Below are positions 1 to 64,000 of a stretch of 64,000 nucleotides of DNA, in pieces (positions within the stretch are counted from its first letter, which is position 1; every line of letters begins with the position of its first letter). The notes beneath the pieces were generated by a model. The model worked only from the letters and a program-made list of their open reading frames with translations, searched no databases and had not been told where the DNA came from. The position numbers and the translations under genes were made by a program. This stretch comes from Flagellimonas marinaquae. Its GTDB lineage: Bacteria > Bacteroidota > Bacteroidia > Flavobacteriales > Flavobacteriaceae. Location: NCBI RefSeq assembly GCF_023716465.1, contig NZ_CP092415.1, positions 2,457,501 through 2,521,500 on the forward strand. Reading direction: 5' to 3'.

Positions 1-441
1 TTCTGGCAATTCTCCTACGGAAACGAGCAATTGAACTTTACACGCTTTTTTATGGAACATGGCGGTAGTAGGGGTACCAACTACACGACTTCGCAATTGG
101 CCAGATGGCAACAGCCGGGCGATATTACGGATGTACCAAGAATGTCTGCGGCCAATTATGCATCGGATCTTAGACCATCTCGATTTGTGGAAGACGGTTC
201 CTATTTAAGATTAAAAAACATATCATTGGGTTATACTTTGCCATCTTCGATCACGGAATCTTTAAAAATGTCAACGGCAAGAGTATATGTTTCAGGTCAG
301 AATATTGTGACCATTACAAATTATTCGGGATTAGATCCGGAAGTGACTGCAACTGCAGATACATCATTGACCCAAGGAGTTGAGTTTTTTACCACTCCTT
401 CCCCAATGACGATCATGGCAGGTATCAACCTAAGTTTTTAA
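1..441 (+). CDS. SusC/RagA-type TonB-dependent receptor, C-terminal end (partial)
   Basis: The reading frame is open from base 1, so the gene starts before the window and only about 146 residues are seen. They match the end of SusC-family outer-membrane receptors: a YLRLKNISLGYTLP strand, a VYVSGQNIVTIT strand typical of the last barrel turns, a GLDPEV motif and a terminal aromatic residue (INLSF). Such receptors import oligomers across the outer membrane with a SusD lipoprotein lid, using TonB energy. A SusD gene follows directly, which supports the call. The substrate cannot be told from this fragment. Confidence 0.9.
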   Translation, partial: FWQFSYGNEQLNFTRFFMEHGGSRGTNYTTSQLARWQQPGDITDVPRMSAANYASDLRPSRFVEDGSYLRLKNISLGYTLPSSITESLKMSTARVYVSGQNIVTITNYSGLDPEVTATADTSLTQGVEFFTTPSPMTIMAGINLSF

Positions 442-489
442 TTGAAGAACAAAGAAATAGGAGTGAAAAACTTAAAAAAAAATAAACCA

Positions 490-1902
490 ATGTATAAGAC
501 CATAAATATAAACGTGAAGACTTTCCTGAGATATACCACCGTGCTCGGATTGTTGATAACCACCGCATGCGATGATATACTGGAGAGGACACCTGAAAAT
601 CAAGTGGAGGAAGCTTCAGTGGTTACTGATGAGACCAGTGCCCGTGCTGCGGTAAACGGTATGTACAACGAATTGCAAAGCTCGGACTACTACGGTGACA
701 ATTTCCTGATCATGGGAGATGTATCGTCCGATATAGCCCAAAGTATTGGAACTTGGGATTTTTATCGTGAAATGGACACTTACGAAGTATCGGCCGCGGG
801 GAATACCGAGAACGATAATTTTTATAAAAGAGCCAATTCTGCCATTAATATTGCCAACAATGTGCTCAAAAAAGTTGCAGAATTGGATAATATCACCGAC
901 GAAAGCAAGGATGCAAAATTGGGCGCAGCATACTTTATTAGAGCGTTGGCCTTGTTCGACTTGAACCGGGTGTACGGAGGTGTTCCCGGGGTGGTAGGGA
1001 CCATGGGTATGCCAGTAATAAGAGAGGCAACGGGATCTATCGAGGAGATCACCTATCCAGAAAGGCCCGCACTGCTGGATTCCTATTTGGCAGTAGAAGA
1101 AGATTTGTTGAACGCTATAGAGCTGTTGCCGGATACCAACGACAAAACAGTGGCATCCAAAGGAGCGGCACGGGCATTAATTTCTAGATTGTATCTGTAT
1201 TTAGGATACTACGAAGACGTAATCGATTATTCAACAGATGTAATTGCTGACCCTAAGTACACACTGAACCCAAATTTTTTGGACATATTTGTCACCAAAT
1301 CCAACCAGGAATCGGTTTTTGAACTCGATTTTAACACGACCGATCAAAGTGGCATCCGAAACTGGTACAATCCCAATGGCGGCCGTGGGGATTTAACTTC
1401 GCACCAGGAATTTTATTTGGAGGCTTCATCCGATCCAATGGATGTTCGCGGACAGTTATTTGGATTTTCCGAGTCCAACGGCAATTTTCAAATCAAATAT
1501 CAAAAAGCAGGCGGACTGGATAACATCCATATCATCCGTATTTCCGAAATGTATCTAAATAGGGCAGAGGCCTTGGCCCAGACCGATGACCTTGATGGGG
1601 CAATCGACGATTTGAACGAGGTTAGAACTAGAGCAGGTATTGATGCCATTGCAGTTACCCCAGCAACTAAACAGGAAGTTTTAGAGCTAATCTGGCAAGA
1701 AAGAAAACTGGAGTTTGCCTTCGAGGGACACCGTTTCTTTGATTTGACCCGAACAGGACAGATTATGGATGTACTTCAAAATATCAACAGAAACAATGGG
1801 CCGGCAGTAAGCATTCCAGAAATCGGAAGGGCAGTTTTTCCAATCCCAAGATTTGAACTCGATGCAAATCCAAATCTCGAGCAAAACGAAGCGTATCGCT
1901 AA
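490..1902 (+). CDS. SusD/RagB-family nutrient-binding outer-membrane lipoprotein
   Basis: The protein has 470 residues from the ATG at 490. The frame is open back to the receptor stop at 441, but this ATG places a lipoprotein signal (hydrophobic run ending LLITTAC) at the N-terminus. Family marks are a TPR-like helical body, the central IRISEMYLNRAEALAQ helix and the C-terminal EGHRFFDLTRTGQ and FPIPRFELDANPNL segments. It would sit on the cell surface as the lid of the receptor encoded just upstream. The next gene starts 26 bp downstream, so the three genes probably form one operon. Confidence 0.93.
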   Translation: MYKTININVKTFLRYTTVLGLLITTACDDILERTPENQVEEASVVTDETSARAAVNGMYNELQSSDYYGDNFLIMGDVSSDIAQSIGTWDFYREMDTYEVSAAGNTENDNFYKRANSAINIANNVLKKVAELDNITDESKDAKLGAAYFIRALALFDLNRVYGGVPGVVGTMGMPVIREATGSIEEITYPERPALLDSYLAVEEDLLNAIELLPDTNDKTVASKGAARALISRLYLYLGYYEDVIDYSTDVIADPKYTLNPNFLDIFVTKSNQESVFELDFNTTDQSGIRNWYNPNGGRGDLTSHQEFYLEASSDPMDVRGQLFGFSESNGNFQIKYQKAGGLDNIHIIRISEMYLNRAEALAQTDDLDGAIDDLNEVRTRAGIDAIAVTPATKQEVLELIWQERKLEFAFEGHRFFDLTRTGQIMDVLQNINRNNGPAVSIPEIGRAVFPIPRFELDANPNLEQNEAYR

Positions 1903-1928
1903 TTTATCCAACCAATAAAACAACAATT

Positions 1929-4900
1929 ATGAAACACTTTAAAAAGATAAAACATATTGCACTAAGTGGTTTGGGCTTCTGTATCTCACTTTTGAGTACA
2001 GATGTACAGGCGCAGAACAAACCTTTGGACACTACACTTTTTAAATCCATGGAATATCGCGTAGCAGGGCCATACCGTGGCGGACGTTCCATTGGTATTG
2101 CAGGTCACGCGGACCGACAGAACGAATACTATTTTGGTGCTACCGGCGGAGGACTTTGGAAAACCACCGATGGAGGTAACACATGGGACCCAGTTACCGA
2201 CGGACAGATCAATTCGTCCTCTGTAGGCGCGGTGGATGTGGCCGATAGTGACCCGGATATCGTATACATTGGTACGGGAGAGTCAGAGTTTAGAGGCAAC
2301 ATTATGCAGGGTGATGGTGTTTACAAATCCACCGATGCGGGAAAAACCTGGGTACATGCCGGTTTAAAAGATTCGCAGACCATTTCGAGGATACGGATCC
2401 ACCCGACCAACCCCGATATTGTATATGCAGCAGTTTTGGGGCATCCTTTTGGTCCAAACGAAGAAAGAGGTGTGTTTAAAACCACAGATGGAGGGGACAC
2501 CTGGAAAAAAATCCTGTACAAGGGCCCAAAAGCAGGTGCGGCCGATTTGATCTTGGATCCTTCCGATCCAAATACGATTTACGCTTCTATCTGGGAAGTA
2601 TACAGAACCCCGTGGAAAATGTGGGGAGGTGGTGGAGCATCTGCCCTGTTTAAATCCACCGATGGAGGTGAAAGCTGGGAAGAGCTGAGCAATTTACCAG
2701 GAATGCCAGAAGCTCCGATCGGTAAAATAGGGGTAACTGTATCCCCGGTAGATTCCAACCGTGTTTGGGCCATAATCGAAGCCAATAACGGCGGTGTTTT
2801 TCGTTCCGATGATGGGGGGAAAACTTGGAAACAGACCAACAACGAACGAAAATTGCGTCAGCGGGCATTTTACTATACACGTATTTATGCAGATCCAAAG
2901 GACAAGGATGTTGTTTATGTTCTCAACGTAAATTTCTGGAAATCCACCGACGGTGGAGAAAAGTTCGATACAGAGATTAAAGTGCCACATGGCGACAACC
3001 ATGATCTATGGATAGACCCTAACAATCCAATGCGTATGGCACAGGCCAACGATGGAGGAGGAACTATTTCGGTAAATGGCGGTAAAACCTGGACAGATGA
3101 AAATTTTCCGACCGCTCAACTTTACCATATTACTGCGACGAACGATTTTCCATATTTTGTGGCAGGTGCCCAACAAGACAATAGTACCATTGCTGTCCCG
3201 AGCGAAGGGTGGAACTTTTTAACGGCAAGAACAAACACTTTAAAAAAATCCACGCCCCATTATGCCGTTGGTGGAGGTGAGAGCGGATATATAACCCAAG
3301 ACCCGGAAGACCTGGATGTTTTCTATGCCGGCAGTTATTCCGGAGTACTTACCCGCTATAATAGGAGAACAGGAGAAAGTAGGAGAATTGAGCCATATCC
3401 ACGTTATTTTATGGGTGAACCGGCAGAAACTTTGCCCGAGCGTGTACATTGGACCTATCCTATAGTATTTTCCCCACTGGATTCGGATAGACTTTACGTA
3501 ACTTCCCAACACGTATGGGTCTCCAACGATCGTGGGCAATCCTGGGAAAAAATCAGTCCAGACTTAACTTATGCCGACCCGGAGACCATGGGGGAAAGCG
3601 GAGGGGTCGTTACCCTGGATATGAGTGGTCCCGAATTATATGCCACTGTTTATGCATTGGCACCTTCGTACCATGATGTGAATACTATTTGGGCAGGCTC
3701 AGATGATGGAATGTTGCACATTACCCGAAACCATGGTAAATCTTGGGAAAATATAACACCTCCCGATGTGCCGAAACACTCAAGAATCAGTATTATCGAT
3801 GCTTCAAGGCATCATGCGGGTACAGCTTATGTGGCCATAAAAAGGTATCAAATGAACGACCGTGCCCCATATATCTACAAAACTACCGATTACGGTGCCA
3901 CTTGGACCAAGATCATCAATGGTATTGCAGAAGGTCATTATGTACATGCCGTTCGAGAAGATATACAAGTGCCCGGATTGCTTTATGCAGGTACCGAACA
4001 CGGAATGTATGTGTCTTTTGATGCGGGGGAAAATTGGAAATCGTTCCAGTTGAACCTACCCGATGTAGCTGTGCGCGATCTAGTCGTTACCGAAAAGGAC
4101 ATTGCTATTGCAACCCATGGTAGATCTATGTGGATTTTGGATGATATATCCCCGATACGTGAGTACAAAGAAGATATTTTACAGAAAGATCTGCATGTGT
4201 ACACCCCGTATTATTCAGTAAGACGAGTGCAAGATGCTGTTTTTCAGTACTATTTGGATAAAGAGGCCAATGAGGTAACCATCGAGATTTTGGATGGATC
4301 TGGAAATGTAATCAGAAAGTTTGCCCCCAAAGATCCTACCGAGGAAATGGCAACCGAAGAGAAGGATAAGAACGAGGAAGAAGAAGGCAAGAAGAAAAAA
4401 GATAAGGATGTGCCCACTACTCACATGGGGCTGAACACCTTTAACTGGGACCTTCGTTATCCAGGCGCCACTGTTTTCGATAAAATGATCCTGTGGTCTG
4501 CACGCCCTAAAAGAGGTCCAATGGCCCTTCCTGGAAAATATCAGGTAAGGATAACCGCAGATGGCAAAAGTGAGACCAAAGAATTTGAAGTGAAAATGGA
4601 TCCAAGGGTGAAGAACGTGAGTTCGGCCGATCTTAAAAAGCAATTTGACCTTTTAATGAATTTAAGGAACAAATTAAGCGAGGCCAACGAAGCTGTTATC
4701 GCCATCCGAAAATACAAAAAGGAAATGGGGGACGATATCAGAAAATCCACATTAAAAAAATTGGATGCCATAGAAAGTGAATTGTATCAGGTCAAAAATG
4801 AAAGTAATCAGGACCCTTTAAACTATCCTATAAAATTGAACAACAAGTTGGCCAGCCTTAGTTTAATAGTGGATAGCGCAGAATCAAAGCCTACCAATGG

Positions 4901-5006
4901 TGCCTACCAAGTTTACGAAGAACTGAGTCAAGAACTGGCAAAATTATTGGACGAACTGAATGCGTTGAATTTGGAGAAAAAAATGGCGAAGAAAATCAAG
5001 GGTTAA
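1929..5006 (+). CDS. Secreted BNR/sortilin-like beta-propeller protein (glycosyl-hydrolase-like)
   Basis: The protein has 1025 residues and a Sec signal peptide ending near VQAQ. About residues 40-700 hold many BNR/Asp-box-like repeats (for example STDGGESW, SDDGGKTW, TTDGGNTW), the signature of sialidase- and VPS10/sortilin-type propellers. A charged Lys/Glu linker (about 800-830) leads to a beta-sandwich and a helical C-terminal region. Flavobacteria often carry such proteins annotated as glycosyl hydrolase or VPS10-domain protein, but no catalytic residues can be assigned by eye. Its place right after a SusCD pair suggests it handles the same substrate at the surface or in the periplasm. 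Enzyme activity is unproven. Confidence 0.8.
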   Translation: MKHFKKIKHIALSGLGFCISLLSTDVQAQNKPLDTTLFKSMEYRVAGPYRGGRSIGIAGHADRQNEYYFGATGGGLWKTTDGGNTWDPVTDGQINSSSVGAVDVADSDPDIVYIGTGESEFRGNIMQGDGVYKSTDAGKTWVHAGLKDSQTISRIRIHPTNPDIVYAAVLGHPFGPNEERGVFKTTDGGDTWKKILYKGPKAGAADLILDPSDPNTIYASIWEVYRTPWKMWGGGGASALFKSTDGGESWEELSNLPGMPEAPIGKIGVTVSPVDSNRVWAIIEANNGGVFRSDDGGKTWKQTNNERKLRQRAFYYTRIYADPKDKDVVYVLNVNFWKSTDGGEKFDTEIKVPHGDNHDLWIDPNNPMRMAQANDGGGTISVNGGKTWTDENFPTAQLYHITATNDFPYFVAGAQQDNSTIAVPSEGWNFLTARTNTLKKSTPHYAVGGGESGYITQDPEDLDVFYAGSYSGVLTRYNRRTGESRRIEPYPRYFMGEPAETLPERVHWTYPIVFSPLDSDRLYVTSQHVWVSNDRGQSWEKISPDLTYADPETMGESGGVVTLDMSGPELYATVYALAPSYHDVNTIWAGSDDGMLHITRNHGKSWENITPPDVPKHSRISIIDASRHHAGTAYVAIKRYQMNDRAPYIYKTTDYGATWTKIINGIAEGHYVHAVREDIQVPGLLYAGTEHGMYVSFDAGENWKSFQLNLPDVAVRDLVVTEKDIAIATHGRSMWILDDISPIREYKEDILQKDLHVYTPYYSVRRVQDAVFQYYLDKEANEVTIEILDGSGNVIRKFAPKDPTEEMATEEKDKNEEEEGKKKKDKDVPTTHMGLNTFNWDLRYPGATVFDKMILWSARPKRGPMALPGKYQVRITADGKSETKEFEVKMDPRVKNVSSADLKKQFDLLMNLRNKLSEANEAVIAIRKYKKEMGDDIRKSTLKKLDAIESELYQVKNESNQDPLNYPIKLNNKLASLSLIVDSAESKPTNGAYQVYEELSQELAKLLDELNALNLEKKMAKKIKG

Positions 5007-5100
5007 AATGAATTAGCTAAACAACAATCCAAAACCTTATACGTAAGGTGTTAAGTTTTGACCTCTTGTTTATCGATTGACCCAAAACTTCAATCGTAAC

Positions 5101-5133
5101 GATCCCCCTAATTTTAGGGGGATCATTTTTTTT
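5101..5133 (+). terminator. Rho-independent terminator after the BNR gene
   Basis: A perfect 10-bp stem (GATCCCCCTA / TAGGGGGATC) with a 4-base loop is followed by a run of eight T on the plus strand. It lies 95 bp past the stop at 5006 and fits the end of the SusC-SusD-BNR transcript. No T-run follows on the minus strand, so it is not a good terminator for the converging gene. Confidence 0.9.
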
Positions 5134-5193
5134 TCAAGGTTGGTAATGGGGGTTCTATAGACTGGTTATTGTAGTATAGTTTATAAACGTGAT

Positions 5194-5676
5194 TCAGTGA
5201 ATGCGCAGGATATACTTCATTTTTTGCGGCGACAAATACTCAAAATAACGATGGGTAACTTCGAATTTAGTATTAAAAATAATTATGGCGGGAAGCGAAA
5301 AAGGGTAATTTGTTCTTGAAGCAAGAAGAATTGGGATTTCATGTATAGGTGCTCTTTCCAAACCAACTTGCTTGTTCATAAATGTCTCTCCCGCAAAAGT
5401 AATGGTGTCGGTACTCTCTGCATTCATTTTTACGGCATAATACTCACTGTTCAATTTGGTGATTATCTCCTTGTCCCGAAAAGCAACTTTATCCATCTTT
5501 TTACAATAGGCACACCATTCGGCATAGAAATCGACGAAGACTTTTTTAGGGTTTACGGCCAACGAATCTTCTAACTGGCCAAATGTTATCCAGTTGATTT
5601 GATCGCTTTTTTGTGCTGTTATGTTTTGAGACAGTAACAGTAAAGAACATATTCCGAGCCATGTTTTAACTATCAT
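5194..5676 (-). CDS. Periplasmic thioredoxin-fold protein
   Basis: 160 residues with a cleavable signal peptide (ends near ITAQ) and a thioredoxin fold with the redox motif WCAYCK (Cys55, Cys58). A typical cis-Pro region (FSLPAIIIFN) follows. It is probably a periplasmic disulfide reductase or isomerase. It starts 8 bp after the stop of the TonB-dependent receptor on the same strand, so the two are co-transcribed. The receptor plug carries its own C-x-x-C pair (Cys154, Cys157), which may be the partner; this is inference. Confidence 0.85.
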   Translation of the reverse strand: MIVKTWLGICSLLLLSQNITAQKSDQINWITFGQLEDSLAVNPKKVFVDFYAEWCAYCKKMDKVAFRDKEIITKLNSEYYAVKMNAESTDTITFAGETFMNKQVGLERAPIHEIPILLASRTNYPFSLPAIIIFNTKFEVTHRYFEYLSPQKMKYILRIH

Positions 5677-5684
5677 ACTATATG

Positions 5685-8033
5685 TTAATGTAACTTTCCA
5701 ATTTTGATTCCTGCAAATACGGATCTTGGGGCAGCGGGTCCATAGACATAGTCCGAGTCACGGGTCGGTCCCGAATCAAAATCGTTCTGATAACTGTCAA
5801 AAATATTTTTGACACCTCCAAAGAGGGTGATCATAAAATCATCGTTAAAATCCCAGTGACTTTCCAATTTAATATTGAGGTCAAAAAAGGCATCCACTTC
5901 ATTTAACTGTAAAAATCCAGTATCACTGATGACCAAGGGAACGGTCATTCTACCTGTATAGGTCCCGGTAAGGTCTATATTAAAAGCTGTATTCGGAATC
6001 CAAGAGGTATTCGCGTAGCCATATAGATTAGGGTTTCGGACAAACTCATCTATGATGATGTCGGTTTCTCCAAGGGTGCCATCACTTTCAAAAAGAATTT
6101 GAGTATTATTATATTTAGATTGTTGCAATGTGCCGCCCAACTGAAACCGCCACTTAGGGTCCGGCGAAAGCCCCAATTCAAAATTGGAGCCATATACTTT
6201 TGCCCCAGAACCATTTCGAACTTCTTCCAAAATAGAACCATTGGCAAGCGTGGCGCCTGTACTCACTGTTGTAAACGGATCTTGTATGGTGGTGTAAAAT
6301 CCTTCGAGTAGGGCATCGAATTGCAGTAGACCCTTGGTTTTGGAATAATTTAATGAAGCTGTATAGGCATTGGAATATTCGGTTTCCAGGTCATCCGACA
6401 GAATAACAAACAATGGCTCGCCGCCCACACTGGAAATATGAAGGTCCTCGTTAAATGCCTGAGGTGCCCTAAAGCCTCGGGCGTACCCTCCGCGAAAACG
6501 CAATTCATCCGTTAAAAGATAGGATATGGTCAACCTTGGGGAAAGAACGGTTTGACTAATATCCACATCTCTGGAAATATTACCAATGGTATAAAGACCA
6601 TCAACCTTTATGTTATCCAATCGAGCTCCCAACAAGGCAGTGAACTTTTCGGTAGGTTTCCATTCGTATTGTGCATAGGCCCCCAATGAATTTACACTTT
6701 GATCTACACGTCTATTGTATCCAGGTATGCCATCTTCTGTGTTGCTATGGATGTATTCCGATCCGGTCGTTAGCACATCACCGTTTTTAAAGATTTTGGT
6801 GTATTGTATGCCATTAACCCAAGCAAGGTCCTTGGTGGTACCGTAGGCATTGTTCGCCAAGGTACTATCTTGACGTGTTCGTCCACCCCCTAGACCTCCG
6901 TAGTAGCTCTTTCGGTTGGTGTACGATGCCGAAGTGTAAACTTGGAACTTATTGGAGCGATTCTTACTGTTTATTTCATATTCTGTACCGCCTATAAAAG
7001 TATCGTGGTCTAACTGTTCTGTGATATCGGTAAACTGTGGGGCCAAATCCAGCCGGTTACCTCCTCGTCTAAATTCTTTTATGGCATTTAAGTTGATGGA
7101 AATCCTGCTTAGGTCACTTGGTCTGTAAAATGCTTTTGCGCCAACGGTGGTGTTCCGTAGTTCCACCATTTCGGTAAAGCCATCATCATTGGCATCGTAG
7201 GCATCTCGGTTACGATACGCGCCAAAGAGTGTTATACCACTATATAGGTCATCGGATATAATAGAGGCATTAAAGTTTACATTACGGTCAACTGCGTCCC
7301 TGTCTACCAACGCCAAATTGCTGCCAATTTCCCAAGTATTCAAAACAGGGTCTTTGGTTATAACATTTACGGTTCCGGCAATTGCATTGGAGCCATAGAG
7401 AGCGGAACCTCCGCTTCTTACGACTTCTATCCTTTCGATTATATTCGTAGGAATCTGTTCTAGTCCATACACCCCCAATAAGGATGAGAATATGGGCCTG
7501 CTATTGAGCAATATTTGCGTATATCCACCTTCGAGGCCGTTTAATCTAACTTGGGTAAAACCACAGTTTTGGCAATTGGTCTCCACTCTAACACCGGGGG
7601 CAAAGTTCAATCCTTCTGCGAGGGTAGGAGACTGGGTCGCCGCCAATAAGCGGGGTTTAATGGAAGAAACAACAACGGGAGTGCTTTTTCTTTCTACTCG
7701 GTTTCTTGTGGCACTTACCACTACTTCCTCGAGTCCCAGCGCGTCCTCGATCATTTCAAAATTGAATTGTTGTTTTTGAACTGGATTCACTTCTTGCCGT
7801 AAGGTTCTGTATCCTTGGGCCTGAACTACGATTATGCCAGAGGTGGTTGGGACTTCCAGTTCGTAATATCCGTCAAAATCTGCACTCGCACCTTGGGTAT
7901 CGCCCTCCATATAAACTGTAGCAAAGGGTATTGGATTGCCATGCGACGTAACAGAGCCGGATATTTTTATCCTTTGGTTTTGGGCCGTTAACATCGATGT
8001 GAACAACAATAGGAGGGGAAATAAGTTTTTCAT
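5685..8033 (-). CDS. TonB-dependent outer-membrane receptor with CarboxypepD_reg N-terminal domain
   Basis: 782 residues: signal peptide, a carboxypeptidase-regulatory-like domain (about 22-95, GSVTSHGNPIPFATVYMEG), a plug domain (about 105-235, with LNGLEGGYTQILLNSRP and VRSGGSALYGSNAIAG) and a 22-strand-type barrel containing FRGGYARGFRAPQAF. It is a stand-alone receptor of the siderophore/metal/cobalamin group, not a SusC. The plug has the sequence NCQNCG with two cysteines three residues apart, a possible metal or disulfide site. It lies downstream of folE and a COG0523 GTPase on the same strand, which points to a scarce metal, probably zinc, as substrate. The substrate is inferred from context only. 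Confidence 0.9.
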   Translation of the reverse strand: MKNLFPLLLLFTSMLTAQNQRIKISGSVTSHGNPIPFATVYMEGDTQGASADFDGYYELEVPTTSGIIVVQAQGYRTLRQEVNPVQKQQFNFEMIEDALGLEEVVVSATRNRVERKSTPVVVSSIKPRLLAATQSPTLAEGLNFAPGVRVETNCQNCGFTQVRLNGLEGGYTQILLNSRPIFSSLLGVYGLEQIPTNIIERIEVVRSGGSALYGSNAIAGTVNVITKDPVLNTWEIGSNLALVDRDAVDRNVNFNASIISDDLYSGITLFGAYRNRDAYDANDDGFTEMVELRNTTVGAKAFYRPSDLSRISINLNAIKEFRRGGNRLDLAPQFTDITEQLDHDTFIGGTEYEINSKNRSNKFQVYTSASYTNRKSYYGGLGGGRTRQDSTLANNAYGTTKDLAWVNGIQYTKIFKNGDVLTTGSEYIHSNTEDGIPGYNRRVDQSVNSLGAYAQYEWKPTEKFTALLGARLDNIKVDGLYTIGNISRDVDISQTVLSPRLTISYLLTDELRFRGGYARGFRAPQAFNEDLHISSVGGEPLFVILSDDLETEYSNAYTASLNYSKTKGLLQFDALLEGFYTTIQDPFTTVSTGATLANGSILEEVRNGSGAKVYGSNFELGLSPDPKWRFQLGGTLQQSKYNNTQILFESDGTLGETDIIIDEFVRNPNLYGYANTSWIPNTAFNIDLTGTYTGRMTVPLVISDTGFLQLNEVDAFFDLNIKLESHWDFNDDFMITLFGGVKNIFDSYQNDFDSGPTRDSDYVYGPAAPRSVFAGIKIGKLH

Positions 8034-8112
8034 TTGAATACAAAGGTTTAATGCGATGGTTTAGAAATTATACCACGGATATGGTCAAAGGTCAATAAGG
8101 TTTTGGAATCAA

Positions 8113-9336
8113 TTATTCCATAAGATGGACTCTTTGGACGGGCCATTCGTCATCATAGCCACTTTGCCATTTTTTGGTAGAAAGCTCCTCGTCTGTAGCC
8201 AAGCATGCGTTCAGGCTCTGTGCAATCAACTGTTGGTCCATGTTTTGCCCTATAAAAACAATTTCATTTTTTCTGTCACCGAATTTTGGGTCCCATTCTG
8301 CTTCTATTTGCTGTTGATTTTGTGCAAAGGACATAAACTGTATCCTTTTGTTGAAAGGTATACTGCTCCACCAAAGCCCTGCGCTGTCGGCTCTTAACGA
8401 ACCTCCGGCCTGACTCCATACCAGAGCTTGTTCCGGTCTTGAGGCAACCCAGAACAAACCCTTGCTCCTTATTATGGTATGGGGGAATTTTTGTGAAACA
8501 TAGTCCCAAAATCTTATGGGATCGAAGGGCTTTTTACTTCTATAAACAAAAGAACCTATCCCATACTCCTCGGTTTCCGGGGTGTGTTCTTCCTTATTTA
8601 ATTCTTCTATCCATCCGGCGCTTTGTTCAGCTTCTTCAAAATTGAAGAGTCCTGTATTCAAGATTTTATTTGGATCAACTTTGCTAAAACTGGATTCGAT
8701 AATACATGCGGAAGGATTCAATTTTTGAATGGATGCTTTTAGGACTCCCAAATGCTCTTCGGAGACCAGGTCTGTTTTGTTCAAAACGATTACATTGGCA
8801 AACTCTATTTGATCGGTCAGTAGGTTTACGATGGTTCGATAATCACCTTCAATATCCGTAAGGCTCCTGTCCATAAGGGTTTCGGGACTTCCAAAATCCT
8901 TGAAAAAGTTGAAGGCATCCACAACGGTGACCATGGTATCTATATAACTAAAACGGGAAAGATCTATTCCCTGTTCCTCGTCCACAAATGAGAAGGTCTG
9001 CGCAACAGGCACAGGTTCGCTGATACCTGTACTTTCGATCAATAGATAATCGAACCGGTTTTCCTTGGCCAAGCGTTCTACCTCGATCATTAGATCTTCG
9101 CGCAATGTACAGCAAATACAGCCATTGCTCATTTCTACAAGTTTTTCTTCTGTTCTGGATAAGGTGTTTTCGTTTTTAACTAATTCAGCGTCAACATTAA
9201 CCTCGCTCATATCGTTTACGATCACAGCTACCTTTAGGCCGGCCTTATTGTGTAAAATGTGGTTGAGCAATGTTGTTTTACCGGCCCCAAGAAATCCACT
9301 TAATATGGTTACGGGCAATTTGTTGGTTTTGTTCAT
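8113..9336 (-). CDS. COG0523 G3E-family GTPase, putative zinc metallochaperone (ZigA/YciC-like)
   Basis: 407 residues with a Walker A motif [15 protein letters not shown], the hallmark metal-binding motif GCICC (residues 72-76), ESTGISEP (Walker B region) and NKTD for guanine specificity. A C-terminal CobW_C-like domain follows (about 255-400). COG0523 proteins deliver metals, and zinc-linked members are induced under zinc starvation. In Bacillus the member YciC/ZagA is reported to support the zinc enzyme FolE. Here folE is the gene immediately upstream (92-bp gap, same strand), so zinc delivery to FolE or a related enzyme is the best reading. Confidence 0.9.
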
Positions 9337-9428
9337 GTTTTATTGTGGGTATTTTTTAGACTATGACTACTAGGGTAGGCCATGTTTCTCATTTCCTTTT
9401 CTGCGTTCAAACTTTACCGATAACAATT

Positions 9429-10103
9429 TTATTCTCCGTTTTCTTTGTTGAGCGCATTAAGGAATTCATTCCTGGTTGCTGGTTTTTCAAAGTCCCCACC
9501 ATATTCGATGGTAATGGTTGAACTGGATATATCCTTTATACCACGGGAAGAGACGCAAAGGTGCTTGGCCGTTATCATTACAATTACACTACGGGTGTTC
9601 AATGTTATTTGTAAATCTTCCAAGATTTGCTTGCACAATCGCTCCTGTACTTGAGGTCTATGTGCATAATAGTTCACCAACCTATTTATTTTGGATAGGC
9701 CTATTACCCTTTCGTTGGGAATGTACGCCACATGCGCATGACCGGTAATGGGTAAAAAATGGTGTTCACAGGCAGAATCAATGGTGATATTTTGTTCTAT
9801 CAGCATTTTTTTATACCCATACTTGTTCTGGAATGTGGAAAGTTTTGGTTTGTTTATAGGGTTAAGACCATAAAAGAGTTCCTTAACGTACATTTTGGCA
9901 ACACGGTACGGTGTTCCGGAAAGACTGTCGTCGGTCAGATCCAGCCCTAACTCTTCCATTATCTGTTTAAAATGTGCTTGGATGTTTTTTATTTTTTCCT
10001 CATCACTTTTGATAAAAGCATCATCTCGTAAAGGAGTTTCTACAGAAGAGGATCGGTGCATGTCGCCAATTTCCTCTATAAGCGCTGTTTTATTTTTTTT
10101 CAT
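9429..10103 (-). CDS. folE: GTP cyclohydrolase I (type IA, zinc-dependent)
   Basis: 224 residues. The enzyme converts GTP to dihydroneopterin triphosphate, first step of folate or pterin synthesis, in the cytoplasm. The zinc ligands of the family are present: Cys112 and His115 in SACEHHFLP and Cys183 in HLCVSSRG. The fold-defining GLSKINRLVNYYAHRPQ segment is also intact. Although the neighbours suggest zinc stress, this is the zinc-requiring FolE and not the metal-flexible FolE2. It is the first gene of a four-gene minus-strand operon and has a good promoter 55-85 bp upstream. Confidence 0.95.
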   Translation of the reverse strand: MKKNKTALIEEIGDMHRSSSVETPLRDDAFIKSDEEKIKNIQAHFKQIMEELGLDLTDDSLSGTPYRVAKMYVKELFYGLNPINKPKLSTFQNKYGYKKMLIEQNITIDSACEHHFLPITGHAHVAYIPNERVIGLSKINRLVNYYAHRPQVQERLCKQILEDLQITLNTRSVIVMITAKHLCVSSRGIKDISSSTITIEYGGDFEKPATRNEFLNALNKENGE

Positions 10104-10145
10104 ATACCTATTTTGATAGGGAAAGTATGCTCACATTAAAATAAC

Positions 10146-10198
10146 GCAACACAGTCGCAAAAATAGGTAATTACAATTTAAATGCAACATAATCGCAA
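10146..10198 (-). promoter_or_regulatory. folE promoter with two copies of a putative metalloregulator operator
   Basis: Read on the minus strand, a -33 TTG (10187-10185), a 19-base spacer and a -7 TATTTTTG (10165-10158) match the Bacteroidota housekeeping promoter exactly. Two 15-bp sequences of the form TTGCGAYTRTGTTGC occupy 10198-10184 and 10160-10146, 38 bp apart. They differ at only two positions. One contains the -33 element and the other begins within the -7 and covers the likely start of transcription. That is the layout of a repressor site. The operon content suggests a Fur-family zinc regulator (Zur), but the protein is not in the window. Confidence 0.7.
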
Positions 10199-10353
10199 TA
10201 ATATATTTCCCATTTTCATTATTGGTACGTCGGGTTACCAACTATTTTCTGCCATTTAACCCCATAAACCTGCACTCCTGTACTTTTACTATACAGAGCA
10301 GGGTGATTTTCATTGCTTTGTATCAAGTTATTCATCAATCAAAAAACGAACAA

Positions 10354-10938
10354 ATGAGAAAAGGAGTAATTGTAAAACTTGTATTGGTATTGATTTTCAC
10401 TAGCTGTGCATCAAAAAAGACCAATGAACCCATTGTGAAAGATTACCAAATGGGAGAAAAATGGACTTGGAAATGGGAACGAAAAGTAGATGGTGAAGTT
10501 CGGGCAGAAGGCGAGGATGTACAAGAAGTTGTTAAATACAAGAGTACTTTGGGGCTTTGGAACGGAACGGATACCCTTCAAATTCCAACTGAAATAAATA
10601 AAAACCAGAGCAGTACACCATTTAGGAGTTGGCCTTTGCAAGTAGGAAAAAAGTGGAAGTATGTTTCGGAATGGGCGAACAACGAGGGAACCACCGGAAA
10701 GACCAGTCAGGATGTTGAAGTTGTTTCTTTTGAAGAACTGAATGTAGAAGCAGGGAAATTCGAGGCCTATAAAATTGAATATAAAGGGATTGTGACAAAT
10801 TCAAGAGGTTTTAAGGGTGAGATGACCGATATTTGGTGGTATGCCCCAGCATTGAAAACATACATCAAACATATAAATGATGATGGTTATGGTTTGTATA
10901 CCAATGAATTGACCAGTTATTCAAAAGCCGGGGAGTAA
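10354..10938 (+). CDS. Lipoprotein of unknown function
   Basis: 194 residues from the ATG at 10354, which gives a clean lipoprotein signal (VLVLIFTSCAS). The longer frame back to 10222 runs through the folE promoter region and is unlikely to be translated. The mature part is beta-rich with many Trp and Lys residues. No family recognised. It ends 59 bp before a histidine kinase gene and could be co-transcribed with it, so a role as an envelope sensor accessory is possible but unsupported. Confidence 0.7.
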   Translation: MRKGVIVKLVLVLIFTSCASKKTNEPIVKDYQMGEKWTWKWERKVDGEVRAEGEDVQEVVKYKSTLGLWNGTDTLQIPTEINKNQSSTPFRSWPLQVGKKWKYVSEWANNEGTTGKTSQDVEVVSFEELNVEAGKFEAYKIEYKGIVTNSRGFKGEMTDIWWYAPALKTYIKHINDDGYGLYTNELTSYSKAGE

Positions 10939-10997
10939 TATTTTTTTTAGGATAAAGTACATTTCAAATACGAGCATTGGAAAATAAAGACACACAT

Positions 10998-12038
10998 ATG
11001 GGATTATCACTTTATTGGAAATGCCAACTTATAGGTTGGGGCGTGGTATCCTTGTTGTGGCTTTATATTGCACTGGACAGAGACCAATTTACCGTTTCCC
11101 ATGCCATGATCAACTATGTGCTCGATGTTTCCATCTGCATTGGGCTTACCCACGCATATAGGATCATAGCATTGCATTTTAAATGGTATCAAATGGGCAT
11201 TAGACCATTGTTGAAAAAGCTCATACCATCCATATTCGTTTTGGCCGTTTTGTTTATGCAGCTCATGAATTTAAAAACATCGGCATATATCTATTTGGTC
11301 AATGAGGTAAATGTCTTTGTGGAAAATATCTTGGTTTGGAACCCAGTTTTGATCACAGGTTTGAGGCATATGGCAATTTGGGTACTGGCCTATCACGCGT
11401 ATCATTTTTATATGAGAGAAGTAAATACGACAAAAGTAAATGCCCAACTTACCATCAAAGCAAAGCAAACTCAGTTGGATAATTTATCGGCGCAGCTCAA
11501 TCCTCATTTCTTGTTCAATTCTTTGAACTCGATCAAGGCGCTGGTTGTTGAGAACCCGACTGGAGCAAGAAGGGCCATCGATTTGTTGTCCGATCTATTG
11601 CGTACATCGCTCTACGATAAGGAGCACTTGACCATTTCCATAGCCGAAGAAATGGCTTTGGTAAACGATTATGTGGAGTTGGAAAAGCTTCGGTTTGAAG
11701 AACGATTGACCATTAATATGAACCTTGACAAATCCCTCGATAAAGTAAAAATTCCACCTTTGAGTATCCAACTATTGGTGGAGAACGCCATAAAGCATGG
11801 GGTGGACAAACAAATACAAGGAGGTACGGTAGATATTTCAGTTCAAAAAAAGGAGGGTTATGTCGTGGTTCAGGTAAAGAATCCTGGGGTCTTCTTAAAA
11901 GGAGAAGATGCGGGAGTAGGGCTTAAAAATCTAAGTGAACGCCTTTTGTTGCAATATGATGGTCTAGCGAAGATCGAGATTGAAACCCCTTCGGAAAATG
12001 TGGTTCTGGCCACTTTACTAATTCCAATTGAAAAATAA
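10998..12038 (+). CDS. LytS-type sensor histidine kinase (His_kinase/YehU family)
   Basis: 346 residues from the ATG at 10998; a TTG at 10977 would add seven residues. Four membrane segments fill about residues 8-140 and there is no long periplasmic loop. The phosphoacceptor region LSAQLNPHFLFNSLNSIKAL (His near residue 170) and the ATP-binding motifs LLVENAIKHG and GVGLKNLSERL define the PF06580 family. The stop overlaps the start of the response regulator (TAATG), so the two are translationally coupled and form a two-component system. The signal is unknown. Confidence 0.93.
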   Translation: MGLSLYWKCQLIGWGVVSLLWLYIALDRDQFTVSHAMINYVLDVSICIGLTHAYRIIALHFKWYQMGIRPLLKKLIPSIFVLAVLFMQLMNLKTSAYIYLVNEVNVFVENILVWNPVLITGLRHMAIWVLAYHAYHFYMREVNTTKVNAQLTIKAKQTQLDNLSAQLNPHFLFNSLNSIKALVVENPTGARRAIDLLSDLLRTSLYDKEHLTISIAEEMALVNDYVELEKLRFEERLTINMNLDKSLDKVKIPPLSIQLLVENAIKHGVDKQIQGGTVDISVQKKEGYVVVQVKNPGVFLKGEDAGVGLKNLSERLLLQYDGLAKIEIETPSENVVLATLLIPIEK

Positions 12039-12760
12039 TGGGCAACTATAGAACATTGATCATAGATGATGAACGCTTGGCTCGTGAAGAGGTACGAAGA
12101 GCACTGGAACACTATCCGGAATTTACCATAATTGGGGAGGCAAACAATGTGGAAGTAGCCAAAGTATTGGTGGAAAAGGAACAGCCGGACCTCATTTTTT
12201 TGGACATCCACATGCCCGGAAAATCAGGTTTTGATTTATTGGAGGAGTTGGGAACTGTCCCAGAAGTGGTGTTCACGACTGCCTATGATCAATATGCGGT
12301 TCAGGCCTTTGAAGTAAATGCACTGGATTATTTGGTAAAACCGCTTCGGGAAGAACGTTTTGCCAAAACCATCGAAAAAGTAAAGCTTGAGTTTAAAAAG
12401 CAGGAAGAAGAGCAGAAGGTACCCTTGGCGAGCCATCAAAAAATCTTTATTAAAGATGGCGAAAAGGTGTACTTTATTGCATTGGCGGAGGTTAGTTTAA
12501 TCGAGTCCATGGACAACTATGCGCGGCTATATTTTGGTGATGAAAAACCTATGATCAAACGCTCGTTGAACCAATTGGAGAAGAGATTGGACCCCGATAT
12601 TTTTTTTAGGGCAAATAGAAGTCAGATCATCAACACCGAGTACATTAAGGAAATTCAGCCCTATTTTAATCACAAACTACGACTTGTATTGACCACGGGG
12701 GAAATTGTTGATCTATCGAGTAGGCAATCCGTAAGCTTCAAAAAACGAAATAGTTTGTAG
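12038..12760 (+). CDS. LytTR-family response regulator
   Basis: 240 residues. The receiver domain (about 1-120) has the acidic pocket IIDDE and phosphorylation site Asp56 in IFLDIHMPG, plus the KPL switch region. The C-terminal LytTR DNA-binding domain (about 140-238) starts at KIFIKDGEKVYFI and includes FFRANRSQIIN. It is the partner of the overlapping kinase. LytTR regulators usually bind direct repeats upstream of nearby genes; I could not pick out such a pair with confidence. Confidence 0.95.
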   Translation: MGNYRTLIIDDERLAREEVRRALEHYPEFTIIGEANNVEVAKVLVEKEQPDLIFLDIHMPGKSGFDLLEELGTVPEVVFTTAYDQYAVQAFEVNALDYLVKPLREERFAKTIEKVKLEFKKQEEEQKVPLASHQKIFIKDGEKVYFIALAEVSLIESMDNYARLYFGDEKPMIKRSLNQLEKRLDPDIFFRANRSQIINTEYIKEIQPYFNHKLRLVLTTGEIVDLSSRQSVSFKKRNSL

Positions 12761-12846
12761 CCATTTACAAACAATTACATTCAAAAACGAACAAAAAAAG
12801 CATACAGCAGTAGGACATCTATGTCCCAATCCTAACATCAATCAAA

Positions 12847-14664
12847 ATGAAAAAATCAATCAGTTTAATAGCTTTTGGTATTGCAATAGTCCTTGTTTTT
12901 TTCGCTTCTTGCAAGGAGCAAAATCAAGTTCGGCCCCCTAGAATCATTACCGAAAATAATTTATCCTATCTGGTTCAGGATAGTATTTTGATCCCAACAG
13001 CCGATGGCGCAAATATCCACGCAGTCATCGTTCGAAATTCCGAATTGGAGGAGCCAGCCCCAACTATTTTGTTCCACACCATTTATGCCCGTAAAAATGA
13101 CCTGGACAGGGCAAAGATGGCGGCCGACCATGGGTATATAGGTGTGGTTTCGTACACCCGAGGCAAAGGATTGAGCCCGGATTCGATTGTACCCTATAAA
13201 TATGAGGCAAAAGATGCGTATGAAGTAATCGACTGGATCAGCAAACAGGATTGGAGCAATCAAAAGGTGGGGATGTACGGTGGAAGTTACGTCGGGTTTA
13301 CCCAATGGGCCGCGGTAAAGCACAAGGTGCATCCAGCGCTTAAAACTATTGTGCCCTCCGTTTCGGCAGCACCCGGTATAGCCGAACCTATGGAGAATGG
13401 CATTCATTGGAACTTTCATTATCCTTGGAACCATTATGTGTCCAACAACAAGTATTTGGACACCACATTGTATAACAATTGGCAACGTTGGAACAATTTG
13501 AACATGAAATGGTTTGAAACCGGCGTAGCTTACAAAGCAATGGATAGCTTGGATGGATTGCCCAATCCACAGTTTCGAGAGCGCTTATTACACCCAACAT
13601 ATGATGATTATTGGCAAAACATGATGCCCTACAAAGAAGAATTTGCCCATATCAATATTCCTGTTTTGGCCACGACTGGATATTATGATGGGGGGCAAGT
13701 GGGAACACAGTATTATTTAAAAGAACATACCAAATTCAATACAAATGCAGCACATTATCTAGTGATTGGACCCTACACCCATTTTGGGGCCCAGGAGAAA
13801 CCTAATAGTCATATTATGGGATACGATATTGATCCAGTGGCCCAAATTGATATCACAAGCTTGATCTTTGAGTGGTTTGATCATATTTTAAAAGGAAAAG
13901 CCAAACCAGCATTGTTACAGGATAAAATCAATTATCAGGTAATGGGAGCGAACAAATGGGGTCATGCCCCTTCTTTGCAGGCCATGGCAACTGATACTTT
14001 AAAGTATTATGTGGGCAATGGGCGTTCGGGTGTAACTTTCGCATCTTTGTTTGGAACGGGAAACAATGACAAGGATGAACATTACACTCTCTCCCAGCAA
14101 CCCTTGGATTCCAGCGAATATTTGGAACAGGTCATAGATTTCACAGACCGTAGCAATCGAACTTGGAATTCGAGTGGATGGCGGGCAATTGTTGCGGATA
14201 GCCTTATGGTTGGCGGTGGTTTTTCTTTTATCACCCAACCTTTTGAATCCGATGTTGAATTGAACGGATCCTTTGGTGGCGAAATTTCGGTGTCCATTAA
14301 CAAAAAAGATTTTGATTATACGGTAGTCTTGTTTGAACAGACCCCAGATGGTAAATTCTTTGCCTTGACCTTGCCCTATAAGGCTAGAGCCAGTTTTGCG
14401 CATAGTCTTGAGAAACGGCAGTTGTTGATACCCAACAAGAAAACAAAACTTCCTTTTGGCATTGTGCGGATCACCAGTAAAAAGATAAGCAAGGGCAGTC
14501 GTTTGGTAGTGGTCGTCAACGGAAACAAAGAACCCTTTACGGAAATAAATTATGGAACGGGAAAAAATGTCAGCGAAGAAACCATCAATGATGCGAAAGA
14601 GCCTTTGATCATTAAATGGTATGGGGATGGTTATATTGAAATACCGTTAAGGATAGATAAGTAA
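12847..14664 (+). CDS. CocE/X-Pro dipeptidyl-peptidase-like lipoprotein hydrolase
   Basis: 605 residues with a lipoprotein signal (LVFFASC, Cys22). An alpha/beta-hydrolase domain holds the nucleophile motif YGGSYVG (Ser147), a likely acid Asp in TTGYYDGG and a His in GPYTHFG. The C-terminal third is the beta-sandwich (PepX_C) of this family, with the FTDRSNRTW segment. Members cut X-Pro dipeptides, cocaine or other acyl esters, so the substrate is open. It lies 86 bp after the two-component system and may be a target of it. Confidence 0.88.
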   Translation: MKKSISLIAFGIAIVLVFFASCKEQNQVRPPRIITENNLSYLVQDSILIPTADGANIHAVIVRNSELEEPAPTILFHTIYARKNDLDRAKMAADHGYIGVVSYTRGKGLSPDSIVPYKYEAKDAYEVIDWISKQDWSNQKVGMYGGSYVGFTQWAAVKHKVHPALKTIVPSVSAAPGIAEPMENGIHWNFHYPWNHYVSNNKYLDTTLYNNWQRWNNLNMKWFETGVAYKAMDSLDGLPNPQFRERLLHPTYDDYWQNMMPYKEEFAHINIPVLATTGYYDGGQVGTQYYLKEHTKFNTNAAHYLVIGPYTHFGAQEKPNSHIMGYDIDPVAQIDITSLIFEWFDHILKGKAKPALLQDKINYQVMGANKWGHAPSLQAMATDTLKYYVGNGRSGVTFASLFGTGNNDKDEHYTLSQQPLDSSEYLEQVIDFTDRSNRTWNSSGWRAIVADSLMVGGGFSFITQPFESDVELNGSFGGEISVSINKKDFDYTVVLFEQTPDGKFFALTLPYKARASFAHSLEKRQLLIPNKKTKLPFGIVRITSKKISKGSRLVVVVNGNKEPFTEINYGTGKNVSEETINDAKEPLIIKWYGDGYIEIPLRIDK

Positions 14665-14710
14665 TACGATTGGAAATGTAGGTGATCAATATACAGGGGT
14701 GCCAAAAATA

Positions 14711-14739
14711 AAAAGGAGCTATTTTTAATAGCTCCTTTT
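14711..14739 (-). terminator. Strong hairpin terminator, probably the original terminator of tRNA-Arg
   Basis: A perfect 12-bp stem (AAAAGGAGCTAT / ATAGCTCCTTTT) with a 5-base loop. Read on the minus strand it is followed by two T-runs (TTTTTATTTTT), and on the plus strand it also ends in T. It lies two bases beyond the truncated copy of the tRNA-Arg 3' end at 14742. Without the integrated element it would stand just downstream of the tRNA. It may also serve the peptidase gene ending at 14664. Confidence 0.85.
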
Positions 14740-14741
14740 CT

Positions 14742-14765
14742 GTGACCGCGGCAGGATTCAAACCT
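14742..14765. repeat. Left attachment-site copy (duplicated tRNA-Arg 3' end)
   Basis: 24 bases from GTGACCGCGG to TCAAACCT are identical to 22530-22553. On the minus strand they correspond to the discriminator base, the 3' acceptor strand and much of the T-arm of tRNA-Arg. The sequence then departs from the tRNA, so this is a fragment and not a functional tRNA gene. Confidence 0.9.
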
Positions 14766-15213
14766 CATTCCGCAAGCCCTATATTTAAAGGATTTTAAGA
14801 CCTTACAAAAACTGTTGACCGAATTACTGTCTTTTAATTTGGTCGTAATTCTTGATGATTCAACTTTCGATATAAAGATAATAATTTTAAATGTTTGAAA
14901 TAACCTCAAACAAGAGTAAGCCCATTTTGAAATAATTAGAATCCTGATAAGTCATTGGTCAGTTTTGAAGCCCTGAGTCTTACCTTCAACTTTTGCAATT
15001 GGTCTCTATCGGTTTTTTGTAGTGTTTGGAAAGATAAGTTCAATCAACATCTCCTAATAAAAAAACTGAATTTATTGATGGCTTGGCACACCAAAGAAAG
15101 GTATTTGGGTTTTCACGCTCGCGTGAAAAAACGAATAGCAAGAGGGTGATGCGCAATTTGCGCTATCACAGTTGTTTTAGGGTTTTCAACACATTGAAAA
15201 CCAGTTAATTGAA
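14766..15213. other. Non-coding left end of the element with three tandem hairpins
   Basis: No convincing gene. A 64-codon frame at 14955-15149 is open but runs through two hairpins and has no recognisable product. Three inverted repeats stand in a row: TTTTCACGC / GCGTGAAAA at 15110-15129 (2-base loop), GTGAT.GCGCAA / TTGCGC.ATCAC at 15146-15169, and GGTTTTCAA / TTGAAAACC at 15181-15202 (4-base loop). They may be recombinase arm sites, an origin-like structure or remnants of a palindromic repeat family. Confidence 0.5.
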
Positions 15214-15411
15214 ATGATTTTGGAATACTATACCCAAACCGGGGTTACAGTAGATTTTTCCGAAATCTACAGTAAATCCTTTGGGAAGCCCTATAAACAT
15301 TGGAAATTTTTGACGAAAAAATTGACGCAATTTGACGAAAAATCAAAATTGGGCCTATGGAAAAGCAATCTAAAGCTTAAAATAACGGGAGGGAAGGTTG
15401 GAAAGATATAA
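15214..15411 (+). CDS. Small hypothetical protein
   Basis: 65 residues, Lys-rich with aromatic residues (EYYTQTGVTVDFSEIYSKS), starting 12 bp after a hairpin. No family recognised, no membrane segment or signal peptide. It could be a remnant of a larger gene, since it lies in otherwise empty DNA at the left end of the element. Coding status is uncertain. Confidence 0.35.
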   Translation: MILEYYTQTGVTVDFSEIYSKSFGKPYKHWKFLTKKLTQFDEKSKLGLWKSNLKLKITGGKVGKI

Positions 15412-15899
15412 ACTTAAAGGCATAGATTTTTGGATTCCAAAACGCGATGAGAAGAACATATCCTATGAATAGAAAAAGTTGCCTCGCTCAGTAAATTAGT
15501 TTGGCAAGATTTGGGGCTTGCAGCACTTCACTCCGTTTCGTTCGCTTTTATATCGATTTCTATTTCAAGACCAGGTTTTTTAGGCACCGTTTTATTGAAC
15601 TTTCACTCTTAAACAAGTTCATTGATTCTAAGGAGTTTACTTTTTCGGTACACTTAATTGGTTTCCCATTTAGACCCTTTATTACCCCTATAATAAAGTT
15701 CTATTTCTCAATACAGATTGACTGTTTTAACCTCTTTTCATCGAAAACCCAATTTTTTATAAATGGAATTTTCCTACATTTATAAAAATCCTATTGAACG
15801 ATTCCAGTATTAGCTGATCACACATCAATTTTATTCCAATTTGGGCAGATAGGATGTACTTGCCCATATAAGTAAGTAGGCAACAAGCTAAAAAACCAA
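15412..15899. other. Intergenic stretch without a recognisable gene
   Basis: AT-rich DNA with a 94-codon plus-strand frame (15501-15785) of improbable composition (mostly Phe, Ile, Leu) that I do not accept as a gene. A purine-poor segment near 15525-15562 (CACTTCACTCCGTTTCGTTC) looks like an intergenic repeat but has no second copy here. The promoter of the T9SS gene at 15900 should lie at the right end; no clear match to the -33/-7 consensus was found. Confidence 0.4.
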
Positions 15900-18800
15900 A
15901 TGAAACTTAACTTATTTTTACTTTTATTGGTATACTCAATTTCTTCATACTCACAATGTTTTGATTGCGGACAAAGTATTGGAGGTCATGTTGAAGATGT
16001 TGTTTTAGATATCGACAAGGCTTCCGATGGAATTATATTAATATATACTGATCAGTCTAGTAATAGCACCATTCGTAAATATGATTTTGACTGCAATGTT
16101 ATATGGACTAATAATGTACTTGCTCCAAGTGGAATGTTTATCCGAGATGCGACAATAGATAACAATGACAATATTTATACAGTTGTTTCAAATTATGGAA
16201 ACAATCGCAACATTAACGGGGTAGTTATCGAGCAAGGAAGCAGCTTAGTAAGGCTGAACGCAAATGGAGATGTTGAATGGGCAAAAAAGTTCAGTGATGA
16301 AAAGCACTTAAATCGCAAAATCCACATTTGGATGAACAATCTTTTTGTTGTCGGACAAATTGACCAATCAATAAACACAAATATAGGATTGACAATTCCC
16401 AATGGATATGGAAGTCAATATTTTGCAGCAAAATACGACCTTGCAGGTAACCTAATAGATTCGGAACATTTTGGTGGAAATTACAATGAAACATTTTTTG
16501 ATTCGCAAATTGATGAAAACGGAAATATTTATTTAACCGGGTTCTTCACGGATTATACCAATCATATTTCGCACTTGTACAAAATTAATTCTTCTCTTGA
16601 CTTAGTTTGGTCGCAAGAATTATCAAATAATCCAGCTGAAAGGTCATTTCAACCCATGACCATTTACTATAATACATCGAATCAAAAATTGTATGTATGG
16701 GCCAAGTACAAAATGGCCGCAAACTTTTACAATAACTCAATAACGGTCAGTAATGACTGTACTATTGGAAGTGTAATAATGGAAATTTCCAAAATTAACG
16801 GTGATTTGGATAATTATACGGTCATTGACAATTGTGGATTTTTACAATCGGTGGGGAATGGCATTGGCAGTGTTGAACAGAGAAGCTTTCTGGCACACGA
16901 AGGTTCCAATCTATATATTTTATCAAGTTTTAGAAATGAAATTGAAATTGGTGATCAAACCTTAAGTACTTCTCAAACAATTCACAATGATTACAATGTG
17001 GATTTGATTTTGCACAAGATAGATTTAACGAATTTTTCTTCAGAATTAATTCTCAGATCAACTGGTGAGCAATATTATGACTCATCACCATATTATGATC
17101 TTGCAGGACCCATAGTTGCTCACAATGGAAGTATTCATATGTCATCTTCTTTTATGAGTTTTCCAATGACAATCAATGGAAATATCATAGATAACAACAG
17201 TGGAAACAATGCAAGGGACGTTTTATATTATAAACATATTTTAGACAAAACTGATGCTGAGGGTGTAATATCCATTGAAAACACGTGCGTTTCAGACGTA
17301 ACTGAGTTTGAAATCAACGGTGATTTTGATTCCATCATTTGGGACTTTGATGATCCTACGTCAGGAACCGATAATACCTCAACCCTAAATAATCCAAGTC
17401 ATATATTCACCACTAAAGGAACCTATAGTGTCACTGCCGAGGTGACCTGTGGAACGGAGTCAGAAATTATTCATGTTGAAGTTGTTATTACAGATACCCC
17501 AATGGCACGTCAAATTCCGGATATTTATGCTTGTGAGGACGTTTTTGGCGGACAAATTTCAAACTCATTTGACACATCTTCAATAGAAAATGATTTGATA
17601 GGAAACCAGTTGGGGGTTACCATAAAGTACTTTGATGGCAATGGTGTTGAATTGCCAAGTCCCCTTCCCAATCCCATGTCCAATACGCTTCTTGGGCAAG
17701 AAACAATTATCGCTAGAGTGGCATATACTGATAACTTGACTTGTTTTACAGAGGTACAGTTTGACCTAATTGTCAATTCAATTCCAGAAATAACCACAAT
17801 TGGCAATCTATATGTCTGCGATGATGACTATGACGGAATTTCCGAGTTTGACCTCAGTAATGTAACGGATGATTTGTTAAATGGACAAACAGGAATGTTA
17901 GTTGAATTTTTCCATGAAGATGGACAACAATTGCCCAATCCATTACCAAATACCATATTTAATACGGTATCTCATCAAGAGACAATTATGGCAAAAATAA
18001 CCGATCTAAGTACAAACTGCTTTCTGGAAACCACTTTTGATTTGGTGGTACATCCTTTGCCCGTAGCCAACCCATTAGAGATTTTAAATGGATGTGATGA
18101 CAACGATGATGGCATCTCGGAGTATTTTGACACATCCAACATAGAAACCCAAGTGCTCAATGGGCAAACCGGAAAAAGGGTTACTTATTTTGACCAAGAT
18201 GGAAATCAATTGCCAAGCCCTCTACCAAATCCTTACACAAACACCATTATGTACAATGAACATATAACGGTGAGGGTTACCGACAATGTTACAACTTGTT
18301 TTGCCGAGACCATACTGGAGTTAAAAACCTCGGCACAACCAAAAATAAACCAACCCGATAACTTATATAGCTGCGATTTAGGGAATGGATATAGTGAATT
18401 TGACACTTCTAATATAGAACAACAACTCATTGGAAATCAATCCGGTTTGGAGGTAACCTTTTATGATTCGGACAAAAACTTGCTTCCAAGTCCATTGCCT
18501 ATACTGTTCCAAAATACAGAACCATTTTCACAAACTATCGGTGTAAGGGTCGAAAATGCAACTAACTCTATTTGTTATTCAGAAACATCTTTTGATTTGA
18601 TCGTAACGGCCCTACCCGAAATCGACTTGGAAGATGAATATTTCATTTGCAATTTGGAACCATCAATATCTTTAAATGTTAATCCTGGGTTTGACTCTTA
18701 TCGTTGGACTTCTGAAGGTGGCACGCAGATTTCAGATACAAACAATGCGGAAATTGTGGAAGAAGGAAGCTATACGCTAACTGTCAATCAGGATGAGAAT

Positions 18801-19313
18801 GGAATTGTATGTGAAAATGTCTTCAATTTTAAGCTTGTACGTTCTGTTCCACCTGTAATTGAAAAAGTAAATCATGGCGAACTTGGAAATAATTTCATTG
18901 AAATTATCGCTTCTGGTGATGGTGATTTCGAATACTCCATTGATGGCATAAATTATCAGGACAGTAATTATTTTTCAAATGTTCATGGTGGTTCACATAC
19001 CGTTTTCGTTCGAGACAAAGAAGGTTGCGGAGAAGATTCAGATGAAATAACCCTAATTGACTATCCAAAATTTTTCACACCAAATAATGATGGCTACAAT
19101 GACTTTTGGCATATCCATGGAATTGAGGCTTTCCCTGACCTGAAAGTATTTATTTTTGATAGATATGGTAAATTATTGACCCAATTATCATCTTTTGATT
19201 TAGGATGGGATGGCTTTTATAATAACGAAAAGATGATGCCCAGTGATTATTGGTTTAAGGCAGATCTGGGAAATGGCCGAATCTTTTCTGGACATTTCTC
19301 ACTAACTTATTAA
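15900..19313 (+). CDS. Large secreted repeat protein with PKD domain and T9SS type B sorting domain
   Basis: 1137 residues. A signal peptide (ends near SSYSQ) is followed by a propeller-like region of repeated short strands (about 30-440), a PKD-like domain (about 450-540, WDFDDPTSG), four consecutive modules of about 93 residues (starting near 540, 635, 726 and 820), another beta domain (about 910-985) and a gliding-motility-type C-terminal sorting domain (about 1055-1137, FFTPNNDGYNDFW and VFIFDRYGKLL). Each module carries a C-[DE]-D start, SEFDTSNIE-like and LPSPLPNP-like motifs and a late Cys. The T9SS exports such proteins to the surface or medium. Function is probably adhesion. It is carried inside the tRNA-Arg element. 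Confidence 0.88.
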   Translation: MKLNLFLLLLVYSISSYSQCFDCGQSIGGHVEDVVLDIDKASDGIILIYTDQSSNSTIRKYDFDCNVIWTNNVLAPSGMFIRDATIDNNDNIYTVVSNYGNNRNINGVVIEQGSSLVRLNANGDVEWAKKFSDEKHLNRKIHIWMNNLFVVGQIDQSINTNIGLTIPNGYGSQYFAAKYDLAGNLIDSEHFGGNYNETFFDSQIDENGNIYLTGFFTDYTNHISHLYKINSSLDLVWSQELSNNPAERSFQPMTIYYNTSNQKLYVWAKYKMAANFYNNSITVSNDCTIGSVIMEISKINGDLDNYTVIDNCGFLQSVGNGIGSVEQRSFLAHEGSNLYILSSFRNEIEIGDQTLSTSQTIHNDYNVDLILHKIDLTNFSSELILRSTGEQYYDSSPYYDLAGPIVAHNGSIHMSSSFMSFPMTINGNIIDNNSGNNARDVLYYKHILDKTDAEGVISIENTCVSDVTEFEINGDFDSIIWDFDDPTSGTDNTSTLNNPSHIFTTKGTYSVTAEVTCGTESEIIHVEVVITDTPMARQIPDIYACEDVFGGQISNSFDTSSIENDLIGNQLGVTIKYFDGNGVELPSPLPNPMSNTLLGQETIIARVAYTDNLTCFTEVQFDLIVNSIPEITTIGNLYVCDDDYDGISEFDLSNVTDDLLNGQTGMLVEFFHEDGQQLPNPLPNTIFNTVSHQETIMAKITDLSTNCFLETTFDLVVHPLPVANPLEILNGCDDNDDGISEYFDTSNIETQVLNGQTGKRVTYFDQDGNQLPSPLPNPYTNTIMYNEHITVRVTDNVTTCFAETILELKTSAQPKINQPDNLYSCDLGNGYSEFDTSNIEQQLIGNQSGLEVTFYDSDKNLLPSPLPILFQNTEPFSQTIGVRVENATNSICYSETSFDLIVTALPEIDLEDEYFICNLEPSISLNVNPGFDSYRWTSEGGTQISDTNNAEIVEEGSYTLTVNQDENGIVCENVFNFKLVRSVPPVIEKVNHGELGNNFIEIIASGDGDFEYSIDGINYQDSNYFSNVHGGSHTVFVRDKEGCGEDSDEITLIDYPKFFTPNNDGYNDFWHIHGIEAFPDLKVFIFDRYGKLLTQLSSFDLGWDGFYNNEKMMPSDYWFKADLGNGRIFSGHFSLTY

Positions 19314-19332
19314 GAGGTAGTGGGGGCAAATC

Positions 19333-19350
19333 AAAGTTCAAATAAACGAT
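19333..19350 (+). repeat. Cassette-boundary repeat, copy 1
   Basis: AAAGTTCAAATAAACGAT, 20 bp after the stop of the T9SS gene and 64 bp before the RhuM/Doc gene. The 14-bp core AGTTCAAATAAACG (19335-19348) recurs exactly at three further places, each at the end of a gene. Confidence 0.85.
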
Positions 19351-19414
19351 AACTAACGACTGAAAGTGATTAAACAAAAATTATCTCAAACAGAAGGTTT
19401 CAGTTCATAACTAT

Positions 19415-20398
19415 ATGAATACGGATAAGCAAATAGAGATTTATCAGGCCAATGACGGTTCCACTCAAATTAATGTTCAATTTGAACAAGATACCGTTTG
19501 GTTAACCCAAGCGCAAATGGGTCAACTATTTGAAAAAAACAAGCGTACGATTTCAGAGCATATACGAAACATTTTTAAAGAAGGTGAACTGGATGAAAAA
19601 CTGGTTGTCCGGAAATCCCGGACAACCACTCAACACGGTGCCATTGCAGGGAAAACACAAACCTCCAACGTTAACTTGTACAATCTAGATGTTATAATTT
19701 CTGTAGGTTATAGGGTAAAATCTCAAAGAGGTACACAATTTAGAATATGGGCTTCCAATATTCTAAAGGAATATCTTATACAAGGGTACGCTGTAAATGA
19801 AAAACGTTTGGCCCAAAAGGAGCAAGAAGTACAACTTTTAAAAGGAGGCATACAAATATTAAGCAGGGCCATTGAAGAAAAAGTAGAAGATAATGAATGG
19901 CTTAAAGTTTATGCTAAAGGTTTAAGTTTATTAGACGATTACGACCATGAGCAATTAGATGCCAAAGGATTAACTGCAAGAGCGGCAAGCTATCCGACTA
20001 TAGAGGCTTATTTTGAGGTAGTGGATCAAATGAAATCTGAATTTGACAGTGCTGTATTTGGAAAGGAAAAGGACAACAGTTTTCAAAGCTCTCTAAGCCA
20101 AGTCGCAAAGGGTTTTGGCGAAAAGGATTTTTATCCGACATTAGAAGAAAAGGCTGCAATGCTTTTATACTTGATTGTGAAAAACCATTCATTTGTAGAT
20201 GGTAATAAACGAATTGCGGCAGCATGTTTTCTAAAATTCTTGCAACATAACAATATGCTTTTTAATAGTAAACAACAACCAATAATCAATAACGAAACAC
20301 TAGCTAGCTTAACCTTATTTATAGCATCTAGCAAACCTGAGGAAATGGAAACAGTAAAGCGTTTGGTGATCAGCGTTTTAAATAGAAGCAATCAATAG
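19415..20398 (+). CDS. RhuM-family protein with C-terminal Fic/Doc domain
   Basis: 327 residues. The N-terminal part (about 5-150) matches virulence-RhuM proteins (VWLTQAQMGQLFEKNKRTIS and GYRVKSQRGTQFRIWA). The C-terminal part is a Fic/Doc fold with HSFVDGNKR (258-266). Lys in place of the second Gly of the Fic motif is the form seen in Doc, a kinase that modifies elongation factor Tu, and not in AMP-transferring Fic. No antitoxin is recognised next to it; the N-terminal domain might supply control. Such proteins travel on mobile elements as toxin or defence-like cargo. The TAG stop is part of the second boundary repeat. Confidence 0.85.
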   Translation: MNTDKQIEIYQANDGSTQINVQFEQDTVWLTQAQMGQLFEKNKRTISEHIRNIFKEGELDEKLVVRKSRTTTQHGAIAGKTQTSNVNLYNLDVIISVGYRVKSQRGTQFRIWASNILKEYLIQGYAVNEKRLAQKEQEVQLLKGGIQILSRAIEEKVEDNEWLKVYAKGLSLLDDYDHEQLDAKGLTARAASYPTIEAYFEVVDQMKSEFDSAVFGKEKDNSFQSSLSQVAKGFGEKDFYPTLEEKAAMLLYLIVKNHSFVDGNKRIAAACFLKFLQHNNMLFNSKQQPIINNETLASLTLFIASSKPEEMETVKRLVISVLNRSNQ

Positions 20399-20412
20399 TT
20401 CAAATAAACGAT
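20397..20412 (+). repeat. Cassette-boundary repeat, copy 2
   Basis: AGTTCAAATAAACGAT; its first two bases are the last two bases of the RhuM/Doc stop codon. The next gene begins 8 bp later. Confidence 0.85.
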
Positions 20413-20420
20413 TCAAATTA

Positions 20421-20828
20421 TTGGTGAAATACATTGCTCAAATATGGATTCTAACAATTATAACCTCTCCACTGGTGTTGGCACTTGTTTTGGGAATTAT
20501 AATTAATAATTCGAGCCTTTCCGAGATATTTGAATCTTATGAGTTTTTTATTTTAATGTTCTTGGTTGGTTCCTTGTTTTCAATTCCTGCAATGGTTGTT
20601 TTTGGATTATTACAGAGAAGTTTAAAATCCTCTATACCAATATGGAGAAGGAAGTTGATACTTTCAATCTATTCCTTTTTATCCGTTTGGATTACTTTTT
20701 ATATTGTTGATGAAGGGTTTATAACGGGATGGACAGATCAAACAGTTTGGCCATTAATTTATTCACTAATCATAGTAATTGGTGTTTGGATTTTTAGACT
20801 TCCAAACACGAATAGATTGGCACAATAA
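20421..20828 (+). CDS. Four-helix membrane protein of unknown function
   Basis: 135 residues with four hydrophobic segments (about 5-28, 38-60, 72-92 and 108-127). The start is TTG at 20421 or GTG at 20424; no ATG lies near the 5' end. No family recognised. It is the only gene between boundary repeats 2 and 3 and lies so close to them that it probably lacks its own promoter. A role as an immunity or accessory protein for the RhuM/Doc protein is possible but there is no sequence support. Confidence 0.65.
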   Translation: MVKYIAQIWILTIITSPLVLALVLGIIINNSSLSEIFESYEFFILMFLVGSLFSIPAMVVFGLLQRSLKSSIPIWRRKLILSIYSFLSVWITFYIVDEGFITGWTDQTVWPLIYSLIIVIGVWIFRLPNTNRLAQ

Positions 20829-20832
20829 AATT

Positions 20833-20850
20833 AAAGTTCAAATAAACGAT
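20833..20850 (+). repeat. Cassette-boundary repeat, copy 3
   Basis: AAAGTTCAAATAAACGAT, identical over 18 bp to copy 1. It lies 4 bp after the preceding stop codon and 6 bp before the next ATG. Confidence 0.85.
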
Positions 20851-20856
20851 CAATCA

Positions 20857-21057
20857 ATGTTCTTATCTTACGTTTACAAAATAGTAACCTATTTCCTAGT
20901 TATCTTCGTAATGGCAGACATTGTAATCTTGCTCCAGTACGCCTTGAAAGATTATGGAGAACCTTTGAAGATGGAAAATATCAATAGGACCACGATTATC
21001 TTTTTTTCTGGCACAGTTATTTTGCTTGTGCTAGAAAGATTGCTGAGAAACAGATAA
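20857..21057 (+). CDS. Small two-helix membrane protein
   Basis: 66 residues from the ATG at 20857, with hydrophobic segments at about 7-28 and 46-61 and a basic C-terminus (LERLLRNR). The frame is open farther upstream but that part would read through the boundary repeat and the end of the previous gene. Its TAA stop overlaps copy 4 of the repeat. No family recognised. Confidence 0.6.
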   Translation: MFLSYVYKIVTYFLVIFVMADIVILLQYALKDYGEPLKMENINRTTIIFFSGTVILLVLERLLRNR

Positions 21058-21071
21058 AGTTCAAATAAACG
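21056..21071 (+). repeat. Cassette-boundary repeat, copy 4
   Basis: AAAGTTCAAATAAACG, overlapping the TAA stop of the 66-residue protein by two bases and directly abutting the stop codon of the converging recombinase gene at 21072. No gene starts after it on the plus strand, which argues against a role as a translation or transcription start signal. Confidence 0.85.
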
Positions 21072-22307
21072 TTATAATATTGGTTTGATTTTAAGCTTCT
21101 TTTGTAAAGCCAACATATCTTCAGATATTTTTTTATCCAAAACACGAGCATAAATTTGAGTAGTGGCCAATTTGGTATGTCCCAACATTTTGGATACCGT
21201 TTCTATTGGTACACCATTTGATAAAGTCACTGTTGTGGCGAATGTATGGCGCGCCATATGAAAAGTTAAATTCTTTTTAATTCCAACTGCATCTGCAATC
21301 TCTTTTAAATATAGATTGGTTTTTTCGTTGCTGATTTTTGGTAAAAGTGTTCTTGAGTATGATGTAACAGGGTGGTTTTTGTATTTATCCAAAATATTAA
21401 TGGCTGGTCCTAATAGAGGGACTCTGACAGAAGTTTTCGTTTTTAGTCTTTTTGTAGCAATCCAGTTATTACCATCTGTTCCAACAATTAGATTGATTTT
21501 TGTCAACTTCATAAGGTCTGAATAACTGATTCCAGTATAACAGCTGAAAACGAAAAGGTCCCTAACCCGATCTAATCGCTCAATTAGGAAGTTATAGGTT
21601 TCTAAATTGTTTAGTTCGTTTGCAGTTAAGAATTCTCTTTGTTTTTGTTCAAATGTCGGTTTCCAACGCAAAAAGGGATCTCTATCAATCCATTCCAATT
21701 GATAAGCAAGATTGATGATTTTTCTAAGCCTTTGAAGATGCTTCATTACTGTATTATGGCTCATAGCCTTGGGATGACCCTTTGGATAGTAATTAACCAA
21801 AAACCTTTCAAGGTCTGAAATGAACTTGTAGTTAAGTTGACGTAGATAAACATCAGTTGTTTTTAAATTGTTTTTCAGAAATCTGTTAATGTAATTCTCG
21901 GTGATTCCAAAATTTCTAATGGTACCTGGGGCTAGAGTGTTTTCGATTTTTCTATTATGGTGTTCCAGTAAATCCAAAAGAGTTTTGGAGTTGATGTTTT
22001 CTCCGTTGTAAAGTGATTTGACCAATTGCGGAGTTATTAAGTCTCCCTTGTATTTTAAATCTTGGTAAATATTCAATAATCTAGCTTGAACTAGATTTAA
22101 ATGTCGATTGATTTCTTGTGACTCTTTTGTTTTTCCTTTTACTTTTTTGTTTTGGTTGTCCCAAAGATCAATATCGATCTTTCTCTTAATACCAATATTG
22201 GCTCTTTTCCCATTTGCGGTTACTCTTACAAAGATTTCCGCTTTATTTTTAATAGCTCGTGATTTGTTGATCCAGAATAGGATTGAAAAGGTGTGTGATG
22301 TTTTCAT
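21072..22307 (-). CDS. Tyrosine recombinase / integrase (Bacteroidota type)
   Basis: 411 residues from the ATG at 22307 (an in-frame ATG at 22346 is less likely). Arm-type DNA-binding domain at about 1-90 (SILFWINKSRAIKNKAEIFV), a SAM-like core-binding domain (about 95-200) and a catalytic domain with HMARHTFAT and LGHTKLATTQIYARV (box II His-x-x-Arg, His and the nucleophile Tyr). The box I segment reads SCYTGISYSDLMKL and lacks the usual Arg after TG, as in IntDOT-like enzymes of this phylum. It presumably inserted the element into tRNA-Arg. It reads away from the tRNA. Confidence 0.93.
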   Translation of the reverse strand: MKTSHTFSILFWINKSRAIKNKAEIFVRVTANGKRANIGIKRKIDIDLWDNQNKKVKGKTKESQEINRHLNLVQARLLNIYQDLKYKGDLITPQLVKSLYNGENINSKTLLDLLEHHNRKIENTLAPGTIRNFGITENYINRFLKNNLKTTDVYLRQLNYKFISDLERFLVNYYPKGHPKAMSHNTVMKHLQRLRKIINLAYQLEWIDRDPFLRWKPTFEQKQREFLTANELNNLETYNFLIERLDRVRDLFVFSCYTGISYSDLMKLTKINLIVGTDGNNWIATKRLKTKTSVRVPLLGPAINILDKYKNHPVTSYSRTLLPKISNEKTNLYLKEIADAVGIKKNLTFHMARHTFATTVTLSNGVPIETVSKMLGHTKLATTQIYARVLDKKISEDMLALQKKLKIKPIL

Positions 22308-22471
22308 AGTTGTCATCTTAGGGTTAAACGTTAAGATGAAAGTCAAATCAACTATGTACCAGTGTTTTAGGGTTTCATTCGGTCAACAGTGTTGACGATT
22401 TGATTTTGTTGACCGATTTGTTACCGATTGATATGAAATCAAAACAAATTAAATGATGCCCTAAAAACGCT

Positions 22472-22506
22472 GAAAACCTTACAGTTATAGATTCTGTAAG
22501 GTTTTC
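22472..22506. terminator. 13-bp perfect hairpin between the integrase and tRNA-Arg
   Basis: GAAAACCTTACAG / CTGTAAGGTTTTC with a 9-base loop. On the minus strand it is followed within a few bases by a short T-run, so it could end the tRNA-Arg transcript now that the original terminator has been displaced. It could also be a structural part of the attachment region. Confidence 0.6.
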
Positions 22507-22529
22507 TGTTTGTTTGGCATTGCTGCCCA

Positions 22530-22553
22530 GTGACCGCGGCAGGATTCAAACCT
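22530..22553. repeat. Right attachment-site copy within tRNA-Arg
   Basis: Same 24 bases as 14742-14765. It covers the tRNA 3' end from the discriminator base through most of the T-arm, so integration restored an intact tRNA gene. Confidence 0.9.
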
Positions 22554-22604
22554 GCAACCTTCTGAGCCGTAATCAGATGCGCTATTCAGTTGCGCCACGC
22601 GGCC
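22531..22604 (-). tRNA. tRNA-Arg(ACG)
   Basis: A full cloverleaf of 74 bases on the minus strand: acceptor GGCCGCG / CGCGGTC with one G-T pair, D-stem GCGC / GCGC, anticodon stem TCTGA / TCAGA with loop TTACGGC (anticodon ACG), T-stem GCAGG / CCTGC with loop TTTGAAT, discriminator A. CCA is not encoded. It is the insertion site of the element to its left. Confidence 0.97.
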
Positions 22605-22665
22605 TTATTTAAGGGCTGCAAATATATTTCTTTTTAACTTTACCACAAAACCCTAGCGAACAAAA

Positions 22666-23178
22666 ATGGATTTTGAACCCTACATTCGTGATATTAAGGA
22701 CTTCCCAAAACCGGGAGTGACTTTTAAGGATATAACGCCCCTATTAAAAAATGCCACAGCGCTGCAAAAGGCGGCCAATGCTTTGGTGGGGTTTATTGGC
22801 AATACGAAAATTGATAAAGTAGTAGGGGTGGACAGCCGAGGTTTTATTTTTGCTCCCATGTTGGCCGAAAAACTAGGTGCTGGTTTTGTAACTGTCCGAA
22901 AATCAGGAAAGCTGCCTTATACGACTATTTCTGAGTCCTATGATCTGGAATATGGAAAGGGGATCTTGGAAATCCACACGGACGCCATTGAGGAAGGTGA
23001 CAAGGTGTTGGTGCACGACGATGTACTGGCAACTGGCGGGACTGCCGAAGCCGTATGTAAATTAGTGGAGAAGCTAGGGGGAGAGGTGGTCCAGTGCAAT
23101 TTTCTAATCGAACTTTCCTTTTTAAAGGGGGGCGATAAGCTCAACGGTTATCCTGTAAAAGCTCTCTTGAGATATTAA
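22666..23178 (+). CDS. apt: Adenine phosphoribosyltransferase
   Basis: 170 residues, the usual family length. It salvages adenine with PRPP to make AMP in the cytoplasm. The PRPP-binding motif VLVHDDVLATGGTAEA, the GVDSRGFIFAPMLA loop and the FVTVRKSGKLPY segment are all present. It lies outside the tRNA-Arg element as chromosomal backbone. Its stop overlaps by 4 bp the stop of a converging 49-residue gene. Confidence 0.97.
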   Translation: MDFEPYIRDIKDFPKPGVTFKDITPLLKNATALQKAANALVGFIGNTKIDKVVGVDSRGFIFAPMLAEKLGAGFVTVRKSGKLPYTTISESYDLEYGKGILEIHTDAIEEGDKVLVHDDVLATGGTAEAVCKLVEKLGGEVVQCNFLIELSFLKGGDKLNGYPVKALLRY

Positions 23179-23324
23179 TTATTGTCCAAAGCCTTGGTGG
23201 TTACAAAATAGCGCCACCCGATTATCGCTAGCTGCAATTTACTTGCCTTGGATAGATTCAGTCCCTTTTTTGAATATGACGGGAGAATAACCTTGTTTAT
23301 TTTGGCCAAAACCTTGTAAAACAT
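23175..23324 (-). CDS. Conserved 49-residue flavobacterial small protein
   Basis: Minus-strand frame from an ATG at 23324 to a TAA at 23175. The product begins MFYKVLAKINKVILPSYSKK and has later motifs SKASKLQLAIIGWRYFV and a final ALDNN. I recall close relatives next to apt in other flavobacteria, sometimes mislabelled SsrA-binding protein; real function unknown. It is basic, with one amphipathic helix likely. It converges on apt with a 4-bp overlap of stop codons. Confidence 0.75.
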   Translation of the reverse strand: MFYKVLAKINKVILPSYSKKGLNLSKASKLQLAIIGWRYFVTTKALDNN

Positions 23325-23782
23325 AAATTAATTGGGTTTAGGACAAATATAGGCAAAGCAACTTATAGGTTATATCTTATAAGGTTGCAGGTAGCTCGGT
23401 GTTTTTTAAATAAAAATTAGAGTCAGGAGTTGCATTAAAAGAGCGATGAAAAACTTTACGATTGCGATCATTTTTTAGATTGGTTTAAATGTTGAACAAA
23501 CAACTATTTTGCTTGTATGTTTTTCGAATATAGAATGATAAAAGTCATGCTTCCAAGCAATTGAGTAAAAATCTATGCAATTGAATACGAGATTGAATCT
23601 TTTAAAACGGTAAGCTGCTATAAGTGTAATCTTGGTACTTGGTGATAATTAATATATGCAACCTATAAGTGTTTGTGTGGTTAAATAATGTTAGAATTGT
23701 AGGGGGTCTTTTAATAGGTTTACCAAAACCTAGGGAGGTTTCGTTTAAAAAAGCGCTATTTTTAGCTGTTTCGTTTCTCGAT
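23325..23782. other. Intergenic stretch without a recognisable gene
   Basis: 458 bp of AT-rich DNA. The right part contains a small inverted repeat TAGGTTT / AAACCTA (23715-23732) and an 11-base sequence ACTTATAGGTT at 23361-23371 that returns inverted at 23660-23670. The left end should hold the promoter of the 49-residue gene. No RNA gene or coding frame is convincing. Confidence 0.4.
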
Positions 23783-23812
23783 AAAAAAAAGAGCCGCTAA
23801 AAAAAGCGACTC
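23783..23812 (-). terminator. Terminator of the M56/BlaI operon
   Basis: On the minus strand GAGTCGC / GCGGCTC pair across an 8-base loop (one A-C mismatch) and are followed by eight T. It lies 35 bp after the stop of the M56 peptidase gene. Confidence 0.85.
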
Positions 23813-23846
23813 ATTCAACATTAAGTTTTTATGGTTTAAAAAGGAA

Positions 23847-25625
23847 TTATTTATTTTTTTTGGTGGTTATCTCAATCACTCCATTTGTACCTTTTTTACC
23901 ATATTTTTCAATAGCAGGGTCTCCCTTTAAAACGGTTACATTTTCAATATCGGATGGTGATATTTTATTGACCATTTTTTGTTTTGTTTTTTTACCATCC
24001 ACAATATACAGTGGTCGACCTTTATCATCAGAACTTATAAAAAGGAAGTTCGAGTCATCACCGCTGACTTCGATATCCTCGTCATCATCGGAATCCCTAA
24101 TGACCATTACATTTGTTTTATTCTCAATGTTCACATCCTTGTCGTCAATCATTTTCATTACAAATGCACCGTCTTTCTTTTTTCCAATTTTCTCAATTTT
24201 TACATTCTTCTTTCCGTTACCTTTTTGTTTGACTATAAAAACACTTTCTTCATCACTATCCTCATCTAAATGTATATCCATGGTATGTAGCTTATCTTCA
24301 TTGACCTCCTCACCATTGACGAATACCTTCTTTTTACCATCTACTTTTTTTACGATAATTTCTTTTTCGTCATCCGTACTCCATGAGACGTCACTATCAT
24401 CCGTTCTATGGATTTTAACCTTACTTTTCTTTTTTGCGTTCCAAAAGGAGACCGCATTGTTCGTATCATCGTATAGTACGGTTATAGGGTTGATCGGACT
24501 GTCGGAATTTGAGTTGTAATTCCCACTAAAGTCTTTACCGTTTGCGTTTTTTCCGCTTAGGTTCAACGAGATGGAAATAATTTCGCCGTCGTCGTTCCTT
24601 ACTGTGGTATAGCTAAAGTCCACACCCTCTTTGGCCAAATCTTTTTTAATGTTGTCCAAATCCGCATCTGTGGTGTTCTTGTCAATGGTTAGCTCTACCA
24701 TCTTGTTGTCTTTTGGTGTTTCTTTTACCATAACGTTATCGAGGGTGACGGAATCTTTATAAAGATATTTTTTCTCAATATTGAAACTCACAAGCAGTAA
24801 TCCCAATAGAGGCATTACGGCCAATGTTTTAAGAATGTTGATTTTTTTCGATTGATTTTGATTTAACATGACTATTCGTTTTTTGATTAATGAATTATAA
24901 AATGAGTTGGCCAATGTGTATTCTTTTTGATCGACCGCCTGTTTAAGCATAAGGTACTGGTAGGATTTTTTGTTGTCCGTTTCTTCCACGGCGTAATGAT
25001 CCGCCAAATACTCTAGGTTCTGTTTTATTGCACTTTGATACAACCATAGAATTGGATTGAACCAGAAAACTATTTTTAAAACTTCCAATAATAGAATATC
25101 CAAGGTGTGATATTGTCTTGCATGGACCTTTTCGTGCTCCAAAACCGAGCGTAGTTCGTTTGGTTCGAACAATCGCGGATTATAAAAAATATAATTGAAG
25201 AACGAGAAGGGGGAAATCCGCTTTTCCGTAATCATATGAACATACGGACTTTCCTTTTTAATATTTGCGGTTCTGGATAGCTTTCTTAGCGAAAGCAACC
25301 TTGTAATGAATTTTATAAATAATAAAATGGCGACCGATAAATATAAGGCTATGATTAAACCCTCTGGGACAATAAAGCCATTTTGACCTGTTGTGGCGGG
25401 AACTTGAGAGGAGGTTTCGCCAACTTGCACTAAAATAGGTTGGGACGCAACAACGGTTTGCTGAATTTTAAGTAATGGAAAGATAAAGGACAGCACCAGG
25501 CCTGCAACCAAAAACAGCCGATTCTCCATAAAAAGGGTCTCCTTTTTTAGAAAAATATGGTACACCGCCAAAAAACCACCGGCCACAAGAAAGGATTGTA
25601 AAATATATAGTAGAATGGTTTCCAT
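23847..25625 (-). CDS. BlaR1-like M56 membrane metallopeptidase with TonB-plug-like C-terminal domain
   Basis: 592 residues. Four membrane helices and a zinc-peptidase motif HEKVH (164-168, inside VLEHEKVHARQYH) mark the M56 family that cleaves BlaI/MecI-type repressors when it senses a signal. A long acidic and basic periplasmic part (about 290-530) carries repeated beta-strand segments. The last 57 residues (GRPLYIVDGKK, then DIENVTVLKGDPAIEKYG and NGVIEITTKK) resemble a TonB-receptor plug strand, a combination found in this phylum. It follows the BlaI gene with a 1-bp overlap, so the pair forms a sensor-repressor unit. The signal is unknown; no beta-lactamase is nearby. Confidence 0.9.
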   Translation of the reverse strand: METILLYILQSFLVAGGFLAVYHIFLKKETLFMENRLFLVAGLVLSFIFPLLKIQQTVVASQPILVQVGETSSQVPATTGQNGFIVPEGLIIALYLSVAILLFIKFITRLLSLRKLSRTANIKKESPYVHMITEKRISPFSFFNYIFYNPRLFEPNELRSVLEHEKVHARQYHTLDILLLEVLKIVFWFNPILWLYQSAIKQNLEYLADHYAVEETDNKKSYQYLMLKQAVDQKEYTLANSFYNSLIKKRIVMLNQNQSKKINILKTLAVMPLLGLLLVSFNIEKKYLYKDSVTLDNVMVKETPKDNKMVELTIDKNTTDADLDNIKKDLAKEGVDFSYTTVRNDDGEIISISLNLSGKNANGKDFSGNYNSNSDSPINPITVLYDDTNNAVSFWNAKKKSKVKIHRTDDSDVSWSTDDEKEIIVKKVDGKKKVFVNGEEVNEDKLHTMDIHLDEDSDEESVFIVKQKGNGKKNVKIEKIGKKKDGAFVMKMIDDKDVNIENKTNVMVIRDSDDDEDIEVSGDDSNFLFISSDDKGRPLYIVDGKKTKQKMVNKISPSDIENVTVLKGDPAIEKYGKKGTNGVIEITTKKNK

Positions 25626-25984
25626 TACTTTTTCTTTTCAATTAGGTCAATAATCTCTTTTAGCTCGGAAACCGATATCTTTTCTTCTTGTGCAAAATGT
25701 GAGACCAAACTCTTAAAAGAGTCGTTATAGTAATCGGCAATTGCGGCATTCACATATTTTTTGCGGTACTGTTCTTTGGTGATCAAAGGGAAATACCGAT
25801 GGGTGTTACCGAACGCTTCGTGGTCTACGAATCCTTTTTCCTGTAGGTTTCTAACTATGGTGGACAAGGTGTTGTAATGCGGTTTTTCACCTCTAATTTC
25901 CTCAAGAATTTCTTTTACAAACGCTTTTTTGAGCTCCCAGAGAATTTTCATGATTTCCTCTTCCTTGTTGGTCAATTTTTGCAT
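25625..25984 (-). CDS. BlaI/MecI/CopY-family transcriptional repressor
   Basis: 119 residues from the ATG at 25984 (an upstream in-frame ATG at 26005 adds seven residues). Winged-helix domain with LTNKEEEIMKILWELKKAF and YNTLSTIVRNLQEKGFVDHE, then a helical dimerisation part where M56 proteases cut in the family. Two inverted repeats upstream (26022-26057) are likely its operators, giving self-repression of the blaI-M56 operon. Confidence 0.93.
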   Translation of the reverse strand: MQKLTNKEEEIMKILWELKKAFVKEILEEIRGEKPHYNTLSTIVRNLQEKGFVDHEAFGNTHRYFPLITKEQYRKKYVNAAIADYYNDSFKSLVSHFAQEEKISVSELKEIIDLIEKKK

Positions 25985-26021
25985 AATACTGTATTTGTTG
26001 CCCAAACTTAATACTAATCTT

Positions 26022-26057
26022 ATAGTTAAACAACTATTTTTATAGTTTATTAACTAA
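26022..26057. promoter_or_regulatory. Two tandem palindromes, likely BlaI-type operators
   Basis: ATAGTT-AAAC-AACTAT at 26022-26037 and TAGTT-TATT-AACTA at 26043-26056, both with a 4-base centre. The centres are 20 bp apart, about two helix turns. They lie 38 bp upstream of blaI and 58 bp upstream of the antiporter gene on the other strand, so one repressor could control both directions. Confidence 0.7.
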
Positions 26058-26114
26058 AAAAGCAGTTTTTATTTTTGTTATAACCTTCTTGGGTGAGTTA
26101 TTCTTCCATTATAT

Positions 26115-27074
26115 TTGCATGCAAATCATACATTTTTGGGAAATCTACTTTTTATTGTTTTAGGATTGGTTCTGCTTATAGCAGGTGGAAATTGGTTGTT
26201 AAAATCGGCGGTAGCCCTGTCCTTGCGGCTTTATATCCCTAAAATTGTTATTGGTATGACGGTGGTTTCCTTTGCCACCTCTGCCCCAGAGCTTATTGTA
26301 AGCATAAAGGCTGCTTTGGATGGGTTTCCGGACCTTTCCCTGGGCAATGTTGTGGGGTCCAATATCGCAAATCTGGGACTGGTTTTGGCCATTACCGTAA
26401 TAATGGGAAGTATAGATGTGCGTAAAAGTTTTTACACTACCGATTGGCCGGTTATGATAGTTGCTTCGTTGTTGTTTTGTGGCTTTATTTATTTTGATGG
26501 GGTTCTGGAACAATATGAAGGGATCATAATGGTATCCTTGCTATTTGTGTTCCTTGTTTACTTGCTGAGGTTTCAAAAAACAGCGGTAGTGGACGAAATG
26601 CCGGAGGACGATGTTCCTTTGCCATTGTATAAAATAGTCCTGTTTCTGGGAATAGGGGGAACTGCACTTTGGGGAGGTTCCGAGCTGCTTATTGATGGTG
26701 CAGTGGGTCTGGCATCCTCCTTTGGAGTAAGTGATCGTGTAATTGGGATAACCATAGTGTCCGTAGGAACCAGTATTCCGGAGTTGGCAGCATCGGTAAT
26801 CGCGGTGATCAAACAGGAAAAAGCGATTTCTTTAGGGAATTTGATCGGGTCCAATATTTTTAATCTGCTCGCAGTATTGGGAATAACTTCGATAATTACC
26901 CCGATAACCGTAATGGACGAGGGGTTGTTGTCCAGCGATATCTTTTGGATGCTTGGGATATCTTTTCTTATTTTTCCATTGGTGTTTTTTCCAAAAGGAT
27001 TACGGTTGGGCTGGAGAGATGGTTTAATTCTTTTAACCTTCTATGTGGTATTTATATATATGACCATAAAATAA
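26115..27074 (+). CDS. Calcium/sodium antiporter, CaCA family (YrbG-like)
   Basis: 319 residues, inner-membrane protein with about ten helices. The two inverted alpha-repeats of the family are clear: TVVSFATSAPELIVSI with GNVVGSNIANLG in the first half, and TIVSVGTSIPELAASV with GNLIGSNIFNLL in the second. The start is a TTG at 26115; no ATG in this frame lies before the first helix, and a TTG at 26136 is an alternative. It is divergent from blaI and shares the palindromes with it. Confidence 0.93.
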   Translation: MHANHTFLGNLLFIVLGLVLLIAGGNWLLKSAVALSLRLYIPKIVIGMTVVSFATSAPELIVSIKAALDGFPDLSLGNVVGSNIANLGLVLAITVIMGSIDVRKSFYTTDWPVMIVASLLFCGFIYFDGVLEQYEGIIMVSLLFVFLVYLLRFQKTAVVDEMPEDDVPLPLYKIVLFLGIGGTALWGGSELLIDGAVGLASSFGVSDRVIGITIVSVGTSIPELAASVIAVIKQEKAISLGNLIGSNIFNLLAVLGITSIITPITVMDEGLLSSDIFWMLGISFLIFPLVFFPKGLRLGWRDGLILLTFYVVFIYMTIK

Positions 27075-27101
27075 AAACCGCCCCAAATCTGGGACGGTTT
27101 T
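27074..27101. terminator. Bidirectional terminator between antiporter and glutamine synthetase
   Basis: AAAACCG.CCC / GGG.CGGTTTT with a short loop; A-rich on the left and T-rich on the right, so it works in both directions for two converging genes. Confidence 0.85.
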
Positions 27102-27134
27102 CATATATAATCAACAACTAATTAATATGTGTAC

Positions 27135-28145
27135 TTATATATCCGCGGATTTAACCGTTTTAATAATTCTGGCAGCTACCTTATAAGGGTCGGCATTGGA
27201 AGCAGGTCTTCTGTCTTCCAACCATCCTTTCCAGCCCTTTTCCACGGTCATAATCGGAATCCTGATAGAGGCACCTCTATCGGAAACACCGTAACTAAAG
27301 TCCTTAATGGAAGCTGTTTCGTGCTGTCCGGTCAATCTTTCATCGTTAAATTCACCATAAACGGCAATATGCTCTTTGGTAACCGGGCGGAAAGCTTCAC
27401 ATACTTTTTCATATGTTTCTTTAGATCCACAGGTCCTCAACAACGTATTGGAGAAGTTGGCGTGCATACCGGAACCGTTCCAATCCCCTTTGATCGGTTT
27501 TGGGTGGTACTCAATATAGTATCCGTAACTTTCTGTCAATCTCTGTAATAGGTAACGTGCGACCCAAATCTCGTCTCCGGCCTTTTTGGCGCCTTTGGCG
27601 AACAATTGGAACTCCCACTGCCCGGCAGCAACCTCTTGGTTAATACCTTCGAACTGAAGACCAGCATCCAAACAAAGGTCGGCGTGTTCCTCAACAAGAT
27701 CCCTGCCCCAAGTATTTTTACCACCTACGGAACAATAGTATAATCCTTGTGGACCCGGATAACCGCCAACGGGGAAGCCTAACGGCAGCTGGGTGGCCGT
27801 ATCCATTATAAAGTACTCTTGTTCAAAACCAAACCAGAAATCGTGATCGGCATCGTCTATGGTCGCCCTCGAATTACTGGCATGAGGCGTTCCATCCGGA
27901 TTTAAAACCTCTGTCATTACCAAAAAACCATTTCTTCTGGCTGGATCTGGATAAATGGCAACGGGTTTCAATAAACAGTCGGAATTACCACCTTCTGCCT
28001 GTTTTGTGGATGAACCGTCAAAAGACCACATGGGGCAATCTTCTAGTTTGCCGCTGAAGTTTTCTTCTATTCTGGTCTTACTTCTGATGTTGGCTGTTGG
28101 GTCATATCCATCCAACCATAGATACTCTAATTTAGATTTGCTCAT
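27135..28145 (-). CDS. Glutamine synthetase, type II (eukaryote-like)
   Basis: 336 residues, the short GSII length. It makes glutamine from glutamate, ammonia and ATP in the cytoplasm. The beta-grasp segment (EYLWLDGYDPTANIRSKTR, CPMWSFDGSST) and catalytic motifs (FGFEQEYF, GINQEVAAGQWEFQ, GSGMHANFS, DERLTGQHETA, DRGASIRIP) are intact. It is divergent from a type III enzyme, with 211 bp between the starts. Minus-strand TATTTTTG near 28185 is a possible -7 element. Confidence 0.95.
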   Translation of the reverse strand: MSKSKLEYLWLDGYDPTANIRSKTRIEENFSGKLEDCPMWSFDGSSTKQAEGGNSDCLLKPVAIYPDPARRNGFLVMTEVLNPDGTPHASNSRATIDDADHDFWFGFEQEYFIMDTATQLPLGFPVGGYPGPQGLYYCSVGGKNTWGRDLVEEHADLCLDAGLQFEGINQEVAAGQWEFQLFAKGAKKAGDEIWVARYLLQRLTESYGYYIEYHPKPIKGDWNGSGMHANFSNTLLRTCGSKETYEKVCEAFRPVTKEHIAVYGEFNDERLTGQHETASIKDFSYGVSDRGASIRIPIMTVEKGWKGWLEDRRPASNADPYKVAARIIKTVKSADI

Positions 28146-28356
28146 AATTCCGGTAGTTAATCGTTTTATATTTTATGATTCACAAAAATAATTGTTTCGA
28201 TGGAATATCTGTATTTTGAGGGGGTAAAATCACAAATTTTCGTTTAATGTTTAAAATACCCCTTTTAAAGGTGGGGTCAAATATCAAAAAAGTAATTTTT
28301 TGATTATTAATTATTAAATTCTTAATTGTAGATTTGAAAATTAAAAATACTTCAAT

Positions 28357-30543
28357 ATGCCGCAAACAAGATTTCAAGCACTGACCGAAAGCCGCAATCG
28401 AACATATACCAATATCAACGAAACGGGCAAAAGGTCCGAACTCTTTGGGAAAAATGTTTTCAATGAAGAGAAAATGCTTCAGTTTTTAACTGCAGAAGCA
28501 TTGGATAACGTAAAATCGGCAATATTTCAAGGAACCAAAATCGATCGTAAAATCGCCAATCAGGTAGCAGAGGGGATGAAAGCGTGGGCATTATCGGTCG
28601 GAGCGACCCATTATACCCATTGGTTTCAACCGCTCACAGGTTCTACAGCTGAAAAACAGGATGCATTTTTTGATCTGCTTCCAGATGGTAGGGCCATGGA
28701 GAAGTTTGGAGGGGCCCAGTTGGTGCAGCAAGAACCGGATGCATCCAGTTTTCCCAGTGGCGGTATCCGAAATACGTTCGAAGCCCGAGGATATACGGCT
28801 TGGGACCCAACATCTCCTGCATTTATTTATAAGACCACTCTTTGTATACCTACCATATTCGTGGCGTATACCGGCGAGGCGTTGGATAATAAAGCGCCAT
28901 TGCTGCGGGCGTTGAGCGCTGTGGATGAAGCGGCGACCTCCGTAGCACAGTATTTTGATAAAAATGTTAGAAAAGTACATGCTACCTTGGGTTGGGAACA
29001 AGAGTATTTTTTAATCGATAAATCTTTGGCCAAATCCCGGATAGACCTTTCGGTTACCGGACGAACTTTAGTGGGGAGTTTTTCTGCCAAAGGACAACAG
29101 TTGGACGATCATTATTTTGGGGTGATTCCTGCCCGGGCTTTGGCATTTATGAGCGAACTCGAAAAAGAATGCACCAAATTGGGAATCCCCGTCAAAACCC
29201 GTCATAATGAGGTGGCGCCGAACCAATTTGAATTGGCCTCGGTTTTTGAAGAAGCCAATCTCTCCGTAGACCATAATCTATTACTAATGGATGTTATGGA
29301 GGAAATTGCCGATAAATTCAATTTCACAGTGCTCTTCCACGAAAAACCATTTGCGGGAATAAATGGGTCCGGAAAACACAACAACTGGTCCTTGGCCACC
29401 GATACGGGAGTAAACCTGTTGAGTCCTGGAACCACACCAATGAAAAACCTTCAATTCCTTACATTTTTTGTAAACACCATAAAGGCGGTGGATGCCTATG
29501 AGGAATTGTTGAGGTCTTCCATTGCATCTGCGAGCAATGATCATAGGTTGGGGGCTAACGAAGCGCCTCCACCAATAATTTCCATATTTATAGGTAAACA
29601 GTTGAGCGATGTGCTCGACGAACTCGAAGGGGTTTCCAAGGGAAAGCTGTCTCCTAAAGAAAAAACCGAGCTCAAACTTAATGTGGTAGGTAAAATACCA
29701 GAGATACTGCTGGACAATACGGATAGGAACCGAACTTCTCCGTTTGCCTTTACTGGGAACAAATTTGAAATGAGGGGGGTTGGGGCCAAAACCAACTGTG
29801 CCAAGCCCATGACCTTGCTCAACACTATTGTGGCCAAGCAACTTACAGATTTTAAAAAGGAGGTCGATACCCTGATCGACAAGAAAAACCTGAAAAAGGA
29901 CGAGGCGGTCTTTAACGTATTGCGAGAATATATCAAAACCTCCAAGCGTATCCGTTTCGAAGGAGATGGATATGGACTGGAGTGGCAAGAAGAGGCGCGC
30001 AGGCGCAAATTGAGCATCAACAAAAATACTCCCGAAGCACTACAGGTAATTACTTCCAAAGAAAGTATTTCGCTGTTCAAACAGATGAAAGTACTGAGCG
30101 AAGTGGAGCTTAAAGCACATAAGGAAGTAGAGTTGGGTGCCTATATTTTCCATATCCAGATAGAGGGAAGGGTATTGGGAGAAATGGTGTACAACCATAT
30201 TATTCCTGCAGCCGTAAAATACCAAAATGTGTTGTTAAAGAACATTCGAGGGTTAAAAGAAGTATATGGGGCGGCACACAAAAAAGTCGCAGAAAGCCAA
30301 TTGAATATTTTGGAACAGGTCGGAGAACACATCCTTAGTATAAAAAAACTTACCGACGAGATGGCAGATGCACGCAAACGTGCCAATGGCATGTCCATGG
30401 TGGATAGAAAGGCCAAGGCGTATTGCGATAATGTGAGGCCATATTTTGAAAAGATCCGGGAGCATTCCGATAAATTGGAAAAATTGATTGCCGACGAGTT
30501 TTGGCCTTTGACCAAGTATCGGGAAATATTGTTCTCCAAGTAG
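28357..30543 (+). CDS. glnN: Glutamine synthetase, type III
   Basis: 728 residues, standard for GSIII dodecamers of Bacteroidota. Motifs: TRHNEVAPNQFELA, HEKPFAGINGSGKHNNWSL, RLGANEAPPPIISIFIG and a type III C-terminal helical extension. A TAGATTTG at 28329-28336 may be the -7 of its promoter. It provides a second route of ammonia assimilation beside the type II enzyme on the opposite strand. Confidence 0.97.
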   Translation: MPQTRFQALTESRNRTYTNINETGKRSELFGKNVFNEEKMLQFLTAEALDNVKSAIFQGTKIDRKIANQVAEGMKAWALSVGATHYTHWFQPLTGSTAEKQDAFFDLLPDGRAMEKFGGAQLVQQEPDASSFPSGGIRNTFEARGYTAWDPTSPAFIYKTTLCIPTIFVAYTGEALDNKAPLLRALSAVDEAATSVAQYFDKNVRKVHATLGWEQEYFLIDKSLAKSRIDLSVTGRTLVGSFSAKGQQLDDHYFGVIPARALAFMSELEKECTKLGIPVKTRHNEVAPNQFELASVFEEANLSVDHNLLLMDVMEEIADKFNFTVLFHEKPFAGINGSGKHNNWSLATDTGVNLLSPGTTPMKNLQFLTFFVNTIKAVDAYEELLRSSIASASNDHRLGANEAPPPIISIFIGKQLSDVLDELEGVSKGKLSPKEKTELKLNVVGKIPEILLDNTDRNRTSPFAFTGNKFEMRGVGAKTNCAKPMTLLNTIVAKQLTDFKKEVDTLIDKKNLKKDEAVFNVLREYIKTSKRIRFEGDGYGLEWQEEARRRKLSINKNTPEALQVITSKESISLFKQMKVLSEVELKAHKEVELGAYIFHIQIEGRVLGEMVYNHIIPAAVKYQNVLLKNIRGLKEVYGAAHKKVAESQLNILEQVGEHILSIKKLTDEMADARKRANGMSMVDRKAKAYCDNVRPYFEKIREHSDKLEKLIADEFWPLTKYREILFSK

Positions 30544-30564
30544 TTTGGTGCCAAAGAGGAAAAG

Positions 30565-30607
30565 ACGGAAAGCATGTCAATAGTTTGATGGCTTTCCGTT
30601 ATTTTTG
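30565..30607 (+). terminator. Terminator of the type III glutamine synthetase gene
   Basis: ACGGAAAGC / GCTTTCCGT stem with a partly paired interior, followed by TATTTTT. The T-run also reads TATTTTTG (30600-30607), 15 bp before the next start codon, so it might double as a -7 element for purM, although no -33 TTG stands at the right distance. Confidence 0.8.
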
Positions 30608-30621
30608 CGCAAAGTATTCAT

Positions 30622-31800
30622 ATGTCATCCGATACCAGTAAAAGATATGCACAACGAGGAGTTTCTGCCTCCAAAGAAGACGTGCACAACGCCATCAAAA
30701 ATATAGACAAAGGACTTTTTCCCAAGGCATTTTGTAAAATAGTGCCCGATTATCTCACCGGGAGCCACGAACATTGTTTGGTAATGCATGCCGACGGTGC
30801 TGGGACAAAATCCTCTTTGGCATATATGTACTGGAAAGAAACTGGGGATATTTCGGTGTGGAAAGGTATAGCCCAAGACGCCCTAATTATGAACGTGGAC
30901 GATCTTATTTGTGTAGGCGCTACCGATAATATAATGCTGTCATCCACCATTGGGCGAAACAAGAACTTGATTCCTGGCGAGGTGATTTCTGCCATCATCA
31001 ATGGTACGGAGGAGCTTATTTTAGATTTGGGCAAACACGGGATTACCATACGTTCCACCGGAGGTGAGACCGCGGATGTCGGTGACCTGGTTCGTACCAT
31101 TATCGTAGACTCCACGGTAACGGCTCGTATGGAACGTAAAAACGTTATAGACAATGCCAATATAAAGGCGGGGGATGTGATTGTCGGTTTGGCATCGTTC
31201 GGAAAAGCGTCTTACGAAACCGAGTACAATGGGGGAATGGGCAGTAACGGGCTGACATCGGCCAGGCATGATGTGTTCTCTAAGTATCTTGCGGATAAAT
31301 ACCCTGAAAGTTTTGATGCTTCAGTGCCTGAAGAATTGGTGTATTCCGGGAATACAGGTTTAACGGACGCTGTATCCGATTCACCGCTTGATGCTGGTAA
31401 ATTGGTTTTGTCGCCAACCAGAACCTATGCACCGATCATTAAAAAAATATTGGACAAATACACCTCACAACAAATTCATGGTATGGTGCATTGTAGTGGA
31501 GGTGCTCAGACCAAAATTCTTCATTTTGTGGAGAATCTCCATATAGTAAAGGATAATATGTTTTCCATTCCACCTTTGTTTAAATTGATCCAGGAACAAT
31601 CCGGAACCGATTGGAAAGAAATGTACCAGGTTTTTAACTGTGGACATCGAATGGAGTTGTATGTGGATGAAGGAGTGGCGGAAGATATTGTGTCCATTTC
31701 CAATAGTTTTGATGTGGATGCTCAGATAATTGGGCGCGTGGAAGCATCCGACACTAAAAAATTGACCATTCGGAGTCCCTACGGGAAGTTTGAATATTAG
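30622..31800 (+). CDS. purM: Phosphoribosylformylglycinamidine cyclo-ligase (AIR synthase)
   Basis: 392 residues. It closes the imidazole ring in purine synthesis (FGAM to AIR, with ATP). The N-terminal ATP-binding region shows MHADGAGTKSSLAYMYW, the central part RSTGGETADVGDLVRT and the C-terminal half the ATP-grasp-like AIRS_C fold. It is longer than the 345-residue E. coli enzyme, as usual in this phylum. It appears to be transcribed alone. Confidence 0.9.
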   Translation: MSSDTSKRYAQRGVSASKEDVHNAIKNIDKGLFPKAFCKIVPDYLTGSHEHCLVMHADGAGTKSSLAYMYWKETGDISVWKGIAQDALIMNVDDLICVGATDNIMLSSTIGRNKNLIPGEVISAIINGTEELILDLGKHGITIRSTGGETADVGDLVRTIIVDSTVTARMERKNVIDNANIKAGDVIVGLASFGKASYETEYNGGMGSNGLTSARHDVFSKYLADKYPESFDASVPEELVYSGNTGLTDAVSDSPLDAGKLVLSPTRTYAPIIKKILDKYTSQQIHGMVHCSGGAQTKILHFVENLHIVKDNMFSIPPLFKLIQEQSGTDWKEMYQVFNCGHRMELYVDEGVAEDIVSISNSFDVDAQIIGRVEASDTKKLTIRSPYGKFEY

Positions 31801-31847
31801 CATACGATTTGCTCGGAAATAGCGTTTGAGTATATAAACCTCACGCT

Positions 31848-32288
31848 ATGGAAAGAAAAGAGTTTTTGAAAAGTTTGGGAGCGGGTGCTGCTTTTGCCCT
31901 AACCTTCCCATGTCTGCACGGTTGCTCCAGTGATGAAGTGGACGGTAATTTGGTAGAAGAACCTACCGGAGTCGATTTTATTATCGACCTTAATTCTGCC
32001 GAAGCAGCCAATCTCTCCGAGAATGGCGGGTTTATTTTAAAGAATTTGGTCGTAGTTGCTAGGAACTTGCAAGGAGAATATGTGGCGGCCAGCCAAGTTT
32101 GCAGTCATCAATCCTATGATCAAGTGCGGTTTGTGGATCAAAATGGAGGAATTTTCTATTGCGATGTGCATGGTTCCCGTTTTGATCAGGATGGGACACC
32201 TCTGAACCAAGTGGATAATACGGCGGCAAAGGCGCTCAAGGTCTATAATACCGAACTCGACGGCACTGCGCTTAGGGTGTTCGAATAG
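31848..32288 (+). CDS. Rieske-type [2Fe-2S] lipoprotein
   Basis: 146 residues. The N-terminus (ERKEFLKSLGAGAAFALT, then a Cys in LHGCSS) looks like a lipoprotein or Tat-like signal without the twin Arg. A Rieske cluster site follows: CSH and YCDVH, in C-x-H-x17-C-x-x-H spacing. It should carry electrons outside the inner membrane. It is 20 bp upstream of a thioredoxin gene and starts a five-gene run with apbE, which suggests a shared extracytoplasmic redox process. Confidence 0.85.
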   Translation: MERKEFLKSLGAGAAFALTFPCLHGCSSDEVDGNLVEEPTGVDFIIDLNSAEAANLSENGGFILKNLVVVARNLQGEYVAASQVCSHQSYDQVRFVDQNGGIFYCDVHGSRFDQDGTPLNQVDNTAAKALKVYNTELDGTALRVFE

Positions 32289-32307
32289 TTTTTGAAACCC
32301 AAATTTT

Positions 32308-32745
32308 ATGAAGAATATAATCTACATTTTGCTCTTTGTCTGGGGAGGCATGCTCCATGCGCAACAATGGCACGAAAACTACGATGAAGCCCTGGCCCAA
32401 GCCGCGGGTGAGGACAAGCCCATTATTTTGGTGTTTTCTGGATCGGATTGGTGCGCACCCTGTATCAGGCTGAAGAAACATATTTTTGATAGCGATACAT
32501 TTAAGACGTTTGCTGCCGAACATTATGTGTTATATAATGCCGATTTTCCCAGAAAAAAGAAAAATCAACTGCCGCAAGATAAACTCAACCGGAACAAATC
32601 CTTGGCCGAAAATTATAACCCAAAGGGTTATTTTCCCTTGGTCGTGGTTTTGGATAAAAATGAAAATGTTTTGGGCACCACAGGCTTTGTGGCCCGCACC
32701 AAACCCGAAAAATATATTAAGACGATCAACAAGTTCCTAAAATGA
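32308..32745 (+). CDS. Periplasmic thioredoxin-family protein
   Basis: 145 residues with a signal peptide (ends near MLHAQ), thioredoxin fold and redox pair WCAPC (Cys49, Cys52). A GYFPLVVVLD segment holds the cis-Pro. Its last four bases overlap the start of apbE (ATGA). A thioredoxin beside ApbE, DUF4266 and DUF3570 is a recurring arrangement I recall from other bacteria. It may keep Cys residues of the DUF4266 tail reduced; inference. Confidence 0.88.
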   Translation: MKNIIYILLFVWGGMLHAQQWHENYDEALAQAAGEDKPIILVFSGSDWCAPCIRLKKHIFDSDTFKTFAAEHYVLYNADFPRKKKNQLPQDKLNRNKSLAENYNPKGYFPLVVVLDKNENVLGTTGFVARTKPEKYIKTINKFLK

Positions 32746-33737
32746 GAATTTTTACGGCCCTTTTTTGCATTTTCTTCTCCTTGCTTACCTATGGGCAGGC
32801 AAGGCAAAATTTGGTTACCGTAAAAAAGACCCTTAAATTGATGGGAACCCGTTTCGAGATTACCGTGGTGGCACCAAACGAGGAGATAGGCTACATCAAC
32901 ATTCATGAAGCCGTTTCGGAAATAGAGCGGATAGAGAAAATTATTTCATCATGGGACAAAGACTCCCAAACCTCTTTAATCAATAAGAATGCAGGTATAA
33001 AACCGGTAAAGGTAGGCAAGGAGTTGTTCGATATTATTGAGAGGTCCATTAAAATATCGGAACTTACGGATGGTGCCTTCGACATCACCTATGCTTCTAT
33101 GGATCATATTTGGAAATTTGATGGAACAATGGATAAAGCCCCGACCGAAGCGGAAATCAAAAAGTCGGTATCTAAGATCGGGTATAAAAAAATAGTGCTG
33201 GACGCTGAAAACAGAACCGTCTATTTGCCGGTTAAAGGTATGCGAATCGGTTTTGGCGCAATCGGTAAGGGGTACGCTGCGGACAAGGCCAAGGAACTTT
33301 TGGTCTCCAAAGATGTCAAAGGGGGTATAATCAACGCATCCGGAGATCTTACAACCTGGGGTACCAAGGTAACCGGAGAAAAATGGTTGGTGGGCATAGC
33401 CAACCCCTTGAGCAAGGACAGGGTTTTTAGTTGGTTGCCCGTTGTGGAATCGTCTGTGGCCACCTCCGGCAATTACGAAAAATACATCGTGTTGAACGGT
33501 GAAAAATACTCTCACATCATCGACCCACGAACGGGATACCCCACAAGAGGAATCAATAGCGTATCCATTTTTGCCAAACAGGCCGAATTGTGCGATGCAC
33601 TTGCAACCGCAGTGTTTATTTTGGGAAGGGACGTAGGGCTCCATATGATCAACCAGATAGATGGGGTGGAAGCCGTTGTTGTGGATGGTGAGAACAAAGT
33701 TCATAGGAGTTCCGGTATTGTGTTCGATACGAATTAG
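32742..33737 (+). CDS. apbE: FAD:protein FMN transferase
   Basis: 331 residues with a signal peptide (ends near TYGQ). ApbE attaches FMN covalently to a Ser or Thr of target proteins outside the cytoplasm. Family motifs are the MGTRFEI start, the FGAIGKGYAADKAKE segment, GIINASGDLTTWG, ATSGNYEKY and the metal-binding HIIDPRTGYP. The usual targets (NqrC, RnfG) are not in the window, so the substrate is probably a neighbour. Confidence 0.95.
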   Translation: MRIFTALFCIFFSLLTYGQARQNLVTVKKTLKLMGTRFEITVVAPNEEIGYINIHEAVSEIERIEKIISSWDKDSQTSLINKNAGIKPVKVGKELFDIIERSIKISELTDGAFDITYASMDHIWKFDGTMDKAPTEAEIKKSVSKIGYKKIVLDAENRTVYLPVKGMRIGFGAIGKGYAADKAKELLVSKDVKGGIINASGDLTTWGTKVTGEKWLVGIANPLSKDRVFSWLPVVESSVATSGNYEKYIVLNGEKYSHIIDPRTGYPTRGINSVSIFAKQAELCDALATAVFILGRDVGLHMINQIDGVEAVVVDGENKVHRSSGIVFDTN

Positions 33738-33749
33738 TACATTTGAAGT

Positions 33750-33959
33750 ATGGTTAAAACCTTAGCTTTCGTATTACTTTTGATTTTGGCAAGTTCATGC
33801 GTAACCGTTCGTGAATATGAAAAGGCATACCTGAACGATGAGGATATGCAATTAAGTGCCAGGCCCAGCGAACGTTTTGAGAATAATTTTCAAGTGTACC
33901 GAGAAGCATCTTCAGGTGCCAACGGCGGAAAAACTGGAGGTGGCTGTGGTTGTAATTGA
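33750..33959 (+). CDS. DUF4266 small lipoprotein with Cys-rich C-terminus
   Basis: 69 residues. Lipoprotein signal LILASSC, a short charged middle (REYEKAYLNDEDM, a form conserved in the family) and a glycine-rich tail ending GGGCGCN. The same tail ending is a family feature as I recall. The tail also holds SSGANGG, which resembles but does not equal the known flavinylation motif with S/T-G-A-S/T. It starts 13 bp after apbE. It may be a carrier of a metal or flavin; function unknown. Confidence 0.85.
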   Translation: MVKTLAFVLLLILASSCVTVREYEKAYLNDEDMQLSARPSERFENNFQVYREASSGANGGKTGGGCGCN

Positions 33960-33989
33960 TAACATTACTCGTTTTTTGATATAAAGCCA

Positions 33990-35285
33990 ATGTACTTCCA
34001 AGCTCAAAACCTAAAGCATTCCATTTTCCTTCTATCATTTTTGATGGTGTCCATAATGTGGTCGCAACAAAGCGATACGTCCTATAAAAAAAGAGTATTG
34101 GAAGCCAGTGAGGTGGATATTCTCTTCAGTTATTATGATCAAGATGGGCAAAATGCAGCTGTAACCGGAGGGGAAGGTACCGAGGAATTAACGGATGCAA
34201 CATCGAGTATAGTGCTTCGCATGCCCATGAACGAAGATGATATTTTGACTGTGGATGTGGGGCTTTCCGCTTACACCTCCGCATCATCGAGTAATGTAAA
34301 CCCCTTGGATGGCGGACTGCTTGTGAGCCCGTTCGATGCCTCATCGGGTGAATCCCGTAAAGATGTCCTGGTTTACATTAACCCTAGTTATCAGCATAGC
34401 TCCGAGAATCGGAATTCCATTTGGAGCGTTAATGGGTACGTATCGTCGGAATATGATTATTTTTCCATAGGATTTGGAGGCAGTTTTACCAAGTTGTTCA
34501 ATGAGAGAAATACCGAAGTGACCTTGAGTGCCAATGTGTTCTTGGACAAATGGAACTCGCAATATCCGATTGAGCTTCGTGAAGGTTTTTTTGATGATCG
34601 AATTTCTGGTAATGGAGCATACAGCCCTATTTTTTCCGAGTTTGAAGATGAAAACAGAAATTCCTATTCAATTTCCCTTGGGTTTTCCCAGATTTTGAGC
34701 CGAAAACTACAAGGAGCTTTGTTTATGGACCTGGTTTCGCAGAATGGATTGTTGAGTACCCCTTTCCAGCGTGTATATTTTTCTGATTTCGAAGATTTTT
34801 ATATCGATGACTTCCAATTGGCGGATAATGTAGAACAGCTGCCCGATAGCCGTTTTAAGATTCCTGTGGGGGGACGGTTAAATTATTATTTGAACGATTT
34901 GATCGTTTTGCGATCTTACTATCGATTCTATTGGGACAATTGGGGAATACGTTCGCATACGGCTAGTTTGGAAGTGCCGATTAAACTCACCGATAAGTTT
35001 ACTTTATATCCCACTTACCGCTACTATACCCAAACGGCAGCGGATTATTTTTATGCCAAGGAGCAAGCCCTTTCTACTTTTGTACATTATACATCGGATT
35101 ACGACCTGTCCAAATACAATGCCCATCAATATGGGGTTGGAGTGCGGTACAAGGACATTTTTACAAGTGCCCGCGTTTTTAATTTTGGTCTAAAAGCCAT
35201 TGACCTTCGGTTTGGTCAATACGAACGTAGTGATGGCTTAAATGCATTCATTATTACCTTGGGAACTACTTTTGTTGGAAATTAG
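33990..35285 (+). CDS. DUF3570 outer-membrane beta-barrel protein
   Basis: 431 residues with a signal peptide (ends near IMWSQ) and regularly alternating strands with aromatic girdles over its whole length, as expected of an outer-membrane barrel. DUF3570 is commonly coded next to DUF4266 and ApbE. A plausible job is to anchor or pass the DUF4266 lipoprotein or its electrons at the outer membrane. Its end overlaps the converging ABC gene by 20 bp. Confidence 0.82.
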   Translation: MYFQAQNLKHSIFLLSFLMVSIMWSQQSDTSYKKRVLEASEVDILFSYYDQDGQNAAVTGGEGTEELTDATSSIVLRMPMNEDDILTVDVGLSAYTSASSSNVNPLDGGLLVSPFDASSGESRKDVLVYINPSYQHSSENRNSIWSVNGYVSSEYDYFSIGFGGSFTKLFNERNTEVTLSANVFLDKWNSQYPIELREGFFDDRISGNGAYSPIFSEFEDENRNSYSISLGFSQILSRKLQGALFMDLVSQNGLLSTPFQRVYFSDFEDFYIDDFQLADNVEQLPDSRFKIPVGGRLNYYLNDLIVLRSYYRFYWDNWGIRSHTASLEVPIKLTDKFTLYPTYRYYTQTAADYFYAKEQALSTFVHYTSDYDLSKYNAHQYGVGVRYKDIFTSARVFNFGLKAIDLRFGQYERSDGLNAFIITLGTTFVGN

Positions 35286-35931
35286 TGGGTAAATAACCTT
35301 CGTCTTCAAGGTCTTGGATATTGTCGATTAATTTTGAACATCCATTTTTCAAGAAATATAATTCATCACTCAACGATACAATTTCATCGTAGTAATGGTC
35401 TGTAAGTAATATGATTTTATGGTTCTTTCTCTTCTGGATGATTTCTTTGATTTTAGAAACATATAATGGGGCTAAATTTGAAAAAGGTTCATCCAGTAGG
35501 ATTGTGTTTTTGTCGGTGTTCAAAATTAAATAGGTTTCAAGTAACCTTCGTTCCCCACCTGAAAGCTCTGAAGTGCTGTGGTTTTTCAATGGCTTGAAAT
35601 GCACAAAAGTTTCAATGAAAGTTTCCCAATCAACATTGAACAATTTAAAGCAGGAATATATCTTTATACTTTTTGATAGAAGCCTGTGCTGCGGTAGATA
35701 GGCTACTTGATTACTTTTGAATAAAGGTGTCTTGATAAACTTTCCATCAATCCTGATGGATTTATATTTGGGTTTTAAACTTCCGAACAAAATATTGAGC
35801 AAGGATGTTTTTCCAGCCCCATTTCTCCCTAGAATACCAGTAACCTTTCCGCTTTCGGCCTTTACGTAAACCCCTCTCAGTATTTTTTTGTTATTAAAGG
35901 AGAGTTCTATGTTGTCAATTTCAAGAATCAA
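35266..35931 (-). CDS. ABC transporter ATP-binding protein
   Basis: 221 residues with Walker A GRNGAGKTSLLN, Q-loop region (AYLPQHRLL), signature LSGGERR, Walker B and acid TILLDEPFSN and a switch His in LLTDHYYDE. The start overlaps the end of the upstream membrane-protein gene by 4 bp (ATGA). The base use is AT-rich. Only this small ATPase and a 99-residue membrane protein are coded together, so this would be a minimal exporter or a remnant of one. Confidence 0.88.
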   Translation of the reverse strand: MILEIDNIELSFNNKKILRGVYVKAESGKVTGILGRNGAGKTSLLNILFGSLKPKYKSIRIDGKFIKTPLFKSNQVAYLPQHRLLSKSIKIYSCFKLFNVDWETFIETFVHFKPLKNHSTSELSGGERRLLETYLILNTDKNTILLDEPFSNLAPLYVSKIKEIIQKRKNHKIILLTDHYYDEIVSLSDELYFLKNGCSKLIDNIQDLEDEGYLPTNFQQK

Positions 35932-36227
35932 AAGAAAAAAATTAGATAGATGATACCTGATAGGAATAGATCTAAAGCGAAAGAGAGTGACAACAGGCCT
36001 ATTTTGGACAACCCAAAGTTTTGATATAAAACTAAATCTTTTGAATTTCTTGAATCTGAAAACTTCAGGATAAATAAACTGATAAAGAATAGCTTTAATG
36101 CAATTATTACTGAAAAAGGAGCTTTGAAAAACATCAATAAAACAGCTATCAAATTGGATGCCAAAAGAATGGTTTTGTAGAAGAGGAAAACCAGTAGGTA
36201 TGTTTTATGACGGAATATTGGAACCAT
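35928..36227 (-). CDS. Small membrane protein coupled to the ABC ATPase
   Basis: 99 residues with about three hydrophobic segments (about 15-33, 37-53 and 77-99). No family recognised. The 4-bp overlap with the ATPase gene indicates that they act together. It is shorter than any standard ABC permease; a dimer or higher oligomer, or a separate permease, would be needed. Confidence 0.6.
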   Translation of the reverse strand: MVPIFRHKTYLLVFLFYKTILLASNLIAVLLMFFKAPFSVIIALKLFFISLFILKFSDSRNSKDLVLYQNFGLSKIGLLSLSFALDLFLSGIIYLIFFF

Positions 36228-36287
36228 GGTATTTACTAAATGTACAAATTAATCGTAAATTCGCAATTCCTATACGAGGATCTATTT

Positions 36288-37364
36288 ATGCTAGACAAAC
36301 TCAACATTGTAAAACAACGTTTTGATGAGGTTTCGGACCTGATCATACAACCAGATATTATTGCGGACCAAAAAAGGTACGTTAAGCTCAATAAAGAGTA
36401 CAAGGACCTTAAAGTGCTTAGCGATAAACGCGACGAGTATATTACCCTTGCCAACAATATCCAAGAAGCCGAGGAGATAATCGCCGATGGCAGTGATGCG
36501 GAAATGGTGGAAATGGCCAAAATGCAGTTGGACGAGGCCAAAGGCGCATTGCCCAAGTTGGAAGAGGAAATCAAGTATTTGTTGATTCCAAAGGACCCTG
36601 AGGACGAGAAGAACGTGGTGATGGAAATTCGGGCCGGAACCGGAGGTGACGAGGCGAGTATTTTTGCAGGAGACCTCTTTCGGATGTACACTAAATATTG
36701 CGAATCCAAAGGTTGGAAGACCAATGTTATCGATTTGAGCGAGGGGACCAGTGGCGGATTCAAGGAAATCCATTTTGAAGTTAACGGGGAAGATGTGTAC
36801 GGAACGCTAAAGTTCGAAGCCGGCGTGCACCGTGTACAACGTGTGCCACAGACGGAAACCCAAGGTCGTGTGCACACCAGTGCCGCAACCGTAATGGTAA
36901 TTCCCGAAGCAGAGGAATTTGATGTGCAGATAGATCCAAAGGATGTTCGTATCGATTACTTCTGTTCCTCTGGACCAGGTGGGCAATCCGTGAACACTAC
37001 CTATTCTGCAGTACGGTTGACCCACGTTCCAACAGGTATCGTGGCACAATGTCAAGACGAAAAATCGCAGCACAAAAACAAGGATAAGGCTTTTAAGGTA
37101 CTTCGTGCACGTTTGTACGATATGGAATTGGCCAAAAAGCAGGCAGAAGATGCCGCTAAACGTAATTCACAGGTGAGTAGTGGCGACCGCTCGGCGAAGA
37201 TCCGTACCTATAATTACCCCCAAGGGAGGGTTACCGATCACAGAATCGGATTAACATTATATGACCTTCAAAATATTATGAATGGTGATATACAAAAAAT
37301 CATTGATGAGCTTATGTTGGTAGAGAACACCGAAAAACTCAAGGAAGCTTCAGAGATATTTTAA
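36288..37364 (+). CDS. prfA: Peptide chain release factor 1
   Basis: 358 residues from the ATG at 36288, the exact usual RF1 length; a longer frame to 36240 has no support. It ends translation at UAA and UAG. The codon-recognition tripeptide region [14 protein letters not shown] (PxT type, RF1 and not RF2) and the catalytic GGQ in [12 protein letters not shown] are present. 44 bp separate it from pyrF. Confidence 0.97.
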
Positions 37365-37408
37365 TAAAATTTTTAATCCAAATTCTGTATCGGAAACAAC
37401 CCACCAGC

Positions 37409-38230
37409 ATGAAGATAGAGGACTTAATCTCACAAATTCGTCAAAAAAAATCATTTCTCTGTGTTGGTCTTGATACCGACCTGGATAAAATTCCAAGGCA
37501 TCTTTTGGAAGAAGAAGATCCAATTTTTGCTTTCAACAAGGCAATAATCGATGCTACGCACCCTTATTGTGTGGCATACAAGCCCAATATTGCTTTTTAT
37601 GAAGCCTATGGGCTGAATGGTTGGAGATCTTTGGAACGGACCATGGTATATTTGAACGAAAAGCATCCGGAAATATTTACGATTGCAGATGCCAAACGCG
37701 GCGATATCGGGAATACATCTACCCGTTATGCAAAAGCATTCTTTGAAACCATGAAATTTGATTCGATTACCATTGCACCGTATATGGGAAAGGATTCGGT
37801 AGAGCCTTTTTTGGAATTTAAGGATAGGCATACCATATTATTGGCGCTCACTTCCAATCAGGGTGCTTTTGATTTTCAGACCAAAAATGTGTCCGGTAGG
37901 GAATTGTACAAAGAAGTATTGTCCGTTTCCAAGACCTATAAAGGAGCAGAAAGGTTGATGTATGTTGTGGGTGCTACAAAAGCCACATATTTGGCCGATG
38001 TTCGAAAGCTTGTTCCGGAAAGCTTTTTATTGGTGCCAGGTGTAGGTGCTCAAGGCGGAAGCTTGCAAGAGGTTTGCAAGTATGGAATTACCAAGGATGT
38101 GGGCTTATTGGTGAATTCTTCCCGTGGAATTATCTATGCTTCGGCAGAGACTGATTTTGCCGAAAGTGCAGAAAAAAAGGCACAACAAATCCAAGAGGAA
38201 ATGGAAATAGAGCTAGCTAAGATCAATTAA
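37409..38230 (+). CDS. pyrF: Orotidine 5'-phosphate decarboxylase
   Basis: 273 residues, the long type common in Bacteroidota and mycobacteria. It makes UMP from OMP. The catalytic segment ADAKRGDIGNTSTRYA (Asp-Lys-Asp triad) and the phosphate-binding end LVPGVGAQGG are present. It follows prfA on the same strand, a pairing that is common in flavobacteria. Confidence 0.96.
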   Translation: MKIEDLISQIRQKKSFLCVGLDTDLDKIPRHLLEEEDPIFAFNKAIIDATHPYCVAYKPNIAFYEAYGLNGWRSLERTMVYLNEKHPEIFTIADAKRGDIGNTSTRYAKAFFETMKFDSITIAPYMGKDSVEPFLEFKDRHTILLALTSNQGAFDFQTKNVSGRELYKEVLSVSKTYKGAERLMYVVGATKATYLADVRKLVPESFLLVPGVGAQGGSLQEVCKYGITKDVGLLVNSSRGIIYASAETDFAESAEKKAQQIQEEMEIELAKIN

Positions 38231-38240
38231 GTGGAATTGC

Positions 38241-38432
38241 CTATAAGCTTTCCAATACCTTTTTAATGCTTTGAGCCTTGTTTCTGAAAAAATCACCCAA
38301 TTGGGAATCCTTTCCAGAAACACTGGCGGCCTTTTCTATAAAATTATTGTGCATTACTTCCAAAACCGATGCGGCCTGGCTTAAACCTGTGATAGGGGTT
38401 ACCGTTCCAACTTTGCAATACTGATTATTCAT
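38241..38432 (-). CDS. Small conserved-type hypothetical protein
   Basis: 63 residues, no signal or membrane helix, with a helical C-terminal half (DFFRNKAQSIKKVLESL). A minus-strand TATCTTTG at 38462-38455 fits a -7 element 23 bp upstream of the start, which supports expression. It stops 10 bp from the converging pyrF stop. No family recognised. Confidence 0.6.
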   Translation of the reverse strand: MNNQYCKVGTVTPITGLSQAASVLEVMHNNFIEKAASVSGKDSQLGDFFRNKAQSIKKVLESL

Positions 38433-38621
38433 AGCGATTCAGATTTGTTACTTACAAAGATACGTTCAAAACAGCCTTTTGGACTATTGTGAAAAGGGGT
38501 ACACGTCTAAAAATCAGGTAATTTATCTAAAATTTAACGTATCTTAATTAAAGCGGCGCTTTTGCTTACATTGGGTTGGAATAAAATTAACGTACCTTTA
38601 ATAGAACTCGATTTTTCCTTG

Positions 38622-39146
38622 ATGCGAAAAACATTTTTTATTCTTATCGTTTTAATTCAGGTGAAGCTGTTTGCCCAAGTAGCAAATAACTGTAATTGTT
38701 GTACCCAGAACCATAGTGCTTTCGATTTTTGGGTCGGGGAATGGAATGTGATCAATTCCATAAATGGAACGCCGGCAGGAACTAGTATAATAGAGAAGGT
38801 GGAAGATGGTTGTGCGATACGGGAATATTGGACGAGCGAACAAGCGGGATATACCGGGACCAGTTTAAACTTCTTTAATACAACCACTGGTCAATGGGAG
38901 CAGTTGTGGATAGACAATGCAGGGGCTGTTTTAAAATTAAAGGGTGGACGAAAGGGTAATCGAATGATTCTAATTTCCGACCCATTTAAGGGTGCGGATG
39001 GCAAAACTTACATAAACCAAATTACATGGACCAATAATACGAACGGAACGGTACGGCAACTCTGGGAGGTACTCCGTGATGGTCGGGTAACTTCGGTTGC
39101 TTTTGATGGCATATATACCAAAGTAGAAAAAACAAAAAACCGGTGA
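38622..39146 (+). CDS. Secreted protein with lipocalin-like (DUF1579-type) domain
   Basis: 174 residues from the ATG at 38622, giving a signal peptide (ends near KLFAQ). The mature part starts with a Cys cluster (NCNCCTQNH) and the motif FDFWVGEWNV, found in DUF1579-like beta-barrel proteins. A later WTNNTNGTVRQLWEV segment fits the same fold. Function unknown. Its stop lies inside the terminator hairpin. Confidence 0.72.
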   Translation: MRKTFFILIVLIQVKLFAQVANNCNCCTQNHSAFDFWVGEWNVINSINGTPAGTSIIEKVEDGCAIREYWTSEQAGYTGTSLNFFNTTTGQWEQLWIDNAGAVLKLKGGRKGNRMILISDPFKGADGKTYINQITWTNNTNGTVRQLWEVLRDGRVTSVAFDGIYTKVEKTKNR

Positions 39147-39161
39147 ACTTCACCGGTTTTT
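39135..39161 (+). terminator. Terminator at the end of the DUF1579-like gene
   Basis: AAAAACCGGTG / CACCGGTTTTT, an 11-bp perfect stem with a 5-base loop. It overlaps the TGA stop at 39144-39146. Confidence 0.9.
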
Positions 39162-39324
39162 AAACTAACTAACTCAAAAAAATGCTAACTCAGATAACTG
39201 ATACAAAATTCCATTTTAACCTTCAGGTGTAGGTTAATTTAACTTTAGGAATTTGTTATAATTAAACTCAATTATTGAAATTAGAACGTATTCTTTTTAA
39301 AGTTATTATATTTTTTTCAAAAAA

Positions 39325-40035
39325 TTATGATTTATCTTGAAGAGCGAACACTTTTTTTAACAAATCTGTTGTTCTGGACGAAACTTTTGTCCTAATTTCC
39401 TTTTCTTCTATCGATATCATGGTGTACACACCTTCCAGAGCTTCATTTGTGGTGTAATCCGTTAAATCTGGATTTACATCGTTTGTCAAGGGCAGATTAT
39501 TGTATTTGGTAATAATGTTGCTCCAAATTTGGTCTGCACCAACTTTTTTAAATGAGTTTTTAATAATGGGATTGAATTTATTGTATAGCTGGGTCTTTGT
39601 GGCTTGCTGTAAATATTGTGTGGCAGCGTTATCATTACCTAAAAGAATTTGTTTGGCATCATTGAAGGTGATTCCCTTAACAGCATCAACAAAAATGGGT
39701 GTTGCTTCGCTAACGGCATCTTCTGCCGCCCGGTTGATTATTTTTAATCCTTCGTCCGCTAGGCTGGACAATCCTATGTCGCGAAGGGTCTTATCTACTT
39801 TTTGTAACTCTTCGGGCAAAAGGATCTTAACCAGTTCGTTGCGAAAAAAGCCGTTTTCCAACGCTAGTTTGTTCACTTGTTTATCGATTCCCATATTAAG
39901 GGCCTCTCGTAATCCTTGGGCAATTTGTTCGTTTCCGATTCCGGTTGTTCCTTGTGGCAATTGGTTTACGACTTGCTGGAGTTCTGCACACCCAGCCAGT
40001 TGCAATACCAAAAAACAGAGCAGTAATTTTTTCAT
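39325..40035 (-). CDS. DUF4197 lipoprotein
   Basis: 236 residues with a lipoprotein signal (LVLQLAGC). The mature part matches DUF4197: GLREALNMGIDKQV, FRNELVKILLPEEL and a C-terminal TNEALEGVYTMISIEEK. All-helical. The family is widespread in Gram-negative bacteria and its function is unknown. It seems to be a single-gene unit. Confidence 0.88.
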   Translation of the reverse strand: MKKLLLCFLVLQLAGCAELQQVVNQLPQGTTGIGNEQIAQGLREALNMGIDKQVNKLALENGFFRNELVKILLPEELQKVDKTLRDIGLSSLADEGLKIINRAAEDAVSEATPIFVDAVKGITFNDAKQILLGNDNAATQYLQQATKTQLYNKFNPIIKNSFKKVGADQIWSNIITKYNNLPLTNDVNPDLTDYTTNEALEGVYTMISIEEKEIRTKVSSRTTDLLKKVFALQDKS

Positions 40036-40147
40036 TTCGATGATTTTAATTGACCTAATTTAATTCTAATATCTGTTGATTTGCAGTGCTTTATCCATTT
40101 TGGATAAAATTCTGAATTGTAGTTTGCTAACGAAAATAGAAACGGAC

Positions 40148-42007
40148 TTAGTATAATTCTAAAACCAAACCTGATTTTGCCCTAATTTCCAAGCTTTTTC
40201 CGATTTCGTATGTTTTTCCTGAAATAACTTCCCTGGCCGTTTTGCTTCCCAGTAGTCCTTCTGAAAACCTATCCAGTTCTATGGTCTGTATTTTGGTGGA
40301 ATTGTTCAGTACCACCATAACGGTTTGTTTGGGCTGACCGGGCAAATATCTAAAGTATACATAAACATTGTCCACTGGTGAATAATGGAGTGTTTTTCCA
40401 AAGTGGATCGATCTTTTGCCTTTTCTCCAGTTCAATAATTTCTTGGTAAAATCGAAATATTCATTTTGCAATGCTGTTCTGCCGTGTACTGTAAAGGCAT
40501 TTTGTTCATCACCGGGCCATCCTCCGGGAAAATCCCGTCGAATATCTCCATCACCTTCACTTTTACTGCCCATCATTCCAATTTCATCCCCATAATAGAT
40601 TTGGGGAATACCGCGTAGGGTCAATATTAAAGTAAGGGCCAATTTGTATTTATCCACATCTCCATTCAATTCCTCGTTGATCCGGTTTACATCGTGGTTC
40701 CCCATTTTAATTAGAAGATTATTGATGTTGGGGTAAAGAAAATCCTTGGTTAGGTGGTCATATACCCGAAATACCCCGTTTCCCCAATTTTGTTCGTCCT
40801 CATTAAAAACCTGGGATAGGATGTCGTGCAGGGGGAAATCCATTACAGTGGGCAAATTGGAATTAAATCCTTGTATTGCACCAACTTTACTGTCTTTTTG
40901 CCAATAGGCAATATGTGCGGTATCGTGCATAAAAATTTCTCCCATAATATTAAAATCGGGGTACTCCTCCATAACCCGGGTCACCCAATCGGTAATGCCT
41001 TGCTTGTCGTTATAGGGATAAGTGTCCACGCGAAGCCCATCCAAATCCCCATGCTCGATCCACCATATAGCGTTTTGAACAAGGTAAGTGATCAACATGG
41101 GATTGCTTTCGTTCATGTCCGGCATGGTATAATCAAACCAACCATCCATGTTTCCTTTTGCATCAATTTTAGAGGCATAGGGGTCAAACTGGGTGGTCTG
41201 TATATAATTACTTCGTTTAAATCCATTTTCCCCACCTTCCCAGTAATGGATCCAATCATCAGAAGGTAAATCTTGGATCAACCAATGGCTCAGTCCCCAG
41301 TGGTTAGGTACAAAATCCATAATATGTTTCATGTTTCTCTTGTGCAGTTCAGCAGAGAGTTTTGCAAAATCTTGGTTGGTACCGTAACGGGGGTCGATTT
41401 TGTACAGGTCGCTACTGGCATATCCATGATAGGAGTAAACTTTTTCGTTATCCAGGGTAAGGGGAGTGCTCCAGATAGCGGTTGCTCCCAAATTGTGGAT
41501 GTAGTCCAAATGATCTATTATTCCCTTTATATCGCCGCCGTGTCTGCCTCCTTTGTGGCTTCTATCGGCTTTTTCAATAGTGTTTGACGTGCTATCGTTG
41601 GAAGGGTCGCCATTGGCAAATCTGTCCGGCATTAAAAGATAGATGACATCAGAAGAATCGAAGCCTTTTCTGTTTTCTGAATTCTCTTTTCGAGACTTGA
41701 ATTGGTAGGGGTGCGATTCTACAGTTCTACGTCCTTTTTTAAAAGATAACGTAGCTGTTCCCGGCGATATGGCTTTTGTGTCGATGGTGATAAAAAGATA
41801 ATTGGGATTTTCAACCTTTACCACTTTTTTGATTTTTATATCATCGGAAAATACGGGTTCTAGATTATTGATGTTTTTACCGTACACCAATAACTCCAAT
41901 TTGGTATGTTTCATGCCCGTCCACCAGTAGGGGGGCTCTATACGTTCTATTTGACCGATTACAGCGTTGCAAAAAGCCAAATACAACACAATCATCCACT
42001 TTTTCAT
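40148..42007 (-). CDS. GH13 neopullulanase / cyclomaltodextrinase (SusA-like)
   Basis: 619 residues with a signal peptide (ends near VIGQ), so periplasmic. An N-terminal beta-sandwich (about 20-125) precedes the GH13 barrel. Catalytic motifs: DFVPNHWG, the nucleophile Asp in DGLRVDTYPY, the acid Glu in NIMGEIFMHD and MGNHDVNRI. It cuts maltodextrins to glucose and maltose. It lies 44 bp after the GH65 gene on the same strand, within the starch locus. Confidence 0.93.
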   Translation of the reverse strand: MKKWMIVLYLAFCNAVIGQIERIEPPYWWTGMKHTKLELLVYGKNINNLEPVFSDDIKIKKVVKVENPNYLFITIDTKAISPGTATLSFKKGRRTVESHPYQFKSRKENSENRKGFDSSDVIYLLMPDRFANGDPSNDSTSNTIEKADRSHKGGRHGGDIKGIIDHLDYIHNLGATAIWSTPLTLDNEKVYSYHGYASSDLYKIDPRYGTNQDFAKLSAELHKRNMKHIMDFVPNHWGLSHWLIQDLPSDDWIHYWEGGENGFKRSNYIQTTQFDPYASKIDAKGNMDGWFDYTMPDMNESNPMLITYLVQNAIWWIEHGDLDGLRVDTYPYNDKQGITDWVTRVMEEYPDFNIMGEIFMHDTAHIAYWQKDSKVGAIQGFNSNLPTVMDFPLHDILSQVFNEDEQNWGNGVFRVYDHLTKDFLYPNINNLLIKMGNHDVNRINEELNGDVDKYKLALTLILTLRGIPQIYYGDEIGMMGSKSEGDGDIRRDFPGGWPGDEQNAFTVHGRTALQNEYFDFTKKLLNWRKGKRSIHFGKTLHYSPVDNVYVYFRYLPGQPKQTVMVVLNNSTKIQTIELDRFSEGLLGSKTAREVISGKTYEIGKSLEIRAKSGLVLELY

Positions 42008-42051
42008 GAGTTTTGTTTTGATCCGAAGTTAGATTGTATGTAAATATGTGT

Positions 42052-44337
42052 TCACCCCAGTTTTACAGATTCACCATTGACCAATATTTCCAGGGTTTCT
42101 CCAGAATCTATATCGAATGTGGTGCCATCTTGTGCCACGGTTACTTTTAAAATTCTTTCCCTAAAGTTGATCTTAAAGGAATATTTCTCCCATTGTTTTG
42201 GAATTTTGGGTGCAAAAGAAAGTTTTCCATTTTTTATGCGCATCCCACCAAAACCTTCTACAATGCTCATCCAAGTACCGGCCATGGAGGTAATATGCAA
42301 ACCTTCTTCAACTTCTTTATTGTAATCGTCCAAATCTAAGCGAGAGGTTCTCAAATAAAAGGTGTAAGCTTGGTCCATGCGGTCCAATTTAGCTGCCTGT
42401 ACCGAGTGTACGCACGGTGATAAGGAAGATTCATGGACCGTATATGGTTCATAGAAATCAAAATGTTTTTCCAGCTCGACATCGGTAAAGTGGTCCTCAA
42501 AAAAATAGAAACCTTGTAATGTATCCGCCTGTTTAATGTAGGGCGATCTTAGAATACGGTCCCAACTCCAATGTTGATTGATAGGACGTTCTTTTCTGTT
42601 CAGATCCTCTACGGGTACCAAATCCTTATCCAAAAATCCATCTTGTTGCAAATAGACGCCGTGTTGCTCGGAATAAGGGAGGTACATTTGGTCGGCCACT
42701 TTTTTCCACAACCCTGTTTCATCGTTGGTCAACTTGGTTTTGTCCAAAATCCTTTTATAGTCGCTCGTGTAGTTTTGTTGTACATGATCCAACTGTTCCA
42801 AGGCATACTCCAAACACCATTTGGCAATGTAGTTGGTGTACCAGTTGTTGTTTACATTGTTTTCGTATTCGTTAGGCCCGGTTACCCCAAGCATTACGTA
42901 TTTGTTACGATTGGTGGACCAGTTGACCCTTTGTTGCCAAAAACGGGCAATACCGATCAGTACTTCCAACCCCATTTCTGGAATATAGGTATGGTCTTGA
43001 GTGTAACGGGTGTAGTTAAAAATGGCAAATGCAATAGCGCCGTTTCTGTGGATTTCTTCAAAAGTAATTTCCCATTCATTATGGCATTCTTCACCGTTCA
43101 TGGTAACCATAGGGTAAAGTGCGGCACCGTTTTTAAAACCCAGTTTTTCCGCGTTTTCTATGGCCCTTTCCAAATGGTTGTAACGATATTTCAATAGTTT
43201 TCGCGCTACGTCTTGGTTTTTGGTCGCCATGTAGAACGGTATGCAGTAAGCTTCGGTGTCCCAGTAGGTACTCCCTCCATATTTTTCTCCAGTGAATCCT
43301 TTGGGACCAATGTTTAATCGAGAATCTGTGCCCGTATAGGTTTGGTTCAATTGGAAGATGTTAAAACGTATGCCCTGCTGTGCCTTCACATCGCCTTCGA
43401 TGTGGATATCGCTCATTTCCCAAACGCTCGCCCAGGCTTTTTTTTGTTCGTCCAAGAGCGCATCAAACCCTAAGGAAAAAACTTGGTCCAATAAGGTGTT
43501 GGATACTTTTTTTAATTGATCTGCTTCGTGGTTTCTGTCTACAGTGTAGCCTCCAAATTTTATTAAAGCGACCTGTTCGCCCTTTTTTACTTTTTGAGAG
43601 AATTCAAATCCGACGGACAATTCACTTTCATTGATCGAATCGGGTGCTTCCTTGGTAGTATTGCCATACACCATTTTTGCCTGCATAAAAGTGCAGACCT
43701 TAAAGTTGGTTTTCATGGTTTGGGATTCGATGAATGCCCTGTTCTTTTCCGAGCTAATTTTGGTAGTGTTCCAAAACTTGTCGTCCCAGTTACTATCTTC
43801 GTTGGTTATACCTGCATCGAGATAGGGTTTTAAAACAACTTCGGCATCCGTATTAATGGGTTTGATCTCAAATTTAATGGCACCAACTTCATCCTGTACT
43901 AAACTTAAAAAACGGGTGGCAATCACTTCGATTTCCACATTGTTTGGGGTGGTCGCGACAAAATTTCGTCGGTACCATCCTTCTTTCATGTTGAGCTCTC
44001 GTTTAAAATTTTTGATATGGGAGCACGTGGCCAAATCCAAAGGTATTCCATCGATTTCCATATCGATACCGATCCAATTGGGTGCGTTCAATACCTTGGC
44101 GAAATATTCCGGGTAGCCATTTTTCCACCAACCAACACGGGTTTTATCGGGATAATATACCCCGGCAATATAACTACCTTGAAAAGTGGGCCCAGAATAG
44201 GTCTCTTCAAAATTTGCGCGTTGCCCCATGGCACCATTTCCTATACTAAAAAGGCTTTCGGAAGATTTAACACGATCCTTGTCGAATCCTTCTTCAATTA
44301 TGCTCCATGCATTTGGTTGTATATAGTCTTGATTCAT
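42052..44337 (-). CDS. GH65 maltose phosphorylase-like enzyme
   Basis: 761 residues, no signal peptide, so cytoplasmic. The GH65 catalytic region NGEECHNEWEITFEEIHRNG holds the acid Glu, and phosphate-site residues lie in the ESSLSPCVHSVQAAKL segment. It would split maltose with phosphate into glucose and beta-glucose 1-phosphate. Other GH65 specificities (kojibiose, trehalose) cannot be excluded by eye; context favours maltose. The beta-phosphoglucomutase gene often found next to it is absent; the 88 bp before the start hold no gene. Confidence 0.9.
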   Translation of the reverse strand: MNQDYIQPNAWSIIEEGFDKDRVKSSESLFSIGNGAMGQRANFEETYSGPTFQGSYIAGVYYPDKTRVGWWKNGYPEYFAKVLNAPNWIGIDMEIDGIPLDLATCSHIKNFKRELNMKEGWYRRNFVATTPNNVEIEVIATRFLSLVQDEVGAIKFEIKPINTDAEVVLKPYLDAGITNEDSNWDDKFWNTTKISSEKNRAFIESQTMKTNFKVCTFMQAKMVYGNTTKEAPDSINESELSVGFEFSQKVKKGEQVALIKFGGYTVDRNHEADQLKKVSNTLLDQVFSLGFDALLDEQKKAWASVWEMSDIHIEGDVKAQQGIRFNIFQLNQTYTGTDSRLNIGPKGFTGEKYGGSTYWDTEAYCIPFYMATKNQDVARKLLKYRYNHLERAIENAEKLGFKNGAALYPMVTMNGEECHNEWEITFEEIHRNGAIAFAIFNYTRYTQDHTYIPEMGLEVLIGIARFWQQRVNWSTNRNKYVMLGVTGPNEYENNVNNNWYTNYIAKWCLEYALEQLDHVQQNYTSDYKRILDKTKLTNDETGLWKKVADQMYLPYSEQHGVYLQQDGFLDKDLVPVEDLNRKERPINQHWSWDRILRSPYIKQADTLQGFYFFEDHFTDVELEKHFDFYEPYTVHESSLSPCVHSVQAAKLDRMDQAYTFYLRTSRLDLDDYNKEVEEGLHITSMAGTWMSIVEGFGGMRIKNGKLSFAPKIPKQWEKYSFKINFRERILKVTVAQDGTTFDIDSGETLEILVNGESVKLG

Positions 44338-44425
44338 TTTTGCTGTTGATTGATGTTTATAGTATTTTGAATATTAAGTGTTCTTTATCTGAGTGTTAGC
44401 TCAATCGGGAATATAGGAAAATCAA

Positions 44426-45778
44426 TTATAACTCTAGTGCTTTATCGTCCGTATCCTCTACTTTTAAAACAAGTAGTGCAGCGATCAGAAAAGCAACACC
44501 ACTTGTTACCAATGCATAAATGGGCTGGCCATTATAAAAGTACTTTACAATGGGGCCGCCGATCAATGCATTTATAATTTGTGGTATTACAATAAAAAAA
44601 TTGAAAATGCCCATATATACGCCCATTTTTTGCGGGGGAATGGCCCCGGCCAATATTGCATAGGGCATTGCCAAAATACTGGCCCAAGCAATTCCAATAC
44701 CGAACATGGACAAAATGAGCCAATTTTCGTTGGGCATAATATAAATGGATAAAAACCCGAGCGCACCAATGATCAAAGAAATGCTATGGGTTTTTTTACG
44801 TCCTACCTTTTTGGCAATAGCCGGTAGAAAAAAGGCAAAAATTGCTGAGACCCCATTATATACTCCGAATAAAATGCCGACCCAATCCCCGGCATTTTGA
44901 TAGGCAGAACTTTGGCTATTGTTGGGGTCCAAACCATAGATATGTTCGGCGATGGCCGGTGTGGCGAACACCCAAAGCCCAAACAAGCCGAACCAGGAAA
45001 AGAACTGCACCCAGCTCAATTGCCGCATGGTAACGGGCATTTTTGCAAAATCAGAAAAAATATCCAACAGACTGCTCTTTTCGTCAATAGTCTCTTTGTT
45101 GTTTTCTTGTTTGTTCAGCAGGGCCATTTCGGCTGGTGTATATTCCTTTGTGGTGAATACGGTTATGGCAACACTGGTAACAAGTACCAAGGCACCTATT
45201 ACAAAGGAAATCAATAAATTCAATGGGACTTCCCCTGCAGTTGCAGTGTTGCTTATACCGACCCAGTTGGTCAGAACATAGGGCAACCAAGAACCTATTA
45301 CTGCACCAATCCCGATCAAAACTGTTTGGACACTATAGCCCAGGGTGCGCTGATCGGAGGGCAACATATCCGCAATCAATGCCCTAAAAGGCTCCATTGC
45401 AATATTGAATGAGGCATCCATGATCATAAGCATACCTGCTCCGACCCAAAGCGATGGCATAATGGCCGTAAACATATCTGCGTTGGGCATTAGCACAAGC
45501 CCCAACGAAGCCAACAATGCACCTGTTAGAAAGTAGGGGCGGCGACGCCCAAGGCGTGTCCAAGTCTGATCGCTATAATGACCGACAATGGGTTGTACTA
45601 TTAATCCTGTTAGTGGGGCAACGATCCAGAACCAGGAAAGTTCGTGCACATCGGCACCAAAACTTTGGAGTATTCTACTGGCGTTGGCATTTTGAAGGGC
45701 AAATCCCATTTGTATTCCTAGAAATCCAAAACTTAGGTTCCAGATTTCCCAGAAGCTTAATCGACGCTTTTGAAACAT
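44426..45778 (-). CDS. MFS maltose/oligosaccharide transporter (SLC45-like)
   Basis: 450 residues with about 12 helices. The loop motif GHYSDQTWTRLGRRRPYF between helices 2 and 3 is typical of the sugar-proton symporters that flavobacterial starch loci use for inner-membrane maltose uptake. It is the first gene of the minus-strand arm MFS - GH65 - GH13 and has a good promoter upstream. Confidence 0.9.
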   Translation of the reverse strand: MFQKRRLSFWEIWNLSFGFLGIQMGFALQNANASRILQSFGADVHELSWFWIVAPLTGLIVQPIVGHYSDQTWTRLGRRRPYFLTGALLASLGLVLMPNADMFTAIMPSLWVGAGMLMIMDASFNIAMEPFRALIADMLPSDQRTLGYSVQTVLIGIGAVIGSWLPYVLTNWVGISNTATAGEVPLNLLISFVIGALVLVTSVAITVFTTKEYTPAEMALLNKQENNKETIDEKSSLLDIFSDFAKMPVTMRQLSWVQFFSWFGLFGLWVFATPAIAEHIYGLDPNNSQSSAYQNAGDWVGILFGVYNGVSAIFAFFLPAIAKKVGRKKTHSISLIIGALGFLSIYIMPNENWLILSMFGIGIAWASILAMPYAILAGAIPPQKMGVYMGIFNFFIVIPQIINALIGGPIVKYFYNGQPIYALVTSGVAFLIAALLVLKVEDTDDKALEL

Positions 45779-45834
45779 TGTAGTTGATATTTATTTCAAA
45801 GTTGGAACAGTTCGTCTGACCAACCAATATTTAC

Positions 45835-45850
45835 CGGGAAGTAAAATTTA
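45835..45850. repeat. 16-bp motif upstream of the MFS operon, shared with the susC upstream region
   Basis: CGGGAAGTAAAATTTA, identical to 47137-47152. It lies between the promoter of the minus-strand arm and its first gene, a position where a repressor would block transcription. Candidate LacI-family operator or shared leader element. Confidence 0.55.
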
Positions 45851-45865
45851 AGCGTTGACTGGGGT

Positions 45866-45894
45866 CAAAGGTACGTTTTTTTTAATTATTACAA
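45866..45894 (-). promoter_or_regulatory. Promoter of the MFS-GH65-GH13 arm
   Basis: On the minus strand a TTG (45894-45892), an 18-base spacer and TACCTTTG (45873-45866) fit the Bacteroidota -33/-7 consensus. The first gene starts 88 bp downstream. Confidence 0.7.
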
Positions 45895-45919
45895 GTTGTG
45901 CAACCTTTTTTACAGATCC

Positions 45920-46972
45920 TTAATTCAGCGTCGAGTCACGAAGAACAAGGTCGGTATGAACTATATGTGTGGTGTATTGTGGTTCTTGATGGTCTTCTTC
46001 CATTTTTTCCAGTCTATTGATTAGGGTCTCTGCAGCAAGCCTGCCCATTTGAATACCGTGTTGACTAATCGTGGTCAGGTGCGGTCTGGAACATTTGGAT
46101 AAAATTCCATCCGAAAAACCGATGACCGAAATCTGTTCCGGTATCTCAATGCCTCTGGCCCGAGCTACATTCAACGCAGTGATCGCATAAATTTCGTTCA
46201 CACCGAAAATGCCGTCAATATCTGGGTGATTTTCGAATACTTTATGAATTCTATCTTCCAATATCTTCTGGTCATCGTCGGAATCACCGACTTCTCCGAT
46301 CCTAATGATCAAATCCTTATTGTAGGGAATATTGTTGGCAGAAAGGGCATCTCTATATCCCTCGGTCCTCAAGCGGCCAATGTCCAAATAATCCTTGGTG
46401 GTAAGCAATAAAATTTTTCTCCGGCCTTCATTTATCAGTTTTTGAACGGCCGTTCGCCCCGCTTCACGGTCGTTTATAATTATTTTATCGCTGGGAATTT
46501 CGTCCACTACACGGTCGAACATCACTACCGGAATGTTTCTGTTGATGGTTTCTTGCAGGTGATGGAAGTCTTTTTTTAATAAGGTCTCTTTGGATAGTGA
46601 TATTATAAAGCCATCGATACTGCCATCCACCAACATTTCCATATTTATGACTTCTTTGTCAAATGACTCGTTGGTTACCCCGATGATAACGTTGTACTCT
46701 TTTGAGTTGGCCACCTCTTCAATACCAGAAATTACCTTGGCAAAAAAGTGATGTACAATTTCTGGGATAATAACACCAATGGTCTTGGTTTTTTTGTTTT
46801 TGAGGCTCAGCGCAATACTGTTGGGTCGATAATTGTAGAATTTGGCAAAGGCCTGTACTTTTTCCCGGTTCTCCTTACTTATATCCTTATTGTTCTTGAG
46901 TGCCTTGGATACCGTTGAGATGGAAAGTCCCAATTCCGCGGCAATCTTTTTAAGCGTCATTTTAGGTTTCAT
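45920..46972 (-). CDS. LacI-family transcriptional regulator of the starch locus
   Basis: 350 residues from the ATG at 46972; the frame is open to 47062 but the LacI N-terminus starts here. HTH domain MTLKKIAAELGLSISTVSKA with hinge helix SIALSLKNKKT, then a periplasmic-binding-like sugar sensor domain (GVIIPEIVHHFFAKVISGIE). It lies between the two arms of the locus and is divergent from susC. It probably senses maltose or a related sugar and controls both arms. Confidence 0.93.
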   Translation of the reverse strand: MKPKMTLKKIAAELGLSISTVSKALKNNKDISKENREKVQAFAKFYNYRPNSIALSLKNKKTKTIGVIIPEIVHHFFAKVISGIEEVANSKEYNVIIGVTNESFDKEVINMEMLVDGSIDGFIISLSKETLLKKDFHHLQETINRNIPVVMFDRVVDEIPSDKIIINDREAGRTAVQKLINEGRRKILLLTTKDYLDIGRLRTEGYRDALSANNIPYNKDLIIRIGEVGDSDDDQKILEDRIHKVFENHPDIDGIFGVNEIYAITALNVARARGIEIPEQISVIGFSDGILSKCSRPHLTTISQHGIQMGRLAAETLINRLEKMEEDHQEPQYTTHIVHTDLVLRDSTLN

Positions 46973-47136
46973 TCTACATGATCTTTCATTGAATCCGGCA
47001 ATCTGATTCAATTTTCTACCAAAGATAAGGGGAATGGGAATCGTTAGGTAATTTTTTGTCAACCAGAAAACGTTGTAAGTGTCAAAACCTGATAATTGTC
47101 AAAAAAATGAGGTTGGTAATTACATATTTTCGCCTA

Positions 47137-47152
47137 CGGGAAGTAAAATTTA
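47137..47152. repeat. 16-bp motif upstream of susC, shared with the MFS upstream region
   Basis: CGGGAAGTAAAATTTA, second copy of 45835-45850, 35 bp before the susC start. Relative to the gene it controls it has the opposite orientation from the first copy, which suits a protein-binding site better than a translated leader. Confidence 0.55.
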
Positions 47153-47187
47153 GCATAATCGTAAAATTAACTTTAACTAACATCAAT

Positions 47188-50100
47188 ATGAGAATTAAAC
47201 GGATGTACCTTTTATGGTGCATGTTTCTGATTCCTTTTGTACAATATGCCCAAATTACGGTGCAAGGAACGGTAACAGACGCGGCCCAGGTGCCATTGCC
47301 TGGAGTTAGTATCATCATTAAGGGAACAAGTCAGGGAACAGCCACTGACTTTGACGGGAATTATTTGCTGCAGGCCAATATGGGCGATACACTTGTGTTC
47401 TCCTATATTGGTTTTCAGCCAAAAGAAATGGTGGTTTCGGGTAACGAACTGAATGTAACCCTAAATGAAGATACCACTTTATTGGACGAGGTTGTGGTAA
47501 TCGGGTACGGTACCACGACGGTAGAGGATGCTACAGGATCGGTAGCGTCGGTAACTTCGGAGGACTTTAACAAGGGGGCCATTGTATCCACGGATCAACT
47601 CCTTACGGGTAAAACTGCCGGTGTGAGGATCACAAGCAGTGGTGGACAACCCGATGCCGCACCGAATATCCGAATTCGCGGTGGATCTTCATTGACCGCA
47701 AACAACAACCCTTTGATCGTAATCGATGGAATTCCGGTGGACAATACGAACCCAGCCGGGGTAAGCAATCCACTAACATTGATCAATCCAAACGATGTGG
47801 AGAGTTTTTCCATATTAAAGGATGCTTCGGCGACCGCTATTTATGGTTCCAGGGCATCTAACGGGGTTATCATTATCACTACCAAAAAGGGATTGACCGG
47901 GGAATTTAAATTCAATTTCTCTACAAATACTACCATTAGCAAGGTGGGTAAGGAAATCGATATGATGAATTCGAGCTCGTTTACCAGATTTATTCAAGAG
48001 TATCATCCGGATTTCACCAATTTTCTTGGGGTGGATGATCCATCTACCGAAGCGGTTGACGATTTGAGCACCGAAAACATCGAAGGAAGGATACTGGCGG
48101 ATACTGACTGGCAAGATGCCATTTACAGAACAGCAATTTCCTTTGATCATAATTTTAGTGCCAGGGGAAGTATTTTTAAATCCGTTCCCATTAGATTGTC
48201 ATTGGGTTATACGGAAAATCAAGGCTTGGTGAAAACAAGTGATTACGAAAGGATTACGAGCTCCGTAAAGGTAACACCACGATTTTTCGACGATCATTTG
48301 AAAGTGGATTTCAACGCCAAGGGCATCATCTCCAAAAAGAATTCCATCGATGAAGGTGGTGCTTTGGGAGGAGCCGTTAACATGGATCCCACAAAACCTA
48401 TTTTTGATGACTCACCCAACAATCGATTTGGTGGATATTACCAAAATACGGTTCTAGATGGGGATTTTGTTAGTTTGGACGGACAGTGGAACCCTGTTGC
48501 CATATTAATGCAGCGTTATCGACCAGAACGGGTCAATAGAATCTTGGCCAATATGGAATTGGATTATAAAATGCATTTTATGCCAGAACTGAGAGCTGTT
48601 GCCAATTTGGGTATTGAGGCTTCAAAAGCAAAAATCAAGGAGGTCTACACCGATAATTCACTGGCGACCTACAAACAAGATGATACCGCAACAGAAATAG
48701 CTAACAATTATCGATTTAACCCGGGGGTTAATTATAGGGAAAATCAAGATATTGTGAACCGTACCCTGGAGGCCTATCTGGCCTACGATAAGGAATTGGG
48801 GGGCGCTATATCAAATTTTGATGTACAGGCCGGTTACTCGTATCAAAATTTTAAGAACGATGGTACCAAAGAGGAGTACAATTACGATACTTCCACCGGT
48901 GAGCGTTTTCTAGTGTTCGATCCGCAAAACCCAACCAACAGATATTACAACGAACTCAACTTGCAATCGTTTTTTGGTCGTGGAAACATTAATTTTTACG
49001 ATAAATATTTGATTACACTGTCTTTCCGAGCAGATGCATCCTCGCTATTTGCCAAGGAAAATCGATGGGGATATTTCCCTGCAGCCGCATTGGCCTGGAA
49101 AGTTTACGAAGAAGACTTTATGGAAAGTGTGGATTTCGTGAACAATCTTAAATTAAGATTGGGTTGGGGTAGAACTGGGCAACAGGACATTACCGGGGCA
49201 GTAGGTTTTTACCCATCACTTCCACTTTTTGAACCAGGATCGGTAACCAGCCAATACCTTCAAGGATATGCGCTTTACTCGGCAAAACCATTTAACTCCG
49301 ATCTAACTTGGGAGAAAGCGGAGACCTATAATGCAGGAATCGATTTTGGATTGTTCAACAACAATGTTTTAAGTGGTTCTTTTGATGTGTACTACCGAAC
49401 CACCAAGGATTTGTTGGCAACGGTTCCTGTAGCTCCAGGACAGGCACTTACCTCTTCTTTTGTAAAAAATGTTGGTGAAACCGAGAGCAAGGGTTTTGAA
49501 CTTAATTTCAATGTAAAAGCTCTTCAGAACAATGATATGTCACTGGAATTTTACGGAAATACCTCTTACAGTCGTGCGGAAGTAACCGACTTGGAAGATG
49601 TGACCCGTATTACAGCAAGTGAATCAGGACTGCCTACAGGTACTGGAGTAAACCTGGCATACCATGCAGTTGGCTTCCAACCCTATTCAGCATGGGTCTT
49701 CCGACAATTGTACGACGAAGCTGGCAATCCAATACATGGTGCATTTGCCGATTTTAATGGTGACGGTACGGTAGATAACGACGACAGATATTATCGTTCT
49801 TTGCGCCCAAATTGGACATTTGGTTTCGGTTTTAGCTTTAACTACGGCAAGTTTGACCTGAGCTCAAGTTTTAGAGGGCAATTTGGTGGACAGGTCTATA
49901 ATTCCCGAAGGCTTACATCGGGCTGGGTGGACAATGCAATCCCCAATAATTCCAATAGTCTATCCAATGTGCTCGATTTTTATGGCGGTGCAGCAAATAC
50001 AAACTTTGTAAATGTACAGGGAAATGTGCCATTCTCCGATTACTTTTTGGAAGATGCAACTTTTCTAAGGTGTGAGAATATAGTGTTGGGCTACCGTTTG

Positions 50101-50265
50101 GACGATGCACTGCCAAACGTTTCCATGCGATTTTATGGAGCCTTGAACAATCCGTTCATTATTACCAAATATGATGGACAGGATCCTGAAAACTTCAATG
50201 CAATAGACAATAATTTCTACCCAAGGCCTCGGTCTTTTACAGTTGGGGTAAATGTGGACTTTTAA
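47188..50265 (+). CDS. SusC/RagA-type TonB-dependent receptor for maltodextrins
   Basis: 1025 residues from the ATG at 47188, which gives a signal peptide (ends near VQYAQ). CarboxypepD_reg-like domain (GTVTDAAQVPLPGVSIIIKG), the TonB-box-like DEVVVIGYGT, plug (VRGG-type IRIRGGSSLTANNNPLIVID, then ILKDASATAIYGSRASNGV) and a large barrel ending NVDF. It starts the plus-strand arm with SusD 12 bp behind. Starch substrates are inferred from the amylase and regulator in the locus. Confidence 0.95.
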   Translation: MRIKRMYLLWCMFLIPFVQYAQITVQGTVTDAAQVPLPGVSIIIKGTSQGTATDFDGNYLLQANMGDTLVFSYIGFQPKEMVVSGNELNVTLNEDTTLLDEVVVIGYGTTTVEDATGSVASVTSEDFNKGAIVSTDQLLTGKTAGVRITSSGGQPDAAPNIRIRGGSSLTANNNPLIVIDGIPVDNTNPAGVSNPLTLINPNDVESFSILKDASATAIYGSRASNGVIIITTKKGLTGEFKFNFSTNTTISKVGKEIDMMNSSSFTRFIQEYHPDFTNFLGVDDPSTEAVDDLSTENIEGRILADTDWQDAIYRTAISFDHNFSARGSIFKSVPIRLSLGYTENQGLVKTSDYERITSSVKVTPRFFDDHLKVDFNAKGIISKKNSIDEGGALGGAVNMDPTKPIFDDSPNNRFGGYYQNTVLDGDFVSLDGQWNPVAILMQRYRPERVNRILANMELDYKMHFMPELRAVANLGIEASKAKIKEVYTDNSLATYKQDDTATEIANNYRFNPGVNYRENQDIVNRTLEAYLAYDKELGGAISNFDVQAGYSYQNFKNDGTKEEYNYDTSTGERFLVFDPQNPTNRYYNELNLQSFFGRGNINFYDKYLITLSFRADASSLFAKENRWGYFPAAALAWKVYEEDFMESVDFVNNLKLRLGWGRTGQQDITGAVGFYPSLPLFEPGSVTSQYLQGYALYSAKPFNSDLTWEKAETYNAGIDFGLFNNNVLSGSFDVYYRTTKDLLATVPVAPGQALTSSFVKNVGETESKGFELNFNVKALQNNDMSLEFYGNTSYSRAEVTDLEDVTRITASESGLPTGTGVNLAYHAVGFQPYSAWVFRQLYDEAGNPIHGAFADFNGDGTVDNDDRYYRSLRPNWTFGFGFSFNYGKFDLSSSFRGQFGGQVYNSRRLTSGWVDNAIPNNSNSLSNVLDFYGGAANTNFVNVQGNVPFSDYFLEDATFLRCENIVLGYRLDDALPNVSMRFYGALNNPFIITKYDGQDPENFNAIDNNFYPRPRSFTVGVNVDF

Positions 50266-50277
50266 GATATAGCTGAC

Positions 50278-51828
50278 ATGAAAAAATTAAAATCAATAAT
50301 ATTTCTAGTAATTCCCTTGACCTTTATGATCCAAGGGTGTACCAAAGACCTGGATACCGAACCAGAAGTAGAGCTCACTTTGGATGAGCTACTCCAGGAA
50401 GATCCGGATGCCGTTAGCGGTATTCTGTCCAGACTGTATGCTTCATTTGCTCTTTCTGGCCCAGATGGACCAGGTAGTTCCGACATTGATGATGATGCCG
50501 GGGAATCCCCATTCTTGAGAGGAATTGTCAATCTTCAGGATTTTACCGCAGATGGCATGAAAAACCGATGGGGGGACGATGGTTTGGACCAATTGACCAC
50601 CACTTCCGACTGGGACGAGAACAATAAATTTTTCCGTTACCTCTACAATCGTATTTACTACACCATCCCACAAGCAAATAACCTGCTTTTGGTATTGAGT
50701 GCCGTAGATTTCGAAAACAAAGGAGAGATCGAGGGAGAAGTTCGGTTTATTAGAGCTTTGGCCTACTACTACCTAATAGATTGTTTTGGTAAAGGTGTGC
50801 TGGCAACAGAGGAAAATTACGGTACATCCGATCCACTACCGGAGGTAGACCGTTTGGAATTGTTTTCCTATGTAGAGAACGAACTCTTGGCGGCCGTGGA
50901 CTTATTGCCGGATACAAACGAGTATGGTAGGGCCAATAAAAGTGTGGCCCGAATGCTTTTGGCAAAACTATATATGAACGCCGAGGTGTATACAGGAACT
51001 GCAATGTACAATGAGGCAGTGCCGATTATATCACAAGTGATCAATGAAGGTGGTTACTCCTTGGACGAAAACTTTGTGAGCGTCTTCTCAGGAGATAATA
51101 ACTTATCATCGGAAATTATTTTTCCATTGATTGCAGATGCCGATATAAGCCAAAGCTATGGGAATACTACATATATAGTAAATGGTAACCTTAGTACAGA
51201 GACCATGACCCTTAGCGATTTTGGCGCAGAAGAAGGCTGGAGTGGGCACAGGGCGACCAAAGCATGGTACGGTCTCTTTAACGATGGCGATTTGGAAAAC
51301 AGCACGGATGATCGGGCAGCTCTTTTCTGGACAGAAGGCCATAATTATGAAATGACAGACTATAAGGCATGGACCGATGGGTACCCCTCCATAAAGTTTA
51401 GAAATACATTTTATTACGGCGACTCGAATCCAACAAGTTTTTCCAGTACCGATTTCCCCTTGTTCCGTTTGGCAGATGCCTACTTAATGTATACCGAGCT
51501 GGCAGTACGCGGAGCTACCGGTGCCGATATGGCGACCGCGGTGGGCTACGTAAATGCTGTTAGAAACCGCTCTAATGCAAGCTCCATAGGTCAATCGGCC
51601 CTTACATTGGATTTTATTTTGGATGAAAGGGCAAGGGAACTCAATCTCGAAGGACATCGCAGAAGTGATCTAATTCGGTTTGGTAAGTTTACGGGCAACA
51701 GTTACGTGTGGCCATGGAAAGGAAATACATTGAATGGAACTTCCATTCCAGAAACCTACAAACTTTTCCCAATTCCATTGACTGCATTGGAAGCCAACCC
51801 AAATCTGACTCAAAATCCTGGATACTAA
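50278..51828 (+). CDS. SusD/RagB-family starch-binding lipoprotein
   Basis: 516 residues with lipoprotein signal LTFMIQGC. Helical TPR-like body and the C-terminal family motifs LDFILDERARELNLEGHRR and FPIPLTALEANPNL. It forms the surface lid of the SusC channel. The gene follows susC by 12 bp. Confidence 0.95.
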   Translation: MKKLKSIIFLVIPLTFMIQGCTKDLDTEPEVELTLDELLQEDPDAVSGILSRLYASFALSGPDGPGSSDIDDDAGESPFLRGIVNLQDFTADGMKNRWGDDGLDQLTTTSDWDENNKFFRYLYNRIYYTIPQANNLLLVLSAVDFENKGEIEGEVRFIRALAYYYLIDCFGKGVLATEENYGTSDPLPEVDRLELFSYVENELLAAVDLLPDTNEYGRANKSVARMLLAKLYMNAEVYTGTAMYNEAVPIISQVINEGGYSLDENFVSVFSGDNNLSSEIIFPLIADADISQSYGNTTYIVNGNLSTETMTLSDFGAEEGWSGHRATKAWYGLFNDGDLENSTDDRAALFWTEGHNYEMTDYKAWTDGYPSIKFRNTFYYGDSNPTSFSSTDFPLFRLADAYLMYTELAVRGATGADMATAVGYVNAVRNRSNASSIGQSALTLDFILDERARELNLEGHRRSDLIRFGKFTGNSYVWPWKGNTLNGTSIPETYKLFPIPLTALEANPNLTQNPGY

Positions 51829-51842
51829 TAAAAACCATTCTC

Positions 51843-53087
51843 ATGAAAAACATAAAATTATTTATAGCACAAATTTTGGGGGTTGTAACGGCCCTGGCCC
51901 TATTTACCGGGTGTGAAAACGATGATCACGTGCCAGAATTCACATTGCAGACAGCATCGGAAAATGTTGCATTCCAAAATGAATTTTTGGTCGAATATCT
52001 TCTTTCGGACGAGACACCGGATAACATAGCCGAACGATTTGTATGGAACCCAGTGGATTTTGGAGTGCCAACAGAAATCTCTTATAGGTTGGAAGGCTCT
52101 ATCTCGGAGAATTTTGATGCAGACGGAGCATACCAGTTCGATTCGGGAACACTGACGACCACCAATGCAAGTGTTACCGTAAACCAGTTGCTGTCCATGG
52201 CGGAAGGTCTTGGATTGGACGACGACCCATCTACCACTGACGAAGAAGGAGAACCAAACAATTCGGGAACTGTTTACTTTAAAGTAACCGCATTTGTAGG
52301 AAGTGGAGAAGGAACAGACGCAGTTTCAACGGAATCAGAAGCGGCGGCTTTGACTATTACCTTGGTAGAAGCCATTCAAGAAGGATTTGTTTGTGATAAC
52401 GACCAACTTTGGGTAGTAGGAGCAGGAGCCACTGATGCAGGATGGGGATGGGATAGTCCAATAGCCCTAAATTGTCTGGGTAATGGTGTGTATGGTGGAA
52501 ATATTTATCTCCAAAACTTGGATGGGGCAGACAACAACTTCAGGTTTTTTACAATTGAAGGAGATTGGGGTTCTGGACAAAACTACCCTTACTATAACGA
52601 TGCTGGATATACATTTGATGAGAATCTTGTAAACGCAGAGGATGATGATAACAACTTCGCATATACGGGAACTAGTGGGTTCTTCTATTTGGAAGTGGAC
52701 ACTAATAACATGACAATTACACTCAGTGAGCCGGTAGCAACAGGAGATTGCGAAAACAATCAATTATGGGTTGTTGGAGCAGGTGCTGTAGATGCTGGAT
52801 GGGGTTGGGATTCTCCTGTCCAGATTATGTGTTCAGGCGAAGGTGTTTATTCTGGTTATATCAATCTTCAAAATTTAGATGGAGCAGACAATAACTTTAG
52901 GTTCTTTACCATAGAGGGAGATTGGGGGTCAGGTCAGAATTTCCCATATTTTGCAGATGCTGGATATACTATCGTTGATAGTTTGGTGAATGCCGAAGAC
53001 GATGATAGCAATTTTGCTTTTACCGGAAGTACAGGAAGGTATTTTATAACTATCGATACTGTAAATCTTATAATAGATTTACAATAA
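51843..53087 (+). CDS. SusE/SusF-family surface lipoprotein with two duplicated glycan-binding modules
   Basis: 414 residues from the ATG at 51843 (lipoprotein signal LALFTGC). An N-terminal SusE domain (about 22-170) is followed by two nearly identical modules of about 115 residues. Both have NQLWVVGAGA/DAGWGWDSP and NLDGADNNFRFFTIEGDW motifs. The modules are alike at DNA level (52381-52735 and 52745-53087), so the duplication is recent. Such proteins hold starch on the surface for the SusC-SusD pair. Confidence 0.9.
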   Translation: MKNIKLFIAQILGVVTALALFTGCENDDHVPEFTLQTASENVAFQNEFLVEYLLSDETPDNIAERFVWNPVDFGVPTEISYRLEGSISENFDADGAYQFDSGTLTTTNASVTVNQLLSMAEGLGLDDDPSTTDEEGEPNNSGTVYFKVTAFVGSGEGTDAVSTESEAAALTITLVEAIQEGFVCDNDQLWVVGAGATDAGWGWDSPIALNCLGNGVYGGNIYLQNLDGADNNFRFFTIEGDWGSGQNYPYYNDAGYTFDENLVNAEDDDNNFAYTGTSGFFYLEVDTNNMTITLSEPVATGDCENNQLWVVGAGAVDAGWGWDSPVQIMCSGEGVYSGYINLQNLDGADNNFRFFTIEGDWGSGQNFPYFADAGYTIVDSLVNAEDDDSNFAFTGSTGRYFITIDTVNLIIDLQ

Positions 53088-53101
53088 ATTTTAGAGAATT
53101 G

Positions 53102-53128
53102 AAAGGGGGCTTTTTAGCCCCTTTTTTT
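53102..53128 (+). terminator. Hairpin terminator or attenuator between susE and the amylase gene
   Basis: AAAGGGG(G)CT / AGCCCCTTT, with one bulged G, followed by seven T. It lies within the arm, 14 bp after the susE stop and before the amylase start at 53142. It may reduce read-through so that the surface binding proteins are made in excess of the enzyme. Confidence 0.75.
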
Positions 53129-53141
53129 CTAAATAGCCACT

Positions 53142-56100
53142 ATGAAAAAACTTTTACTTTTAGGGTTTTTGCTATCCATCACAACGTCCTGGGCCCAAGT
53201 TACCATTGAGCCTTTTCCTTTTGCGGTGGATGAGCAAATAACCATAACCGTAGATCTTAACAGCAATGCGACCGACTGCAATGGACTTGCCGATCCGAAC
53301 AAAGTATATCTTCATTCCGGTATAGGGACGAACATCGACCCATGGGCAACAGTTGTTGGAAATTGGGGGCAAGATGACGGTGTTGGAGAAATGTCCGATA
53401 ACGGTAATGGAACATGGAGCATCACATTTGTTCCAGAAGATTACTATGGATTAACCCCTGAGCAAGCTGACAATGCAACCCGAATGGGAATGGTTTTCCG
53501 GAATGCATTGGGCAGTCAAGAGCTTAAGGCCAATGGCTGCAACGATTTCTTTTTTGATGTTGGCAGCTTTCAAATGGAACTGACCAATCCTACCACAAGT
53601 CTAACCGTGTTAAATCCGGGTGAGAATTTGGTAATTTCCGCCACAAGTTCCGTAGAGGCAGAATTCACATTGACCATCAACGGAAACTTAACCGATTCCT
53701 TTAATGGCGTGGAATACAATTTTGATCATACCAATATCACCGAAAATTCACAGTATGTTTTAGAAGCCGAAAGCGAAGGCGAAACGCGTACGGAAAATTT
53801 TATGGTCGTGGTTAATATTGAAGAACAAGCAGTGCCCAACGGTATGCAGGACGGCATCAACTTTGATCCCAATGACGATACTTCGGCAACACTCGTTTTA
53901 TATGCTCCGGGGAAAGAGGTGGTGCATGTGGTCGGAGATTTCAATAATTGGACACCCAATGATGCATATTTACTGAAAAAGGATAGCGATCAAGATCGAT
54001 TCTGGATCGAGTTGACCGGATTGACTCCTCAATTTGATCATATGTATCAATACTTGGTGGATGGGGAGATTACAATTGCAGACCCTTACTCCACCCTTAT
54101 TTTGGATGAGAACAACGATTCCTATATCGATAATATTACCTATCCGGATTTACCTGCCTACCCTTCCGGTCAAACAGAACACGCTGTAACTGTACTAAAA
54201 ACAGGTCAGCCTACATTTAGTTGGCAAAATGATGGAGTGGAACTACCCAGTAAAACGGATTTGGTGGTTTATGAGCTGCTGATAAGGGATTTTGATCAAC
54301 TGCACAGCTTTGATGCCGTACGGAATAGGTTGGATTATCTTCAAGGACTGGGTGTAAACGCCATTGAGCTGATGCCTGTTTCCGAATTCGATGGCAACGA
54401 GAGTTGGGGGTACAATCCATCATTCCATATGGCGTTGGACAAATATTATGGAACGGCCAATGCTTTTAAACAATTGGTCGATGAATGCCATGGAAGGGGT
54501 ATGGCGGTAATCGTGGATGTGGTTTTTAACCATGCATCCGGGCAAAACCCGTTTTACCGACTTTGGAACACCGATAACGGAGGCTATGGGGGTTCCGCCG
54601 CAGGGGACAATCCGTTCTTTAATGAAGAGGCAACACATGCTTACAGTGTATTTAACGATTTTGACCACGGCCAACAAGCAACCAAGGACTACGTAAAACG
54701 TGTATCCCAATACTGGATATCGGAGTATAATTTGGACGGTTTTCGGTGGGACCTGACCAAGGGTTTTACCCAGAATTGCTCAGCATCCGACGAAGCTTGT
54801 ACAGGAGCTTATCAAGCGGATAGGGTTGCCGTACTCAAGGAATATGCAGATTATCAATGGGAAATCAAAGAGGATTTTTTGGTCATTTTTGAACATTTGG
54901 GAACAAATGAAGAAGAGACCGAGTGGGCAGAATATCGCTTGGAAGAAGGTAAAGGTATTATGCTGTGGAGCAATCTAAATGTTTCCTACAGCGAAGCTTC
55001 GATGGGTTGGAACAATAATTCCGACTTCTCTTGGGTGTCCTATTTAAATCGCAACTGGAGCGCGCCATCCAATATTTCGTACATGGAAAGTCATGATGAA
55101 GAACGCATGATGTACCGCAACCTGAATTTTGGAAACGCATCCGGAGACTACAATATACAGCAAATATCCACGGGCTTGGACCGTTTGGAGCTGGCGGGAG
55201 CTTTTTTCTTTACTGTCCCCGGACCAAAAATGATTTGGCAATTCGGTGAGTTGGGATACGATTATTCCATCGATTATAACGGAAGAACTGGGAACAAGCC
55301 CATTTTGTGGGAGTATTTTAATGACCCGGATAGAAAGAATGTTTACGATACATGGTCCAAATTAAACTTGTTGGCAGTAGAGGAGCCCATATTTGAAACT
55401 ATGGATTTTGCCTTGGATGCGGACAATGAATCCGGATTAAAAACGATTCATTTAACCAATGCCTCAGCCGGTGAGGGCGAGATCGGGTATGTGGTCATTG
55501 TAGGGAATTTTGATGTGCAGGAACAAGCAATAGATCCCAAATTTCAAGAAACTGGAGTTTGGTACGAGTTTTTGGAGAATAACTTAAAGCATGTTGTGGT
55601 AAATGTAAACGAACCAATGGTTCTGGCACCAGGGGAGTACCGTATTTTTGGAAATAACCCAAGTGGGCTTTTTCCGAACGACAACCCTCCCGATGCAGAT
55701 TCCGATGGGGTATTGGATGCGAACGACCTTTGCCCGAATACAACATTGGGAGCTGTTGTGAATGTGGACGGCTGTGAGGTTTTTTCTCTCCCAGAGGACA
55801 ATTTCACAGTTCTGACGCAAAGTGAAACTTGTCGTGGCAGTGATAATGGAAGCATATCCGTATCTGCTTTGCAAACACTTGCCTATACAGCTACATTGTC
55901 CGGGAACAGTGAGGCCACCATCAATTTTGAAAACGAAGTCGATTTTGAGAATTTATCCGCAGGTAACTATCAACTGTGCATTACTGTTGCAGGCCAATCT
56001 GATTACCAGCAATGCTACACCTTGACAGTCACAGAACCACAATCCTTGGAAGTATATTCAAGTTTGAACAAGAACGATAATATACTTTCCTTGGAGTTAA

Positions 56101-56504
56101 AAGGCGCCGATTTTTACAACATACAAATCAATGATGAAGTCCATCTTACCACACAGGAATCATTTAAACTTAAATTGAATCAATCGGTAAACAAATTAAA
56201 AGTCCTTACAAATAAAGATTGTCAGGGATTGTTTGAGGAAACCTTTATCCTAACAGATAAGGCCATGGCCTATCCCAACCCAATGGTAGATGCAAGCTCG
56301 GTATCTGTAGATTTGGGCTTTGATACGAATGAAAAATTGAATGTTCAGGTATTCGATCTCAATGGGAAATTATATCTATCCAGAACAATGGAAACCAATT
56401 TTGGTAAACTGGATATTGATCTCTCCGGATATGCCAATGGGATGTACCTTATTAAAGTGGCAGGCAAGGAAACTACACACGAATTTAAAATTATAAAACA
56501 ATGA
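53142..56504 (+). CDS. Secreted GH13 alpha-amylase with T9SS type A sorting domain
   Basis: 1120 residues. Signal peptide (ends near TSWAQ), two N-terminal beta domains, a CBM48-like module (VGDFNNWTPND, about 265-345), then a GH13 barrel with VDVVFNHASG, the nucleophile Asp in GFRWDLTKGF, the acid Glu in IFEHLGTNEE and MESHDEERMM. A thrombospondin type 3-like calcium motif (DADSDGVLDANDLCP) and SprB-like repeat precede the C-terminal sorting domain (AYPNPMVDAS to end), used by the T9SS. It degrades starch outside the cell. The final ATGA overlaps the next gene. Confidence 0.93.
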   Translation: MKKLLLLGFLLSITTSWAQVTIEPFPFAVDEQITITVDLNSNATDCNGLADPNKVYLHSGIGTNIDPWATVVGNWGQDDGVGEMSDNGNGTWSITFVPEDYYGLTPEQADNATRMGMVFRNALGSQELKANGCNDFFFDVGSFQMELTNPTTSLTVLNPGENLVISATSSVEAEFTLTINGNLTDSFNGVEYNFDHTNITENSQYVLEAESEGETRTENFMVVVNIEEQAVPNGMQDGINFDPNDDTSATLVLYAPGKEVVHVVGDFNNWTPNDAYLLKKDSDQDRFWIELTGLTPQFDHMYQYLVDGEITIADPYSTLILDENNDSYIDNITYPDLPAYPSGQTEHAVTVLKTGQPTFSWQNDGVELPSKTDLVVYELLIRDFDQLHSFDAVRNRLDYLQGLGVNAIELMPVSEFDGNESWGYNPSFHMALDKYYGTANAFKQLVDECHGRGMAVIVDVVFNHASGQNPFYRLWNTDNGGYGGSAAGDNPFFNEEATHAYSVFNDFDHGQQATKDYVKRVSQYWISEYNLDGFRWDLTKGFTQNCSASDEACTGAYQADRVAVLKEYADYQWEIKEDFLVIFEHLGTNEEETEWAEYRLEEGKGIMLWSNLNVSYSEASMGWNNNSDFSWVSYLNRNWSAPSNISYMESHDEERMMYRNLNFGNASGDYNIQQISTGLDRLELAGAFFFTVPGPKMIWQFGELGYDYSIDYNGRTGNKPILWEYFNDPDRKNVYDTWSKLNLLAVEEPIFETMDFALDADNESGLKTIHLTNASAGEGEIGYVVIVGNFDVQEQAIDPKFQETGVWYEFLENNLKHVVVNVNEPMVLAPGEYRIFGNNPSGLFPNDNPPDADSDGVLDANDLCPNTTLGAVVNVDGCEVFSLPEDNFTVLTQSETCRGSDNGSISVSALQTLAYTATLSGNSEATINFENEVDFENLSAGNYQLCITVAGQSDYQQCYTLTVTEPQSLEVYSSLNKNDNILSLELKGADFYNIQINDEVHLTTQESFKLKLNQSVNKLKVLTNKDCQGLFEETFILTDKAMAYPNPMVDASSVSVDLGFDTNEKLNVQVFDLNGKLYLSRTMETNFGKLDIDLSGYANGMYLIKVAGKETTHEFKIIKQ

Positions 56505-57208
56505 AAATAGTTTATAAATACTTTCTGTTTACTATGGTACTGTCACTGTTTTCGTGTGGAGGTAGTGGAGATGACCCAGCGCCCGATCCAGACCCGGATG
56601 TGCCGGCACCTAAGGCGGCCACATTGGTTTTTCCTGATAATAACGAAGAATGTACCGAAGGTGTTTTGGTTTCGGATACGGAAAGCCTGGTCACTTTTGA
56701 GTGGACTGCAGCTGAAAATACCGATACCTATATGTTAATACTGACCAATCTTGAGTCTGGTGAAGAACGTTCATCCATTACAACCAATAGTGAACTTGAG
56801 GTAACTCTGGAGAGGGGAACCGCATATTCATGGTATGTAATTTCAAGGGCCAATGGCACCAATGAAACAGCTTTAAGTACTACATGGCGTTTTTACAATG
56901 CCGGTGTACCGGTTGTCAATCATGCTCCATTTCCACCCTATGAACCTTTTCCGCAAATGGGACTTGCCGTTAACGCTGGGAACATTACCTTAAAATGGAA
57001 TAGTGCCGATCTGGATGGAGATGTACTGACCTTTACACTGTATTTGGATACCATTAGTCCGCCGACCACGATTTTGGGAGAAACGGATTCCAATAGTTTT
57101 AATGCTACTTTAGATTCCAATACCATTTATTATTGGCAAGTGGTTGTCGCTGATGGGGCAGGAAACAATACCCGGTCAGAAATTTTTGAGTTCAGGACCA
57201 AACCGTAA
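56501..57208 (+). CDS. Surface lipoprotein with two fibronectin type III-like domains
   Basis: 235 residues with lipoprotein signal LSLFSCGG, a Pro/Asp-rich linker (DPAPDPDPDVPAPKA) and two FN3-like domains (about 40-130 and 140-233, the second with LKWNSADLDGDVLTFTLYLD). It overlaps the amylase gene by 4 bp. Probably a surface accessory protein of the starch locus; binding ligand unknown. Confidence 0.8.
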   Translation: MKIVYKYFLFTMVLSLFSCGGSGDDPAPDPDPDVPAPKAATLVFPDNNEECTEGVLVSDTESLVTFEWTAAENTDTYMLILTNLESGEERSSITTNSELEVTLERGTAYSWYVISRANGTNETALSTTWRFYNAGVPVVNHAPFPPYEPFPQMGLAVNAGNITLKWNSADLDGDVLTFTLYLDTISPPTTILGETDSNSFNATLDSNTIYYWQVVVADGAGNNTRSEIFEFRTKP

Positions 57209-57399
57209 ACGGTCTGCTGAGTTATCGGGTTTTGTTGATAGGGCAGTCCAACAAGTATATAAATATGATCCTGATTTAAATTCAGAATCTTAGTGGATTC
57301 ACCTCAAATGGTCGTAAGAATCCGAAAAACCGACGATGATCATAGGTGCAGATTGATGAAAACAAGCTTATGGGACAGCTCGTATTTTAATCTCAGATG

Positions 57400-58248
57400 T
57401 TAGGAAAAGATAACAGTTTTATTATTGTACACCATAGTTTTTCGGGCTACATGGAGTTGAACTGCACGCGATAGTACAATGCGCTCCAAGTCTCTTCCCT
57501 TGGCAATAAAATCCTTAACCGAGTGGGTATGCGAAACTGTGGTCACATCTTGTTCAATAATGGGTCCGGCATCCAGGTCCTCTGTAACATAATGACTCGT
57601 GGCCCCAATAATTTTTACACCTCGGTTAAAAGCCGCATGGTATGGCTTTGCCCCCGCAAAAGCTGGTAAAAAGGAATGGTGAATGTTAATGATTCGTTGT
57701 GGAAAAACATTGATCACCTTTGGGGATACAATTTGCATATATCTTGCCAGCACAATAAAATCTACATCAAACTTTTTCAAAAGATCAAGTTGTTTGTCCT
57801 CGGCTTCTGCTTTGTTTTCCTTGGTCACGGGAATATGGAAATAGGGTATGTTGAATTGTTCCGCGACGTATTCCAAATCTTTATGGTTGCTCAGTATAAA
57901 AGGAATTTCGACCGATAGCTCGCCCGAATTATATCGGCTCAATAGATCATATAAACAATGATTGTACTTGGAAACGAACACAGCCATTTTTGGTTGATGG
58001 CCATCAGTATAAGCATCCCATTCCATATTGAATCCATGGGCGACTTCCTTTTCAAAATCATGTTTAAAATGGTCCAAGGAGACCGTATTTTCGAACTCGC
58101 TTTGTAAGCGCATAAAAAATACCCCAGCCTGTTTGTCCACATGCTGGTCCAAGTAAACAACATTGCCTTTTTGTTTATGGATAAAAGTGGTTACGGATCT
58201 AATAATCCCCGATTGGTCAGGGCAATTAATGAGAACGGTAAGTTTCAT
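57400..58248 (-). CDS. purU: Formyltetrahydrofolate deformylase
   Basis: 282 residues. ACT domain (about 1-75, INCPDQSGIIRSVTTFI) followed by a formyltransferase fold with the catalytic Asn-His-Asp set in NIHHSFLP and TEDLDAGPIIEQD. It hydrolyses 10-formyl-THF to formate and THF, feeding one-carbon balance. It is divergent from icmF. Confidence 0.95.
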   Translation of the reverse strand: MKLTVLINCPDQSGIIRSVTTFIHKQKGNVVYLDQHVDKQAGVFFMRLQSEFENTVSLDHFKHDFEKEVAHGFNMEWDAYTDGHQPKMAVFVSKYNHCLYDLLSRYNSGELSVEIPFILSNHKDLEYVAEQFNIPYFHIPVTKENKAEAEDKQLDLLKKFDVDFIVLARYMQIVSPKVINVFPQRIINIHHSFLPAFAGAKPYHAAFNRGVKIIGATSHYVTEDLDAGPIIEQDVTTVSHTHSVKDFIAKGRDLERIVLSRAVQLHVARKTMVYNNKTVIFS

Positions 58249-58390
58249 GCGGTATAATTAAGTGGGTAAAATTATGATATTCAGAATAGCAAGCCCAGAC
58301 TTACAATATTTTTTGTATAATCTTAATCAAAATCAATTTTCAATTGCATTTTCCGTAAATTGCAGAGCAAATTTTCAGCTTTTATTACAG

Positions 58391-61300
58391 ATGGAACAAA
58401 TAGAACCTTATAAACCCAAACATAAAATCAGAATTGTAACGGCAGCTTCCTTGTTCGATGGCCATGATGCGGCCATTAATATAATGAGGCGAATTATCCA
58501 GGCTACAGGAGTGGAGGTAATTCATTTGGGACACGATAGGAGTGTGGCCGAGGTGGTAGATTGCGCCATTCAAGAGGATGCCAACGCCATTGCGATGACC
58601 TCTTACCAAGGAGGGCACAACGAATATTTTAGGTATATGTTCGATTTGTTGAAGGAAAGAGGTGCTGGACATATCAAAATTTTTGGCGGCGGTGGCGGTG
58701 TAATCTTGCCCGATGAAATAAAAGAACTGATGGAATACGGGATCGAACGTATCTATTCTCCGGATGACGGACGTGAACTCGGACTTCAGGGCATGATCAA
58801 CGACCTGATTCAAAGATGTGATACAGCAGTCCCCGATATGCCTCTCTCCAAAGGAGAGTCCTTGGAAAACAAATTGGCAGAAAAGGATTCAAATACATTG
58901 GCCCGTTTAATTTCTTTGGCAGAAAATCGTCATGAAGAATTCGAAAAATTTGAAGCCATTATTGCCAAGGAAAAAGGAAACGTTCCAGTTTTGGGAATTA
59001 CCGGTACAGGAGGAGCTGGTAAATCCAGCCTGGTGGATGAACTCGTGCGCAGATTTTTAATGGATTTCCCCGATAAACACATTGGGCTTATTTCCGTAGA
59101 TCCATCTAAGCGAAAAACCGGGGGTGCGCTTTTGGGGGACAGGATCCGTATGAACGCTATCAACAACGAAAGGGTTTATATGAGGTCTTTGGCCACTCGG
59201 CAATCCAATTTGGCCTTGTCCAAATACGTAGCGGAAGCTGTTGATGTGCTCAAGGCGGCAAAATATGACCTAATTGTGTTGGAGACCTCTGGGATAGGTC
59301 AGTCGGACACCGAAATATTGGAACATAGCGATGTCTCCCTATATGTGATGACCCCGGAATTTGGAGCCGCCACACAATTGGAGAAAATAGATATGCTGGA
59401 TTTTGCGGATATCGTGGCCATAAATAAGTTTGATAAAAGGGGAGCCCTCGATGCTATCCGCGATGTAAAAAAGCAATACGCCCGCAACCACGGACTGTGG
59501 CATGCCAATGAAGATGAACTTCCTATTTTTGGAACCATTGCTTCGCAGTTCAATGATCCTGGGATGAACAGCTTGTATAAAATGGTGATGGATACACTGC
59601 AAGAAAAAGCAGATTCCAACCTAAAATCTCAGATGGAGATCACACAAGAAATGGCCGAAAAAATCTATGTGATCCCACCGGCACGTATCCGATATTTATC
59701 TGAAATTGCCGAGAACAATAGGAGTTATGATGAAAAGGCCAAGTACGAAGCCAAGATAGCCCAAAAACTCTATGGGGTCTTTTTGACCATCACATCTACC
59801 TTGGAAATAGATCAAGAACGTGCCGAAGAATTGTTTTTGGATAAATCCGGGCTGAACGAAGATGAAATTCGGTCGAACATCAAAAATGAAGCTTCGGGCG
59901 AATTGGTCGAGCTGCTGATCAAAGAGTTTGATCGGATAAAAATGCACTTGAATCCCTTGCATTGGGATGCCATTATAAGATGGAGAGAAAAAGTAGAACG
60001 CTATAAATCCGAAGTTTACTCATTTAAAGTAAGGGATAAAGAAGTAAAAATAAAAACCCATACCGAGTCACTATCCCATAGTCAGATTCCAAAAGTAGCT
60101 CTGCCCAAATACAAGGCTTGGGGAGATATTTTACAATGGATTTTACAAGAAAACGTACCCGGTGAGTTTCCGTACACAGCTGGTTTGTACCCGTTTAAAA
60201 GAGAAGGGGAGGATCCAACAAGAATGTTTGCCGGTGAAGGTGGACCCGAACGGACCAATCGCCGTTTTCATTATGTGAGCATGGATATGCCCGCAAAACG
60301 GTTGTCCACGGCCTTTGATTCCGTTACCCTGTACGGTAATGACCCCGATCACAGACCCGATATTTATGGCAAAATAGGCAATGCCGGAGTTTCCATTTGT
60401 TGTTTGGACGATGCCAAAAAACTGTATTCCGGCTTTGACCTGAGTAGTCCAATGACCTCGGTGAGCATGACCATTAATGGTCCCGCCCCTATGCTTTTGG
60501 CATTTTTTATGAATGCCGCCATAGATCAAAACTGTGAGAAGTACATCAAGGAAAATAACTTGGAGCAAGAAGTGAAGAACAAACTGCAATCCATATTCAA
60601 GGCCAAGGGTGTAGAACAGCCCCAATATTATGGCGATTTGCCCGAGGGAAATAATGGATTGGGGTTAATGCTTTTGGGGGTAACCGGAGACCAGGTGCTC
60701 CCGAAAGCGGTTTATGAAGCTATTAAACAAAAAACTTTGAACCAGGTTAGGGGTACGGTACAAGCAGATATCTTAAAAGAAGATCAAGCGCAGAACACCT
60801 GTATTTTTTCAACCGAATTTGCATTGCGCTTAATGGGCGATGTGCAGGAGTATTTTATTGAGCAGCAAGTCCGAAATTTTTATTCGGTTTCCATTTCGGG
60901 ATACCATATTGCGGAGGCAGGTGCCAATCCTATTACGCAATTGGCATTTACTCTTTCCAATGGTTTTACTTATGTGGAATACTACCTGAGCCGTGGAATG
61001 GATATCAATAAATTTGGACCTAACCTTTCATTTTTCTTTTCCAACGGGGTGGACCCGGAATATGCCGTAATCGGAAGGGTGGCAAGACGTATTTGGTCCA
61101 AGGCATTAAAGGAAAAATATGGGGCCGATCCAAGGGCACAAATGCTTAAATATCATATTCAGACTTCGGGAAGGAGCTTGCACGCCCAAGAAATCGATTT
61201 CAACGATATCCGTACCACCCTCCAAGCTTTGTATGCCATTTACGATAATTGTAACTCACTGCATACCAACGCGTATGATGAGGCCATTACCACACCTACC

Positions 61301-61849
61301 GAAGAGTCTGTGCGCAGGGCCATGGCCATTCAATTGATCATTAATAAGGAATTGGGCCTCGCAAAAAATGAAAACCCAATTCAAGGCTCTTTTATAATTG
61401 AAGAATTAACCGACTTGGTGGAAGAGGCAGTTTTAATGGAATTTGACAGGATTACGGAGCGGGGCGGCGTTCTGGGAGCTATGGAAACCATGTACCAACG
61501 CTCAAAAATTCAGGAAGAGAGCTTGCATTACGAGACCTTGAAGCACTCCGGTGAATACCCTATAATCGGAGTAAATACCTTTTTGAGTTCCAAGGGTTCC
61601 CCTACTATTTTGCCCGCCGAGGTTATCCGAGCTACCGAAACAGAAAAGGAGAATCAAATTAAAACCTTGGAAAACCTCCATAAAAGAGAGGCGCAAAAAG
61701 CAAAAACACAGTTAAGCGAATTGCAGCAAGTAGCAACCCATAACGAGAACATTTTCGAAAAACTGATGGAAGCGTCCAAATACTGTTCGCTGGGTCAAAT
61801 TACCGAAGCCCTTTTTCAAGTGGGCGGACAGTATCGCAGAAATATGTAG
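58391..61849 (+). CDS. icmF: Fused isobutyryl-CoA mutase (adenosylcobalamin-dependent)
   Basis: 1152 residues from the ATG at 58391; the frame is open to 58262 but the family start is here. Domain order is that of IcmF: B12-binding domain with the lower-ligand His25 in [11 protein letters not shown] (about 10-140), a MeaI-type GTPase chaperone (about 170-480, Walker [14 protein letters not shown]), linker, and the acyl-CoA mutase barrel (about 590-1110, with [13 protein letters not shown]). It interconverts isobutyryl-CoA and butyryl-CoA, in valine and branched-chain metabolism. Methylmalonyl-CoA mutase has separate subunits and lacks this middle domain. No riboswitch was seen upstream. Confidence 0.93.
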
Positions 61850-61855
61850 GAATGC

Positions 61856-62257
61856 TTAATCGTTCTTGGAAATCAAGGACTTTCTCCATTTTTTAAAGGA
61901 AATCCGAAAGATTCGGATTTCTTTTCGAAGGAGGTTCAGGTATTCTTTTTCTTTTACCCCATCTCTTTCCAAACCATTGCAGTAGGCGAGAATATTGCGG
62001 GTCATAATGTTGACGTAGGATAGGCTCTTCATTCTGACCGATGGACAGCTGCTCAAAGCGGCTTGCTCGACCTCTTTGGTGATCAGATCCGCATCTGCCA
62101 TAAGGGATTTGGAGATGTCGTCCCTAAAAGAATCGATTTTGCGAAATGATAAAATTTCTCTGTTCTGCGCAAAATACGAGGCCACAGCTTCGCTCATGTC
62201 GCGTAGTGCCAAAGATTTACGGTAGATACTAAGGGAGTTAAGAGAATTTCTCTCCAT
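61856..62257 (-). CDS. Helical hypothetical protein
   Basis: 133 residues from the ATG at 62257 (earlier in-frame ATGs at 62293 and 62281 add Cys-rich residues that look non-coding). All-helical, basic C-terminus (RKEIRIFRISFKKWRKS). No family recognised. It converges on icmF and is divergent from the Lrp regulator. Confidence 0.65.
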   Translation of the reverse strand: MERNSLNSLSIYRKSLALRDMSEAVASYFAQNREILSFRKIDSFRDDISKSLMADADLITKEVEQAALSSCPSVRMKSLSYVNIMTRNILAYCNGLERDGVKEKEYLNLLRKEIRIFRISFKKWRKSLISKND

Positions 62258-62379
62258 GATTTCACAGCAATTTTGAAACATAAAATTACACACGATTAGA
62301 ATTTTTTTACTTTTGTTATAAAAGCAATTGGTCGATTTTACTTTCGATTACAAAAAAATATAACTAATCTACTTTACAT

Positions 62380-62832
62380 ATGAAGATAGATGATTTGAAT
62401 TGGCAAATACTAAATCATTTACAACAAAATGCAAGGGAATCATTTGCCAATATTGGAAGGAAAATTGGGCTGACACCACCTGCTGTGGCCGAACGTGTAA
62501 AGAAAATGGAAGACCTCGGAATTATTGAAAATTATGGCGCCAATATTTCCTATGTAGAAGCAGGTTATCAATTAAAGGCCATAATAATGCTCCGTGCATT
62601 TATGGGTAAATTAAAACCGTTTTTGGATAAGGTAAAAACTTATCAAGAAGTGGTGAATTGTTATCGGATCACGGGCAACGAGAATATAATTATGGAAGTA
62701 ATTCTAAAAGATCAGTCCCATTTGGAGAAATTTATAGACGAACTCATCGTATATGGAGAGTGTAGAACCCATATTGTGCTATCCAGTGTGGTAAGCAACG
62801 CCCCTATCAAAAAAAGCAGGGGGAGTAAGTAA
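62380..62832 (+). CDS. Lrp/AsnC-family transcriptional regulator
   Basis: 150 residues. N-terminal winged HTH (ARESFANIGRKIGLTPPAVAERVKKM, given here in part) and a C-terminal RAM ligand-binding domain (YRITGNENIIMEVI). Such proteins sense amino acids. It is near the mutase gene for branched-chain acid metabolism, though not in its operon. Confidence 0.93.
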   Translation: MKIDDLNWQILNHLQQNARESFANIGRKIGLTPPAVAERVKKMEDLGIIENYGANISYVEAGYQLKAIIMLRAFMGKLKPFLDKVKTYQEVVNCYRITGNENIIMEVILKDQSHLEKFIDELIVYGECRTHIVLSSVVSNAPIKKSRGSK

Positions 62833-62893
62833 CGAATTGTTAATTTGATGATTTCGAAACAGACTTTGGCTAGATTTTTGATAAAATTGAGTT

Positions 62894-64000
62894 ATGAAAA
62901 AAACGATTTTGTTACCAATTCTGACTGTTTTTTGCACACTTTCTGTCTTTTCGCAACAAATGGTTTTAAAAAAGGGGGAAATAATTGAAAACCTTCCACT
63001 GAACGATACTACCGAAAACACGTATTCCTTATTTATTCCGAAAAAATTTTCCATGGATAAGAAGTGGCCTTTGCTTTTGGTCACCGATACCAAAGGCGAA
63101 GAAAAAAGTGCACTTTCCATGTTTGTTATGGCAGCGGAGAAAGAAGGTTATGTTTTGGCGGCACCAAAGTTATCGGACACTTTATCACTGACAAAAAATA
63201 TGCTGGTTACAAGTGGCACTATAAAAAGAATAACCGAAATGTTGCCCATACATACAGACCGAATTTACGCTGCAGGTCAGGATTCCGGCGGGCAGTTGGC
63301 CAGCTTGGTGCCAATACTCATTAAAGCTGTAAATGGCGCTATCTCCATAAATGCATCCCTTGCCAACAGGGAACTGATTAATATGAAAGAACCGTTTCAT
63401 TTTATCGCTATTGTAAACAAAGAAAATTACCGGTACCCCTATACGCTAACCGATGCTAAACTATTGGATCAATTTAAATTCCCAAATCAAGTGTTGTTGT
63501 ACGATGGAGATGGGGAGTGGCCAGGTGTTGCATATCTGGAGAAAGCAATGCAACTCTTTACTTTGGATGCCATGGGCCGAAATAGAATTCCAAAGGATAC
63601 CCTATATATGGAAAAAGCTTTTAAAAAAGATATCGCCCACTTAAATCAACTCGGTAAAATCGGGGATTTGCTCTGGAAAGAGCAATATATAACCGAAATG
63701 ATGTCCATGTACCGCGCCATGAAAAATATGGACTCACTTAGATCTGTGCAGCGTGATTTAAGAAGAAGCAAGGAGTACAAAGTAATGAAACGGGCGGAAA
63801 ACGCCGCTTTTTTACAAGAGAACATGCTAAAGGAAGATTATCAATATTATATGGATGAAGACCTTTATACCCACAATTACAATAATTTGGGGTGGTGGAA
63901 ATATCAAAAAACAGAGATCGAAAAGTTTATCGATGGGAGCAAACCGTTCGAAAAACAAATGGGGCATAGGTTAAAAGGTTTTGTAAATGCCCTTGCCGAA
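62894..64000 (+). CDS. Secreted alpha/beta-hydrolase-like protein, 5' part (partial)
   Basis: The frame is open from the ATG at 62894 to the last base (369 codons), so the gene continues past the window. Signal peptide (ends near SVFSQ), then a region similar to the N-terminal part of alpha/beta hydrolases: a TYSLFIPKKF strand, WPLLLVTD and an elbow-like YAAGQDSGGQLAS. The expected nucleophile motif G-x-S-G-G is altered to GQDSGG, so catalysis may be lost or the Ser shifted. From about residue 220 it becomes helical with charged repeats (MKRAENAAFLQENML). Function unknown. Confidence 0.7.
   Translation, partial: MKKTILLPILTVFCTLSVFSQQMVLKKGEIIENLPLNDTTENTYSLFIPKKFSMDKKWPLLLVTDTKGEEKSALSMFVMAAEKEGYVLAAPKLSDTLSLTKNMLVTSGTIKRITEMLPIHTDRIYAAGQDSGGQLASLVPILIKAVNGAISINASLANRELINMKEPFHFIAIVNKENYRYPYTLTDAKLLDQFKFPNQVLLYDGDGEWPGVAYLEKAMQLFTLDAMGRNRIPKDTLYMEKAFKKDIAHLNQLGKIGDLLWKEQYITEMMSMYRAMKNMDSLRSVQRDLRRSKEYKVMKRAENAAFLQENMLKEDYQYYMDEDLYTHNYNNLGWWKYQKTEIEKFIDGSKPFEKQMGHRLKGFVNALAE

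Follow-up and report, generated by a model that had tools for sequence, protein, structure and literature searches.

Single-gene cassettes bounded by an 18-bp site in a tRNA-Arg island of Flagellimonas marinaquae, with a resolvase-type serine recombinase as candidate enzyme

A cassette array inside a tRNA-Arg island

Analysis of a 64,000-nt stretch of the Flagellimonas marinaquae genome (hereafter the window) pointed to mobile single-gene cassettes within a tRNA-Arg island, with a serine recombinase probably acting on the 18-bp sites between them. We assign this explanation as a whole a probability of about 0.63. Each cassette unit is a single co-oriented, short, AT-rich gene followed by the 18-bp site AAAGTTCAAATAAACGAT. 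Comparison with related genomes makes it almost certain that these cassettes are mobile and of a non-integron kind.

The array lies within a 7.8-kb island, bounded on both sides by the terminal 24 bp of a tRNA-Arg gene (14742 and 22530). Genome G012 has no island here: its counterpart of the flanking S15 peptidase gene, with an 89% identical protein, adjoins the tRNA. The parts of the island are as follows.

14742..14765, no strand: island end, 24 bp repeating the tRNA-Arg 3' end from the T-loop, exact match to 22530-22553
14976..15803, + strand: leader, conserved 5' of cassette arrays elsewhere (blastn)
15588..15601, - strand: inverted site copy AGTTCAATAAAACG, equivalent of the copy upstream of the serine recombinase
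15742..15782, + strand: promoter-like leader segment, conserved, ending TACATTTA
15785..15802, + strand: degenerate first (attI-like) site, 13/18 bases, from gapless alignment to the exact first sites of loci L013 and L055
15900..19313, + strand: cassette 1, secreted protein with PKD and CHU_C (type IX secretion) domains
19333..19350, + strand: 18-bp site, 18/18 bases
19415..20398, + strand: cassette 2, RhuM-Fic/DOC protein, with a 99.1% identical cassette in locus L051
20395..20412, + strand: 18-bp site, 17/18 bases
20421..20828, + strand: cassette 3, membrane protein, four-helix according to the first-pass annotation, putative start codon
20833..20850, + strand: 18-bp site, 18/18 bases
20857..21057, + strand: cassette 4, 66-aa protein, two-helix according to the first-pass annotation
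21056..21073, + strand: last 18-bp site, 17/18 bases, overlapping two stop codons
21072..22316, - strand: tyrosine recombinase with Arm-DNA-bind_5, SAM_5 and Phage_integrase domains, probable island integrase
22530..22604, - strand: tRNA-Arg (ACG), the island's integration target

The leader had blastn matches at L013, L014, L016, L055, L058, L060, L061 and other loci. Cassette 1 had a partial 70% DNA match in L067, at an equal distance to the next site, and the proteins of cassettes 3 and 4 had no Pfam match. An Rfam scan of 14600-22700 revealed nothing beyond the tRNA. At 11 further loci, a copy of a tRNA 3' end was found 4.6-12 kb away, with scores of 14-27 against 8-12 for the next best. 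We also noted a tRNA-Met cassette island, L016 (host C1:972000-991900), that is 100% identical over 11.15 kb to L054 of genome G018. The flanking chromosome of the two species is only about 81% identical, implying a recent transfer of the whole island.

The 18-bp site

The first-pass annotation had described a 14-bp repeat occurring four times, with one gene between successive copies. Both statements held: the core AGTTCAAATAAACG lies exactly at 19335, 20397, 20835 and 21058, all on the + strand, and a single gene separates each copy from the next. The proximity to gene 3' ends was also borne out. The core lies 21 nt after the CHU_C gene (ends 19313), overlaps the stop codon of the RhuM-Fic gene (ends 20398), lies 6 nt downstream of the four-helix gene (ends 20828) and directly abuts the two-helix gene (ends 21057), whose stop codon is overlapped by the full 18-bp site. 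The two reported stop-codon overlaps are thus correct for the 18-bp site, which overlaps two stops, and incorrect for the core, which overlaps one. The last copy had been placed at the stop of the recombinase, and the 18-bp site indeed overlaps the stop codon of this convergent gene. Features beyond those in the first-pass annotation are the upstream CHU_C cassette behind its degenerate first site, the conserved leader, the island ends and four other arrays in the host genome.

When up to two mismatches were allowed, the core occurred six times in the window against 0.94 expected, and none of 100 shuffles gave six. The host genome contained 18 exact and 15 one-mismatch copies of the 14-mer, compared with 3 for the reversed control. 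Sixteen of the 18 exact copies fell in five arrays (the window, L013, L014, L016 and L020), within each of which all sites lay on one strand, mostly with a single gene between copies. The two exact copies outside arrays, at C1:658206 (L015) and C1:2441563 (L017), may be lone cassettes or chance.

A consensus was built from 259 distinct sites, none with more than two mismatches, at 45 loci in the host and related genomes. The conserved part was [T/C]AAAGTTCAAATAAACGAT[T/G/A]. Its edges were sharp, with unconserved flanking bases. The 18-bp site may be read as an imperfect 8-2-8 palindrome, AAAGTTCA AA TAAACGAT.

Distribution

Among 35 congeners, 16-mers with at most one mismatch numbered at least three in 24 genomes, one or two in 8 and none in 3, while the reversed control gave at most two per genome. 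In other families of the order, 1 of 23 genomes had one such 16-mer. The exact 16-mer was present in 10 of 199 genomes of the family, and the exact 17-mer in 1 of 395 genomes of the phylum, which was the host itself. Among the matches listed, the named genomes were mostly Flagellimonas, Allomuricauda and Muricauda, together with Maribacter, Arenibacter, Euzebyella, Ulvibacterium, Pricia, Pseudozobellia and Aquimarina. The matches listed also included a 19-mer in contigs carrying the labels Lokiarchaeia and Alteromonadales MAG (L148, L109), which may be misbinned. Viral contigs contributed 12 stretches with one match apiece.

Structure and content of the cassettes

We examined 199 cassettes of 120-3000 bp from 43 of the 45 loci, L052 and L054 being dropped as duplicates. 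Their median length was 617 bp. The longest open reading frame ran along the site direction in 188 cassettes and against it in 10, and was missing in 1; exactly one frame of at least 60 aa in the site direction was found in 154. Stop codon and site were a median of 20.5 bp apart, and the quartiles of the main frame were 101, 155 and 222 aa. The cassettes were GC-poor, with a median of 33% and values below 41% in 198 of the 199, compared with 41.5% for the window outside the island.

The encoded proteins were diverse, with 183 proteins falling into 155 families. For 144 representatives, the best 25 families per scan included TPR, DinB, GNAT, ParE, peptidases, DUFs and a few PADLOC candidates. 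The PADLOC and PHROGs matches were scattered, and each SUKH model matched at most one of the 144 among the matches listed. Of the host cassette proteins scanned singly (n = 21), 12 had no Pfam match, 2 matched SUKH and 1 matched Hfx_Cass5. This last family ('Integron Cassette Protein'; L014:9223-9513, E 1.4e-17) also occurs in integron cassettes. In genome G178, apparently the same cassette occurs twice (L287:17783-18415 and L288:7729-8361), about 27 kb apart in one cluster, with equal protein start, length and 5' site variant.

Movement of single cassettes

Movement of single cassettes between arrays, with breakpoints at the site, was strongly supported by the sequence comparisons. An all-against-all comparison found single cassettes common to different arrays, in alignments that end at sites. 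The 572 distinct cassettes yielded 84 homologous pairs. Both flanks were unrelated in 78 of these and one flank in 3; the pair L103/L126 shares its context and is not to be counted. Weighting by family left both flanks unrelated in 43.3 of 48. Identity dropped from about 0.85 inside the cassette to about 0.3 outside, and the drop fell exactly at the site. Crossover mapping via shared site variants fixed no position within the 18 bp.

The cassettes of the window took part in this exchange. At L051 of Flagellimonas oceanensis, the RhuM-Fic (99.1%) and four-helix (98.5%) cassettes stand in reverse order with others between them, and the four-helix cassette recurs in L051, L072, L143 and L145. Different cassettes were also seen at the same tRNA in different species (L013/L055, L014/L058 and L020/L060). 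The first-pass annotation had left two readings, a short-repeat cassette system distinct from integrons, or the stepwise addition of genes at the end of the recombinase gene. It had named variable gene content between constant repeats as support for cassette behavior. Such variation was found, both as different cassettes at one tRNA across species and as single cassettes in unrelated contexts, and it supports the first reading. The second is contradicted by finding these cassettes elsewhere and in different order.

These comparisons also bear on whether a dedicated recombinase is needed at all. Genes could accumulate by homologous or illegitimate recombination, with the repeat being a passive remnant or serving as a terminator or uptake sequence, and the position of the sites at gene 3' ends is terminator-like. 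However, the breakpoints fall at an 18-bp site, which is short for homologous recombination, and the concentration of 16 of 18 exact genome copies in five arrays is unlike the scatter of uptake sequences. The sites also folded less than mid-cassette DNA. Minimum free energies of 100-nt windows (100 sampled) were -10.8/-11.5 at sites versus -14.9 in mid-cassette DNA, although the sites are also GC-poorer. We regard passive accumulation as the least probable of the alternatives considered.

The adjacent tyrosine recombinase

The tyrosine recombinase next to the array had been taken as linked to the repeat, and the presence of the same recombinase family beside other arrays had been suggested as a check. 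The link was not supported. A close tyrosine recombinase was found at 16 of the 45 loci, 5' of the array at 11 and convergent at its 3' end, as in the window, at 5. Relatives were present in 57 of the 199 family genomes, only 7 of which had the exact repeat, and the remaining 50 lacked it. For 5 of the 9 close copies in the host genome, no site with fewer than three mismatches occurred within the 20 kb read. Two host islands with such a recombinase, L091 and L093, are without cassette sites and carry part of the leader (235-270 bp, 87-89% identity).

The phylogeny of the enzyme followed the tRNA instead. A tRNA lay 207-230 bp upstream of 18 of 25 tyrosine recombinases. Those at Arg-ACG (5 rows), Lys-TTT (3) and Arg-CCT (3) formed single clades, and those at Arg-TCT and Pro-TGG did not. 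Over all groups, the tRNA target changed 10 times on the tree, versus 16.5 when shuffled, in a tree where some long branches meet and the joins between groups are unsure. This pattern suggests that the adjacent enzyme is probably the integrase of the tRNA-Arg island and not the cassette enzyme.

A dual role was nevertheless weighed, in which the tyrosine recombinase acts on both the tRNA T-loop and the 18-bp sites, as is supposed for recombinase-associated acquired interbacterial defence (rAID) arrays. The site core GTTCAAAT resembles the T-loop motif GTTCRAAT, the integration point of islands, and the gene lies near the arrays at the 16 loci mentioned above. Its co-occurrence with the repeat was weak (p 0.007, or 0.017 with the host's own genome removed). 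The rAID arrays of Bacteroidales are moreover defined by a tyrosine recombinase (PMC12247911). Against these points, the clades track the tRNA target whereas one cassette site is common to them all, most family genomes with the gene lack the exact repeat, and arrays in other genera have a serine recombinase but no close tyrosine recombinase in the stretch read. We consider the dual role unlikely, and the clades, the cassette-less copies and the arrays without the gene led us to demote the tyrosine recombinase as cassette enzyme.

A serine recombinase at the array start

We infer a better candidate for the cassette enzyme in a resolvase-type serine recombinase encoded at the array start. Within the 45 loci, each a stretch of at most 20 kb, this gene or its fragments occurred at 16, always on the strand of the sites; both recombinases were found at 6 loci, and neither lay within the stretch at 19. 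The protein has a Pfam Resolvase domain, with Gin invertase and gamma-delta resolvase as the nearest solved chains. In NCBIfam its best matches were XisF and Mpi, both far below cut-off.

The region around the gene was arranged in a regular way. In 29 of 36 rows, which are related and not independent sequences, an inverted copy of the site preceded the start by 89-94 bp. By mismatches in 14 bases, 21 of these copies had at most one, 2 had two and 6 had three. The seven rows without a copy comprised one truncated contig (L137), three sequences of 58-68% identity (L220, L235 and L141) and three distant ones (41-47%). The half-site GTTYA occurred upstream 3-6 times in 23 of the same 29 related rows and 0-2 times in six, compared with shuffled means of 0.7-1.9. 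The promoter-like segment, which we take to resemble Bacteroidota promoters, was strongly conserved and stood after the serine recombinase, or at the leader end where the gene was missing. The leader ended at an exact first site in L013 and L055 and at the degenerate one in the window; the first site was degenerate at several loci. The same layout appeared in other genera (G138 with two loci, G230, G247 and G108), and their array stretches as read contained no close tyrosine recombinase.

The island in the window is without the serine recombinase, and the three array copies in the host genome are broken, so the host arrays may be frozen. Together with the degenerate first site, the missing gene indicates that the array in the window is probably frozen. 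An intact but distant serine recombinase (42% identity) was seen on the 48-kb host contig C2 (L292, near 13846-14376), and is perhaps a plasmid resolvase. The distant serine recombinase of G108 had related motifs upstream. Neither it nor that of the second host contig (about 41-42%) was accompanied by an array of another repeat in the two patterns tried.

Across the family, the serine recombinase and the exact repeat co-occurred (4/7 versus 10/199, p 1e-4), also without the host's own genome (3/6 versus 9/198, p 0.001). However, 6 of the 10 family genomes with the exact repeat had no close serine recombinase. Two of these six have site counts (at most two mismatches) far above control. They are G178 with 51 sites and a remnant of the gene only, and G095 with 13 and no close copy, both counter-examples to the serine recombinase as cassette enzyme. 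Counts were at or near control in five others of the ten, G235, G084, G119, G076 and G247. They were clearly above it in G178, G095, G138 and G230, with a close serine recombinase in only G138 and G230. Part of the co-occurrence count may therefore be chance, and we lowered our confidence in the mechanism to the value given above on account of these near-control counts. A further point against the enzyme is that the array sites have no extra upstream subsites. The G178 remnant (L288:8460-8744), in an array without an intact copy, resembles the C-terminal part of a shorter serine recombinase type.

Arrays such as that of G178, without a nearby recombinase, and the 19 loci with neither gene might be explained by an unlinked enzyme, for example XerCD or one borne on a plasmid or phage. 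Such an enzyme would leave unexplained the constant spacing between the serine recombinase gene and a copy of the site, and we think it improbable, more so than a dual role of the tyrosine recombinase. Overall, the serine recombinase is probably the cassette enzyme, as judged from its genomic setting.

Proposed mechanism

In the mechanism that we favor, the resolvase-type serine recombinase encoded in the leader would recombine the 18-bp sites. Cassettes would be excised as circles and inserted at the first site or at another site of the array, and the leader promoter would express the nearest cassettes. The tyrosine recombinase would move the whole island, and the array in the window would probably be a frozen product.

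The ability to capture single genes precisely, and to assemble them into expressed arrays, is generally attributed to integrons with their folded attC sites. The chances are about even that the present arrays represent a second, independently evolved kind of integron, with a serine recombinase derived from plasmid or transposon resolvases and double-stranded 18-bp sites, by which cassettes are captured, shuffled and expressed, and which spreads among marine Flavobacteriaceae by tRNA islands. If so, cassette platforms have evolved more than once, in this instance around a short plain site and probably with a recombinase of a different class. The 18-bp tag also offers a simple handle for harvesting mostly unknown genes from marine Flavobacteriaceae.

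Comparison with known systems

The closest known systems are integrons, rAID arrays and pdif modules. In the titles and abstract openings of the literature consulted, we found no description of this system.

For integrons, we compared the features IntI, attI, attC and Pc, taken from PMC8618304. The likeness is considerable. The arrays here have tandem co-oriented single-gene cassettes with a 3' site and one-by-one mobility, and many begin with a conserved leader that includes a promoter-like segment and a candidate first site, degenerate at several loci. The genes are diverse, most have no known function, and one encodes a protein of Pfam Hfx_Cass5. In contrast to attC, the site here is a plain 18 bp, without attC boxes or extra folding. 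Pairs of R''/R' boxes were found near 2 of 199 sites versus 1 of 199 mid-cassette controls, in agreement with the first-pass observation that the 7-bp boxes are absent. Four tyrosine recombinases, chosen from the 25 of arrays or islands, scored 47-51 bits for integron integrase, against a cut-off of 265. With boxes at control level and these four recombinases far below the integron-integrase cut-off, membership among integrons was rejected. The probable enzyme also differs, being a serine recombinase here, whereas IntI is a tyrosine recombinase.

The pdif (dif) modules of Acinetobacter plasmids are likewise flanked by short recombination sites and undergo exchange. The pdif sites are Xer-dependent and 28 bp long. 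The present sites have 18-19 conserved bp, all point the same way within an array and are accompanied by a dedicated leader, and judged by length and orientation the two are set apart.

The predicted enzyme is most like the resolvases and invertases (Gin, gamma-delta/Tn3 resolvase and Mpi), with which it shares the Resolvase domain and tandem predicted site motifs upstream of the gene. Known members resolve or invert DNA segments, and the small resolvases normally act within one molecule. We know of no resolvase or invertase that moves gene cassettes.

The rAID arrays, originally reported by Ross et al. 2019, share with ours the co-oriented short low-GC genes and a conserved intergenic motif, here the 18-bp site. 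A tyrosine recombinase accompanies part of the present loci, upstream at 11 of the 45, convergent downstream at 5 and not seen at 29. The content differs, since the present arrays are not orphan-immunity arrays: SUKH accounts for 2 of 21 host cassette proteins and the rest is diverse. Further differences are the serine recombinase accompanying the site and the shuffling of single cassettes, in a comparison made by layout and content. The arrays are also treated in PMC12469244, and the mechanism of their biogenesis is named as an active research area in PMC12247911. If the proposed mechanism is correct, the way in which rAID-type arrays are built becomes testable.
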